Assembly: GCA_012840225.1 (NCBI GenBank)
Contig: DULU01000084.1
Location: forward strand, 1-49,261
Direction: 5' to 3'
Source of the DNA: Bacillota bacterium
Lineage (GTDB): Bacteria > Bacillota > Limnochordia > DTU080
Length of the DNA: 49,261 bases
The notes under the pieces are model-generated. The model ran no database searches. It saw nothing but the letters and a program-made list of their open reading frames with translations, and had not been told where the DNA came from. How positions within the stretch are numbered: the stretch's first letter is position 1; each line of letters opens with the position of its first letter. This document shows, in pieces, positions 1 through 49,261 of the stretch. A program made the translations under genes and the position numbers.

Positions 1-60
1 ACCTACAGGCGGGAGGGAACGTGGAAGCTTCTCCACAAAGAGTCGCTGAGTTCAGATTAA
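1..60 (+). CDS. C-terminal end of a possible SnoaL/NTF2-like protein (partial)
   Basis: The first 19 codons of the window are open in frame 1 and end at a TAA (58-60). They encode a tail with the pattern Tyr-Arg-Arg-x-Gly-Thr-Trp-Lys-Leu-Leu-His. That pattern resembles the last strand of SnoaL-like (NTF2-fold) proteins, which often end in R-R-x-x-G-x-W-x-x-x-H. The start lies outside the window, so neither size nor function can be judged. It could also be a chance open frame. Confidence 0.35.
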   Translation, partial: TYRREGTWKLLHKESLSSD

Positions 61-163
61 AAAAGTATCATCGGGTCGTTCATTTTGTATCCAGGAAACA
101 AGTGTGACAATACGAAGGATTATCATGCAGTAAAAGACCACCGCAAATATGGAGGTAAAATAC

Positions 164-2491
164 ATGTCCTTGAAAGAGCTGGTCAAAAATTATGCCTATC
201 AGCTGGGTGCCGACCTCGTCGGTTTCGGCGGCATCGAGCGGTGTAAGCATGCGCCTTTGATGATGAGCCCTCAAGGTCTGTTCCCGGCGACCAAAACCAT
301 CATCGTCATGGGCATTCACCACCCCGATGCCTGTGTGGAACTCGGCGGGGAAAAACACCCGCAGATCCAGGGGCCCTACACCGTGCAAGGGCTGATGAAT
401 CACCGGCTTGATGAAATGTCCTACCGCATGGCTACTTTCCTGGAAGAGAAAGGTTTCGGCGCCGTACCCATAGTCTCCAGCAACATCTGGCGCTATAGGC
501 AATATAAAGAATTGCAGGCCGTATTCGCTCCGGACGTCAGCCACATTTATATGTCCGTGGTGGCCGGCTTGACCGAGATCGGTTTCAGCGGCATCGCCCT
601 TTCTCCCGAATTCGGCCCGCGCAATCGCTTTGTCACCGTCCTGACGGATGCCGAGATACCTGAAGACCCGCTCATCCCGCCCGGCACCATCTGCGATAAG
701 TGCCTCCTCTGCCAAAAACATTGCCCCACGCTGGCCTTAAGCAAGGAAATAGACGGGGAAAACGTTTTAAAGATCGATCCATATGAATATCGCTTCCCGA
801 GGAAAAACCTATGGCGCTGCGCCTGGGGAGAGCACTTTGACCTCGATGTCGGCATGGAATTGCCCGACAAAGTTGATGAAGAAGTGATCCTGGAAGCCTT
901 TAAGAAGCATAACCTGCGCGGCGGCGAGATGGGCCAGTGCCTGAAGTTTTGCCTACCCCCGGCCATCCGCACCTTCCAGAAGAGCTATTCCAGCTCTCCT
1001 GTGCGCCGCCTTCCGGCGACCTTGAACGAAGCCATTGCGCCGCGCTCCCTGGTCGACCGGCTCCTGGCCAAAGCCTTTGCCAAAGGAGCCACCGACATGA
1101 TCGTTTTCTCTGCCGAAGAACTGGCTGCTTTCGGTCTCTCCCTGGAAGAGGATCTGCCTGGCGCCAAAAGTGCCGTCACGGTCATATACTCCGCCTCAGC
1201 CGCCTCCGGCGGCCCAGCCGAAATAGGACAGTTGCACTTCGGGGCCAACTATCTCATCGACTCCATCTGTTTCGACATTACCAGAGGCCTCGAGGAGCTG
1301 GGCTTTAAATCGGTCATGACCATGCAGCGCAGTCTCACGGAAAAAATCCTCGCCACCCAGCTTAAGGAAGGCTCCCTGGCCGGGAGAAAGGTAGTCTCCG
1401 CCAATACGGTAATCACCCGCATGACGTTCGCCCCCCATAGGCGCGGCACCATTGCTATGCCGTCTCCGGCCGGAGAGGAAAAAGACGCTGCCAACCCCAC
1501 CTCCGGAAACCAGGCTGATCCAGCCGGTATCGCCGCCTCCGTGCAAAAGCTGGCGGAAGAGTTGGGAGCCGATCTCTTCGGCATCGCCTCCACCACCAGG
1601 TTTAAAGTTTTGGCCGAGCAGCTGAGACCCGTTTTTGATAATGACGAGTCCTTCGCCGCCATCGACAAAGCGCCGCGCAACAGGCCTTGGGATCCGGACG
1701 TCAGACCGGAGATGCGGATAGTGAAAACCCCCGAGGACTATATGCCGGAAGCTAAGAGCGTGATAGTTTTCGGTCTCCGTTTGCATCGCGAAGTCGTGCA
1801 TTGGGCGGTCCGCTCCCCGGCAGAAACCATCGGCCCATATGCCTTCCAGACATATATCACCAATTGGCTCGGCCAGTCCATCGGCGCCAGGCTGATACAG
1901 CACCTCGAGTCCTTGGGATATAAAGCGGTCATGGTGCAGGATCTGATGAACACTGCTTCCTTTGCCGCCAGTCCCAGAGGTCCGCAGCCCGATCTGCGCT
2001 CCAACCGCTTTGCCGCCTTGTGTGCCGGACTGGGCCGGATGGCGGTAAACGGCTTCGTGGTCACACCGCAATTCGGTATCAGGCAGCGTTTCCTGGCTAT
2101 CATCACCGATGCTCCCCTGGCGCCGTCCTCCCTGCCCTACCCCGACCAGGAAGAAGATCTGCGCTGCGCTTCCTGCCCGGACCGGCCCTGCATCACCACC
2201 TGCCCGGTCCAGGCGTTGAGCGATGAGGTAGTTACCTTGGAACTGGAAGGGCGCCAATTCAGTTTCCACCGGATCGACAGAAAAAAGTGCGACTGGGCCA
2301 AGCGCTATGCCCTGGTCGGTGAGAGCGGCTTCAAATACATGGGTTCCAATGTGGACATCCCGCCGGGAGAGGAAGTGACGGCCGAAAGCTTAGCCGCCGC
2401 TTTGCGCCAGCATCAGTTGACAGAGAAAAGACGTCCCATTGTGGCCGAACCCTGCGTCATCAACTGTCCCTACGGCAACTATGCTCTATAG
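164..2491 (+). CDS. Tandem QueG-like (epoxyqueuosine reductase-like) 4Fe-4S protein
   Basis: A 775-residue protein made of two copies of a QueG/reductive-dehalogenase-like unit; QueG itself is about half this length. The N half carries AGLTEIGFSGIALSPEFG near residues 134-151 and a CxxCxxCxxxCP cluster motif (Cys177, 180, 183, 187). The C half repeats both features as AGLGRMAVNGFVVTPQFG and CASCPDRPCITTCP. Each half ends with a further Cys pair (CLKFC; CVINCP), as expected for a second cluster. Known QueG uses cobalamin and two 4Fe-4S clusters. Whether this duplicated form acts on queuosine, a corrinoid protein or something else is not known. ATG at 164 is chosen because GGAGG lies 8 bases upstream; an ATG at 149 overlaps that site. 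No membrane segment or signal peptide is seen. Confidence 0.8.
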   Translation: MSLKELVKNYAYQLGADLVGFGGIERCKHAPLMMSPQGLFPATKTIIVMGIHHPDACVELGGEKHPQIQGPYTVQGLMNHRLDEMSYRMATFLEEKGFGAVPIVSSNIWRYRQYKELQAVFAPDVSHIYMSVVAGLTEIGFSGIALSPEFGPRNRFVTVLTDAEIPEDPLIPPGTICDKCLLCQKHCPTLALSKEIDGENVLKIDPYEYRFPRKNLWRCAWGEHFDLDVGMELPDKVDEEVILEAFKKHNLRGGEMGQCLKFCLPPAIRTFQKSYSSSPVRRLPATLNEAIAPRSLVDRLLAKAFAKGATDMIVFSAEELAAFGLSLEEDLPGAKSAVTVIYSASAASGGPAEIGQLHFGANYLIDSICFDITRGLEELGFKSVMTMQRSLTEKILATQLKEGSLAGRKVVSANTVITRMTFAPHRRGTIAMPSPAGEEKDAANPTSGNQADPAGIAASVQKLAEELGADLFGIASTTRFKVLAEQLRPVFDNDESFAAIDKAPRNRPWDPDVRPEMRIVKTPEDYMPEAKSVIVFGLRLHREVVHWAVRSPAETIGPYAFQTYITNWLGQSIGARLIQHLESLGYKAVMVQDLMNTASFAASPRGPQPDLRSNRFAALCAGLGRMAVNGFVVTPQFGIRQRFLAIITDAPLAPSSLPYPDQEEDLRCASCPDRPCITTCPVQALSDEVVTLELEGRQFSFHRIDRKKCDWAKRYALVGESGFKYMGSNVDIPPGEEVTAESLAAALRQHQLTEKRRPIVAEPCVINCPYGNYAL

Positions 2492-2537
2492 CATATAGCA
2501 GCAAAGCCGGAAAAGAAAACGGGCTAAGGGAGGTGAT

Positions 2538-2579
2538 ATGAATGACCTAAAAAAGCACCGGTTTTCAATAAGTAAATAA
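2538..2579 (+). other. Orphan 13-codon reading frame behind a strong ribosome binding site
   Basis: AAGGGAGGTGAT is followed at once by an ATG (2538) and a 13-codon frame ending in TAA, encoding a short basic peptide (MNDLKKHRFSISK). It lies between the QueG-like gene and a binding-protein pseudogene. It may be the surviving 5' end of a deleted gene or a leader peptide; chance cannot be excluded. Confidence 0.25.
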
Positions 2580-2634
2580 GAGCGACAATAAGAGGGGCAT
2601 GATCATCGTTCACTTAATTAACGGGGGTGATAAT

Positions 2635-3916
2635 ATGAAGAGTGGTTTATTCTCCGGTAAGTAGTCATTGTATCGCACATTATTGACCATAATTGCGATC
2701 ATTCTGTTTGCATCGACCACGTTTGTCTGGACCGCCTTCTCCAAAACGGTGGAACTGCACTGGATGATAAATCGCCAGGCCTCGGAATTAGTCTTCTGGC
2801 AGGAGATGGTGGATCGTTTTGAAGCCCAGAACCCGGATATAAAAATCAAAATGGAGAATGTGATCAGCGGGTTTACAGCCAAGTTGCGCACCATGGAAGC
2901 CGCAGGTGTTCCTCCGGACATAGTACGGGGCGAAACCGACTGGATGCATGAATTTGCTCTGACCAACAGTTTCCTTGATTTGAATCCATATATCGAGCGC
3001 GATAAAAATGAACTGCAGCTGAGTGATTTTCCGGGTCCTGTCTTTGATGCTTTCACCTGGAAAGGCACCCGTTTCGCCATGCCGGTAGTCATGTCCAGCC
3101 TGGTATATAATTACAACACGGCCATGTATGACCAGGCCGGACTAAGTGCGCCGAAAGAAGACTGGACTTGAGAAGACCTCCTGATCAATTCCACCCGCCT
3201 GACGCGCTACAATGCCGACGGCTCGGTGGCAGTATATGGCCTTGAGTTATCGCCCTCTTCCATGTTACACGACCCGCTGGCCTTCATTAGGCAAAACGGA
3301 GCCGATTATTTCACATCCGACTTTAAAACACTCACCATGGACAATCCGGAAACTGTCGAAGCCCTTGAATTTCTCCGCATTATGCTGCTCGAAGCAAAGT
3401 GGCCTCCACGGCCGGCACGTTCACCAGCATGTTAAGTGCGGCAGATTTTATCGGTCCCTGGAGCCGCGGGCGCTTTAATGAGATCAAAGATCTTGATTGG
3501 GATATCGCCCCGCTGCCGAAGAAGAAGCTCGCCACTTCGCCTATTTATATCGGTGGCATGGCTATTTTTGCCGGCACCAAGCATCCTGAGGAAGCCTGGA
3601 GATTTGTGAAATACCTCACCAGCAGGGAAGCACAACAGATCTGGCGCGGAACGGACAGTCTTGCCCCGCCAGGATTCCTGTAGCTATGAGTGAAGCTTTT
3701 CGCCAGGCCGGACCGCCTGCCAATGTACAGTATTATCTGAACGGCATATTGTCGGGATGGCCCGTACCGGCATTTCCAGGCAACACTACAGTGTTGAGCG
3801 CGATAGCCAATATGGTCAACCCGATATGGTCCGGCACTTTATCGCCTGCCTTGGCGATTGCACAAGGTAAACAAGCGGTTCAGGCTGTATTAGATGAATA
3901 TGTCGCTAAATGGTGA
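2635..3916 (+). pseudogene. Broken ABC-transporter solute-binding protein (sugar type)
   Basis: The reading frame begins at ATG 2635 behind a GGGGGTGAT ribosome site and encodes a family-1 extracellular solute-binding protein. It has a signal/membrane segment, WMINRQASELVFWQEMVDRF, MPVVMSSLVYNYNTAMYD, and the typical C-terminal HPEEAWRFVKYLTSREAQQ. At least four lesions are visible. A TAG lies at codon 10 (2662-2664). A TGA at 3169-3171 sits where a Trp codon is expected (DWT-stop-EDLL). A frame change occurs near 3400, probably with loss of some sequence, and another near 3665, after which the frame resumes as RIPVAMSEAFRQAG. A TTG at 2668 could restart after the first stop but the later lesions remain. 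No permease genes follow. In life it would have delivered a carbohydrate to a membrane permease. Confidence 0.85.
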
Positions 3917-3935
3917 ATGGAAAAATGAACGTCTG

Positions 3936-3986
3936 GGGTGGGATGGAAATAAGCCGATCATTTGGAGGTTATTCTCCATCCCGCCC
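3936..3986. promoter_or_regulatory. 12-bp inverted repeat between the pseudogene and the PocR/AraC gene
   Basis: Arms GGGTGGGATGGA (3936-3947) and TCCATCCCGCCC (3975-3986) pair over 12 bp with one G-U, and the ATAA/TTAT just inside can extend the stem. No T-run follows on either side, so a classical intrinsic terminator is doubtful. It may end transcription of the decayed gene or act as an operator for the regulator that starts 28 bases on. Confidence 0.45.
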
Positions 3987-4013
3987 GGATTTGCTTCCGC
4001 AGGGTGAAGGGCA

Positions 4014-4934
4014 ATGCCGGAGCAAATGAGCATGAGCCAGCAGCATGAAGACCAAAAGCGCATCAACCGCTTCAGGGAGGTTCTCGAAGCCGTATCCCGC
4101 ATCTCCGGGATCGGCATTTGCATATATGACCTGAACAAGGTCCTGGAAAAGCAATATGGCCAGGTGGTGAAGGAATACCACGGGCACAAGTGCCGCTACT
4201 GCACGATCATCCGCGAGCTGCCCGGCGTCTTCCCCTTTTGCCTGGCGAGCGATGTGGAAAAAGCCGTGGCGCTGGCCATGGAATATAAGCAGCCGTTCTA
4301 TCACACCTGCCACGCCGGCTTAACAGAAATAATAATCCCTGTATTTCGCAATAAGGAATTGACTGCAGTAGTATTTTGCGGCCAGTGCCGGTTGGCGAAA
4401 GAGACCAACTGGGAGGTGATAGCCCCTCACCTGGCCACTTACACCACAGACATTCAGGAGCTGAAGGAAGCTTTCGAGGAATTACCGGTTCTGGACCGCA
4501 CCCATCTGTCGTCCGCCTCTTTGATCATAGACATTTCCCTGAAACACCTGGTGGAGCAAACCACTACCACCGATCTCTTCGAACTGCTCGATGCCCCAAC
4601 CGATACTTTCTCCACCGCCATGAAGTATATCGAGAAGCATTATCACGAAGCCATCGGGGTTCATGATGTGGCCAGGCATGTCCACCTACACCCGGCCTAC
4701 CTTACCCGCCTTTTCAAAAAGGAGACAGGGCACGGCGTAATGCATCACATCACCCGCATCCGCATGCTTAAGGCCAGGGATTTTCTGGTGAATACCACGA
4801 TCCCAATTCAAAGCCTGGCCACGAACCTCGGCTACACGCACTGCAACTACTTTGCCCGCCTTTTCCGCAGACATTATGGCATGTCGCCGTCGGAATACCG
4901 GAGAATCTACACCATACCCAGAAAACCAAAATAA
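4014..4934 (+). CDS. AraC-family regulator with PocR sensory domain
   Basis: 306 residues. The N-terminal part (about 20-175) matches the PocR ligand-binding domain: SRISGIGICIYD, a Cys pair in HKCRYC, then FYHTCHAGLTEIIIPVF and VVFCGQCRL. The C-terminal 100 residues form the paired helix-turn-helix of AraC proteins (VARHVHLHPAYLTRLFKKE and a terminal YFARLFRRHYGMSPSEYRR). Family members sense small metabolites (PocR itself senses propanediol) and activate nearby catabolic or transport genes. Here both flanking gene sets are pseudogenes, so its original local targets may be gone. Start: ATG 4014 follows AGGGTGAAGGGCA; a second in-frame ATG at 4026 is possible. It is intact while its neighbours are decayed, which suggests it still has targets elsewhere or that decay is recent. 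Confidence 0.9.
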   Translation: MPEQMSMSQQHEDQKRINRFREVLEAVSRISGIGICIYDLNKVLEKQYGQVVKEYHGHKCRYCTIIRELPGVFPFCLASDVEKAVALAMEYKQPFYHTCHAGLTEIIIPVFRNKELTAVVFCGQCRLAKETNWEVIAPHLATYTTDIQELKEAFEELPVLDRTHLSSASLIIDISLKHLVEQTTTTDLFELLDAPTDTFSTAMKYIEKHYHEAIGVHDVARHVHLHPAYLTRLFKKETGHGVMHHITRIRMLKARDFLVNTTIPIQSLATNLGYTHCNYFARLFRRHYGMSPSEYRRIYTIPRKPK

Positions 4935-5069
4935 AAAAGCCGACTGCTGCCGGCATTTGGAGACAATATACACTCTGTTGCGGGAAGCAACATTCTTGTA
5001 TATACAAGACCACGTAAACGCCCGACAGTCAAGAGAAATTGCGAAAAATGGTGAACGGCGGTCCGTTCA

Positions 5070-5480
5070 TTGCCTCAGATCGAACTGCGGGGCATATGCA
5101 AAAACAACACGGTTTCCATCAGACCGGAAGGACGGGCCGGGTTGCTGCGCGGCGCTTTTGTGCGGCAAAAGAAGATCATCAAAGCCCTGGACCACATCTC
5201 CTTCAATATCGACGAGGGAGAATTGGTGGGCTATATCGGTCCCAACGGCGCCGGCAAATCAACCAAGGTCAAAATCATGAGCGGCATCCTCACCCCCGAC
5301 GCCGGAAGCTGCCGCATCATGAATCGCATCCCCTGGAAAGAGCGGGTGGCACACGTCTCGGAGATCGGCGTGGTCTTCGGCCAGCGCTCGCAGCAGCACC
5401 TGCCTTTGCTGGATATCGTCATTGAAGAGCAGGAGATCGACGAGATCATTGCTGCCATGTACCAGGAGATGCATATATGA
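5070..5480 (+). pseudogene. ABC-2 exporter ATPase remnant with its core deleted
   Basis: The first 110 codons match ATPases of the ABC-2 export type (COG4586-like), with Walker A GPNGAGKST and the Q-loop region GVVFGQRSQ. The frame then jumps straight to IEEQEIDEIIAAMYQEM, which is the normal extreme C-terminus. The signature motif, Walker B and H-loop are missing: about 140 codons of sequence against more than 300 in the family. The only start available is a TTG (5070) with no good ribosome site. The product could not hydrolyse ATP in the usual way. The gene ends overlapping the permease remnant (ATATGAG), as in an intact operon. Confidence 0.8.
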
Positions 5481-6289
5481 GCATAATCGCATATAGGAGC
5501 ATGATCCGCCGGCAGCAGATCAAAGCTAACGCCCGGGCCTCGTTTTCCCTCTTTCGCATCAAGTCGGCTGAAGGGTTTCAATACCGGCTGGCCTTTATGG
5601 CCGGCGCTTCGACCAGCATATTGTGGGGCCTGATAGAGATCGCCGTCTTAACCGCTTTCTACCATTATGCCGAAAACCGGGATGCCGGTATCACCGCCGG
5701 CCTGACCCTCAGGCAGGTGGTCACCTACGCCTGGCTGGTGCAGATGCTTTTTATCATGCAGCCCATGAACATCGACCGGGATATCTACAACCTCATCACC
5801 AGCGGAAATGTGGGCATTGAACCTGCGCATGCATCTTCTCACCGGCTTTCAGTATAAAGGCTGGCCGATCATGATGCTGCAGATGCTCTTGGTATGCCTC
5901 ACCGACCCCATCGGTTTGGCGGAGACTTTTTGCCGGGGGTTCGATTACTTCCCCTGGCGCATGATCCGCACCGGGGAATTCGACCGCGTTCTCCTGCGGC
6001 CGCACTCCCTCGTGGTGCAGGTGGCCGCCTCCTACTTCCATATTCATAGATTATCGCGGGTGCTGGCCGGCATGGGGGCGATCATCTGGTGCCTTTTTTA
6101 GCTCGAGGCAGAGGTAACGCTCCTGAATGCGCTGATTCTCGTGCTGGCCCTGGCCGGAGGCTGCCTGGTATACTCCGGGGTCTTCGTCTTCACCTCCGGT
6201 TGGCTTTCTTCACCATCCAGAGCCTCGACTGGATCTATATAGGCTGGAGAGCACAGCATCTGCCGCCATATGCAGTCGGCTACAATTAG
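5477..6289 (+). pseudogene. Two ABC-2 permease genes fused by deletion and frameshifted
   Basis: The 5' part (5477-5815) encodes the N-terminus of the first ABC-2 permease (COG4587-like), through DRDIYNLITSGNVGIE. Around 5810-5850 the sequence passes, with a frame change, into the middle of the second permease (COG3694-like): GLAETFCRGFDYFPWRMIR and GEFDRVLLRPHSL. The C-terminus of the first and the N-terminus of the second are lost. A TAG at 6099-6101 interrupts the second part, the frame shifts again near 6195 (FVFTSG to LAFFTIQSLDWIYI), and the true C-terminus is absent. With the ATPase remnant upstream this is a dead exporter operon; its substrate cannot be inferred. Confidence 0.8.
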
Positions 6290-6292
6290 CAC

Positions 6293-8377
6293 TTAGGTCT
6301 TCTCCCGCACCTCTCTGACAAACAGCTCCGCCAGGAAGGGGTCGAACTGGCTGCCGGCGCCCCGCTCGATTTCCGCCAGGGCTTCCTCCCTGCTCACGGC
6401 TGGTTTGTAGAAGCGGCCCCTGGTCATGGCATCATAGGCATCGGCCAGGGCGAGAATGCGGGCAGATAAACTGATGTCCTCCTCCTTGATCCCCCTGGGG
6501 TAGCCGCTGCCGTCCCACCGTTCATGATGGTCGTATACATATTGCGCCAGCGGCGCCAGGTTGGGAAAGCCCAAGAGCAGGCGGTAGCCTGCCTCGGCAT
6601 GCTTTTGCATCAGAGCCCGTTCTTCAGGGGAAAGTGATCCGGGCTTGTTCAGTATCTCGGGGGCTATGGAGAGGTTTCCGATGTCATGCCAGTCGGCGAG
6701 GAGCATCAGTCTTTCGATGGCGTTTTTGGACAGGTTGAGGGCCCTTCCCATGAGGAACACCAGCTGCCGCAGGTGAGCGAAATGAGCTTCATTTTCCACG
6801 CCTCCCGCTTCCAGCAGCCTGTTGCGCAGGAACGCCTGCATCTCCGCATGGACCAGTTGGGCGGACTGCAGCTTATGCTCATACATAAGCGTCTCCGCCT
6901 CTTTCATCAAGAATAAAATGTCCTGATTCATCTCTCTCTTGGTGGCAAAGCCCACCGCCATATAGACCTTGATGGGAACATCCGCACCGGCATCGCAGGC
7001 CTTCTTGATGCGCTCGACGATATGCACGGCGTCCTCCCCGGTGGTGCGCGGCAAAAGGATCACAAACTCGTCCCCGCCCCAGCGGACGATAATATCACTC
7101 TGGCGGCAGGAGGCGGTCAGGATGCGGGCCGCCGCCACCAGCAGTTGGTCGCCCGCCCGGTGGCCGAAGACATCGTTCACCAGCTTCAGCCCGTTGACAT
7201 CGCACATGATCAAGGTCAGCGGCAGGTTTTCGGGCACATCCAGCTTTTTGCTCACCTCATCAAAGTAGGTGCGATTATACAGCCCGGTTAAAATGTCGTG
7301 ATAGCTCAGATTACTGATCCTGTCGAGGTAGCTTTTCTCCTCCGAAATGTCGCGCATGATGGCCAGACGGCTATTGGTCTTGTTTAGCTTGCTTCTCAAG
7401 GGGATGCTTTTCACCTGCACCCATACCGGCCGCCCCATGTCGATGGCCACCTCGGTGGGAGTGTCGCTGCAGAGCACGGCCTCAAAGAGAGAAGGATATT
7501 TGAGCATCACATCGCCAAGCGAGGTTCCGGCCGGATTACCCTTGATGGAAAACATTTTCACCGCTGCCGGGTTGGCATCGATGATCCGTCCCTGCCCGTC
7601 AAACAGAATAATGGCATCCGGCAGTTGCTCAAACAGCACTTCCCGGCCGATGGGCACCAAATCCAGCAACCGGTGGCGATAGATGGCCCAAGCCACCCCC
7701 AGGCAGGACAAGGAAATGGCGAGCGGGGTGGGATCGTTGAAGGCCAACACATCATGAGGGGTGAAGGCATATATCATGTTTACGCTCATAGCCAGGGCAT
7801 AGCTGGCCAGTATAATCCAGGCCTGGTTGTTATACGGTTTCGGCCATTTCAGAGCGGCATTCAGCAGAGTAGCTATGCCGGCTAAAAGCAGTATGTAAGC
7901 ATATATCAAATATAAATACCACCATAGCCCATGGTGATAAACTCCCTGCAGACCCAGGATGGTCTCCTGGATGGAAATATGCGGCCAAAGCAGCCGATGG
8001 AGACTATTGGTGGCCGCCATGAACCAAGTGACGACAGGGAAGATAAAAAAAAGGATGAGGCGGCGGTTATCCTCCGTAAACCAGTGGCGCTGCTGAGTAT
8101 ATTTCCAGGTGAAAAGTAAAAAGAAGACGGGTACCAAAGTGACGCCGGGATAACTGATAACGCTCCAGAATATTTTGGCATTCAGGGTTCCGGCAATTGA
8201 TTCCAAAGCGGCGGCGGCCGACCACCAGCCGGCAGCCACCAGCAAATAGAAGAACTCCCTCCCACCCGGGGCAGACCGCCGCCTGTAAATGAAGGCGGCC
8301 AAGATGGAACAGAGAGCGGCTGCGGCAATACAGGCTGTTATATAACCCACTTGCATATATGGCAGCACGCTCTCCAT
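6293..8377 (-). CDS. 7TM-PAS-GGDEF-HD-GYP cyclic-di-GMP enzyme
   Basis: 694 residues. Seven hydrophobic segments (about 9-31, 42-62, 69-88, 106-124, 150-172, 185-205, 217-235) resemble the histidine-kinase 7TM sensor domain. A PAS domain follows (about 245-350), then a diguanylate cyclase with an intact WGGDEF and a canonical RxxD inhibitory site five residues before it (RQSD-x5-GGDEF). The C-terminus is an HD-GYP phosphodiesterase, with HDIGN in place of the usual HDIGK and an intact HHERWDGSGYP. The protein could both make and break cyclic di-GMP at the membrane. Lying beside flagellar genes it is a plausible motility or surface-attachment regulator, but this is inference. Start: ATG 8377, with GAGGTGA close upstream. 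Confidence 0.92.
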   Translation of the reverse strand: MESVLPYMQVGYITACIAAAALCSILAAFIYRRRSAPGGREFFYLLVAAGWWSAAAALESIAGTLNAKIFWSVISYPGVTLVPVFFLLFTWKYTQQRHWFTEDNRRLILFFIFPVVTWFMAATNSLHRLLWPHISIQETILGLQGVYHHGLWWYLYLIYAYILLLAGIATLLNAALKWPKPYNNQAWIILASYALAMSVNMIYAFTPHDVLAFNDPTPLAISLSCLGVAWAIYRHRLLDLVPIGREVLFEQLPDAIILFDGQGRIIDANPAAVKMFSIKGNPAGTSLGDVMLKYPSLFEAVLCSDTPTEVAIDMGRPVWVQVKSIPLRSKLNKTNSRLAIMRDISEEKSYLDRISNLSYHDILTGLYNRTYFDEVSKKLDVPENLPLTLIMCDVNGLKLVNDVFGHRAGDQLLVAAARILTASCRQSDIIVRWGGDEFVILLPRTTGEDAVHIVERIKKACDAGADVPIKVYMAVGFATKREMNQDILFLMKEAETLMYEHKLQSAQLVHAEMQAFLRNRLLEAGGVENEAHFAHLRQLVFLMGRALNLSKNAIERLMLLADWHDIGNLSIAPEILNKPGSLSPEERALMQKHAEAGYRLLLGFPNLAPLAQYVYDHHERWDGSGYPRGIKEEDISLSARILALADAYDAMTRGRFYKPAVSREEALAEIERGAGSQFDPFLAELFVREVREKT

Positions 8378-8447
8378 TCACCTCGCAGTTGACTGTCGGT
8401 GCCAAGCTCAGCTCAAGAGGAAGCCGGAATTTTTCTTTTTTCTTCTA

Positions 8448-10535
8448 TTACTTTCTTCCTTTCCCTGCTCCCTTTCCAGAGGCACCGTGCCATACAGCCA
8501 CCAACGGGCAGGCGGCAAAGATGGAGGAATAGGTGCCGAGCAACACGCCCGTCAACAAGGCCAGAGCAAAGCTGTTAAGGGTGGAACCGCCGAAGAGAAG
8601 GAGCATGGTCAGGACCAAAATCACCGAAAAGCCGGTGTTCAGCGAGCGGGCGATGGTCTCGTTGATGGAGCGGTTCACGGTGTCGGCAAAGAGCTCGCCC
8701 CGGGCCGTCTTGCGATTCTCCCTGATGCGGTCGAACACCACCACCGTATCGTTGATGGAATAACCGATGATGGTCAGCAAAGCGGCGAGAAATGTGCTGT
8801 CCACTTCTCTCTGCAGGATGGAGAAGAGACCGACGACAATGATCACGTTGTGGAATAAAGCCGCCACGGCGGAGATGGCGAAGCGCCACTCAAACCGGAT
8901 GCTGACATAGATGATCTGGCCGAGCAGGGCGATGAGCAAGGCCAGAATGGCTTTCGATCTCACTTCCTGACCGATGACCGGACCGACATATTCCTGGCGG
9001 GATATGGAGGCCTCCAGGCCGGCCTCATTGAGCTTATCCACGAGACTCGTCACACTGTCCTTGGGTATCTCCCTCGCCTTCAGCATAAAGGAGTTCTCGC
9101 TCGGCTGGATATTGACACTGCCTATGTCGGCTGCCGCCGTGAATTCCTCGATCTCTTCCACCGACAGTGTCCGGTTTATATCAATGCCTACCACTGTGCC
9201 GCCGGCGAAGTCCAGCCCGAAGTTCAATCCCTGGGCGAGTAAGGAGATGATGCTGACCACCACGAGCAGGCTGGAGATGGTGAACCATATACGCCGGTGT
9301 CCGACAATGTCGAAGAACCTCTGTTTCAGATAAGTGGTCAGCCCCAAAGCCTTGGCATTATCCCTGAGCGGGGTGGCCAGGAGCAGATAGCTCAGTATGC
9401 GGGAGGCGGTGATGGCCGTGAGGAAGCTCGCCAGCACGCCGAGTCCGAGGGTGACGGCATAGCCTTTCACCGTACCCACTGCCAAAGCGAACAGTATCAG
9501 CGCGGCAAGGAAAGTGGTGGTATTGGAGTCGAAGATGGCCCAAAAGGCTCTGTTAAACCCTTTCCTGACGGAGGAGGGAATGGTGCCGGTGTTCTTATAC
9601 TCTTCCCTGGCCCGCTCAAAGATCAGGATATTGCCGTCCACAGCCATACCGATGGAGAGAATCAAACCGGCGATGCCGGGCAAGGTGAGCACTGCCCCCA
9701 AGCCCATCATGGCCCCGGTAACCAGCACGGCATATATGGTCAGGGCAAGAGCAGCCACCAAACCGAGACCGCGATAGATCAGCAGCATGAAGATAATGGT
9801 ACCGACCAAACCGATGATGGCGGCTCTCAAGCTATCGTTCACCGACTGCTGTCCGAGGGTGGGTCCGACCGTGCGATACTCGACCACCTCGACGGGCACC
9901 GGCAAGGCACCGGCTCTCAGCAAAGCGGAGAGTTCGGTGGCTTCCCGCACCGAAAACCGGCCGGTGATAATACCTTTGCCGTCGGTGATCGGTTCCTGGA
10001 TGGTAGCCTGGGAGATCACCTCTTCGTCGAGCTTGATGATCACCGGGCGGCCAACGTTGCGCCTGGTGAAATCAGCAAACTTGCGGGCCCCTTCAGCATT
10101 CAACACCACCGAGACCGCCGGACGGCCGATATTGTCCGTAGTATAGGTGGCATTGGACAGCTCGGCGCCGGTGAGGATGACATTGCCGAATTCGTCGGCG
10201 AAAATCAGCATGGCGGTGCGCCCCAAGGCGGCCACTGCGGCATCGGCATCGCTGTAGCCGGGAAGCTCGATGTTGATGCGGTTGGCACCCACTCTCTGCA
10301 CCGTGCTCTCGGACAAGCCCAGCTGATTGACACGCCTTTCCATGACGCCTATCAGGCGCTCCATGGTGTCGCTGCCAATACCGGTGTCTTCGGTCTTCGC
10401 CTGCAGCACAATGCTGGTGCCGCCGCGCAGATCGAGACCAAGATGCAGGGGCCGCAAGGCCATAGCGGCGGCGCCGGCTATCACCAAAACCAAAATAACA
10501 ATCGCTTTCCATCTCTCATCACGAGGGATCATCAA
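8448..10535 (-). CDS. secDF: Fused protein translocase SecDF
   Basis: 695 residues joining SecD (N half) and SecF (C half), membrane partners of SecYEG that use the proton gradient to pull proteins outwards. The SecD mark LGLDLRGGTSIVLQ lies near residues 32-45, and its partner in SecF reads LNFGLDFAGGTVVGID. Each half has the large external domain followed by the TM block typical of RND-type proteins (GMAVDGNILIFERAREEY in SecD; GYSINDTVVVFDRIREN in SecF). The fused form is also found in Bacillus. Start: ATG 10535 with AGGAGG 7 bases upstream; the next codon is also ATG. The C-terminus is basic and glycine-rich. The next minus-strand gene upstream is the small unknown at 10593. Confidence 0.95.
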   Translation of the reverse strand: MMIPRDERWKAIVILVLVIAGAAAMALRPLHLGLDLRGGTSIVLQAKTEDTGIGSDTMERLIGVMERRVNQLGLSESTVQRVGANRINIELPGYSDADAAVAALGRTAMLIFADEFGNVILTGAELSNATYTTDNIGRPAVSVVLNAEGARKFADFTRRNVGRPVIIKLDEEVISQATIQEPITDGKGIITGRFSVREATELSALLRAGALPVPVEVVEYRTVGPTLGQQSVNDSLRAAIIGLVGTIIFMLLIYRGLGLVAALALTIYAVLVTGAMMGLGAVLTLPGIAGLILSIGMAVDGNILIFERAREEYKNTGTIPSSVRKGFNRAFWAIFDSNTTTFLAALILFALAVGTVKGYAVTLGLGVLASFLTAITASRILSYLLLATPLRDNAKALGLTTYLKQRFFDIVGHRRIWFTISSLLVVVSIISLLAQGLNFGLDFAGGTVVGIDINRTLSVEEIEEFTAAADIGSVNIQPSENSFMLKAREIPKDSVTSLVDKLNEAGLEASISRQEYVGPVIGQEVRSKAILALLIALLGQIIYVSIRFEWRFAISAVAALFHNVIIVVGLFSILQREVDSTFLAALLTIIGYSINDTVVVFDRIRENRKTARGELFADTVNRSINETIARSLNTGFSVILVLTMLLLFGGSTLNSFALALLTGVLLGTYSSIFAACPLVAVWHGASGKGAGKGRK

Positions 10536-10592
10536 AAAACCTCCTGTAACATATATTAAATAGCAAATAGCATTAAATGGCAGGTTTTAATT

Positions 10593-11057
10593 TCATGCCA
10601 AAACAAAATGAGGAGGCTTTTGCTGATCCTTATACTTGGAGTTGAAAACAGGGATCAGAAAGAAGAGGCACATCTCAGGTCCGGGAATATAGACAACCGG
10701 CAGCGGACGAACGAGCATCTTCTCCTCAGTCGGCAGATAGGCCACCACCGACCTCGTTACCACCGGTACCATTTTTATATTGGTCACATTGGCTGTCAGC
10801 CGGACGGCACTCATCATGGCGGCGCCGGCCCGGGGGATCATATCCATCTCGTTTAAAAGGCTGCGCGCCTGTTCATGGTCGGCAATCCTGCCTGCCGGCA
10901 GAGAAGGCGGCACAGCCAGGGCCAGCATGATGAGGCCCAGCAGGACAATGCTGCCGATTACCCGCCGCAGGCGGAAGACAGGAAGATTGACAGGCATGAC
11001 CGGAAAAATGGGCAAGATAGGCCTTTTTATCTTTTGTCCAATGCGGCCCGGCAGCAA
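10593..11057 (-). CDS. Unknown small membrane-anchored protein
   Basis: 154 residues, not recognised. A basic N-terminus rich in Pro is followed by one hydrophobic stretch (about 35-51, VIGSIVLLGLIMLALAV). The rest carries a PVVTRSVVAYLPTEEKML region and a hydrophobic patch near residue 130. The start is a TTG at 11057, chosen because AGGAGG sits 7 bases upstream; an ATG overlapping that site opens a different, short frame. An extended -10-like TGCTAGTAT lies at 11107-11114 on the same strand with no clear -35. It lies between fliS and secDF and is probably co-transcribed with secDF. The good ribosome site is the main support that it is real. Confidence 0.5.
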   Translation of the reverse strand: MLPGRIGQKIKRPILPIFPVMPVNLPVFRLRRVIGSIVLLGLIMLALAVPPSLPAGRIADHEQARSLLNEMDMIPRAGAAMMSAVRLTANVTNIKMVPVVTRSVVAYLPTEEKMLVRPLPVVYIPGPEMCLFFLIPVFNSKYKDQQKPPHFVLA

Positions 11058-11237
11058 GATCCATCCTCCTGCAAATCGCCGGCTATTAGGCCGGGTACTC
11101 AGAACTATACTAGCACATCCTCACCCGGAATGGCCTGGCGAAAGGTGGTGGAGGGGTAAAAAGCTAGTGCACCCGGAACATATTGCACTTCCCGACGTCA
11201 ACTTCCTGCTGCCGTCCATAAAAGCCATAAAAGCAAA

Positions 11238-11259
11238 CAAAAGCCTCGTCCGGCTTCTG
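11238..11259 (-). terminator. Intrinsic terminator after fliS
   Basis: On the minus strand CAGAAGCC-GGACGA-GGCTTTTG forms an 8-bp stem (one G-T pair) with a 6-base loop, followed by TTTGCTTTTATGG. It lies 28 bases past the fliS stop and closes the flagellin-flaG-fliD-fliS group. Confidence 0.75.
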
Positions 11260-11286
11260 TTTATTTATCAGCAAATCATCTGCCGA

Positions 11287-11658
11287 TCAACCGATCTGTT
11301 TCCAGGCCGAGAGCAGCTCACTCAAAAGGTCGGCCACTTCGCCCACGCTCTTGGCATCACGCTTGATATTGGCTTTCACCAGTAGATCATACATGAAAAG
11401 ATAATGCTCGGCCAGCTCGGCGGCCAGTTCGCCTCCCTTTTCCCTGTCCAAGTTGGTCAATAATTCGGCGATTATATCCTGCGCTTTATAAAGCAGGCGG
11501 GTGGCTTCGGCATTGTTCCCGGCTTCAAAAGCGCGCACCGCTTCCCGGCACCGCCTGATAGCCCCTTCATATAGCATGGTCACTAGCTTGTGGGGCGACG
11601 CCGTCTCCACATCCACTTGTCTGTAGGCCTGGTAGGCCCCTGCGGCCATGGGGGTCAT
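11287..11658 (-). CDS. fliS: Flagellin export chaperone FliS
   Basis: 123 residues, the usual FliS length. The protein is mostly helical with the family pattern near the N-terminus (AYQAYRQVDVETASPHKLV, then LYEGAIRRCREA) and the KAQDIIAELLTNLD region in the middle. FliS binds the C-terminal D0 helix of flagellin in the cytoplasm, stops early polymerisation and hands it to FlhA. The ATG at 11658 has AGGAGG 9 bases upstream. It is the last gene of the late group and is followed by a terminator. Confidence 0.95.
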   Translation of the reverse strand: MTPMAAGAYQAYRQVDVETASPHKLVTMLYEGAIRRCREAVRAFEAGNNAEATRLLYKAQDIIAELLTNLDREKGGELAAELAEHYLFMYDLLVKANIKRDAKSVGEVADLLSELLSAWKQIG

Positions 11659-11697
11659 TTCCGGCTGCCTCCTTTCTTACGAGTCTTTAATTGCCTG

Positions 11698-12186
11698 TTA
11701 TAAGTGTCGGTTATATGGGCTGGAAGGTGCAACAGACCAGCTCTGCCTGGTATAGGCGGATATCCCCGTTCTGGTTCGGCGGGTTTCGGCCAAATTTGTG
11801 GCCGCTTGATCCCGGCGCTTCCCGGCCAGATGCAGCACCTCGGCATCCAGCTTTTGCAACTCGGCGACCAGGGCTTTCACTTTGCCGTCATAGCGCTTGC
11901 CGCCCGCTGAGGGTGAGAGAAGGGGTGAAGGCGAAGGCGAAGGCGAGGGCGAGGGCGAAGATGAGGGCGAGGGCGAAGATGAGGGCGAGGAGGAAGGCGG
12001 CAAACACTTTTCCAGCTCCTGAAACAGCAAAGAGCGCACACACAACAGGTCGGTGAGCTTCTCGATATCCATCTCGGCTTCAGCCAGAACCGAGACGGCC
12101 TCCCGCGTGACGGAGAGCAGGCGGCGCAGGATGGGCTCAGCGTCTTGCACTACTTTAGGTTCTGTGGTGAAAGCTTCTGTGCTCAT
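11698..12186 (-). CDS. FliT-like flagellar chaperone with a Ser-Pro repeat
   Basis: 162 residues placed between fliD and fliS, where FliT-type chaperones (FliD-binding) are common. The ATG overlaps the fliD stop in an ATGA, a sign of coupled translation. The first 60 residues are helical (REAVSVLAEAEMDIEKL, LLFQELEKCL). Residues about 63-96 are a low-complexity tract of Ser and Pro, followed by a second helical part (KVKALVAELQKLDAEVLHLA) and a basic tail. The Ser-Pro tract is encoded by a tandem DNA repeat and splits what would otherwise be one short helical chaperone. Assignment to FliT rests on position and helical character, not on a clear motif. Confidence 0.6.
   Translation of the reverse strand: MSTEAFTTEPKVVQDAEPILRRLLSVTREAVSVLAEAEMDIEKLTDLLCVRSLLFQELEKCLPPSSSPSSSPSPSSSPSPSPSPSPSPLLSPSAGGKRYDGKVKALVAELQKLDAEVLHLAGKRRDQAATNLAETRRTRTGISAYTRQSWSVAPSSPYNRHL
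11945..11990. repeat. 18-bp tandem repeat (about 2.6 copies)
   Basis: The unit gagggcgagggcgaagat occurs at 11945-11962 and 11963-11980, with a partial third copy to 11990. Related 6-base units (gaaggc/gagggc) extend from about 11927 to 11997. It encodes the Ser-Pro tract of the FliT-like gene on the minus strand. The unit is a multiple of three, so copy changes alter length but not frame. Confidence 0.85.
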
Positions 12187-13727
12187 TGATTGTTACCCCC
12201 GAATTGCATGGCGAGCCATGACGATTGTGCGCTCATAGAGGCGATAAACGATTCCAGGGCGGTGAATTGCCGGTAATAATGTTCCTCTCTTCTCACCAGG
12301 CGGCTTTCCCAGGTTTCAATGTCGTCTTCCATGGCTTTCAGCTGCCGGCCGAGGTAGCTTTGGTCGACAGCGCTGGTGATGCTGCCGGCATGAGATTTGA
12401 TGGTGCCGATCACCCGGTTGAGCACCGCATCCAGGCGATAGCCCAGTCCGGCGGCGCTGCCACTGCCTTTGCGGGTAAAAAGGGTTTCCACAGCCTCCGG
12501 CGCGCTCTCCAGCACCTGGCGCAATCTGGTTTCATTGACTTCCAGCCGGCCCTGGTCATGCCAACTGGTGGTAGAAATGCCGATGGAGGCGAGCGAATTG
12601 TATGGAGAGTTTATCCCGGCCACCGCATCGGTCAAGGCCTGCCTGATATCCATCAAAGCCTGCCTCAGGATGGGATCGGCCCGCAGCATGCCGCTTCTCG
12701 CCCGCTCTTCCCACAGGATGATCTCCTTCTCCGTCATTTCCTCCTTTTGGGCGGCAGTAAGCGGCGGGTAGTCATAATAACGCTTCTCTCGCAGCTCATT
12801 ATCGATTTCCGTGATGAGCTGGTTATATTCGGCCACGAACTCTTTGATGGCGCCGATCACCGCGTCGATGTCATGGCTCACCTGTACCACCACTTCTGCC
12901 TGCGGATTGGCACCGTGCAGGGTATAAGTAACGTTGTCCAGCGTAAACTGGTTGCTCTGGAATTCCAGACCTATGCCGTTGAACACCACGGAGGCGTTTT
13001 GCCCGGAGTAGGCGGTGCCGGCCGTCACTTCACTGCCGCCGCACTGCAGTTTCAGGGCGGAGAGGAAACCACTCGGATCATGGTAGATGCAGATGGAGGT
13101 AGCCGCCCCGGTCTTTTTGCTGTTTATAAATAAGCGATCGAGGGTGCTGTCATAAAAGGCTTGAATATCCAGAGCCGATTGGTTGATGGCGGCCACCACA
13201 TTATAGATGTTGTCGGTTTGCGGGTCAAAGCTGAAATTGACGCTGGCCCCACCACCCGCGCCAGTGGTGGTGATGGTCAACTCGATGATCTGATGCGGAT
13301 CGGCCAAGTCGAACTGGTCGGCCAAGGTGGCGAGGGAACCGCCGGCTTTGGTGATGGGACTGCCGCTGGCCATATGCACTCCTTTGGCCAGGTTGTTCAC
13401 CACCAGAGTGTGGGTGCCTTCTCTCACTCCTGCTCCGGCGGCCGTTTTGGCGGTGAGCAGGCTTTCATTGCTGGAGGAGACGGTGTGAGGATAAAAAGTG
13501 GTAGAAAGGCGCAAGGCGAAAGATCCGGCATCGAAGGCGGAGATCTTTTCCCCTATCCGGCGCAGGTCTTCCTGCTTCCACTGCAACAGTTGTTTCTTCT
13601 GCAGCAAACGGTCAAGTGGAATCCGCTCGGCCGTCATCATCTGCTTCACCATCTCGTCTATGTCCAATCCTGAGCTCATTCCCGTCATACGCATCCTGTT
13701 GGACCAGGCCAAACCGCCTATACTCAC
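12183..13727 (-). CDS. fliD: Flagellar filament cap protein FliD (HAP2)
   Basis: 514 residues. FliD caps the growing filament outside the cell and folds incoming flagellin. The N-terminus has the family pattern RMTGMSSGLDIDEMVKQMM followed by a helix with KKQLLQWKQEDLRRI. The C-terminal part has SSWLAMQFGGN preceded by a long helix (LKAMEDDIETWESRLVRREE), matching FliD_C. GTG (13727) is the start, with GGAGGAGAG upstream. It follows flaG by 25 bases and overlaps the next gene by 4 bases. Confidence 0.95.
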   Translation of the reverse strand: MSIGGLAWSNRMRMTGMSSGLDIDEMVKQMMTAERIPLDRLLQKKQLLQWKQEDLRRIGEKISAFDAGSFALRLSTTFYPHTVSSSNESLLTAKTAAGAGVREGTHTLVVNNLAKGVHMASGSPITKAGGSLATLADQFDLADPHQIIELTITTTGAGGGASVNFSFDPQTDNIYNVVAAINQSALDIQAFYDSTLDRLFINSKKTGAATSICIYHDPSGFLSALKLQCGGSEVTAGTAYSGQNASVVFNGIGLEFQSNQFTLDNVTYTLHGANPQAEVVVQVSHDIDAVIGAIKEFVAEYNQLITEIDNELREKRYYDYPPLTAAQKEEMTEKEIILWEERARSGMLRADPILRQALMDIRQALTDAVAGINSPYNSLASIGISTTSWHDQGRLEVNETRLRQVLESAPEAVETLFTRKGSGSAAGLGYRLDAVLNRVIGTIKSHAGSITSAVDQSYLGRQLKAMEDDIETWESRLVRREEHYYRQFTALESFIASMSAQSSWLAMQFGGNNQ

Positions 13728-13752
13728 TGCTCTCTCCTCCCCACTTCAGCCA

Positions 13753-14187
13753 TCAGGCCACTTCATCCACCAAGAGCCCCTGCATGATCAGGCCGGCCAC
13801 ATCAAGAAGCTTTTCCGGCGGGATTTCCCGTATCACCTCATCGGTGCTGGTATCAATGATCCTGGCGATGATGGTGCCGGTCGCTTCGTGCCGCTCGAAA
13901 CGGACCACCCGGTCCAAGACGCGCAAGGCTTTGTTGATCACTTCGGCGGCCCGTTCCAGGCGTTTTTGATCCATTTCGGCCAATCTGGCGGCCACTTTCT
14001 TTTTCCAGGCGGCGGCATCGGCACTGAGGGTTATCGCGGCAGGTGAGCCGCCCCGTCTTCCCTGATGGACCGGTGCCGCTTCCGCCTGTGGCGCCCGGCG
14101 ACTTGGCTCGGCAGCGGGCTTTCTCTCGACTTGAACCGTCGGCATGGCGTTTTTGGTCAACGCTGTCGGAAGTGCCTCCACACGCAC
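13753..14187 (-). CDS. flaG: FlaG family protein
   Basis: 144 residues. The C-terminal 75 residues match FlaG: a helix (RLERAAEVINKALRVLDRVV), then FERHEATGTIIARIID and EVIREIPPEKLLDVAGLI. The first 60 residues are Ala/Pro/Arg-rich and not conserved. FlaG proteins affect filament length in several bacteria; their exact role is unclear. The GTG at 14187 follows GAAGGA; a second in-frame GTG lies two codons on. It sits between flagellin and fliD, its common place. Confidence 0.9.
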   Translation of the reverse strand: MRVEALPTALTKNAMPTVQVERKPAAEPSRRAPQAEAAPVHQGRRGGSPAAITLSADAAAWKKKVAARLAEMDQKRLERAAEVINKALRVLDRVVRFERHEATGTIIARIIDTSTDEVIREIPPEKLLDVAGLIMQGLLVDEVA

Positions 14188-14240
14188 GCTTGTCCTTCTT
14201 TCTAGTCACAGCGTTTAAAGATAATTATCAGGTAACAGAT

Positions 14241-14274
14241 GGGCGGGGATCTCTTTCTTTGCAGAGCCCCGCCC
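14241..14274 (-). terminator. Strong hairpin after flagellin (no T-run)
   Basis: Minus-strand GGGCGGGG-CTCT pairs with AGAG-(AT)-CCCCGCCC: 8 + 4 bp with a 2-base bulge and an 8-base loop, starting 27 bases past the flagellin stop. The DNA beyond it has no T-run, so it may be a weak terminator or a block to 3' decay that keeps flagellin mRNA more abundant than flaG-fliD mRNA. Confidence 0.55.
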
Positions 14275-14301
14275 GCCAAGTCTCTACCAGATGGTCGTCC
14301 T

Positions 14302-15120
14302 TTATCTGAGGAGCTGCAGCACCTGCTGCGGCACCTGGTTGGCCTGAGCCAGCATCGCCGTGCCGGCCTGGAGGAGGATGTTGTTCTTGGTGAACTCCAT
14401 CATCTCTTTGGCCATGTCGATGTCGCGGATGCGGCTTTCGGCGGCCTGCAGGTTTTCAGCAGCCGTCGACAGGTTATTGATGGTGTGCTCCAGGCGGTTT
14501 TGAATGGCACCCAGTTTGGAACGCTCCGCAGACACTGTGGCAATAGCAGTGTCAATGGTGGTGATGGCACCGTCAGCTCCAACTTGATCTGTTACATCAA
14601 TTCCATCCACGCCTAAACTAGCTGAGTCCATGGCGTTAAGGTCAATGTCGATTGACTGACCTGAATTAGCGCCAATCAAGAATTTTTTGCCGGCAAACTG
14701 TTCGCTGGCACCCATAAGCGTTTGGGTGTTGAATTCGGTGTTTTCGGCTATACGGTCCAGTTCTTCTATCAACTGGGTGATTTCATCCTGAATATTCATC
14801 CGATCGGCATCTGTAGCCGTATCGTTGGCCGCCTGCACCGCCAGCTCCCGCATGCGCTGCAAGATGGCGTGCGTCTCGTTCAGGGCCCCTTCAGCGGTCT
14901 GGATCAGGGAAATGCCGTCCTGAGCATTGCGCACCGCCTGGTTCAAGCCCCGGATCTGCCCCCGCATCTTCTCGGAGATGGCCAGACCGGCAGCGTCGTC
15001 GGCAGCTTTGCTGATGCGGTAACCCGACGACAGCCTCTCCAGGCTTTTGCCCAGTAAATTCGAGGTTTGATTTAAGTTTCTCCATGAGTTTAGAGCCAAA
15101 ACGTTATTCTGTATTCTCAT
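14302..15120 (-). CDS. hag: Flagellin
   Basis: 272 residues, a short flagellin of the Bacillus Hag size class. The N-terminal D0/D1 region ([19 protein letters not shown], then [20 protein letters not shown]) and the C-terminal one ([19 protein letters not shown], ending QVLQLLR) are well conserved. The variable centre is only about 60 residues. It is exported by the flagellar machine and polymerises into the filament. The start ATG has AGGGGG 7 bases upstream, and a sigma-28 promoter lies 60-86 bases upstream. GGA triplets in the leader, one inside the ribosome site, would suit CsrA binding, but no csrA or fliW is in the window. Confidence 0.97.
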
Positions 15121-15179
15121 CTTTCATCCCCCTATTGTCTCCGGCGAGCCGCGGCCGCACGTCTCACTCTTATCCTTAT

Positions 15180-15206
15180 ACATCGGCAACGGCCGCAGAG
15201 ACTTTA
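15180..15206 (-). promoter_or_regulatory. Sigma-28 promoter of flagellin
   Basis: On the minus strand TAAA (15206-15203) is followed after exactly 15 bases by GCCGATGT (15187-15180). The consensus is TAAA-N15-GCCGATAA, so this matches all but one position. It points at the flagellin gene and fits the fliA gene in this window. Confidence 0.9.
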
Positions 15207-15432
15207 GGGGAGATACATCAATCAAAAAATATGTTGACGGCCTGGCCGAGCACCTACCAAAACGGCCACACCGCCACCGGTCAACCAACGCCGACCCGTT
15301 CTGCGCAATAACCAGGGCGAATGGCTATATGATCCGCAAAATCAGTGCCCCGGTCCGCAGGTGGAGCTGAATGAAGAGATGAAGCAGATGAAACAACAAT
15401 GGCACCAGAATGACTCCATGAAGTCAACCTGA
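15201..15432 (+). pseudogene. Possible decayed small gene between flagellin and satD
   Basis: Two plus-strand frames read like protein but are not joined. One (from about 15201) gives DTSIKKYVDGLAEHLPKRP. The other (15238-15432) gives LRNNQGEWLYDPQNQ, then a Glu/Lys/Gln-rich helix and a TGA stop. Neither has a start codon with a ribosome site. One frame change near 15270 would join them. The left edge overlaps the flagellin promoter. I do not recognise the protein. Confidence 0.3.
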
Positions 15433-15438
15433 GGGAAA

Positions 15439-15485
15439 TTGACTATTATTAGTCAATACATATATAATTGACCCGAAACAGTCAA
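15439..15485 (+). promoter_or_regulatory. Sigma-A promoter with two TTGAC-N8-GTCAA operators (satD operon)
   Basis: TTGACT (15439-15444) and TATAAT (15463-15468) are spaced 18 bases apart, a near-ideal sigma-A promoter. Two palindromes of the same design cover it. TTGAC-N8-GTCAA at 15439-15456 includes the -35 box, and its arms extend to 8 bp (ATTGACTA/TAGTCAAT). A second TTGAC-N8-GTCAA at 15468-15485 begins at the end of the -10 box. The pairing suggests a dimeric repressor. The satD product itself ends in a helix-turn-helix, so self-control is a fair guess. Confidence 0.75.
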
Positions 15486-15524
15486 GTGGCATAAACCTTC
15501 TCCAGGAAGTGTGGTCGACCGGCG

Positions 15525-16235
15525 ATGGCGGAGGAAAAAAGATACTTGGCCGTAATCGGCGATATGGTGGGCTCCCGGCAACTGGCGGACCGGGCTTTGT
15601 GGCAAAACCGTCTCGAGGAGCTGATGCGGGAGCTGAATGCCGTCTGCTATAGGTGCATCGCCGCCGGGGCCGTGCTGACGCTGGGCGATGAATTCCAGGT
15701 TCTGCTCCACAGCGCAGCTTGCCTGCCGGAGATCCTGGCCCTTCTCGACAGCCGGATGTCGGCGGAAAGGATAAAAATCCGCTTGGGGCTGGGAATTGGT
15801 CCCCTCAGCACTGCTTTGAAACCTTTGGCCGTCGGCATGGACGGTCCGGCTTTCCACCTGGCCCGCCGGTCCATCGACCGGCTGAAGAAAGAGGGCGGCT
15901 CGCTATATGTGCATACCGGCGACCAAACAGCCGATACGCTGTGGAATGCCCTGGCCAGGCTGCGCGATGTCATCCGTGAGGACTGGACGACCCGCCAGCG
16001 GCAGATTTACCAAACCTTTCAGGCGCTACGCCTCACGGCGCAAGCGGATGATCTGACGCTGGAGGAAAATAGCTGCCGGGTGGCCAAATCCGGCAGTCAA
16101 AAGGAATTGGCCGCCCAAATGGGAATCACTCCCTCAGGGGTCAGCAAAGCGTTCACCCGGATGCACCTGGACGCCCTGATGCAAGCGGAGGCCGCCCTGG
16201 TCGTCGGTCTGGAGCACCGGCTGAGCTGCCCATAA
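15525..16235 (+). CDS. satD: SatD-family protein with C-terminal helix-turn-helix
   Basis: 236 residues. The N-terminus (YLAVIGDMVGSRQLADR) and the GAVLTLGDEFQVLL and RLGLGIGPLSTAL segments are typical of the SatD family, first named from an acid-tolerance operon of Streptococcus. The biochemical function is not established. Overall fold hints (GDMVGSR and GDEFQ) recall nucleotidyl-cyclase-like domains; this is my inference. The last 50 residues contain a clear helix-turn-helix (KELAAQMGITPSGVSKAF), so it may bind DNA. ATG 15525 has only a distant AGGAAG. It is the first gene after the palindromic promoter, followed 37 bases later by a DUF3307-like membrane gene, a pairing I believe is recurrent. 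Confidence 0.85.
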   Translation: MAEEKRYLAVIGDMVGSRQLADRALWQNRLEELMRELNAVCYRCIAAGAVLTLGDEFQVLLHSAACLPEILALLDSRMSAERIKIRLGLGIGPLSTALKPLAVGMDGPAFHLARRSIDRLKKEGGSLYVHTGDQTADTLWNALARLRDVIREDWTTRQRQIYQTFQALRLTAQADDLTLEENSCRVAKSGSQKELAAQMGITPSGVSKAFTRMHLDALMQAEAALVVGLEHRLSCP

Positions 16236-16272
16236 CCCCCACTGCCCCCGTAAGTCAAGGAGGTGAGGCGCC

Positions 16273-17124
16273 GTGCCTTTAGCCGTACCGGATTTTGCCG
16301 GAGGCCTTTTCCTGACTTGGTGCCTAGGTCATTATCTGGCCTTCAAGACCGGCATCCCGGCCGTTTACGGAGCAGCGGTACGCCTGGCGGGGGCGGCTCT
16401 GATCATGCTGATCTGGCCGGCCGGCCTGCCGCCAATCATATATGCCGTGCTTTGGGCCGGCGCGGCGGCGCTGATCGATCATCTCACCTTGAGAAAAACA
16501 CCGGCAACGGCGCCGGCGCTAACAACGCTAACAATAACATATGCCTTGCACATCAGCGCGGCCGCTTTGCTCTTCTTTGCCAGCTCCGGTTCCGCCTCCG
16601 CTGCTCCTGTCTGGCCAAGGACGAGCTATCAGCTTTTCGGTTTGCCGGTGGGCCCGCTGCTCGCCACCGTCGGCTTGCTGATCCTCGCCACCCATCCGGC
16701 CAACCACCTGGTCCGCAGCGTGCTGCAGAGCGCTTTGGGGGGCAAAACCCTGGCTCAGGCGGAGCTTCTGGCCGCCGCCTCTTCAGCCCGTTCAGCCGCC
16801 GCTGCCATCTCCATCTCGGCGGCCACCTCTGCCGCCGCCGCAACCGCCGCCTCCGCAGAAGAGAGTCCCACCAAACCACACCAGACCGTCAGATACATCG
16901 ACCTGCAGATGGGACGGGTAATCGGCTCTCTGGAAAGACTGCTGATCATCATCCTGGTGATCAACGGCTCATATGAAGCTTTAGCCTTTGCCGTGGGCGT
17001 GAAAAGCCTGGTGCGCTACCCGCGCCTGAGCGAGCCGCACTTCGCCGAATACTTCCTGGTAGGCACGCTCACCAGCGCATTGGTTGGTGTGGCTTTGGGC
17101 TTGACTATAAAGCTGATCTGGTAG
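16273..17124 (+). CDS. DUF3307-like integral membrane protein
   Basis: 283 residues with about six hydrophobic segments. The C-terminal 70 residues carry the family pattern MGRVIGSLERLLIIILV, then VKSLVRYPRLSEPHFAEYF and LVGTLTSALVGVALGL, matching the C-terminus of DUF3307 proteins. The middle (about 170-200) is an Ala/Ser-rich insert. The start is GTG 16273 with AAGGAGG 10 bases upstream, which excludes the other overlapping frame. The function is unknown; its place directly after satD suggests the two act together, perhaps a membrane sensor or effector with a soluble partner. Confidence 0.75.
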   Translation: MPLAVPDFAGGLFLTWCLGHYLAFKTGIPAVYGAAVRLAGAALIMLIWPAGLPPIIYAVLWAGAAALIDHLTLRKTPATAPALTTLTITYALHISAAALLFFASSGSASAAPVWPRTSYQLFGLPVGPLLATVGLLILATHPANHLVRSVLQSALGGKTLAQAELLAAASSARSAAAAISISAATSAAAATAASAEESPTKPHQTVRYIDLQMGRVIGSLERLLIIILVINGSYEALAFAVGVKSLVRYPRLSEPHFAEYFLVGTLTSALVGVALGLTIKLIW

Positions 17125-17159
17125 ATGCCGCCGGAAAGCTGGAGAAAAGGAGAGCACAT

Positions 17160-18395
17160 ATGCTGAACAAAGCCGATATAGCCATCATCCGCACCCTCGC
17201 TGCCGAAGTGGCCGAGATTGCCGCCCTGCCCGTGCAGGAAGAGAAAAAGAAGCTCTGGCGCGCCCTTAATGCGCTCCATCCTATACGGCCGATGGTGATG
17301 ATCGACCAGGTCTGCTGGAATGAGATGAACGTCGGCGATGAGCTGATCCTGCGCTGCCAGGATGAGGAGTGCCGGCGTTACGAAAACCGCCTGCGCCGCA
17401 TGCTCTTCCAGTGGCGTCATTTTCCTGTGGATATGGTGGTGGAGCCGTATATTCCGGTGCCGAAAGCAGTGCACAACTCCGGCTTCGGCATTACGGTGCA
17501 GGAAGAGACGGCCGTGACCGATCCGACGAGCGATATTATCGGTCATAAATACATAAATCAGTTCCGGAACGAGGACGACATAGAAAAAATTCAGATGCCG
17601 AAAATTTACCATGATGAAGAGGAAACCCGGCGGCGCCTGGCGGTGGCCCACGAGCTCTTCGACGGTCTGTTGGAAGTGAGAGCGGCCGGCGTGCAGCCTT
17701 ACCTGAGCCTGTGGGATCCGCTCGCCTCCTGGATGGGAGTCGAGGAAGCGCTTTATGCTATGATCGATAAACCGGATTTCCTCCACCGCATCCTCTTCCG
17801 CATGACGGAAGGCTATCTCGTCATGCTGGATCAGCTGGAGGAACAGGGTCTCCTATGTGAGCCGCAGCCGGTGATCCACTGCTCCGGTGCCTGGACCGAC
17901 GAGTTGCCGGCTCCCGGCTATAACCCGCAAAAGCCCCGCACGGTGGATATCTGGATGTATGGTATGGCCCAGATGCTGGCCACCGTTTCCCCGGCAGCCT
18001 TTAAAGAGTTCGAGGTGGATTACATCAGCCGCCTATGCTCCCGCTTCGGCCTGGTCTATTACGGCTGCTGCGACCCGCTGGACGGCAAGATGGCCGAAGT
18101 GCGGCTCATCCCCAATGTGCGCAAGGTGTCCATGAGCCCCTGGGCCAATGAGGAGCGGGGGGCGGAGGAGATAGGCCGCGCCTATGTCTACTCCCGCAAA
18201 CCCAACCCGGCATTGCTGGCCATGGACACCTTCGACATCGATCTGGTGCGCGCCGAGCTCACTAACACAAGGAAAGTGTGCGCCAAATACAATTGCCCCC
18301 TTGAGTTCATCCTGAAGGATATCAGCACGGTGCGCTATGAACCTGAACGCCTCTTCGCCTGGGCCAAAGTGGCCATGGAGGTAGTTTTAGAATAA
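17160..18395 (+). CDS. UroD-like (corrinoid-type) methyltransferase
   Basis: 411 residues of the uroporphyrinogen decarboxylase/MtaA/CmuA superfamily, most members of which in anaerobes move methyl groups between corrinoid proteins and a cofactor. The visible marks are QPYLSLWDPLASWMGVEEAL, IHCSGAWTDELPAPGY and YYGCCDPLDGKMAEV. The His-Cys and Cys-Cys sites could bind zinc as in MtaA. It is longer than classical UroD and does not look like a haem enzyme. ATG 17160 has AAGGAG 10 bases upstream and lies 35 bases after the membrane gene, so it probably shares the satD transcript. No corrinoid protein gene is adjacent; the QueG-like protein at the left edge is the only other cobalamin-type candidate in the window. 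Confidence 0.8.
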   Translation: MLNKADIAIIRTLAAEVAEIAALPVQEEKKKLWRALNALHPIRPMVMIDQVCWNEMNVGDELILRCQDEECRRYENRLRRMLFQWRHFPVDMVVEPYIPVPKAVHNSGFGITVQEETAVTDPTSDIIGHKYINQFRNEDDIEKIQMPKIYHDEEETRRRLAVAHELFDGLLEVRAAGVQPYLSLWDPLASWMGVEEALYAMIDKPDFLHRILFRMTEGYLVMLDQLEEQGLLCEPQPVIHCSGAWTDELPAPGYNPQKPRTVDIWMYGMAQMLATVSPAAFKEFEVDYISRLCSRFGLVYYGCCDPLDGKMAEVRLIPNVRKVSMSPWANEERGAEEIGRAYVYSRKPNPALLAMDTFDIDLVRAELTNTRKVCAKYNCPLEFILKDISTVRYEPERLFAWAKVAMEVVLE

Positions 18396-18410
18396 GGTGG
18401 CCGCTCTGCT

Positions 18411-19289
18411 CTATATTTCCGCAAAGAGCTTCTCGGCGTTCTTATAGGCCACCTTGGCGAAGACTTCCTCGCTGATCTTGCCCTCCGCCAGGAGGCACTG
18501 CAGGAAATCCACCAGCGGCGTGGGCGTATCCGGAGCGCAGATATCCGTGCCGAAGAACAGCCGGTCCTGGAACTCATTTAAGAAGCGGACGGCATAGTCT
18601 TCATCGCGGGCCAAGGCATTATGGCCGCTGCCGGCGGAAAGATCGCCCAACAGGTTGGGATAGCGCCTCATCAGCTGCGGCACCCGGCCTTCCTCTTTGA
18701 TGGGATATTTCGGATAGCCATAACGGTCTCTGGTCTGCGCGAGCGGCGCCATCTCCGCCCAGAAAGGCTGGGAATGACCGAGGAAGCGCAGGTTGGGGAA
18801 CTCCTGCAGGGCTCTCTCCAGCTGCGGCAGGCCGGGATCGTCATAGAGACCGTAAGCCCCCCCGATCTGCGGCGCTATATGAAACGTGAGGGGAAGCCCC
18901 ACCGCCTCGACGTGCTTGAACAGATTTTTCACCAGCGGATGCTCAAAAGGCAGGTTGGCGCAGACTTCCCCGACGCCTTTGGCGCCCTCTGCCTTATAAT
19001 GACTCAGGATCTCGCCCAGCGGCGCATCAGGGGAGTTGGTCATGGCCCGGGGATCGACATTGCAGAAAGGAATGAACCTGCCTGGATATTTCCCGGCGAT
19101 CTCCAGCACTTCTTCATTGGACTGCGGGACATAAGCGCATTCCGGGTTTACCCCGGGCAAAAGGACGGCACTTTTCACCCCGATGGCCTCGTAGCGGGCG
19201 AGCAACTGCTCAGGTGTGGCATAGGCCTGCTTGCCCCTCCGCTTCGGTCCGGGGATCCGCCTGGTATGCACGTGAATATCTATGAACAT
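18411..19289 (-). CDS. Amidohydrolase-2 family metal-dependent hydrolase or decarboxylase
   Basis: 292 residues of the PF04909 TIM-barrel family. Metal-ligand positions can be followed: HVH in FIDIHVHT at the N-terminus, a His in PLTFHIAP, a His in FLGHSQP and the Asp in FFGTDIC. Family members include decarboxylases and hydrolases of aromatic and cyclic acids; the substrate here is unknown. ATG 19289 is preferred over the GTG three codons upstream because AGGTGA is well spaced. It converges on the UroD-like gene with only 15 bases between the stops and no terminator. The upstream side (19290-19384) has no clear promoter. Confidence 0.85.
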   Translation of the reverse strand: MFIDIHVHTRRIPGPKRRGKQAYATPEQLLARYEAIGVKSAVLLPGVNPECAYVPQSNEEVLEIAGKYPGRFIPFCNVDPRAMTNSPDAPLGEILSHYKAEGAKGVGEVCANLPFEHPLVKNLFKHVEAVGLPLTFHIAPQIGGAYGLYDDPGLPQLERALQEFPNLRFLGHSQPFWAEMAPLAQTRDRYGYPKYPIKEEGRVPQLMRRYPNLLGDLSAGSGHNALARDEDYAVRFLNEFQDRLFFGTDICAPDTPTPLVDFLQCLLAEGKISEEVFAKVAYKNAEKLFAEI

Positions 19290-19384
19290 GATGATCACCT
19301 GTCCCCCTGTGTTGTCCTGATATTTGGACCGTTTGCCGCTTTAGTTCTCGCCGTTCATACAGATTCCTCGCTGTAATATTAATA

Positions 19385-19428
19385 AAAACGTGCGTAAACC
19401 CCTTTTAGTCGAAGTCTGCGCACGTTTT
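19385..19428. terminator. Inverted repeat, likely terminator after the flgJ-type gene
   Basis: AAAACGTGCG (19385-19394) and CGCACGTTTT (19419-19428) form a 10-bp stem whose outer bases are A and T runs, so it could stop transcription from either side. It would close the long minus-strand flagellar operon. The 24-base loop is longer than usual. Confidence 0.55.
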
Positions 19429-19553
19429 ATACGAAGGATCTCACTGTGAGCGCCTGGATCCAAGGTTCGGACGCTGGCGGCTTAATTTACCACACCGGCA
19501 AAATCTCGAACTCGACTTTGGCCAAAAGCGAGAACTGCTTTTCTCCCGATATG

Positions 19554-20018
19554 TCATAAAGCCAAGTCATCGCATAGGCGGTCATAGATCATGTCGGCCA
19601 GGCCTATGCCGCCGGCTTTGGCCATAGCGGCTGCTCTTTCCATATCCAGCATCTCTTCATATATCTGCCGGGCAAAACTGCGTTCACCCCATAGGCCTCC
19701 CTCGATGGGGGCGGAGCGCATCCTGGCCAAAAGCTGGTTTAAAAAATAGGATTCGAGCTGCCCCGCCACCCAGCGCAGCTGCTCACGCCTGTCGGCTGTT
19801 GGCGAAGGTACATCCTCTACGCTGGCGCCGAATTGCACGGCCGAGAAAACCTGCTGGAAACCGGCCGCACCGGCGCCGGTCATACCGGTGCCAGCCGCCC
19901 ACCGGGACCCTGCTGCAGCCGGCCCCGATGCGGCTTTGCGGCTGTATGTTGTCGGGCTGTATGTTGAATGATCCGGCTTGGCTTGGGCCATATATCCGGC
20001 ATCTACAGCAGAAGTCAT
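19554..20018 (-). CDS. flgJ: FlgJ-type rod-binding protein
   Basis: 154 residues. The C-terminal 95 residues match the rod-binding domain of FlgJ (AGQLESYFLNQLLARMRSA, then ARQIYEEMLDMERAAAMAK and GIGLADMIYDRL). The muramidase domain of enterobacterial FlgJ is absent, as in many Firmicutes. The first 70 residues are Ala/Gly/Ser-rich. The start is ATG 20018 behind GAAGGAGAG; a GTG nine codons upstream is rejected because it precedes that site. It caps or scaffolds the growing rod in the envelope. It is the last gene of the flgF-flgG-flgA-flgH-flgI run, 110 bases after flgI. Confidence 0.9.
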   Translation of the reverse strand: MTSAVDAGYMAQAKPDHSTYSPTTYSRKAASGPAAAGSRWAAGTGMTGAGAAGFQQVFSAVQFGASVEDVPSPTADRREQLRWVAGQLESYFLNQLLARMRSAPIEGGLWGERSFARQIYEEMLDMERAAAMAKAGGIGLADMIYDRLCDDLAL

Positions 20019-20128
20019 ATAGATCTCTCCTTCAACGCATCTCACCGCCTACCACCACATGCCGCCAGCTGCCGGAGCGGCTGGGCCCCATGGCGACAGG
20101 GCCCTGGTCAATAGGCCACGATGGCGTA

Positions 20129-21352
20129 TCAGATAACGATCAGTTCCGCAAAAAGGGCTCCGGCTGCTTTCAAGGCCTGCAGGAGGGAGATGATATCCTT
20201 CGGCGCCGCGCCTATGGCATTCAGCCCTGTCACGATATCTTCCACACTGGCCCCGTCGAGGAAGATGGAGCGTTCCCGGCCGGCGCCGTTCATCTGCATC
20301 ATCCATCCAGTTTCCCAGTCGGTGGCGGTCTCAGCGGGTTGAGCAATGCGCACGCTCAACTCCCCGTGCGAGAGAGCTACCGGAGCGATGCGCACATGAC
20401 CGCCGATGACCACTGTGCCCGTCCGCTCGTTCACCACCACCCTGGCTCTGGTATCGGGGGTGACGCTGAGTTCCTCCACGGCGGCAATAAATTCCACCGG
20501 ATTCCTCACATAAGCCGGCGGCAAAACCACTTCCACTGTCGTATGATCGAGCGCTTTGGCTGTGTTGCCGCCCACGGCTTCGTTGATGGCCGCTGCCACC
20601 CTGGCGGCGGTGGAAAAGTCGGGCGTGGCCAATACCAAGGTCAACTTGCCGTCGGTTATGGGACTCACCGGCAACTCTTGCTCCACAATGGCTCCTCCGA
20701 TGACCATGCCGCTCGCTGCATGGGTACGGGTGATGCGGTTTTGCTGGCTGCTCTGGCCGCCGATGCTCACCACACCCTGAGCCACAGCGTATACCCGCCC
20801 ATCGGCGCCCTGCAAAGGCGTCTGCAAAAGGATGCCCCCGGAGAGGCTCCTGGCATCGCTGATGGAGGCCACATGCACATCCAGGCGGTCACCTTCCCTG
20901 GCGGCCGCCGGCAGGGTAGCAGTAACCATGACCGCCGCCGTATTGCGGAAGCGCAACTGCTGGCTGTCGACATACACCCCAAACTGCCGCAGCATGTTGC
21001 TGGTCATCTCGATGCTGGCCTGGCCGGCGGTACCGTCGCCGGTGCCGTCCAGCCCCACCACCAGCCCCAAACCGACTAGCTGGTTATCCCGCATTTCCTT
21101 CACCCGGGCAATATCTTTAATGCGCACCACAGGCGGTGTCACCTCAAAGTTCAAGGCCGCAGCCGGGGAATTGACCGGAGCTGGCGTCAGTACCTGGGCC
21201 GGGGCTACCTCTTCCGCTTCTGTAGCCAAAAACATCGTCAGGATAAATATGATGACAAACATTCCTGTGGTAATAATCAAGCCGGCGTCTGCCCGCCAAT
21301 CATCGTCCATGTGCTCCCGTCTTTCCCGCCGCCAATTTACTATGGAAATCAT
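20129..21352 (-). CDS. flgI: Flagellar P-ring protein FlgI
   Basis: 407 residues (typical about 350-370). FlgI forms the ring around the rod in the peptidoglycan layer of outer-membrane bacteria. Clear marks are RIKDIARVKEMRDNQLVGLG, VVGLDGTGDGTAG, LPVSPITDGKLTLVLATPDF, RARVVVNERTGTVVIGG and a C-terminal LQALKAAGALFAELIV. The N-terminus has one hydrophobic segment (about 25-43) that can serve as a signal; ATEA-EE after it is a possible cleavage site. An extra stretch of about 20 residues rich in Ala/Pro follows. The ATG at 21352 has GGGAGG 10 bases upstream; an ATG 14 codons on is possible. Its presence in a Firmicutes-type flagellar order argues for an outer membrane. Confidence 0.95.
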   Translation of the reverse strand: MISIVNWRRERREHMDDDWRADAGLIITTGMFVIIFILTMFLATEAEEVAPAQVLTPAPVNSPAAALNFEVTPPVVRIKDIARVKEMRDNQLVGLGLVVGLDGTGDGTAGQASIEMTSNMLRQFGVYVDSQQLRFRNTAAVMVTATLPAAAREGDRLDVHVASISDARSLSGGILLQTPLQGADGRVYAVAQGVVSIGGQSSQQNRITRTHAASGMVIGGAIVEQELPVSPITDGKLTLVLATPDFSTAARVAAAINEAVGGNTAKALDHTTVEVVLPPAYVRNPVEFIAAVEELSVTPDTRARVVVNERTGTVVIGGHVRIAPVALSHGELSVRIAQPAETATDWETGWMMQMNGAGRERSIFLDGASVEDIVTGLNAIGAAPKDIISLLQALKAAGALFAELIVI

Positions 21353-21403
21353 CTATGCGAAACCTCCCATCTCTCTGCTGTCACCCGCACCGCAGACCAA
21401 TCA

Positions 21404-22114
21404 CTAAAAAAGCCAATGAAAGAACCGGGTCAAAAGGCCTTGAGATTGCTTAATCGCCAGAGAGCCGGCTCCGATGTAAGTGATCTCGGCATCGGCCACT
21501 TTGGTGGAGTAAACCGTGAAATTGCGGTCGATATCGCTGATTCTTACTACACCGGTGAACACTATCTCTTGCTTTTCCCCGTTTACCTTGATGGTCTGCC
21601 GGCCTTCCAGGCGCAGGCGGCCGTTGGGCAAAATTTCCGTCACCCTGGTGGTGATCTGGGCGTGCAGGCTCCCGCCACGGGTGGTCCGGCCGGTGGCTTT
21701 CAGGTCGTCACCGCCGTTCAGCTCCACCGTTCCGGGCGTCACATCTATGGGCAAACCATGGGTCAAATCAAGTTCCACTTCCACACCGCTCGATTTTTTG
21801 GTCTCTGTGCCGGCAGTCTGCGTGGCTTGCGCTTGTTCCACGATGATCACCGTCACCAGATCACCCTCCTGCCAGGTGTGAGGGTGAGGACTATATAATG
21901 AAGAAGAAGCTCCGGACCAAAGCGAAGCCGCTTGACAAATCCGACCGGAACCAGCCGGCAGGAATAAAACCGGAATAAGCAGGACGAGGAGCCAAATGAG
22001 GTGCCCTCTCCGCTCCACTAGGCTCGCCGGGAAAGAGGCGGCGAGTCTTCCCCGTCTTTGTTCCTTTGGCCATCCGCCATGCATTTTGCTCTTGCGCCCT
22101 CCAGCCAACTTCAT
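21404..22114 (-). CDS. flgH: Flagellar L-ring protein FlgH (no lipobox)
   Basis: 236 residues. FlgH normally sits as a lipoprotein ring in the outer membrane. The family core is present: LWSGASSSLYSPHPHTWQEG, DLVTVIIVEQAQATQ, ITTRVTEILPNGRLRLEG and FTGVVRISDIDRNFTV. The N-terminus has a long basic stretch and one hydrophobic segment (about 41-54). The sequence after it (GSGRICQAAS) does not fit the lipobox [LVI][ASTVI][GAS]C, so lipid attachment is doubtful and signal peptidase I cleavage after CQA is more likely. The ATG at 22114 shares a base with the flgA stop (TGATG). It is followed by flgI. Confidence 0.93.
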   Translation of the reverse strand: MKLAGGRKSKMHGGWPKEQRRGRLAASFPASLVERRGHLIWLLVLLIPVLFLPAGSGRICQAASLWSGASSSLYSPHPHTWQEGDLVTVIIVEQAQATQTAGTETKKSSGVEVELDLTHGLPIDVTPGTVELNGGDDLKATGRTTRGGSLHAQITTRVTEILPNGRLRLEGRQTIKVNGEKQEIVFTGVVRISDIDRNFTVYSTKVADAEITYIGAGSLAIKQSQGLLTRFFHWLF

Positions 22115-23382
22115 CAGCTCCCCCCGTCACCTATCAGCACCTGATCGGCATTTATCAAGATGCCTTGCAGAAGTTTACCGGTGCGGATGTTGATCACCGA
22201 CACCTTCTCGCCTATCACGGCATCGGCGAGGAGTCGGCCAGCATCCGCCACCCAGACTGCTCCCCGGCTGTATATCAACTGTACCTGGTGATTCATCTGC
22301 GCATCAGGCACCGGTTCTATATCCGTCCAGCGCAAAACGCTGCCCGACGAGAGCGGCTTCGCCAGGCGCATACCCAAGAGCCGCCCGGCGTCCGTTTTGG
22401 TCACCGCACCGGGGAAATATGTCAAATCACGGCGCTCCCAGAGCAACAGCTCCGGCAACAGAACCGTATGGCGTTCCAATCTCCCGGCTGTTAGGGCCAC
22501 TTCGGCAAAGATGCCGGCGCTGCAGCGGGTGGTAAGTTGCTCCAGAACAGTCCCATCCTCCTTGATGGCCAGGGAGACGGTGACTGCACCATCCCCACCT
22601 CCGCCCTTCGCCGCCGCTGCTGCCGCTGCTGCTGATGCTGCTGATGCTGCCGGTACCGCCGATATCGCCGTTACCACTGACGCTGACCTATCCACTTGCG
22701 CCTCTATCTCAAAGGCTCCTCCCGCGGCTCCTCCCGCCGCTTGCCCCCCGGAGGTATGCGAGGGGCTCCCGGCTGTCTTTATGGCGGACGGTAAAGCCGG
22801 GCAGCTCACCACTACCTGGTACCCGGCTGGATACAAGGCGGCAACGGCGCGCTGGATGGCGGCTTCCATTTCGGGGCGCGTCACCACCAGCGCCGCCGTG
22901 CATACCTCAGTTTCTGCAGCCCCGTCTATGCGCACATCCCGGTCTGCAATCCCAGCCTGTCGCAGGCGCACCCTTATGCTGCCACTGTTCAGGAGACGGC
23001 AATTGCCGGGCAAAGCCGCCCGGCCGACTGCCAGTGCAGAAAGTTTCTGCAGCATATCCTCCTGTTCAGCCCTCTGGCCGGCCCCGGCCGCTTCTGTTCC
23101 GGAGCGGGGCGCAAAAACCAGGTCGGCGATCTCTTCCAGGCGAATGTCCGGCCCTGTGGTCACCGCCCTGGGTTTCAGAATCACCAGAGCCGGAGCACCC
23201 GACGTATCCGGATCTGAATCTGGATCCGGGGTGCCGAGACCGGGCGGCAGCCCTTCCCTGGCGGCAGCACCGGCCGCCAGGATCAGAAGCACGGCCAGGA
23301 CTGTCGTCAAAGCTACCGCCAAGGCTGCCGTCAAGGCTGCCGTCAAGGTCAAAGAGGTATGAGCATCGGTGCGCATCTTCAT
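22114..23382 (-). CDS. flgA: P-ring assembly chaperone FlgA, long form
   Basis: 422 residues, longer than most FlgA proteins (about 220-330). FlgA assists P-ring formation in the periplasm. The C-terminal 120 residues match the FlgA/SAF region (LRWTDIEPVPDAQMNHQVQL, VIGEKVSVINIRTGKLLQG). The N-terminus is a signal peptide made of repeated Ala-Leu/Thr units. The centre carries an Ala/Gly-rich tract (around residues 235-265) likely to be a flexible linker. A weak AGGTAGG lies upstream of the ATG at 23382. It couples to flgH by a 1-base overlap and follows flgG by 39 bases. Confidence 0.9.
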   Translation of the reverse strand: MKMRTDAHTSLTLTAALTAALAVALTTVLAVLLILAAGAAAREGLPPGLGTPDPDSDPDTSGAPALVILKPRAVTTGPDIRLEEIADLVFAPRSGTEAAGAGQRAEQEDMLQKLSALAVGRAALPGNCRLLNSGSIRVRLRQAGIADRDVRIDGAAETEVCTAALVVTRPEMEAAIQRAVAALYPAGYQVVVSCPALPSAIKTAGSPSHTSGGQAAGGAAGGAFEIEAQVDRSASVVTAISAVPAASAASAAAAAAAAKGGGGDGAVTVSLAIKEDGTVLEQLTTRCSAGIFAEVALTAGRLERHTVLLPELLLWERRDLTYFPGAVTKTDAGRLLGMRLAKPLSSGSVLRWTDIEPVPDAQMNHQVQLIYSRGAVWVADAGRLLADAVIGEKVSVINIRTGKLLQGILINADQVLIGDGGS

Positions 23383-23421
23383 AGTCTCAACCTACCTGCC
23401 AGGCCTACCCAACCTGCCGGA

Positions 23422-24210
23422 CTACCGGCGCAGATTGTTGGCCGTCTGCAACATATCGTCGGAAGCCTGAATAGCCTTGGAGTTCGACTCATATGCCCGC
23501 TGGCTGATGATCATGTTGACCATCTCTTCCACTACCTGCACGTTGGACATCTCCACAAAACCCTGGGCCAGAGAACCCAGACCATCAAGACCCGGCGTCC
23601 CCACAATGGCTTCGCCTGAACCGGCGGAAGGCAGGTATAAATTGCGGCCCCAACTGCGCAATCCGGCCGGGTTGACAAAACGGGCCAGCTCGATGCGTCC
23701 GATATTCTGCGGCCGCTCCTGATCGTTGAATATTACCGTGACGGTGCCGTCCGCAGCCACGGAGATATCGGCTGCTCCGGGCGGGATGATGATCTCCGGC
23801 TCCAGGAGGAAGCCGTCGGAGGTGACCAGGCGCCCCTGGCTGTCCTTTTTGAAAGCGCCGTCTCTGGTATAGGCGATGGTGCCGTCAGGCAGCAGCACCT
23901 GGAAGAAACCGTCCCCCTCGATCACCAGGTCGAAGGGATTGTCGGTTTGCTTGAAAGCTCCCTGGGTGAATATTTTCTGCGTGGCCACCTGCCTCACCCC
24001 ATGACCGATCTGAATGCCGGTCGGCACCTGAGCACCGGTGGTGGCCGGAGTGCCGGCTACCCTGATGGTCTGGTAAAGCAGATCCTGAAAATCCGCCCGG
24101 CTGCGCTTGTAGCCGGCAGTGTTCACATTGGCTAAATTGTTGGAAATGGTATCGATATTAAATTGCTGTCCCGCCATTCCGGAAGCGGCTATCCACAATG
24201 AACGCATCAT
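23422..24210 (-). CDS. flgG: Flagellar distal rod protein FlgG
   Basis: 262 residues, the usual length. The N-terminus [20 protein letters not shown] with [20 protein letters not shown] is the rod/hook family signature, and the C-terminus ([20 protein letters not shown], then [11 protein letters not shown]) is typical of FlgG. ATG 24210 is chosen because GGGGAGG lies 8 bases upstream; the open frame extends 45 codons further but that part is not family-like. FlgG forms the distal rod that passes through the P and L rings made by flgI and flgH downstream. Confidence 0.96.
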
Positions 24211-24341
24211 ATGGCAAACCTCCCCTGATTTTCCTTCTGCTTTCCCTTCCGGGTTCGTCCCCCCGGTTTGGATATGGTTTTGGATATGCTGGAGGATAAA
24301 GGGAAGGCTAGACCGGCGAAGTGGTTTTGTAACAGCGACCG

Positions 24342-24367
24342 GCATCGCTTCCGGCGTTCAGCGATGC
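24342..24367. promoter_or_regulatory. Perfect 8-bp hairpin in the flgF-flgG gap
   Basis: GCATCGCT-N10-AGCGATGC lies in the 240-base stretch between flgF (ends 24451) and flgG (starts 24210), the longest non-coding gap inside the operon. No T-run follows and no sigma-28 or sigma-A promoter is evident in the gap. It may be an mRNA processing or stability element. Confidence 0.4.
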
Positions 24368-24450
24368 CCGGGCTTCCGCCAGGCGGTCCGGCCCGTTGCG
24401 GCTCTATCTCCCCTTCATCCTGTGTGCCGTATGGCTTGATCTTGTCCTTC

Positions 24451-25206
24451 TCACACCCTTCCTACTTCATTGGCCAATTTGCCCAATAGGTCATCGGCGG
24501 CCGTCACGACCTTCTGATTCATCTCATAGAATCTCGTGGTGCTGATCAGCTCGGCCATCTCCCACATCACATCGACATTCGATCCCTCAAGGGAGCCGGG
24601 CAAGAGCCGGGCCTCGAGCGGCATGGCCGGCCCGCTTTGCTCTGTGACCCGGTAGAGGTTGTTCCCTTCTTTAAGCAAGCCATTCTCATCGGCAAAATCG
24701 ACCACGGTGATCCGGCCGGCCATCTCCCCGTCGGCAGTCACCGTCCCGTCATTGTTGATGGCCGGGAGACCCGCGCCGACCTGAATCGGACCTGCCTCAC
24801 CAAGCACCCGGTAACCATCCACCGTCACCAGCCAGCCGCCGGCATTGACCTGGAAGCGACCGTCCCTGGTGAAACGGATGCCGGCCTGGGTCTCCACGGC
24901 GAAATAACCCCGGCCTTCGATGGCTACATGGCAGCTATCCCCGGTATAGCGAATGGTCCCCGGCTCCAGTGACCTCCAGGTAGGCAGCACCTTGGCTCCT
25001 TTGCCGGGAGTCACCCCCGCGATGATCACCGGACCCACCCCGGTTTCGGTCTTATATTCCCTGAATATATCGGCAAAGCTCTGCGTGCCCGTTCTCTCTT
25101 TCCTGAAAGCCGTGGTGTTGACGTTGGCCAAATTGTTGCTGATGATATCCACCTGGATCATTCCGGCCGCCATCGCCGAAAGAGCCGTGCGCAAGCTGGT
25201 ATACAT
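24451..25206 (-). CDS. flgF: Flagellar rod protein FlgF
   Basis: 251 residues. The family N-terminus ([35 protein letters not shown]) and a shortened C-terminus (MWEMAELISTTRFYEMNQKV) place it with proximal-rod or second FlgG-like proteins. ATG 25206 follows AAGGAGGTGAAGTG at ideal spacing; a GTG one codon earlier is the alternative. In Firmicutes paired genes of this kind (flhO/flhP) sit together; here the pair is next to ring genes, so FlgF is the better name. It is exported without a signal peptide. Confidence 0.9.
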   Translation of the reverse strand: MYTSLRTALSAMAAGMIQVDIISNNLANVNTTAFRKERTGTQSFADIFREYKTETGVGPVIIAGVTPGKGAKVLPTWRSLEPGTIRYTGDSCHVAIEGRGYFAVETQAGIRFTRDGRFQVNAGGWLVTVDGYRVLGEAGPIQVGAGLPAINNDGTVTADGEMAGRITVVDFADENGLLKEGNNLYRVTEQSGPAMPLEARLLPGSLEGSNVDVMWEMAELISTTRFYEMNQKVVTAADDLLGKLANEVGRV

Positions 25207-25230
25207 CACTTCACCTCCTTACCGGTTCTC

Positions 25231-26034
25231 CTAGCGCAGGTAGTCCACCAGGCTGACCTGCATGACGCGGGCCGTGGCCGACAAAGCGGCCTGGTAGACC
25301 ATCTCTTCCTCCCGCAGGTCGATCATAGCCAATGCTATATCCACTTCCTCTTCGACCGACTTGCGGCGAATCAGATCTTCCTCCAAGGTGATAAGGCGCA
25401 TCTCCAGCGCCTCCAGGCGGTTGGTCCGGGCTCCGGCCTGAGTGCGGAAAGCCAATATATTGCGCAGGCCTTCCTGCAGCGCCTCAATCGTCCCGTCGGA
25501 GGCCTGCCGGCCGGCGCTCAACTCGTTATATAAAGCCTCAAGGGCGGCCAATGCCGGGGCGAATATGCCGTCCTTCGTCATGCCGAAACCGAAGATGCCG
25601 GCCGCCCCTTTGGTGTTGGCGTCCTGGCAAAACAGGTAAAGATCGTCATAACGGGTGGCGGCGGTCATATTCAGCTGGTCTATGAGCTCTTTTACCTGCA
25701 AGGCCAAGCTGTTTTTCAGATCTTCCTCATTTAGCGTCCCTCCGGAGGTCACGGCGATGTCGGAGGCCTTGTGCATCACTTCACAGGCTTCGCTCAAAGC
25801 CGAATCGGCCATGGCCAGCACCGACAAAGCCGCTCTGGTCTGGAAGCGGCGGTCTTCAGTCTCGCGCAACAGCGAGCGCAGGGACAGAAGCCGGCTCAAA
25901 GCCCCCGGATCGTCAGAGGGCTTGAAAATACGCTTCACTTCCGACATGCGCCGGTGTGCATCTTCCAGGCGGGAGGATCTGCGCACCAAAGTATCTTTAA
26001 TGCCTTCGGTCATCATGCGGTGAGTGACGCGCAT
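25231..26034 (-). CDS. flgL: Hook-filament junction protein FlgL (HAP3)
   Basis: 267 residues, at the short end for FlgL. The flagellin-like N-terminus (MRVTHRMMTEGIKDTLVRRS and KRIFKPSDDPGALSRLLSLR) and C-terminus (QAALSATARVMQVSLVDYLR) are both present; the central domain is small. FlgL joins FlgK to the filament. It lies 30 bases after flgK, in the standard flgM-flgN-flgK-flgL order. The ribosome site (GGGTGG) is modest. csrA and fliW, often found after flgL, are absent; flgF follows instead. Confidence 0.93.
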   Translation of the reverse strand: MRVTHRMMTEGIKDTLVRRSSRLEDAHRRMSEVKRIFKPSDDPGALSRLLSLRSLLRETEDRRFQTRAALSVLAMADSALSEACEVMHKASDIAVTSGGTLNEEDLKNSLALQVKELIDQLNMTAATRYDDLYLFCQDANTKGAAGIFGFGMTKDGIFAPALAALEALYNELSAGRQASDGTIEALQEGLRNILAFRTQAGARTNRLEALEMRLITLEEDLIRRKSVEEEVDIALAMIDLREEEMVYQAALSATARVMQVSLVDYLR

Positions 26035-26064
26035 GGCGGCTCAACCACCCTTTCTATTGGCCTT

Positions 26065-27462
26065 CTATCGTCCGACTATGCCGGTACGATTGATCAACAC
26101 CTCAAGCATCTCGTCGATGGCCGTGAGAAGCCGCGCCGAGGCGTTATAGGCCTGCTGGTGCATAATCATATCGGTCAGCTCCTCATCCAGGGAGACCCCG
26201 GCCAGCGCTTCCTTGCGCCGCTCGATATAGTCCGACAGGACTTGATCGCTCTGATAGGTAAAAAAGGCGGAACGGCTTTTCAGACCCAGTTCGGTGATGA
26301 TCTCCCTATAAAATACGGAGACGCATTTGCCGCCGGCAAATGCGGGTTCGCTCCTCAGGTTGGCTATTTTTTGCGCCTGGTCGCCGTCGCTGGCATCCGT
26401 TCCCGCCGCGGCCGCCAGCTTTTCGGGATTGTCCATGATGGCGGCGGAGATATTGATATCTGCGGCTCCCGTGCCGGTAAAGAAGGCTTCCCCAGGCCGG
26501 CCGGTTTTGTCGTAGCCCGCCATGTGCAGGGCATTGACCTGTTCGATAAGGGAGACAGCCAAGGCGTCCAACCGCTCGGCAAAAAAGTTCAGATCATCGT
26601 TGTGGGCGGAGAGATAGCCGCCCAGATAGCCGCCGATCTGCTCGGCAGACAGTTTTTTGTCTCCCCAGACCAATTCCAGCCGGCCGGTGGCGGCGTCCTT
26701 TTGCATCCCTACCTGAAAAGCGCTGTCCCCGTCCACCAAAGTCAAGCCGGCCAGGCTGACCCGCACGGTACCGTCGTCTTTCACCGAGACGGCTACCTTG
26801 GCTATAGAGGCTATTTCCTCAAGCAACTGGTCCCGCCTGTCCAGGAGATGATTAGCCGCCGTGCTGTGCCCGGCTCCTTTTGAAGCGCTTATGGTGCGGT
26901 TGATATCCGCGAGCCCGGTGACGAGCTCATTGAGCTGCTTCAGATAATCCTCCACATGCTGTTCGGCCTCTACCTGCAATTCCGCCACTCTTTGCCGGGC
27001 CAGCCGGAAATTTTCCGCCACCGTGACCGCCCGGTAGATGACGTCGATGCGGGACGGGTTGCTGTTGGGGGCCACCGCCAGCTGGGACCAGGAAGACCAG
27101 AAATCCTCCAGAGCGGTGCCCAATCCGGCATCGCTCGGTTCATTGAGCACTTCCTCCAGCCGGCTGAGGATGTCGTAGCGGGCATAACCGTCGGTCATTT
27201 TACTCTGCAGATCGCGAGCCCGTTCCCAGAGGTAGGCATCATATGACCTTTTTACCTCCACGATTTCCACCCCGGTATAAAAAGCGCCGGCAGTGCTCCC
27301 CAAAGGAATTTTCCACCATTGGGGTGCCGTACCGTGCACGGCCACCTGCCGGGTGTAGCCGGGAATATAGGCATTGGAAATATTCTGCCCCGTGATCTCC
27401 ATGCTGTACCGCTGCGCCGCCAGGCCGCGGCGCGCTGTTTCCAATCCGGCAAATCCGCTCAT
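26065..27462 (-). CDS. flgK: Hook-filament junction protein FlgK (HAP1)
   Basis: 465 residues, within the Firmicutes range. N-terminal family pattern FAGLETARRGLAAQRYSMEI and GQNISNAYIPGYTRQ, and C-terminal GVSLDEELTDMIMHQQAYNA followed by LTAIDEMLEVLINR. FlgK forms the first junction layer on the hook tip. The ATG has GGAGG 6 bases upstream. flgN, encoding its likely chaperone, is 42 bases upstream. Confidence 0.96.
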   Translation of the reverse strand: MSGFAGLETARRGLAAQRYSMEITGQNISNAYIPGYTRQVAVHGTAPQWWKIPLGSTAGAFYTGVEIVEVKRSYDAYLWERARDLQSKMTDGYARYDILSRLEEVLNEPSDAGLGTALEDFWSSWSQLAVAPNSNPSRIDVIYRAVTVAENFRLARQRVAELQVEAEQHVEDYLKQLNELVTGLADINRTISASKGAGHSTAANHLLDRRDQLLEEIASIAKVAVSVKDDGTVRVSLAGLTLVDGDSAFQVGMQKDAATGRLELVWGDKKLSAEQIGGYLGGYLSAHNDDLNFFAERLDALAVSLIEQVNALHMAGYDKTGRPGEAFFTGTGAADINISAAIMDNPEKLAAAAGTDASDGDQAQKIANLRSEPAFAGGKCVSVFYREIITELGLKSRSAFFTYQSDQVLSDYIERRKEALAGVSLDEELTDMIMHQQAYNASARLLTAIDEMLEVLINRTGIVGR

Positions 27463-27504
27463 GACCCGCCTCCGTTTCCGGGAGGCTTGTTTTCAAGCTT
27501 CCCG

Positions 27505-27975
27505 TCAGGCTTCAATGTTGATGATCCCTCTGCTCTGCAAAGCCCTTTTGGTCACCACGCCGGCTCCTTTCTGCCCGGAGTCGGCGGCGGCTGCCCCTCT
27601 GGCCGGAGCATATTCTTGCGGCAGGCTTTTTTCCAGCAATTCCAGGCATACTTTTATGGCCGCCAGTTGCTCATCGACCAGGCGGGCATTGGTCTCATTC
27701 ACCTTTTGCAGCTCCGCCAGGACGTTCCGGAACGAGGATGAGGTGTATAGCTCCGCCACCCGTTCCTCTCCCGCTTCGCCTTCATAGGCGGCCTTCAGGT
27801 TCTGAATATGAACAATGGCCTTCTCCAGCTCGGCCAGCACTTCCGGCAGAGAGGCGTGGCGTCTTTCCAGAAGCAAAGCTTGCTTCCGATGGGAGAGCTC
27901 TAGCAGTTGCCGGAGGCCGGAGAGGATCTCCTCCTCCATTCGGAGAGTGGGAGAGGTGACAGTGCTGGTACTCAT
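27505..27975 (-). CDS. flgN: FlgN-type export chaperone
   Basis: 156 residues, mostly helical (LSGLRQLLELSHRKQALLLE, then LAELQKVNETNARLVDEQ), as in FlgN proteins that escort FlgK and FlgL to the export gate. The last 30 residues are less conserved. ATG 27975 is chosen because it forms an ATGA overlap with the flgM stop; a TTG seven codons upstream is less likely. Position between flgM and flgK is the classical one. Confidence 0.88.
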   Translation of the reverse strand: MSTSTVTSPTLRMEEEILSGLRQLLELSHRKQALLLERRHASLPEVLAELEKAIVHIQNLKAAYEGEAGEERVAELYTSSSFRNVLAELQKVNETNARLVDEQLAAIKVCLELLEKSLPQEYAPARGAAAADSGQKGAGVVTKRALQSRGIINIEA

Positions 27976-28271
27976 CTTCTGGAAAGCAGCCCCCAATATC
28001 TGAGCATGCCGGCGGCGATCTTGTCGGCAGGAATGTCGTAGGTCCCTTTGGCTATAGCCTCATGCAGCTCACGGCATCTTTCCACCCGTACCTCGGGGCC
28101 CTGTGCGGCAATCTTCCTCTGCAGCTGCAAAAGTTCCTGAGCTTCGGCACTGAGTGTGACCTGATCCTTGATCTCCGCTTTACCGGTCTTGTCCCTTTTC
28201 GGCTCGATCTGATGGGTCTTTTGCTCGGCCGCTACCGGCCTGATCAACCGCTCGATATGGCGGGTCATCAT
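27972..28271 (-). CDS. flgM: Anti-sigma-28 factor FlgM
   Basis: 99 residues. FlgM holds sigma-28 inactive until the hook is complete and FlgM is secreted. The C-terminal half matches the family (DQVTLSAEAQELLQLQRKIA, then RELHEAIAKGTYDIPADKIA and AAGMLRYWG). The start is the first of two ATG codons; GAGAGG lies upstream. It has its own sigma-28 promoter 36 bases upstream, giving the usual feedback loop. The sigma factor gene lies about 440 bases upstream on the same strand. Confidence 0.92.
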   Translation of the reverse strand: MMTRHIERLIRPVAAEQKTHQIEPKRDKTGKAEIKDQVTLSAEAQELLQLQRKIAAQGPEVRVERCRELHEAIAKGTYDIPADKIAAGMLRYWGLLSRR

Positions 28272-28306
28272 CTGTCCGGCACCTCTCTTTACACCCTCTG
28301 CTTGCT

Positions 28307-28333
28307 ATATCGACATGTTTAACCCCGACTTTA
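28307..28333 (-). promoter_or_regulatory. Sigma-28 promoter of flgM
   Basis: On the minus strand TAAA (28333-28330) is followed after exactly 15 bases by GTCGATAT (28314-28307), 6 of 8 matches to GCCGATAA. The -35 TAAA includes the TAA stop codon of the upstream gene. It would start transcription of flgM-flgN-flgK-flgL, late genes that sigma-28 normally drives. Confidence 0.8.
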
Positions 28334-28672
28334 GGGCAGCGGCGGGAATTTTTTCAGCATCAGACGCACCTCGTCCCGCGCCAAGCCCAACCTGGCGGCG
28401 ATCTCTGCAGCAGTTGCGCCTCCTTGTTCCAGCTCCTTGATCCGGCGCAAAAGTTGCAAGCGTTCCGCAGCCACAGCCCTCCCGCCTGCGCCGGAGAGCT
28501 CGCTCGACTGCCCCGCAGCAGTCCACTCGCCCGGCCCCGGCTCCCCCGGCTCGGCCAATTCCGGCGGATAGAAGCCTTGCAGCATATGGCGCATATCCGC
28601 CAGTTGGATGATGATCACTACCAACTGAACAGAAATGCAGAACAAAAATAAGAGCTCTAGATACTCGCTCAC
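28331..28672 (-). CDS. YlxL/SwrB-like membrane-anchored protein (DUF6115-type)
   Basis: 113 residues. One N-terminal membrane helix (LELLFLFCISVQLVVIIIQL) is followed by a variable Pro/Gly/Glu linker and a C-terminal helix-turn-helix-like part (IKELEQGGATAAEIAARLGL, then RDEVRLML). This layout, directly downstream of the sigma-28 gene, is that of YlxL/SwrB in Bacillus, where SwrB helps turn on flagellar export. Sequence similarity itself is weak, so the name is by position and layout. GTG 28672 is chosen over the TTG one codon upstream, with AGAGGGG 10 bases before it. Confidence 0.65.
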   Translation of the reverse strand: MSEYLELLFLFCISVQLVVIIIQLADMRHMLQGFYPPELAEPGEPGPGEWTAAGQSSELSGAGGRAVAAERLQLLRRIKELEQGGATAAEIAARLGLARDEVRLMLKKFPPLP

Positions 28673-28709
28673 CAAATAATAGCCCCTCTTCCTTTAGTTG
28701 TGGCTCCTC

Positions 28710-29567
28710 TCACCTGGCAGCCGCTGCCGGCTGCCGGGAGCGACGGGTATGGGCAGGGGCCGGGAGCGGGCCTTGCCGCGGCCGCTTTCGCCTCTCCATC
28801 CCGGCAATCAGCTCTTTTTCCTCCAGATAATGGCGCAGGCGGAGCAAAGCTTTGGTGTGCAGCTGGCACACCCTGGATTCGCTGATCTCCATAATGATAC
28901 CGATCTCTTTCAAGGTCATCTCTTCGTAATAATATAGAGCCAGGATTTGTCGCTCCCGCTCGGGCAGGAGCGCAATGGCTTCAGTCAGGGACTGCAGCAG
29001 CTCCTGCTGTTCATAGCCGGCATCCGGATCGTCCTCGGCGGAGCCGGGCAGGATCTCCCCCAGGAGAACAGGATCGTCCTCGCCGGCATCCAACGGCTGC
29101 TGCAGGGAGATGATAGTCAGTCCGGCGAGCTGCCCAAGAAGAGCTTCATACTCCTTCCTGGACAGTCCCAATGCTTTGGCCACTTCCTCATCTTCGGCGC
29201 TTCTGCCGAGCTTTTTTTCCAGCGAGGTGATCACCGCACCGATCTGGCGGGCTTTCTGGCGCAGAGTGCGCGGCGCCCAGTCGAAGGTGCGCAGGCCGTC
29301 GATGATGGCTCCCCGGATGCGGGCTACGGCATAGGTGCGGAACTTCACCCCCATGCCCGGCTCATATTTTTTCATGGCATCAAGCAGGCCTAGCATCCCA
29401 TAGCCGACCAGGTCGCCGAAATCCACATTGGCATTGGTCGGCAAGTGGATAAACAGCCGGCCGGCCACCTGTCTCACCAGCGGAGAATAGGCATTGATCA
29501 GCTCGTCCCGGGCCGCTTGGCTGTTGTTCTCCTTGTATGCTTGCCATTGGGCGGATAACTCCTGCAT
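28710..29567 (-). CDS. fliA: Flagellar sigma factor sigma-28 (FliA/SigD)
   Basis: 285 residues including a basic 30-residue tail rich in Pro/Ala that is unusual. Region 2 reads DLVGYGMLGLLDAMKKYEP and FRTYAVARIRGAIIDGLR; region 4 reads LPERERQILALYYYEEMTLK and SESRVCQLHTKALLRLR. It directs RNA polymerase to flagellin and flgM promoters of the TAAA-N15-GCCGATAA type, two of which are in the window. The ATG has GAGGGAGG 5 bases upstream. It follows flhF by 20 bases. Confidence 0.96.
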   Translation of the reverse strand: MQELSAQWQAYKENNSQAARDELINAYSPLVRQVAGRLFIHLPTNANVDFGDLVGYGMLGLLDAMKKYEPGMGVKFRTYAVARIRGAIIDGLRTFDWAPRTLRQKARQIGAVITSLEKKLGRSAEDEEVAKALGLSRKEYEALLGQLAGLTIISLQQPLDAGEDDPVLLGEILPGSAEDDPDAGYEQQELLQSLTEAIALLPERERQILALYYYEEMTLKEIGIIMEISESRVCQLHTKALLRLRHYLEEKELIAGMERRKRPRQGPLPAPAHTRRSRQPAAAAR

Positions 29568-29587
29568 GTCGACCTCCCTCCCTCATC

Positions 29588-30655
29588 TTAGTTTCCTCGC
29601 TCACGGACCAGTCCGGCCAACAACCCGGCGATCTTCAGGTTATCGGCCTCCTCCAGATCCTCAGGCACGTTTTGGCCCGTGGTCAGAAAGGCCACCGGCT
29701 TGTTTAAGTGCCTGGCGGCGTTATATATGGAGCCATAAATGTTGGTTTCGTCCAGCTTGGTGACGATCAGCCCGTCGACGGCCACGAAAGCGGCAAAACG
29801 TTCCATCATCTGCACCAGATCGTGAAAACGGGTGGCGGCGCTGATGGTCAGGTAGGTCAAAGGTTCAGGCAAAGCCCGGATAAAATCCCGCAGCTCCTGC
29901 ATGTGCTCATTGGTGAAATGGCTGCGCCCGGCGGTATCCACCAGTATCAGGCGGCGGCCGGCCAATTTGGCCAGGGCCCCGGCCACCTCGGCCGGGGAGT
30001 ATACCACCTCTACAGGGATACCTAGGATTTCCGCAGTGGTGCGCAACTGCTCGGCCGCCGCCACCCGGTAGGTGTCGGCTGTGATCAAACCTACCGGCCA
30101 GCCGGCTTCCAGCCCATAGCGGGCCGCCAGCTTGATGATGGTGGTGGTCTTCCCCACCCCTGTGGGCCCGACTAAAGCCACCACCAGGGAGCGATTCAGG
30201 CTTTGCCAGGGAGTGAATCTGGGCAGCTGCTCGGCCAACAATTTCTGCAGCAGCACCTTGGGCGACTCTCCGACTTTGGCCACCCGCTCCGGCAGCAGTT
30301 CCCGCAGATTATCGAGATGATGGGCAGCAACATCCTGCTGCTTGAGTTTTTCCAGCAGATAGTGGGTGGTGAGTTGAGTCATTTTCTCGGCACTGACCGG
30401 AGAGGCCCGCCGGGGGTCGGCCGGCGGCGGGTTGAGCTCAGGCTCAGCGGCCGGCGGCTCGGTAGCGGGGGCCATTTGCTCTTCAGCAGGTTCAACACCG
30501 GCTATGACCGTCACCCACCGGCGCAGGAACCAGCCGAAAATCCCCGGCTTTTTTATGTGCCCCGTGCTTAAAATGACGGCGTCTTCGCCAAATTCATCTT
30601 TCACCATGGCCACGGCCAAGGACATGGTCGGCGCCATAAAACGTTTAATCACCAT
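29588..30655 (-). CDS. flhF: Flagellar SRP-like GTPase FlhF
   Basis: 355 residues. FlhF sets where and when flagella are built by placing early basal-body parts at the membrane. The N-terminal B domain (MSLAVAMVKDEFGEDAVIL) is followed by a Pro/Ala-rich linker and an SRP-type GTPase with VGPTGVGKTTTIIKLA, LVDTAGRSH and IVTKLDET. Its ATG overlaps the flhA 3' end by 11 bases with a weak ribosome site, so translation is likely coupled. Its usual regulator FlhG (YlxH) is not encoded next to it; fliA follows directly. Confidence 0.95.
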   Translation of the reverse strand: MVIKRFMAPTMSLAVAMVKDEFGEDAVILSTGHIKKPGIFGWFLRRWVTVIAGVEPAEEQMAPATEPPAAEPELNPPPADPRRASPVSAEKMTQLTTHYLLEKLKQQDVAAHHLDNLRELLPERVAKVGESPKVLLQKLLAEQLPRFTPWQSLNRSLVVALVGPTGVGKTTTIIKLAARYGLEAGWPVGLITADTYRVAAAEQLRTTAEILGIPVEVVYSPAEVAGALAKLAGRRLILVDTAGRSHFTNEHMQELRDFIRALPEPLTYLTISAATRFHDLVQMMERFAAFVAVDGLIVTKLDETNIYGSIYNAARHLNKPVAFLTTGQNVPEDLEEADNLKIAGLLAGLVRERGN

Positions 30656-32723
30656 TTTCCAAACTCACCACCCCCATCACCTGTACCGGAGTGTCGGGCG
30701 TCACCTCGTTATAGGACAACACCGGCAGTGAAGGTATATACCTGTGCAGAAGGTGGCGAAGCGGCAGGCGCAAGCCGGGTGGGGTGAGCAGCACCGGCTG
30801 CCGCCCGCGGCTGAGCGCCATCTCGGCCACGGCCTTCACCTTCTGCACAAACAACTGTGCCCGCTCCGGTTCCCAGGGCAGCATGCTGCTTTGCGGGCTC
30901 TGTTCCAGGAGTGTCACCAACTCCTCTTCCACGGCAGGAGCCATGGTCACAGCCGTCACCTGCCCGCCCGGCTCTTTGTACAGCTGGGTAATCTGCCTGG
31001 CCAGGGCGGAGCGCACCATCTCGGTCAGGGTGGCGGTATCCTTCACCTTGCGCCCTCCCTCGGCCAGCGTCTCCATGATGGTCACCAGATTGCGGATAGG
31101 TATCCCCTCTTCCAGGAGGTTTTGCAGCACCTTTTGCACCTCGCCCACGGTCAGCACCTCCGGGATCAGCTCGTCCACCAATGAAGGGGAGTCGGCCTTC
31201 AGGGCATCGAGCAGCAGTTTCATCTCATTGCGTCCCAGGAGTTCCGCCGCATGGGTCCTGATTATATGCGTGAGATGGGTGGCCAAAACGGCAGGCGCTT
31301 CCACCACGGTCAGGCCGGCGCTCTCCGCCTTTTCCCGATCCTCTGCGCCGATCCACAGGGCCGGCATGCCGAAAGCCGGATCCTTCACCGAGAGGCCGCT
31401 CAGTTCAGGCACGGACTCCAGATCGGGGCCCAGCACCAGGTAGCGATCGAGAAGCAGCTCACCTTGACCTACCGCCAGGCCGTTGATTTTGATCACATAG
31501 GTGTTGGCCGGAAGCTGCATATTGTCCCTGATGCGGATCGCCGGTACCACCATGCCGAGCTCCAGGGCGATCTGCCTCCGGATGGAGGTGACCCGGTCCA
31601 GCAGATCCCCACCCTGTGCGGTATCGACCAGGTTGATCAGGCCGTAGCCCAACTCCAGCTCCATGCGATCCAGCTGCAGCAGGGGAATCACGCTTTCCGG
31701 CCGCTTGTGCTCCTCTTTCTGCCGCTCGGCTTCCTTGGCCAGCTCTTCATCTTCCCGGCGCTGAGCTAGCTGCCGCATATAGCGACCGAGCATAAAGACG
31801 CTCCCGCCCAAGGTGGCAAACGGCAAAAGCGGCAGACCGGTCAGGGGAAACAACAGCAGCACCACGCCGGCGATCTGCAGCACCCGCGGCTGGAACAAGA
31901 TCTGCATGGCCAGATCTTCGCCCATGTTGTTTTCATTGGCCGCTCTGGTGATGATGATGCCTGCCGCCGTGGATACCAAGAGCGCCGGGATCTGGGAGAC
32001 CAATCCGTCTCCCACCGTGAGGAGGGTATATTTCTGCAACGCCTGCTGCAGCGACAAGCCGCGCTGCCCCATCCCTACGGCAAAACCGCCCAGGATGTTG
32101 ATGGCCGTGATCACCAGGCCGGCGATGGCGTCACCCTTGACGAATTTGCTGGCACCGTCCATGGCTCCGTAAAAATCGGCTTCCTGCTGGATTTCCCGGC
32201 GCCGCTGCCTGGCCTGCTCCTCGCTCATCAGACCGGCGTTCAGATCGGCGTCCACGCTCATCTGCTTTCCGGGCATGGCGTCCAGGGTGAAGCGGGCCGC
32301 CACTTCGGCCACCCGCTCTGCACCTTTGGTGATGACGATGAACTGGATCACCACCAGGATCAGGAAGACCACAAAGCCGACCACATAGTTGCCGCCGACA
32401 ACGAAGAGGCCGAAAGTCTCAATCAGGCGGCCGGCATAACCATGAAGCAAGATCAATCTGGTGGATGAGATGTTGAGCGCCAGCCGGTAGAGAGTGAGGA
32501 GCAACAGGAGGGTGGGGAAAGCGGAGAATTCCAGCGTCTTTCGCACATTCATGGTGAGAAGCAAGGTGATGAGCGATAAACTGATATTCAACGCCAGGAG
32601 CATGTCCAGGAGGAGGGGCGGCAGGGGCACCACCATCATGATCAAGATCAGGACCACGCCTCCGATGGCCAGCACATCGGCGTTGCGGTAGTGAACAGTT
32701 GCTCCCAGTGGACCAACAGCCAT
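30645..32723 (-). CDS. flhA: Flagellar export gate protein FlhA
   Basis: 692 residues, the normal length. Eight N-terminal membrane segments; the conserved cytoplasmic loop reads FTLDAMPGKQMSVDADLN, then DFYGAMDGASKFVKGDAIAG. The C-terminal domain, docking site for chaperone-substrate pairs, has LPANTYVIKINGLAVGQGEL and LVTIMETLAEGGR. FlhA sits at the centre of the type III export gate and couples export to the proton gradient. ATG 32723 with AAGGAG upstream. flhB precedes it by 36 bases. Confidence 0.97.
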   Translation of the reverse strand: MAVGPLGATVHYRNADVLAIGGVVLILIMMVVPLPPLLLDMLLALNISLSLITLLLTMNVRKTLEFSAFPTLLLLLTLYRLALNISSTRLILLHGYAGRLIETFGLFVVGGNYVVGFVVFLILVVIQFIVITKGAERVAEVAARFTLDAMPGKQMSVDADLNAGLMSEEQARQRRREIQQEADFYGAMDGASKFVKGDAIAGLVITAINILGGFAVGMGQRGLSLQQALQKYTLLTVGDGLVSQIPALLVSTAAGIIITRAANENNMGEDLAMQILFQPRVLQIAGVVLLLFPLTGLPLLPFATLGGSVFMLGRYMRQLAQRREDEELAKEAERQKEEHKRPESVIPLLQLDRMELELGYGLINLVDTAQGGDLLDRVTSIRRQIALELGMVVPAIRIRDNMQLPANTYVIKINGLAVGQGELLLDRYLVLGPDLESVPELSGLSVKDPAFGMPALWIGAEDREKAESAGLTVVEAPAVLATHLTHIIRTHAAELLGRNEMKLLLDALKADSPSLVDELIPEVLTVGEVQKVLQNLLEEGIPIRNLVTIMETLAEGGRKVKDTATLTEMVRSALARQITQLYKEPGGQVTAVTMAPAVEEELVTLLEQSPQSSMLPWEPERAQLFVQKVKAVAEMALSRGRQPVLLTPPGLRLPLRHLLHRYIPSLPVLSYNEVTPDTPVQVMGVVSLENGD

Positions 32724-32759
32724 ACACGTGCTCTCCTTTGCACAATCTCACTCAAACAC

Positions 32760-33833
32760 TCAAATAGCTTGGTATCTTTTTCTCTGCCTGTAGACAAACG
32801 CCAACACTTCGGCTACCGCCTGGTATAGCTCGGCCGGTATGGGACTGCCGACTTCCACACCATAATAAAGGGCCTGAGCTAGCGCCCTGTTCTCCACCAC
32901 CGGCACTCTGTGTTCCCGGGCCAGCGCCTTGATGCGCTCGGCGAGCAAACCAGCCCCTTTGGCCGTCACCACAGGCGCCGGCATGAGGTCGGCCTGATAG
33001 CGCAAGGCCACCGCCAGGTGCACCGGGTTGGTCACCACCACATCGGCTTTGGGCACCGCCTGCATCTGCCGGCGCCGGGCCATCTCTCTCTGTCGGCGGC
33101 GGATGGCCCGCCGCACATGGGGATCGCCTTCGGTCTGCTTCAGCTCATCTTCCACCTCTTTGCGGGTCATGCGCAGGCTTTGTTCGAAATCCCAGCGCTG
33201 GTAGATATAATCGGCAAGGGCCAGCGCCAGAAATGAGCTGCCAATGATGGTGACCAGCCGCCCGGCCAGCCTCCCGCCGGCGGATAAAGCCTCCAGCGGG
33301 GAGAGGTTCACCAGAAGCGGGAGTTCCATCACCGCCTCCCGCACGACCCGCCAGGCCATATAGCCGATGAGCAAGGTCTTCAGGGAATTTTTCACCAACT
33401 CCATCAGCATGCGCCGGCTGAGCAGGCGCTGCAGGCCCTTCCAGGGGTTGAGGCGTTCCCACTTCGGCCTGAAGAAATCGCCATTTATAAGAAAACCGGT
33501 CTGGACCGCCTGGCTCAGCACACCCACTCCCAGCAAAGCCAGCATGAGCGGGATGACCATCTGCAAAGCGATGATGACGAGCGGGGCAAAAAGCTGCGTC
33601 ACGGCGTTTATCGTGATGGGTTGCTCCCCCCAGGCCAACGGGTTAAGACCCTGGTACATCAACTGCCTGGCCTGCTCGCCCAGGAGTGGGCCGCGGCCGG
33701 ATAGGAGGGCATATGCCGAAAGCAATGCCAGAGCCGGGCCCAGTTCGACCGTTTTGGCCACCTGTCCCTTTTTGCGCGCTTCCTGCCTGCGTTTTGGAGT
33801 TGCCGGCTCAGTGCGTTGTCCTCCCTCCGCCAT
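32760..33833 (-). CDS. flhB: Flagellar export switch protein FlhB (NPVH variant)
   Basis: 357 residues. FlhB is part of the export gate and switches substrate class from rod/hook to filament after FliK senses hook length. N-terminal RTEPATPKRRQEARKKGQV, four membrane segments and a C-terminal domain with the self-cleavage site. That site reads NPVH at residues 269-272 instead of the near-universal NPTH; Asn269 and Pro270, between which cleavage occurs, are kept. The neighbouring LAVALRYQ and LAREHRVPVVEN are normal. ATG 33833; fliR ends 9 bases upstream of it. Confidence 0.96.
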   Translation of the reverse strand: MAEGGQRTEPATPKRRQEARKKGQVAKTVELGPALALLSAYALLSGRGPLLGEQARQLMYQGLNPLAWGEQPITINAVTQLFAPLVIIALQMVIPLMLALLGVGVLSQAVQTGFLINGDFFRPKWERLNPWKGLQRLLSRRMLMELVKNSLKTLLIGYMAWRVVREAVMELPLLVNLSPLEALSAGGRLAGRLVTIIGSSFLALALADYIYQRWDFEQSLRMTRKEVEDELKQTEGDPHVRRAIRRRQREMARRRQMQAVPKADVVVTNPVHLAVALRYQADLMPAPVVTAKGAGLLAERIKALAREHRVPVVENRALAQALYYGVEVGSPIPAELYQAVAEVLAFVYRQRKRYQAI

Positions 33834-33841
33834 CGGTCATC

Positions 33842-34669
33842 TCACCGTCCTTGCCATCCGGCGATAAACTCCAAAATCTGCCGGATATAATCGCCGCGAC
33901 CGCTGAAGATGTCGGAAACATAGGAGACCATGGCGGCTATGGAAAGAGCGGCGGCCAGGAAGCCGACGGCTATTTTGAGGGTGAAGCCGACCATGAAAAT
34001 GTTGAACTGAGGCACCACCCGCATGGCCACTCCCAGCGCCAGATCGGTGATGAGTATGGCCATCACCACCGGCAGAGCGATCTTCACTCCCGTGACGAAC
34101 ATCCAGCCGAAGGCCTTGATCACGGTTTGGCCCAGGGCTTCTCCTATCGCCGCCGTGCCAGGCGGGACCAGGTAGAAGCTGTCCAGCAAAGCCTGGAGGA
34201 GGTATAAGTGACCGTTGCTGAGGAAGAAAACCTGCGCCGCCAAAAGGTAATAAAAATGGCCGAAGAGCGGTATCTGATAGCCCTGCACCGGATCGAGGAC
34301 ACCGGCCAACGCCAGTCCCATCGGCAGCTCCAGCACCTGTCCGGCCAATTGCACGGCAGCAAAGGCCAGCCTGGCCACAAAGCCGATGGCCAAGCCGATA
34401 AGGAGCTCCCCGGCAAATATGGCGGCCACGCGCAGGAAATCGATCATCACTTCATCACCGGCAGGGACCGGCAGCAGTTGTGGCGTCATGGCGGAGACCA
34501 CCAGGATGGTAAGGAACAAAGCCAAACCGACGGCCACCTGCGGCGGCAAGCCTCTCTGGCTGAAAAACGGGACAGCGACCAAAAGGCCCAGATTACGTCC
34601 GAATACCGGCAAAGCGGCGCTGAATTGCTGCATCCACCACATAGTGATCGTCATCGTCGTCTCGTTCAT
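33842..34669 (-). CDS. fliR: Flagellar export gate protein FliR
   Basis: 275 residues with six hydrophobic segments. Family marks include GLLVAVPFFSQRGLPPQVAV, GELLIGLAIGFVARLAFAAV and LPVVMAILITDLALGVAMR. FliR forms the export gate with FliP and FliQ in the basal-body membrane patch. The ATG lies 6 bases after the fliQ stop, and the ribosome site overlaps that gene. Start and length fit the family. Confidence 0.95.
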   Translation of the reverse strand: MNETTMTITMWWMQQFSAALPVFGRNLGLLVAVPFFSQRGLPPQVAVGLALFLTILVVSAMTPQLLPVPAGDEVMIDFLRVAAIFAGELLIGLAIGFVARLAFAAVQLAGQVLELPMGLALAGVLDPVQGYQIPLFGHFYYLLAAQVFFLSNGHLYLLQALLDSFYLVPPGTAAIGEALGQTVIKAFGWMFVTGVKIALPVVMAILITDLALGVAMRVVPQFNIFMVGFTLKIAVGFLAAALSIAAMVSYVSDIFSGRGDYIRQILEFIAGWQGR

Positions 34670-34675
34670 CTCGGC

Positions 34676-34945
34676 TCATTTCACATAAAGGTGCATGCTG
34701 CCGATCAGGTTCTCGGCATACTCGATCAAAGTCTGCAACATCCACGATCCCCAAATGGCGATCGCCACCAAAGCGGCGGCAATTTTCGGGACAAAGATCA
34801 AAGTCTGCTCCTGGATCTGAGTGACGGCCTGGAAGATGCTCACCGCCAAGCCGACCACGAGACCCAGACCCAATACCGGCCCGGCCACCAGCAACACCAG
34901 CAGCAGGGCTTCACGGCCGATGGCCACTACCACGCCTTCCGTCAC
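34676..34945 (-). CDS. fliQ: Flagellar export gate protein FliQ
   Basis: 89 residues, two membrane helices, exactly the family layout (GREALLLVLLVAGPVLGLGL, VGLAVSIFQAVTQIQEQTL and FVPKIAAALVAIAIWG). It packs around FliP and FliR in the export gate. The start is GTG 34945 with AGGAGG 8 bases upstream. It lies 4 bases after the fliP stop. Confidence 0.96.
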   Translation of the reverse strand: MTEGVVVAIGREALLLVLLVAGPVLGLGLVVGLAVSIFQAVTQIQEQTLIFVPKIAAALVAIAIWGSWMLQTLIEYAENLIGSMHLYVK

Positions 34946-34949
34946 AGCT

Positions 34950-35837
34950 CTATCCTCCTGTCTGGTATCCCAACAGAATGGAGCGCACCACCAGGTGCCA
35001 GCCGTCCACCATCACAAACAAAAGCAGCTTAAAGGGGAGGGAAATCAGCACCGGCGGCAGCATCATCATGCCGAGCGACATAAGCACGCTGGCGATGATC
35101 ATATCGATGACCAAAAATGGCACATAAAGGATAAAACCCATCTGGAAGGCGCTCTTCAGCTCGCTGATGACAAAAGCCGGCACCAGCACATGGAAAGGTA
35201 AATTCTCCCGGCTGATTTCCCCTTCCACCGCCCGCTCGGCCAATCCGGCCGCGCCCACAAAGAGGGAGAGGTCCTTATCCCTGGTGTGTTGCAGCATAAA
35301 GCGATATAAAGGGGCATAGGCCCGCTCCCCGGCAGCCTGAAAGGTCAGTTCCCCGGCCAGATAGGGCTGCAGAGCAGTGGTATTGATCTCCTGCCAGACG
35401 GGCGCCATGGTATAAAAAGTGAGAAACAGTGCCAGACCGATCAGCACCTGGTTGGGCGGCATTTGGTTGATGCCGAGCGCCGAGCGGGTAAAGGACAGCA
35501 CCACCACGGTGCGGGTAAAGGAGGTGAGGAGGACCAAAAGGGAGGGTGCCAGGGTCAATATGGTCAGGATGAAGATGATCTGCAAGGTAAGCACCAGGTC
35601 TTCCGGTTCCTGGGCTTCCTCCACCCCGAAGGTGATGCTGGGTACCGGCACCGGTGTGGGCAGGACAGCCTCAGCCGCTTCGGCTATAGCGGATAAGGCC
35701 GGCTCCGGCCAGGGAAACTCCGGCATCCGCAAAGACGCGAACAACAGCAAAACCAGGGTGAAAAGCGGTATGAGAAAGACTTTAGGACTTGGATCCATAG
35801 CCTTTTTTGTTATATGTAATTGCCCTCTCAGCCACAC
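34950..35837 (-). CDS. fliP: Flagellar export gate protein FliP
   Basis: 295 residues, with a cleavable-type N-terminal signal region and four further membrane segments. Conserved parts: LTLAPSLLVLLTSFTRTVVV, RSALGINQMPPNQVLIGLAL, LVPAFVISELKSAFQMGF and VLMSLGMMMLPPVLISLPFK. The stretch between the signal and the first conserved helix is longer than in E. coli and Pro-rich. The GTG at 35837 overlaps the fliO stop by 10 bases and has AGGAG 6 bases upstream. FliP forms the pore ring of the export gate. Confidence 0.95.
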   Translation of the reverse strand: MWLRGQLHITKKAMDPSPKVFLIPLFTLVLLLFASLRMPEFPWPEPALSAIAEAAEAVLPTPVPVPSITFGVEEAQEPEDLVLTLQIIFILTILTLAPSLLVLLTSFTRTVVVLSFTRSALGINQMPPNQVLIGLALFLTFYTMAPVWQEINTTALQPYLAGELTFQAAGERAYAPLYRFMLQHTRDKDLSLFVGAAGLAERAVEGEISRENLPFHVLVPAFVISELKSAFQMGFILYVPFLVIDMIIASVLMSLGMMMLPPVLISLPFKLLLFVMVDGWHLVVRSILLGYQTGG

Positions 35838-36187
35838 CGTGGCTCCTCACCTCCTCTCTCTTCCACCTCATGCGATACCGGCTCCGGTGCCACCGCTTTT
35901 CCTTCTCCTCCGGCCGGCAACTCGCAGAGAAAGGAGAGGCTCTGCCGCGCTCCTCCGAGGAGCAAGGTCCTGTCGCCGGCTTTCACCAGATAGAGCTGAC
36001 GGTCGCCGCCCAGGTGAAGCACTTCCACCAGGCGCAAGGTGCGCTCCCCGCGGGGGATGGCCCGGGCATAGACTGCCGGCAGGAGGCGGGCCAGAGCCGC
36101 CAACACCGCCAGGAAAAGCAGCATTTTGGCCATAGTCCAACCCAGGGAAGCCCCGCTCCCGGCTACCAGAAGTAAGGAATGAAGCAT
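35828..36187 (-). CDS. fliO: Flagellar protein FliO
   Basis: 119 residues. One membrane helix (about 18-37) is followed by a short conserved cytoplasmic part (LRLVEVLHLGGDRQLYLVKA, DRTLLLGG). FliO helps FliP assemble. The C-terminus is Glu/Pro-rich and variable. It lies between fliY and fliP, the standard place. cheY, which commonly stands between fliY and fliO in Firmicutes, is absent here; only 30 bases separate the genes. The ribosome site is weak. Confidence 0.88.
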   Translation of the reverse strand: MLHSLLLVAGSGASLGWTMAKMLLFLAVLAALARLLPAVYARAIPRGERTLRLVEVLHLGGDRQLYLVKAGDRTLLLGGARQSLSFLCELPAGGEGKAVAPEPVSHEVEERGGEEPRCG

Positions 36188-36217
36188 GCCACCGTCACCG
36201 CCGCTTTGCCTGTAACT

Positions 36218-37378
36218 TCACCTTTCGGCTTGCAGGTTCTGGAGGCGCTCATGGGCGCCGATCACTTCCACCACCCGCACGCCGAAGTTGCCGTCGGGCA
36301 GGACGACCACCTCTCCCTTGGCCATCAACTTACCGTTGACGAACACATCGACCAGATCGCCCGCCTGCCGGTCGAGCTCCACCACCGAGCCTTTGCCCAG
36401 AGACAGCACCTCTTTTAGAAGGACCCTGGTTTTTCCCACCTCGACAGTGAGATGCAACGGCAGATCCCAAATAGCCTCCAGATCCCGCTCCGGCGGCCGG
36501 GGCCCCGTCTCGCGCGGGAATTCCTCCAAGCGCGGCCGCTTCTCGGCTACCAACCCACCACCGGCGGCCACCATACCGCCGGCAGCTGTGGCGCTGGAGG
36601 CTGCTGCCATCCCACCGGGAGCTGCCGGGCCGCCACCGGCCACATCAGCACCTGAAACTCCGCCGCCGGCCACGCCGGTACCCGCCACACCGGCTCCGAC
36701 ATTGGCCTGGGCCCGGCTCCCCGCCGCCTGGTGAGGATTTCCGCCTTTTTCCGGCCCCTTTTGACTTTTTTCCTCAATCGGCTCCATGCCGGCCACCGTC
36801 TCGGCCAAGTCGTCGCCGACGATCAAACCGAGGAAAAAGGTGAGGCCGTCGCCGCCGGCTTCCACATAAATCAGGTGTCCTTCTTTCTCCCCGTTCGCTC
36901 CGCTCACCGCGGCAGTCAGATCTGTGGGCGAACCAGTTACCGGCTCACCGAGCGCCGCCAGGGCCACATTCCGGCCCAACATGGTGCTCAAGCCGGAGGA
37001 CAGGGAGGCGGCGATAGCTTCCCATAACCCGGCCCGGACCTCTTCATTCCCTGTCCACTGAGAAGGGGCGCCGGTGTCGCTGATCGTCCACACCACGCCC
37101 ATCGCTCCGGAAAAGCCCCGCTTGAACCCGGCGTTTACCATGGTCAGATATGCCGGTAGATATGGAAGGAAACCGGCCCACCTGCCTCGCACCGCCTTCA
37201 CCGGTCCGGCTACCAGTTCGGCGCCGAACAATTCGGAGAGTTGCTGAAAAAGCGGCTTGACCACAGGCGCCCAGGTGGTGGTCACATCATTCGACTCATC
37301 CGGCCTGTGCAGGTTTGTCCTCCGCTCCGGCTCGCTTCCTATTATTTCTGGTGTTTTCGCTTCCGGTTGTGCGCTCAA
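36218..37378 (-). CDS. fliY: Flagellar switch protein FliY/FliN
   Basis: 386 residues. The last 80 match the FliN/SpoA domain (LHLTVEVGKTRVLLKEVLSL, VELDRQAGDLVDVFVNGKL). The N-terminal 200 resemble the CheC-like part of FliY, though its phosphatase motifs are not evident. The parts are joined by about 90 Gly/Ala/Val-rich residues. The N-terminal CheY-P-binding peptide of Bacillus FliY is not seen. TTG 37378 is preferred because GGAGG lies 8 bases upstream; a TTG five codons earlier overlaps that site. It builds the C ring with FliM. Confidence 0.88.
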   Translation of the reverse strand: MSAQPEAKTPEIIGSEPERRTNLHRPDESNDVTTTWAPVVKPLFQQLSELFGAELVAGPVKAVRGRWAGFLPYLPAYLTMVNAGFKRGFSGAMGVVWTISDTGAPSQWTGNEEVRAGLWEAIAASLSSGLSTMLGRNVALAALGEPVTGSPTDLTAAVSGANGEKEGHLIYVEAGGDGLTFFLGLIVGDDLAETVAGMEPIEEKSQKGPEKGGNPHQAAGSRAQANVGAGVAGTGVAGGGVSGADVAGGGPAAPGGMAAASSATAAGGMVAAGGGLVAEKRPRLEEFPRETGPRPPERDLEAIWDLPLHLTVEVGKTRVLLKEVLSLGKGSVVELDRQAGDLVDVFVNGKLMAKGEVVVLPDGNFGVRVVEVIGAHERLQNLQAER

Positions 37379-37433
37379 ACCACTCGCCTCCAATCCTCAC
37401 TTGCTGTCCGGGGATCCCGTCAAACCACTCGCT

Positions 37434-38417
37434 CTAGCCCGCTCCGTCGTTCGCTGCAGTTGCTGCAGCTGCTTGAGCTGCGCTCTCTTCAGCCAGGGTA
37501 TCGTCCCATCTGGTCACGGCCACGGCGTAAGCCTCTCCGCATCTGCCGAGCCGCCCCCACAGGTATTTCCGCCCGGCCACATAGATGGGCAACTCATCAT
37601 GGCGCCCGCTTTTCAGCACTATGTAGTCGCCGGCCGCCAGATTGAGCAGATCGGAGAGGGCAATCTCCGCCGCTCCCAGCTGCACGCTGATCTCCACGGG
37701 AATGTTGGCAGCCAACCGGCGCATCTCCGGGGAGGACTTCACCCGGTCGGAACTGCTGCTTTTGCTGCGCAGCCAAAAATGTTCCTGCAAAAGCGGCAGA
37801 AGCGTCTTCATCACCTGATAGGGCAAGACCATCCTGAAGTGGCCGCTGTTTTTCGATAAGCTGATTTTGAACAGCACCGAGACCACCTGGACGGTGGAAG
37901 AGACCAACTGCACATAAGCGGTGTTGGCTTCAAACTGCTCGATCTCCGGTTCCACTTTGATAATGTTCTCCAGAGTCTCCCGCAGATTGAGCAACAGGCG
38001 TTTGACCACCTGACGCAAAAGCACCATCTCTATTTCGGTCAGCTCCCGCGCCGGGCCGTCGGCCTCCCCCGGACCACCCAAGAGCTGATCCACCAGCGCC
38101 AGGGAGATGTGCGGATCGAGAGTGAACAAAATTTTCCCGTCCAGCGGAGGCACAGCGCACACCACCATCAGGGAATGAGCGGGCAGTTCATGCATAAACT
38201 GCTGGTATTCCATCTCCCGCACGCTTTCCACCCCGATCCTCGTCATCCCCCGCAGCTGAGTGGATAGGGTCCCGACCATATACCGGGCGAAATTGCCGGC
38301 AAATATGCCCAGGATGCGCTCATGCTCCTTGGAGATGGTATCCGGGCGGCGAAAATCATATAGTTCGACTGCCGGCCCGGCGGCCGCATCTTTATAATTC
38401 ATATCCTTATCTTTCAT
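37434..38417 (-). CDS. fliM: Flagellar switch protein FliM lacking the CheY-binding peptide
   Basis: 327 residues. The middle domain is clear (YDFRRPDTISKEHERILGI, FARYMVGTLSTQLRG, MVVCAVPPLDGKILFTLDP, LVDQLLGGPGE), as is the C-terminal SpoA part (IPVEISVQLGAAEIALSDLL). The first 20 residues (MKDKDMNYKDAAAG...) do not contain the LSQ-x-EIDALL-like peptide that binds CheY-P in most FliM proteins. The start cannot be moved upstream because the ATG overlaps the fliL stop (ATGA) and the upstream frame does not encode it. The C-terminus ends in an Ala-rich tail. It couples the MotA/MotB stator to the rotor. Confidence 0.94.
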   Translation of the reverse strand: MKDKDMNYKDAAAGPAVELYDFRRPDTISKEHERILGIFAGNFARYMVGTLSTQLRGMTRIGVESVREMEYQQFMHELPAHSLMVVCAVPPLDGKILFTLDPHISLALVDQLLGGPGEADGPARELTEIEMVLLRQVVKRLLLNLRETLENIIKVEPEIEQFEANTAYVQLVSSTVQVVSVLFKISLSKNSGHFRMVLPYQVMKTLLPLLQEHFWLRSKSSSSDRVKSSPEMRRLAANIPVEISVQLGAAEIALSDLLNLAAGDYIVLKSGRHDELPIYVAGRKYLWGRLGRCGEAYAVAVTRWDDTLAEESAAQAAAATAANDGAG

Positions 38418-38860
38418 TGCATCACCAACTCGGGGAAATAGACTTGGACTACCCCCGCCTGCCCCAGAACCTCTTCATTTATGGCTTTTTTCACTTCTTC
38501 GGCCAGCTTTTCCATACCGGTGCGGCCGGCGACAGCAGTGGGAGTCTGATTGCGCAAGATCTTGTTTACGGCATCGCGCACTTCGGCTTCCCGCCGGCGC
38601 AGCACCCGCACGGTGTAGGTGTGGTCGGCTTCCACCATCACTTGCGCTTTAAGGAGACGGTGATTCCACACATTGTCGGGTATCAGATCAACCACGAAAG
38701 TGCCGATCTCATACCTGGGATTACTCCTTTTTATCGGGAACGTCGTGCCGTTTATATAAAAGTAGGTTAAATAGGCACTAGCTGTGGCCGTGAAAAAGAA
38801 AACGACCGCTACCAACAGGGTAAACCTTAAAAAACGCCTCTTTTTTACTGGTGTCGACAT
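38414..38860 (-). CDS. fliL: Stator-associated protein FliL
   Basis: 148 residues. One N-terminal membrane helix after a basic stretch (KKRRFLRFTLLVAVVFFF), then a periplasmic domain with NPRYEIGTFVVDLI and a C-terminal EVLGQAGVVQVYFPELVMQ, as in FliL. It rings or supports the stator in the inner membrane. ATG 38860 with GAGGGAG 8 bases upstream is chosen over the longer open frame that would run into motB. Confidence 0.9.
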   Translation of the reverse strand: MSTPVKKRRFLRFTLLVAVVFFFTATASAYLTYFYINGTTFPIKRSNPRYEIGTFVVDLIPDNVWNHRLLKAQVMVEADHTYTVRVLRRREAEVRDAVNKILRNQTPTAVAGRTGMEKLAEEVKKAINEEVLGQAGVVQVYFPELVMQ

Positions 38861-38873
38861 GCCTATGGCTCCC

Positions 38874-39599
38874 TCATTGCAAGCTCTCCGTGTACTCCGC
38901 TTGTGGTGCATTGGCCACAATGATGATGTCCACCCGACGGTTCAGCCGCCGTCCTTCTTCGGTCTCATTGGGGGCAATCGGCCGGTATTCGCCATACCCG
39001 ACGGCCGACAACCGTTTGGAATCGATACCGGCTTCCTCCAAAAAGCGCACCACCCCTGAGGCTCGATAAACCGACAGTTCCCAGTTGGAGGGGTATTTTT
39101 CCGTATTGATAGGCAAGTAGTCGGCGTGTCCTTCCACCCTCACCTGGTTGGGCCAGGCAGCAATCAGCTGCACCAGCTTCTCCAGGATGCTCCTCGCCTC
39201 GGGCAAGAGATCGGCCTTACCCAGATCAAAAAGGACCTTGTCGACAAACCTTAAGACGACTCCCTCATCGGTGCGTACCACCAGCACCGACTGCTCGATG
39301 CCTTCCCGCAAGACAAAAGCCTGGAGGGCGTCGGCTATGCGGTTTTCGTTCCAGAAAACATCATCCGAATCCATCAGGCCGGCTTCTTCCAGAAGGTGGT
39401 CGCCGGTGAGAGTGCGTCCGCTTTCCAGCACGCCGGTGTGAGCGCGGAATGATTCTATGACCTGCCGGAACTTCAGCACGTCCAACTCGGAGAAGGAATA
39501 AAGCAGGACGAAGAAGGCCAAGAGGTTGGTGACCATATCGGCGTAGGTGGTCATCCACAAAGGTGAGGATTTTTTCTCTACTTTTCTTTTCCCCAACAT
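38874..39599 (-). CDS. motB: Stator protein MotB
   Basis: 241 residues. Single N-terminal membrane helix with the proton-carrying Asp in TYADMVTNLLAFFVLLYSFS (Asp21), then a plug/linker and a C-terminal OmpA-like peptidoglycan-binding domain (VEGHADYLPINTEKYPSNWE, LSAVGYGEYRPIAPNETEEG, RRLNRRVDI). It anchors the MotA/B stator to the cell wall. ATG 39599 lies one base after the motA stop; a GTG four codons earlier is an alternative. The Asp and general residues suggest a proton- rather than sodium-driven motor, though this is not certain. Confidence 0.94.
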   Translation of the reverse strand: MLGKRKVEKKSSPLWMTTYADMVTNLLAFFVLLYSFSELDVLKFRQVIESFRAHTGVLESGRTLTGDHLLEEAGLMDSDDVFWNENRIADALQAFVLREGIEQSVLVVRTDEGVVLRFVDKVLFDLGKADLLPEARSILEKLVQLIAAWPNQVRVEGHADYLPINTEKYPSNWELSVYRASGVVRFLEEAGIDSKRLSAVGYGEYRPIAPNETEEGRRLNRRVDIIIVANAPQAEYTESLQ

Positions 39600-39600
39600 C

Positions 39601-40413
39601 TTACGGCACACCAGCTTCCGTGGGCTTTACCGGCGCCGCCACAGGCTTTTTGCTCTCCCCCGGATCATTGGCGACATATATCTGCAACATTTCTTCCACC
39701 ACCCGGGGGTTGGCGCCGCTGCTGATGGCGGTGAGGCCTTCGATGATCATGGCGCCGTTGAACATGGCCCGTTCGCCGTACACTTTCAGTTTGCCGGCAA
39801 TCGGCAAAAAGATCAGATTGGCCATCACCGCTCCATACAAGGTGGTCACCAAAGCCAAGGCGAAGGAGGGACCCAGGTTCTTGGGATCATCGAGATTGGC
39901 GCACATCTTCACCAATCCCAGAATGGTGCCTATCATACCGAAAACCGGCAGGTAGGCGCCCATGGATTCGAATATCTCCCTGGAGCGGGCCCAGCGCTCG
40001 TCGGCGATGCTCAATTCGGTCTCCAGCGCCTTGCGCAGGTTTTCCGGGGAGGAACCGTCCAGCAGTTTCTCAATGCCCCGGCGCATCAGGCCTTCCGGCA
40101 TCTCCGCCAAGTCGTCCTCCAAAGCCAGGATGCCCTGCCGCCTAGCCTTTCCCGCCATCTCCACCAGGGTGGCGGCCAACACCTCGGATGAATCCAGTTT
40201 GGATTTGAAAAATACATATTTTAAATCTTTCAATGCCGAATATATATGAGGCAGCGGGAAATTGACGAACAGCGCGGCTGTGGCTCCGCCCAGCACCAAT
40301 ATTGCCGACATTAAGTCCAGGAAGGTCCTGATGCCACCTTCACCGCCGGTCGAGGCCACCACGGTGACGGCGATAAAACCCATCAGAAGTCCTAAACAAG
40401 TGCTGATATCCAC
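39601..40413 (-). CDS. motA: Stator protein MotA
   Basis: 270 residues, four membrane helices. Cytoplasmic loop and gate regions are normal: DERWARSREIFESMGAYLPV, FGMIGTILGLVKMCANLDDP and SFALALVTTLYGAVMANLIF. It forms the proton channel with MotB and pushes on FliG. The start is GTG 40413 with GGAGG 7 bases upstream. The 140 bases between flgE and motA contain no flbD, the small gene often found there, and no promoter I can recognise. Confidence 0.95.
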   Translation of the reverse strand: MDISTCLGLLMGFIAVTVVASTGGEGGIRTFLDLMSAILVLGGATAALFVNFPLPHIYSALKDLKYVFFKSKLDSSEVLAATLVEMAGKARRQGILALEDDLAEMPEGLMRRGIEKLLDGSSPENLRKALETELSIADERWARSREIFESMGAYLPVFGMIGTILGLVKMCANLDDPKNLGPSFALALVTTLYGAVMANLIFLPIAGKLKVYGERAMFNGAMIIEGLTAISSGANPRVVEEMLQIYVANDPGESKKPVAAPVKPTEAGVP

Positions 40414-40553
40414 CAGTCTACCTCCTACAGCCGACTTTGCTTACCGGTTTCCGCCACGGCGGTGGGTAGCCGGCAACCCGGCCGGCCACCACACCTACCT
40501 CGTGAGCGGGGCAAGCGGCCCAAGAGCCTCCCGGTCGTCATCGTCCAACCGGC

Positions 40554-41753
40554 TTACCGCACCAGGTTGACAACCTCCTGCAGCAGCTCGTCGGTGGTGG
40601 TCACCACCCGCGAGTTGGCCTGAAACGCTCTCTGGCTGATGATCATGGACACAAACTCCCGGCTGAGATCCACATTGCTCATCTCCAAAGACCTAGGAGA
40701 AAAGAGACCGCGGCCCACCCCGGCGGCTGCTTTGGTATCGGCTTCTCCGGAAGCCATGGTAGCGGCAAAGAGGTTGTTGCCTTTCCTTTCCAGCCCTTCC
40801 TGGTTGGCAAAGATGGCCAAAGCCACCTGTCCCAGAGCCCGGGTGACGCCGTTGTCGTAGATGCCGTATAAAATCCCTTTCTCGTCGATGCTCACATCAT
40901 AAAGATTACCCGCCTTCATCCCGCCGATCTGATATCCGGCCACGGAAGAGTCGCCACCTACCTGCAAGATCGTGGAAAAGTCCAGGTTGAGGGGCAGGTC
41001 GTTCGTCCGGTCATCCATGGCCACCACCACGGTGGCCTGCCCGCCGGCCGTCACTTTACCATCACCATCGAAAGTGATGGCCCCGTTGCCTATGGCCGTG
41101 CCGTCCTGAGCAGTCAGGTTCCAGTTCCACTGAGTGGCGCTGATCCTGGTAAACTCCATGACCAGAGAATGACCGCGCCCGGCACCGTCGATCACCGTCA
41201 CCTCACGGAAGAGTTTCTCGCCGTCGGCCAACCTGGCATCGAAGCTGCCGTCGAAAGTGATGCCGGTGCTGGCGGTAGGCGGCATCTGCTCACCTTGCCC
41301 GGCCCGCAATGCGGCGAGGGGGGTGCCGATGTTAATAGTCCCGTCGGCTTGAGCCCGCCAACCCAGCACCCGCAGGCCTGTGGCGGTATGCACCAGATAG
41401 CCTTCCGCATCGAAAGACAGGCTGGCAGCCCGGGTATATAGCCGGTTATCTCCGTCCTGCAGGACGATGAAGCCTTTCCCGACGATCCCCAGATCCAGCT
41501 CATTTTCACTGGCCTGCATACTTCCCTGGTGGTAGAGGGTGTTCACCGCGCCCACCCGCACTCCCGTACCGATCTGCATAGGGTTGGTGGTGGCGCTGGC
41601 GCCGCGGATGGTCTGATTGAGCAGATCGGCAAAACACACCCGGGCCGATTTATATCCCACTGTGCTCACGTTGGCGATGTTGCTGCCGATCACATCCATC
41701 AGCATCTGCTGTGACTGCATGCCGGTCACTCCGGCGTATAGAGAACGCATCAT
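40554..41753 (-). CDS. flgE: Flagellar hook protein FlgE
   Basis: 399 residues, usual size. N-terminal MMRSLYAGVTGMQSQQMLMD, GSNIANVSTVGYKSARVCFA; C-terminal MSNVDLSREFVSMIISQRAF, QANSRVVTTTDELLQEVVNL. It polymerises into the hook, whose length is set by FliK. ATG 41753 (first of two) is chosen because GGGAGG lies 9 bases upstream. The longer open frame upstream is GC-rich leader, not hook-like. Confidence 0.96.
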   Translation of the reverse strand: MMRSLYAGVTGMQSQQMLMDVIGSNIANVSTVGYKSARVCFADLLNQTIRGASATTNPMQIGTGVRVGAVNTLYHQGSMQASENELDLGIVGKGFIVLQDGDNRLYTRAASLSFDAEGYLVHTATGLRVLGWRAQADGTINIGTPLAALRAGQGEQMPPTASTGITFDGSFDARLADGEKLFREVTVIDGAGRGHSLVMEFTRISATQWNWNLTAQDGTAIGNGAITFDGDGKVTAGGQATVVVAMDDRTNDLPLNLDFSTILQVGGDSSVAGYQIGGMKAGNLYDVSIDEKGILYGIYDNGVTRALGQVALAIFANQEGLERKGNNLFAATMASGEADTKAAAGVGRGLFSPRSLEMSNVDLSREFVSMIISQRAFQANSRVVTTTDELLQEVVNLVR

Positions 41754-41774
41754 CTTTTTTGACCTCCCTTTTAT

Positions 41775-41853
41775 CGGTCGGTGCCCCGGCGGCATTTCCG
41801 GCACTCCACGCCGCCGGGCTTCCTTCAAGAGGTCCGGCCCTGGCACCCGACCG
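41775..41853 (-). promoter_or_regulatory. Structured leader upstream of flgE
   Basis: The 117 bases between the TIGR02530 gene and flgE hold two nested inverted repeats. The outer pair is 41775-41785 with 41842-41853 (11 bp, one bulge). The inner pair is CCGGCGGC (41786-41793) with GCCGCCGG (41810-41817), a perfect 8 bp. In RNA they would form a strong cruciform-like fold ending 21 bases before the flgE start codon. Confidence 0.5.
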
Positions 41854-41870
41854 AATAGTAAAAATAATCA

Positions 41871-42353
41871 TCAAGTAATTACCGCACTGTCGATATTGGT
41901 GAAGACGTTATCCCGCATCCGCTCGCCGTTCACGGCGGTGACCACGGTACGGTTCCTGACGTTGACCACCAAAGCCAGGTCATCCAATAAGATGAGCGAG
42001 TCTTTGGCTCCTTTGCCTGCGGCTTTGTCAACTGCGGCATTCAGACGAGCCGTGCGGCCGGCATCAAAGACTATCTGCGCCTGTTCCAGGCGCCGAAGGG
42101 CATGAGCGCTGAATTTTACCGGACCGGATGAGGCAGGGCGGGTTTCCTCAGCCATATTCCGGCGCAATACTGCGGCAAACGATTCTGCCGCCGCTGCCCC
42201 TGCTTTACCGCTGCCGGTGGCGGAAGCGGCACCGGAGCCGGGCTTGACCGCTCCCACTCCTCTTTGTCCTGGTCCTAACGGCCGGATGTAGCCTCCGCCT
42301 CCGGCCTGGGGGCCTCTCAGGCGGTTGAGGCCGCCGTCATCTATACCTGCCAT
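41871..42353 (-). CDS. Flagellar operon protein of the TIGR02530 family
   Basis: 160 residues. The C-terminal 80 match the family found between flgD and flgE in Firmicutes: KFSAHALRRLEQAQIVFD, then KGAKDSLILLDDLALVVNV, NRTVVTAVNGERM and VFTNIDSAVI. The N-terminal half is Gly/Ala-rich and variable. Its exact role is not known; position suggests hook assembly. ATG 42353 is preferred, with GGAAGGAG 10 bases upstream; an ATG seven codons earlier lacks a ribosome site. Confidence 0.9.
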   Translation of the reverse strand: MAGIDDGGLNRLRGPQAGGGGYIRPLGPGQRGVGAVKPGSGAASATGSGKAGAAAAESFAAVLRRNMAEETRPASSGPVKFSAHALRRLEQAQIVFDAGRTARLNAAVDKAAGKGAKDSLILLDDLALVVNVRNRTVVTAVNGERMRDNVFTNIDSAVIT

Positions 42354-42376
42354 CTCTAGACTGCTCCTTCCCATGC

Positions 42377-42805
42377 CTATGGCCGCACCGCCAGGAGCTG
42401 GTCGATCTCATAGTCCTTGCCGTCGATCACCAGCTTAATGTGGCCATCTTCCAGCCGGACCATCTCCACCACTCCGGATACTGTGCCTTCCTCGACAGTG
42501 AGATCCACGGTTTTGCCGATAAGGCCGGTAGCCTGACCAAGGTATGTCATCCAGCGGTTGGCGGCGGCAAATTGCTCAAACTGACTGCAGAGATTCTGCA
42601 TGGCTTCCAGGGAGCTGAACTGCGCCAGCTGAGCGGCGAACTCCTGATCTTTCACCGGCGAGAGAGGGTCCTGATGCTGCATCTGGGTGATCAGCAAAGT
42701 GAGGAAATCATTTTTGCCGATCTCGGCCCCGCCGCCGGCAGCCGTCTCAGCCGCCCAGTTCCACTTATCTGTCTGATTGGTTTTGTTGGCAGCACTCACG
42801 CTCAT
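42377..42805 (-). CDS. flgD: Hook assembly scaffold FlgD
   Basis: 142 residues, the short form usual in Firmicutes. N-terminal export/cap region: IGKNDFLTLLITQMQHQDPL and VKDQEFAAQLAQFSSLEAMQ. C-terminal part: LIGKTVDLTVEEGTVSGVVE and HIKLVIDGKDYEI. FlgD caps the growing hook and is removed when the hook is complete. ATG 42805 is chosen because GGAGGTGGAAGTG precedes it; the frame is open nine codons further upstream. It lies 65 bases after fliK. Confidence 0.94.
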   Translation of the reverse strand: MSVSAANKTNQTDKWNWAAETAAGGGAEIGKNDFLTLLITQMQHQDPLSPVKDQEFAAQLAQFSSLEAMQNLCSQFEQFAAANRWMTYLGQATGLIGKTVDLTVEEGTVSGVVEMVRLEDGHIKLVIDGKDYEIDQLLAVRP

Positions 42806-42870
42806 CACTTCCACCTCCTCTCTTTCGGCCAACCCGACCTGGCGGCCGAGTGATTTGCCATGCCGGAGTC

Positions 42871-45800
42871 CTATGCTCTCATATCCACCAACTGCAGGCG
42901 GCCTATTATATAAGGCGCCGCTCCCGCCAGCCGGAGTCTTCTCTCCCCAGTGGCTGTAGCCGGATCAATGGCTCCTCCGCCGACGTCCTGGCCGAGGCTG
43001 GGCTGCCGGTCATAGGCAATACCATCCCCTTCCCGGCCGTTATGCCGGAAGTAGCCATTTTCTCCGGAACTGCTGCCACCGGCATGGCTGCCTCCGGTAT
43101 TGGCATCAGCCTGGGCTTGGACCCGGGACTGATCGTGACTGCCGGCCCCCAAATCCATGCCGGAATCAGACGTGAGGTCCAAGCGGCGCACGGCATCGGA
43201 GAGCACCTGCCACCCGTCGCCCCCCGGGTGTAAGCCGTCTGCCGGGGATGATGCGGTCATGTCGGCCAGCCAGATTCTTGATCCGGGTGGTGCAGCCAAG
43301 CCCGGCTCCTTTTCAGCCATCCGTACCGGCGCCTCCGGAGCGCCGGAGACAACGGTCACTTTTTGCAGGATCAGGCCTTCATTCTGCAATCTGGCCTGCA
43401 GTTCGGGCAGTCCTTTCTCGATGATGTGCTTTGCTCTCTCGCCGGCTACGGTGAAGGAAGCCGTCAAACGCTCATGCTGCCAGGTGATCTCGAGCTCAAC
43501 ATCACCCAGTTCAGGGGGCTGAACGCTGAGGCGGATGGTAGCCCGGTGCCCACCGGTGGTATCCTGTTCCACGGTGGCTTTAATGTGTCTGGTCAGTTCG
43601 GCCCAAGGCCTGCCGGGATCGTCCTCCCTGAAATGGAGGTCGATGAGGGCTGTGGAGCTCGGTGCTTCCTCTCCCCGGCTTTGCAGCATCCCGGCCGCCG
43701 GCCAGTTGATCCAGGCTTCCTCACCAGGTGACCCGCTCTCGGAAATTCCTTCCTTTACATGTTCGGCAAAATGAGCGCCACCTTGAGAGATATGGAGCCG
43801 GTTTTGTCCTTCTTCCATGCGGGAAGCGGTAGCAATCCTGCCACCGAACCCGGGAACCGGCTGAGTTGGCCGGGATGGCTGTGACGGTTGGGATGGCTGC
43901 GGCGGTTGGGATGGCTGTGGCAAGGGTGCCGGCCGTAGCGGCATTCTCCCGGCTGTGCCGTCATCCACCTGCCACAGGTAGGAAAGGCCGATCTGCCGGA
44001 CCGCGGTTTTTATGGTATCAGCGCTTTGTTCCGGCCGATATGAGCCCATCCAGGCCCGGCGGGAAGCAGAAACAACTGTCTCACCGGGTTCATGTGGGTT
44101 TGTCGCCGCAGGTGAGGAAAACACCGTTGACGGTGAAGTTTCCTCCGGTGAAGCGACCATAACCTGACGACCAGCCGGTGAAGATATCCCCAACGGTACC
44201 TCCACAGTCGTCGCAGACCGCGGCAACCGCTCCACAGACCTCGCCAGGAAGGTCGGCTTTGGCCAACCAAGCAGGCTCCGGTTGTTTGTCCCTATGCCGC
44301 TTCTTTCCATAAAGAATGGCGCGACCGTCTCCTGTCCAAGGGTACTTTCCGCGCTTTTTTGGTTCTTTGCGGCTAACGCCGGTGTTATATACTCCGGTGT
44401 TTTGGGCTCCGAGCCGGTTTCCGGAACTATAACCGCTGCCGGAGACATAGCCACTCCCGGTTGCGGGAGCTGTTCCTGCCCGGAGAAATGGAGCGACCGC
44501 GAAGAGAATGCGGCGCGGTGGTCGTCATTCTGTCGCATGGCTCCAGTGGTTGCGACGGTCGGCCGGGAAGCGGGAACGGCATAACTCTCGGTTTGTGGTG
44601 CCAAAGCGGTCTTGCCTTGAGAGGTCTCCCCAGGCAGGTTCGGCGCCGGTGTGCTGTGCATTGTTTCCCTGCTCAAGCCCGGAGCGGAAAATGTTGCCGA
44701 CCAGCTTCCCGTAGGGAGCGGAATGATCGTCTCTTTCTCCCCAACCTGAAGGCGATGGAGCAAGCCCGGATGATCGCTGGGGCCTGGCCTGGACATGGCG
44801 GCGGTGCTTCTCTGTACCGGCTCAGCATGGCCGGTTGCCGACAAGCCTGACATCTTCCCTTCAGGAACACCAGATCCGGCATTCGTCACCTGCTCCCCGG
44901 TATAGTTGAGCAGGCGGCCTTGATGGGTACCTGCGGAAGAGGAGGACATCCGGAAGGTGGGATAAGTCGGGTTACCGTTTTCCGGCACCAGTGGCCTTCC
45001 CGGTGTCTCTTTGATCTCGACCGCGCCTTCAGCTGCCGGCGGAACTCCCTTTCCTACCCCCACCGGTGGCCGGGCACGGGTGGGCAGATTTTCCCCGTCA
45101 GCTTCCTGGGCCGGTGTAGTGGGCTCTACTTGCCATTGCCCAATGGAGCCGGGCAGTGATCCGGAGTGATCAGGTGATAGCCCGGAACGATCACCCCATG
45201 GGAAACTCGACGCTGCCTCAGCAGCATTGCTCGACCCGGTAGCCCCGGACTGCGGTTCACCCGAGTTAGAGAGAGCCAATGGTTCCGGAGAGAAGGAGAT
45301 CTCCTCCCGGCTACCTCCGGAAGGGAACGGTATCTGCACCGGGGAGCCTGTACGGCCGCTGCCCTGTGACGCTGTCTCTCCAGCCGGGGCCGTTTTGTCG
45401 CCGGTATATCCTGTGGTGAGACCCGGTCTCCCGCCTTGAGCCATCTGCTCATTTTGCCCTGGAGCAGTGACAAGGGCAACCACCGGAGCAGCAGGTGTCC
45501 CGTTTGGTTCAGAAGCCGGCGCCCCGGAGGCAAGCCTAGCCGCCACTTCCCTGCTTGAGACGGCCGGCTGGTCTATTGCCGATAAAACTCCGGCAGGCTG
45601 GGTTATGGCGCCACCTTCTCCATATGCCTGGAATAAAGTGGTGGACTTCAAGGCGGCAGGAACCGGCGACCGGCTGTCCGCAACGGGCCTATGGCCCTTC
45701 ACGGCTGCCGCTCCGCCCGTATTGTGACTTTGTTCCCCGTTTTGCCTCTGCACGAAGGTAAGCGAGACCAAAGGCGGCTGGCCAGTCGGCTGACCGGCAT

Positions 45801-46665
45801 GCGATGTCCGGGACGATGGTGGTCCTTCTCCAGAAAGCCTTTCTCCGGCTTTCCCACCAGCAGCCGGATGGGACGGCGCTTGTTGTGGCACCTGTGGCGC
45901 CACCTGTGACGGCACCGGCCGCGACTCTGTGTGCTGTTGTGACTGTGTGTGCAGCAGCCTGGCCCGACTTAATTTTGGCGATGCCGGCCTGGTTCTGTCC
46001 GTTGCCACAAGTGGCTCCAGTTCTGCAGGCGATGACGTCGGTGCGGCATCAGCATCTGCAGCCGACACCCGGTCAAAGACTGACTCGCTGCCTCCCGCCG
46101 GGAGACCTGCTGCCGCGGCCTCTTCGGCCAGGAATGTGGCCGCACCACCAGTGGCCATAACATCTTCAGCACCCGGTGGCGTTGATGAGGAAAGAGGTAC
46201 GGCTTGGTCCTCAGTTGCGGCTGGAACGATAGGTACATCCGGGAAATTAGATGCGGCGGCGGTTACCTGCGCCGCAGCAGTTACAGCTCTCTCACCTGGC
46301 AAAGGGGCCTCTCCGGTAGGATGAGCGGCAACCATTACTGGCGGAGCAGCCATCGCCGGCTGAACGGCCGTCACAGGTAGTGCACCGGCCTTCGCCGCCT
46401 CCATGGCCAAGGAAGCGGTCTCTGCTGCCGGCTTGTCTCCGGTCGCATCCGGTTCATTTGCCACCACTCCAGCCTGGTCGTCCCCGCTTTTTGCCCGTCT
46501 CTCCCCGCCGGCCGGTTTTATCTGCAACGCCTGGTGAAAGAGGTGCAAAAAGGGCGGCTCCCCTCCCTCAGGAATCAGGGACGACTCAGGCACCGGCGCC
46601 TTTACTCCCAGCTTTGGATTCAGGTTCACCGGGCGGCACAGCGCCTCGGCTGTCATTTTGATCAT
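42871..46665 (-). CDS. fliK: Giant hook-length control protein FliK
   Basis: 1264 residues, about three times Salmonella FliK (405). FliK is secreted during hook growth, measures hook length and then makes FlhB change substrate. The Flg_hook core lies at about 1040-1105 (IRLSVQPPELGDVELEITW, ERAKHIIEKGLPELQARLQ, ILQKVTV), followed by a 150-residue tail. The preceding 1000 residues are low in complexity, rich in Pro, Ser, Thr, Gly, Ala and Gln, with a PSQ repeat near 43865-43920. No frameshift or internal stop breaks this length. ATG 46665 has AAAGGAGGTG 5 bases upstream. It sits between fliJ and flgD; motE/ylxF, often between fliJ and fliK, is absent. Confidence 0.9.
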   Translation of the reverse strand: MIKMTAEALCRPVNLNPKLGVKAPVPESSLIPEGGEPPFLHLFHQALQIKPAGGERRAKSGDDQAGVVANEPDATGDKPAAETASLAMEAAKAGALPVTAVQPAMAAPPVMVAAHPTGEAPLPGERAVTAAAQVTAAASNFPDVPIVPAATEDQAVPLSSSTPPGAEDVMATGGAATFLAEEAAAAGLPAGGSESVFDRVSAADADAAPTSSPAELEPLVATDRTRPASPKLSRARLLHTQSQQHTESRPVPSQVAPQVPQQAPSHPAAGGKAGERLSGEGPPSSRTSHAGQPTGQPPLVSLTFVQRQNGEQSHNTGGAAAVKGHRPVADSRSPVPAALKSTTLFQAYGEGGAITQPAGVLSAIDQPAVSSREVAARLASGAPASEPNGTPAAPVVALVTAPGQNEQMAQGGRPGLTTGYTGDKTAPAGETASQGSGRTGSPVQIPFPSGGSREEISFSPEPLALSNSGEPQSGATGSSNAAEAASSFPWGDRSGLSPDHSGSLPGSIGQWQVEPTTPAQEADGENLPTRARPPVGVGKGVPPAAEGAVEIKETPGRPLVPENGNPTYPTFRMSSSSAGTHQGRLLNYTGEQVTNAGSGVPEGKMSGLSATGHAEPVQRSTAAMSRPGPSDHPGLLHRLQVGEKETIIPLPTGSWSATFSAPGLSRETMHSTPAPNLPGETSQGKTALAPQTESYAVPASRPTVATTGAMRQNDDHRAAFSSRSLHFSGQEQLPQPGVAMSPAAVIVPETGSEPKTPEYITPALAAKNQKSAESTLGQETVAPFFMERSGIGTNNRSLLGWPKPTFLARSVERLPRSATTVEVPLGISSPAGRQVMVASPEETSPSTVFSSPAATNPHEPGETVVSASRRAWMGSYRPEQSADTIKTAVRQIGLSYLWQVDDGTAGRMPLRPAPLPQPSQPPQPSQPSQPSRPTQPVPGFGGRIATASRMEEGQNRLHISQGGAHFAEHVKEGISESGSPGEEAWINWPAAGMLQSRGEEAPSSTALIDLHFREDDPGRPWAELTRHIKATVEQDTTGGHRATIRLSVQPPELGDVELEITWQHERLTASFTVAGERAKHIIEKGLPELQARLQNEGLILQKVTVVSGAPEAPVRMAEKEPGLAAPPGSRIWLADMTASSPADGLHPGGDGWQVLSDAVRRLDLTSDSGMDLGAGSHDQSRVQAQADANTGGSHAGGSSSGENGYFRHNGREGDGIAYDRQPSLGQDVGGGAIDPATATGERRLRLAGAAPYIIGRLQLVDMRA

Positions 46666-46777
46666 GTTTTCACCTCCTTTCTGCAACTCTTCCTCTCGCG
46701 CCGTCTTTGGGCGGCGACAAGCCTGTCCACTATCCAAAGGGCCGACACACTAAGGGGCATCTATCTATGAAGCTGCT

Positions 46778-47236
46778 TTACTGCACATAAAGGTTTTGAC
46801 TCAGCAAATAGGTGCGCAGTCCGGCTTCATCCAGTTGTCCCTGCTCCTCCCGGGCCCTCTCCATCTTCTGCTGTTCTGCATATCTCTCGCCCAGAATTTG
46901 CACCGTTTTTCTTTGCCGCCGGGAAGCGGTAAACGACTCCATAGCTTGGTTCACGGCGTGTTCCGCCTCACCAAGATCACGGCGGGCCACAAAGAGCCGG
47001 TCCAACAGCGCCCGGCGATATACCCACCCCTGGTACAGGTCGATGCCCGCCACCTGGTGGTTGCCGGCTCCCGGATCAACTCCGACGACGCCACCTTCCG
47101 CCAGCCGCGTCTCCAGAAAAGATACCAGCCGCATATGTTTATCCCGTTGAACGCGCGCCTGTCTTAACTCCATCAGGCGCTGCTGCTCTTGGTGTTCATA
47201 AAGTCTCAGAACCCGAGCCAGGCGGAAAGCCACCAC
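46778..47236 (-). CDS. fliJ: Flagellar export protein FliJ
   Basis: 152 residues, almost wholly alpha-helical with coiled-coil spacing (LARVLRLYEHQEQQRLMELR, LLDRLFVARRDLGEAEHAV, ILGERYAEQQKMERAREEQ). FliJ is the central stalk of the FliI ATPase ring and links it to FlhA. The family has low sequence identity; position after fliI and the N-terminal pattern (FRLARVLRLYE) support the call. It begins 26 bases after fliI. Confidence 0.85.
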   Translation of the reverse strand: MVAFRLARVLRLYEHQEQQRLMELRQARVQRDKHMRLVSFLETRLAEGGVVGVDPGAGNHQVAGIDLYQGWVYRRALLDRLFVARRDLGEAEHAVNQAMESFTASRRQRKTVQILGERYAEQQKMERAREEQGQLDEAGLRTYLLSQNLYVQ

Positions 47237-47262
47237 TCCTCACCCCCTCTGAAGCTGCCAGG

Positions 47263-48660
47263 CTATTTATTGTGCTCCGGAGCCATCCCGACCAACTGCA
47301 TGAGCCGGGTGTATCCGGACTGCCAATCGCATCTTTCCTCCACGCCCTGCATCAGAAATCTGTTTACCGGATCGATCATCTCCAGCGCCAAATCTATGCG
47401 GGGATTGCTGCCGCGCCGATAGGCACCGATGTTGACCAGATCCTCGGCATCCTTATATGTAGCCAGGATATCCCTCACCCAGCCGGCCGCCCGGCGGTGC
47501 TCTTCCGCAGTGATCTGGTTCATCAGACGACTGATGCTGGCCAATATATCTATAGCCGGGTAATGGTTGTGTTCGGCGAGCGATCTGGAGAGGACAATAT
47601 GCCCGTCGACGATGCTGCGCACGGCGTCGGCTATTGGCTCGGAGAGATCGTCGCCTTCCACCAGCACCGTATAAAAACCGGTGATGGTACCCTTTTCCCC
47701 GCAGCCGGCCCGTTCCAGCAGGCGGGGAAGCAGGCTGAACACCGAAGGCGTGTAGCCGCGAGTGGTCGGCGGCTCACCGACAGCCAGGCCCACCTCCCGC
47801 TGCGCCATGGCAAAGCGGGTCAGCGAATCCATCATCAGCAGCACATCGGCGCCCCTGTCCCGGAAATATTCAGCCAACACCGTAGCCACCAAAGCTCCCC
47901 GCACCCGCAACAGGGGCGGTTCGTCGGAAGTGGCTACCACCACCACCGACCTGGCCAGACCGGACGGGCCCAAATCGCGCTCCAGAAACTCTTTCACTTC
48001 CCGGCCCCGCTCGCCGATCAAAGCGATGATGTTGACATCGGCCGAAGTATAACGGGCCATCATAGCCAAAAGGGTGCTCTTGCCCACGCCGCTCCCTGCC
48101 ATGATGGCCATGCGCTGCCCCTTGCCGCAGGTGATCAAGGTATCGATCGCCCTGACGCCCACGGAGAGCGGTTGGGAGATAGCCTGACGCAAGAGCGGCG
48201 ACGGCGGTTTGGCCCCCACCGGGCGCATATCGGCCCCCTTGATGGGACCCAGATTATCAAGGGGTTGGCCCACGGCATTGATCACCCGCCCGATCAGCGC
48301 CTCTCCCACCGGGACTCCCAGAGCCTGGCGGCTGGAGGTGACCACTGCCCCCGGAGCAATGCCGTCCAGGTCGCCCAAAGGCATCATCAGGATGCGGTCG
48401 TCGCGGAAACCGACCACCTCCGCCGGCACGGCGTATTCGTTCAGATCGGCTTTGCCGGCTTTGATCAGGCAAGTATCGCCGATACCGGCACGCGGTCCCG
48501 TGGTCTCCACGGTCAGCCCGACCACCCGCTTCACCAGCCCGATGTGGTCCCAGTCGGGCACCGCCTTCAGCAGGCGCTTATATTGCGACCAAGGCAGAGC
48601 GGCGATGGCTTTATCGCCGGCTGTGCCTGCCGCAGCCAGTCCACTAGCCTTCTCAGGCAC
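47263..48660 (-). CDS. fliI: Flagellar export ATPase FliI
   Basis: 465 residues. An F1-beta-like ATPase with Walker A GSGVGKST (in MAIMAGSGVGKSTLLAMMAR), the IALIGERGREVKEFLE stretch, Walker B region DVLLMMDSLTRFAMAQREVG and the T3SS-type EPPTTRGYTPSVFSLLPRLL. It unfolds or releases substrates from chaperones at the base of the export gate. GTG 48660 overlaps the end of fliH by 8 bases; AGGCGG lies upstream. FliJ follows. Confidence 0.97.
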   Translation of the reverse strand: MPEKASGLAAAGTAGDKAIAALPWSQYKRLLKAVPDWDHIGLVKRVVGLTVETTGPRAGIGDTCLIKAGKADLNEYAVPAEVVGFRDDRILMMPLGDLDGIAPGAVVTSSRQALGVPVGEALIGRVINAVGQPLDNLGPIKGADMRPVGAKPPSPLLRQAISQPLSVGVRAIDTLITCGKGQRMAIMAGSGVGKSTLLAMMARYTSADVNIIALIGERGREVKEFLERDLGPSGLARSVVVVATSDEPPLLRVRGALVATVLAEYFRDRGADVLLMMDSLTRFAMAQREVGLAVGEPPTTRGYTPSVFSLLPRLLERAGCGEKGTITGFYTVLVEGDDLSEPIADAVRSIVDGHIVLSRSLAEHNHYPAIDILASISRLMNQITAEEHRRAAGWVRDILATYKDAEDLVNIGAYRRGSNPRIDLALEMIDPVNRFLMQGVEERCDWQSGYTRLMQLVGMAPEHNK

Positions 48661-49261
48661 GCTGTTCCACCGCCTTCAAAGCCGACTCCACCAGGGATAA
48701 ACGGGTCGCCACCCGGCCGTCGAAAATGCCGGCCTCGCTTTCCACCAGGAAATCCCCCGGCTTTAAGGTCTCATCGACCACCACCTGCAGATCGGGAGAC
48801 AACTCATTCAGGGTAGAGGCTATTTCAGCCGCTCTTTTCGGATCCTCACCCGCCGGGAGGCGCACCAGGGCATGCTTGCCGCCCATCCCGGCGTTTTGCC
48901 TCAATATTTCTTCCAATAATGAGATCAAGCCATGATCGCCTCTGGCGATTTCCCGGCGGACGATCTTCTCGGCTATGTCCATCGCCAGGTGCAGGATATC
49001 TTCCGAAAGCGAAGCGAGAGCATTTTCCCTGGCTTTGTGGGCCGCCTGCCGGACCTCTTCCGCCATGTTCATGATCTCCCGGGCTTTGTCCAACCCGCTC
49101 TGCCAACCGGCGGCCAGGCCCTCGTTATAACCTGTCTTTCGCCCCTCTTCTTTTCCGGCCGAGAAACCGGCGGCATATCCCTCTTCATAAGCCGCCTTTT
49201 TCAGCATTTCGGCTTCCTCTCTGGCTTCGGCCAGAATGCCGGCGGCTTCCCGCCGCGTCTC
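48653..49261 (-). CDS. fliH: Flagellar export regulator FliH (N-terminus beyond window)
   Basis: At least 202 residues; the frame is open to the right edge, so the start lies outside. An N-terminal Gly-rich repeat (YEEGYAAGFSAGKEEGRKTG and YNEGLAAGWQSG) shows the GxxxG-like spacing of FliH. The C-terminal domain has ILHLAMDIAEKIVRREIARG and FLVESEAGIFDGRVATRLSL. FliH binds FliI, keeps it inactive and ties it to the C ring. An in-frame ATG at 49207 is internal, because family-like helix continues upstream of it. fliG, fliF, fliE and the early rod genes would be expected beyond the edge. Confidence 0.95.
   Translation of the reverse strand, partial: ETRREAAGILAEAREEAEMLKKAAYEEGYAAGFSAGKEEGRKTGYNEGLAAGWQSGLDKAREIMNMAEEVRQAAHKARENALASLSEDILHLAMDIAEKIVRREIARGDHGLISLLEEILRQNAGMGGKHALVRLPAGEDPKRAAEIASTLNELSPDLQVVVDETLKPGDFLVESEAGIFDGRVATRLSLVESALKAVEQRA

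Follow-up and report, generated by a model that had tools for sequence, protein, structure and literature searches.

SatD, very probably a hitherto unstudied switch acting on its own gene and on that of a partner membrane protein, with tandem palindromes as its inferred operator

The satD locus and its promoter

The window, meaning the whole stretch of DNA that was analysed (49,261 nucleotides; contig DULU01000084.1 of the Bacillota assembly GCA_012840225.1), belongs to a genome of 3.55 Mb in 154 contigs. It carries satD and, directly downstream, a gene for a membrane protein, referred to here as the partner. A predicted promoter and three predicted operator sites lie upstream of satD. The features are as follows.

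15410 to 15427, no strand assigned: predicted operator site 1, ATGACTCCATGAAGTCAA, with one mismatch; the core TGACT-N6-AGTCA, like that of site 2, has none
15439 to 15456, no strand assigned: predicted operator site 2, TTGACTATTATTAGTCAA, of the form TTGAC-N8-GTCAA; it includes the -35 box and some of the spacer
15439 to 15468, plus strand: predicted sigma-70-type promoter, TTGACT-18-TATAAT, scoring 11/12
15468 to 15485, no strand assigned: predicted operator site 3, TTGACCCGAAACAGTCAA, of the form TTGAC-N8-GTCAA; its first base is the final base of the -10 box
15525 to 16235, plus strand: satD, with a cyclase-like N-terminal domain (about residues 7-130) and a C-terminal helix-turn-helix (predicted recognition helix, residues 203-212)
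16273 to 17124, plus strand: partner membrane protein gene, 37 bp after satD; its product aligns with the DUF3307-type partners of other satD loci

The original prediction had described two palindromes of the form TTGAC-N8-GTCAA, at 15439-15456 and 15468-15485, with the -35 box in the first and the second starting in the -10 box. Both palindromes are exact and 29 bp apart, and their placement agrees with TTGACT-18-TATAAT, which is the sole promoter-like (sigma-70-like) match within 15200-17200 and is overlapped by sites 2 and 3. The further claim of a two-site repressor operator needed amendment: a multi-site operator over the promoter is supported, but the sites number three, not two, and repression is inferred. 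The three sites stand in one register, with spacings of 29 and 29 bp, and sites 1 and 2 together score 20/20, which is a perfect paired palindrome. The window thus meets our criterion for a SatD-type array, namely at least two palindromes 28 or 29 bp apart upstream of satD or its partner.

At 15410-15432, site 1 and the final part of a short reading frame overlap; the apparent stop codon of this frame, TGA, is at 15430-15432. This frame looks like the remnant or the end of another gene.

Occurrence of the array in this and other genomes

The exact pattern TTGAC-N8-GTCAA was found three times in the whole 3.55-Mb genome, twice at the satD promoter and once within a coding sequence read as rlmH. 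When up to one mismatch was allowed, 38 sites were found genome-wide, compared with 52 for the reversed control pattern; three of the 38 fall at the satD promoter in 29-bp steps. Since the count lies below that of the control, there is no genome-wide excess, and a regulon of such sites in the window's own genome was ruled out.

The 47-bp tandem has no second location in its genome. When it was searched with at most one mismatch in a set of 399 Bacillota genomes, no other member had it, and none had the reversed control. With at most two mismatches, the sole match beyond the window's own genome among 73 genomes of the class was in another genus of the family. This match, TTGAC-N8-GGCAA followed at a 29-bp step by TTGAC-N8-GTAAA, lies directly upstream of a satD gene whose product is 45% (genome search) or 41% (alignment) identical to the window's SatD. 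Beyond the family, the letters TTGAC/GTCAA showed no conservation in the 73 class genomes or the 399 Bacillota genomes. One refuting condition of the original prediction, a lack of conserved palindromes upstream of satD in relatives, was thus not fulfilled; the feature that is kept is the 28/29-bp spacing, not the letters.

To assess the spacing, 79 satD loci spanning many phyla were collected, along with those of relatives in the class and in Bacillota, and 112 non-redundant satD loci were scored. A paired-palindrome score was used in which four 5-bp arms must match, with a threshold of at least 18 of 20. The control regions were rebuilt twice; the first set had been contaminated with windows overlapping the satD promoter and with partner promoters. 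Paired palindromes at 28/29 bp were present in 76/112 satD upstream regions versus 7/189 other upstream regions of the same loci, and none of the other spacing pairs tested was enriched (1-8 of the 112 satD upstream regions). A simpler repeat statistic concurred (44/112 versus 11/340 controls). About a third of the satD upstream regions had no array by the paired-palindrome score; some of these have an array elsewhere, and some, mostly in Bacillota, have no clear array.

Tandem palindromes at 28 or 29 bp were seen in Bacteroidota, Verrucomicrobiota, Spirochaetes, Gammaproteobacteria, Calditrichota, Aminicenantes and Bacillota. Most often the repeated unit is NNAACC-N5-GGTTNN, a palindrome of 17 bp present in 2-5 copies; ATAAG-N7-CTTAT in Calditrichota and TTGAC-N8-GTCAA in the window are among the alternatives. 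The operator letters vary by clade, and the conserved feature is the 28/29-bp spacing.

A reverse test was run on 396 genomes of one phylum with the pattern AACC-N5-RGTT, 15-16 bases, AACY-N5-RGTT, in which satD was not used. Matches were obtained in 24/396 genomes, and in 15 of these 24 the match was at the satD gene; the remaining nine do not exceed the yield of the reversed control pattern (some twenty genomes). Among 41 satD-bearing genomes, 32 had tandem AACC-type matches, nearly all at satD, versus one genome for the control.

Tandem AACC-type matches away from satD were present in two genomes, which is about the chance level, and further SatD targets were not accepted on this basis. One of the matches (L175 near 1978; G074:C222:21877-21917) is an AACC-N5-GGTT-type array between two phoU-like genes, and is possibly a second SatD target or a product of chance. 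The other (L174 near 1980; G073:C11:174379-174419) lies among prophage-like and DNA-modification-like genes. As a separate observation, one genome (G389, five contigs; L157) has a repeated element, AACCCTTGTGGTTG...CAACCACAAGGGTT, in several of its contigs; satD was absent from the single repeat-element locus checked.

SatD, its recognition helix and the partner protein

The SatD family takes its name from the satD gene in the sat operon (for secretion and acid tolerance) of Streptococcus mutans. The window's SatD falls in the Pfam SatD family (PF16264) with 89.3 bits against a curated cut-off of 29. The literature searched describes neither a molecular function nor DNA binding nor an operator for this family. 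The protein was modelled by AlphaFold2 with a pLDDT of 92.5. The C-terminal helix-turn-helix of the original prediction is borne out by this model, by matches of many family members to helix-turn-helix families in their C-terminal part, and by a weak sequence match.

No solved relative of the N-terminal domain was identified by sequence, where only the helix-turn-helix was matched, and weakly. By Foldseek, the modelled N-terminal domain was most similar to class III nucleotidyl cyclases (E 8.5e-6 to 1ybu), followed by Cas10 and GGDEF palm domains, and a nucleotidyl-cyclase-like fold is thus predicted. The family conserves IGD...S and GDE motifs; D13 is present in 90% or more of members and D55 is invariant. 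By analogy with cyclases, these two residues are candidate metal-binding aspartates at plausible places. Cyclases typically have a VNxAxR motif, in place of which SatD has FHxAR (F110-H111-x-A113-R114), so that the motif criterion was not met. Because His111 occupies the usual place of the catalytic Asn, SatD was not filed as a class III nucleotidyl cyclase and its activity is left open. Assignment to a defence system was also rejected, as the only PADLOC matches of SatD were weak and covered its helix-turn-helix, and the partner had no match.

The operator letters were then compared with the predicted recognition helix. When the third helix residue was Arg, G stood just outside AACC in 8/8 scored loci; without Arg at this position, G was the commonest outer base in 0/32 loci (Fisher p = 1.3e-8, uncorrected for relatedness). 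Both Arg and G were present at L160, an out-of-sample locus found only by its array, and agreement reached 44/44 when four spirochaete loci with half-sites called from covariation analysis were included. Lys at the same residue goes with C (5/5). On a tree built without the helix-turn-helix, Arg and G changed four times each, so no more than about four independent changes underlie the link; an independent-pairs test gave the same direction in every pair, with too few pairs for significance. A partial Mantel test of operator against helix, with N-terminal distance held constant, gave r = 0.39 and p = 0.0005. Judged from sequence covariation of this kind, the evidence points to SatD itself as the putative binder of the array, although binding is inferred. 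In the window, both the helix (TPSGVSKAFTR, residues 202-212) and the half-site (TTGAC, with N8) fall outside the Arg/G rule. Since this half-site differs from the common NNAACC-N5 form, the rule is no direct test of the window's SatD, for which the case is built on where the sites lie, how they are spaced and their conservation within the family.

A membrane protein of about 240-280 residues adjoins satD in 102/112 loci. DUF3307 (PF11750) was matched by 7 of 56 partner proteins, and all partners align in one strongly conserved C-terminal region; in the window's partner, the C-terminal third is conserved with satD partners of many phyla. A Pfam search with the window's partner gave no family, DUF3307 included, which stayed below the cut-off, and its fold had no match to solved structures. 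In about ten loci the array lies between satD and a separated downstream partner; palindrome or repeat arrays at 28/29 bp occupy this position in L009, L011, L020, L186, L187, L193, L196 and L200. Where the partner comes first (L087, L189, L203 and L204), array-like pairs, partly read by eye, precede the partner. Given that the array is placed with the partner in these separated and reversed gene orders, it seems to control the transcription unit that contains the partner.

Proposed function and comparison with known systems

Computation supplied the predicted fold and the gene pair, the operator-helix covariation, and the sites with their spacing, conservation and specificity. On this basis SatD is, very probably, a genetic switch that has escaped study and that governs its own gene and the partner's, its binding being inferred. 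The reading that we favour, with a probability of roughly 85%, is that the palindromes form a three-site SatD operator at which cooperative dimers repress the satD-partner unit and are released by a ligand; no binding, expression or ligand data are available. SatD would bind each palindrome by its C-terminal helix-turn-helix, probably as a dimer, and neighbouring dimers 29 bp apart, probably acting cooperatively, would cover the -35 box, the spacer and the -10 box, and would keep RNA polymerase off the promoter of both genes. The N-terminal domain, having the nucleotidyl-cyclase fold and conserving both candidate metal-binding aspartates, is probably a sensor, in which the binding or turnover of a nucleotide-like ligand may release the repressor. 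The dimers, their cooperativity, the ligand and repression rather than activation are inferences, as is the binding of SatD. A step of 29 bp corresponds to about 2.8 turns, so neighbouring dimers would not lie on one face of the DNA. This is unusual for simple cooperative pairs and counts against the proposed model.

The sign of the control bears on one alternative, that SatD binds the array but activates transcription, or activates and represses depending on its ligand. A sigma-70-like promoter accompanies 34 arrays. The array overlaps it in 23, a result that by itself does not prove repression, and misses the best promoter-like match in the other 11, which speaks for the alternative. In the window and its nearest relative, however, the sites cover the -35 box and the region around -10, a position typical of repression, and we regard activation as unlikely, though still worth keeping in mind.

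The arrangement of the two genes could also suggest a toxin-antitoxin-like pair, with SatD restraining a harmful membrane protein by repression or by direct contact. The loci do form a two-gene unit with autoregulatory palindromes, and the partner gene often overlaps satD by four bases (stop/start overlap). Moreover, satD scores essential in the Streptococcus pyogenes strains that have it, yet it is absent from about 29% of genomes (PMC11323703); this would be consistent with a harmful partner under restraint, though it is no more than a hint. SatD is nevertheless large and has a conserved enzyme-like sensor domain, and the partner, without likeness to solved structures and without a PADLOC match, leads only to families of unknown function or weak matches. 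This pairing is accordingly considered improbable.

That another, unlinked regulator binds the array, with SatD merely one of its targets, has in its favour the absence of direct binding data and the extra array between the two phoU-like genes of another genome (L175). Such a regulator would hardly account for an array that is essentially limited to satD or the partner in each genome, that stays with them across phyla in three gene orders, and whose letters shift together with SatD's own helix; we hold it to be very unlikely. The original prediction had left self-control and another regulator equally open. Of the two, self-control by SatD now has by far the stronger case, given that the array keeps to satD and its partner across phyla, covaries with the SatD helix and has no genome-wide counterpart, and it is untested at the bench. 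Finally, short motifs do arise randomly, and matches to a single palindrome with 2 mismatches are no commoner than expected when only the window is considered, but chance or an unrelated repeat can be set aside in view of the three copies in exact 29-bp register, their recurrence in another genus, and the enrichment across phyla at this spacing and no other.

SatD occurs in many phyla and is reported to be essential in some S. pyogenes strains, and it has no molecular function in the literature searched. The array offers it a testable role, that of a DNA-binding switch for which binding sites are predicted, a partner gene is identified and a nucleotide is the suspected ligand, and the combination of fixed spacing, changing letters and a helix/half-site link makes a natural data set for the coevolution of repressor and operator. 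A broader view, which is only tentative and may well not hold, is that SatD represents a widespread and so far unrecognised class of one-component regulators whose cyclase-like domain binds or makes a nucleotide signal and controls cooperative assembly of dimers at 28/29 bp, thereby switching a conserved membrane protein on or off, with a helix code in which Arg3 reads G.

As far as our searches go, the operator array, the predicted cyclase-like fold and the helix-operator link are new for the SatD family (PF16264), of which the window's protein is a member with the C-terminal helix-turn-helix matched in many others. The DUF3307 (PF11750) membrane proteins provide the family of a minority of satD partners, the window's partner itself standing outside it and having no solved relative by fold. 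The predicted SatD fold resembles class III cyclases (Rv1900c of Mycobacterium tuberculosis and Ma1120 of M. avium) and the GGDEF and Cas10 palm domains; unlike class III cyclases, SatD has a fused helix-turn-helix, and FHxAR replaces VNxAxR. Repressors that regulate their own gene through tandem palindromes on its promoter are a known general kind, and the satD locus shares with them a local helix-turn-helix regulator, repeated palindromes on its own promoter and a downstream partner in the same transcription unit. The SatD arrays differ from these systems in their fixed 28/29-bp step over many phyla with changing letters and 2-5 sites, and SatD differs in having a predicted nucleotidyl-cyclase-like domain as its presumed sensor.
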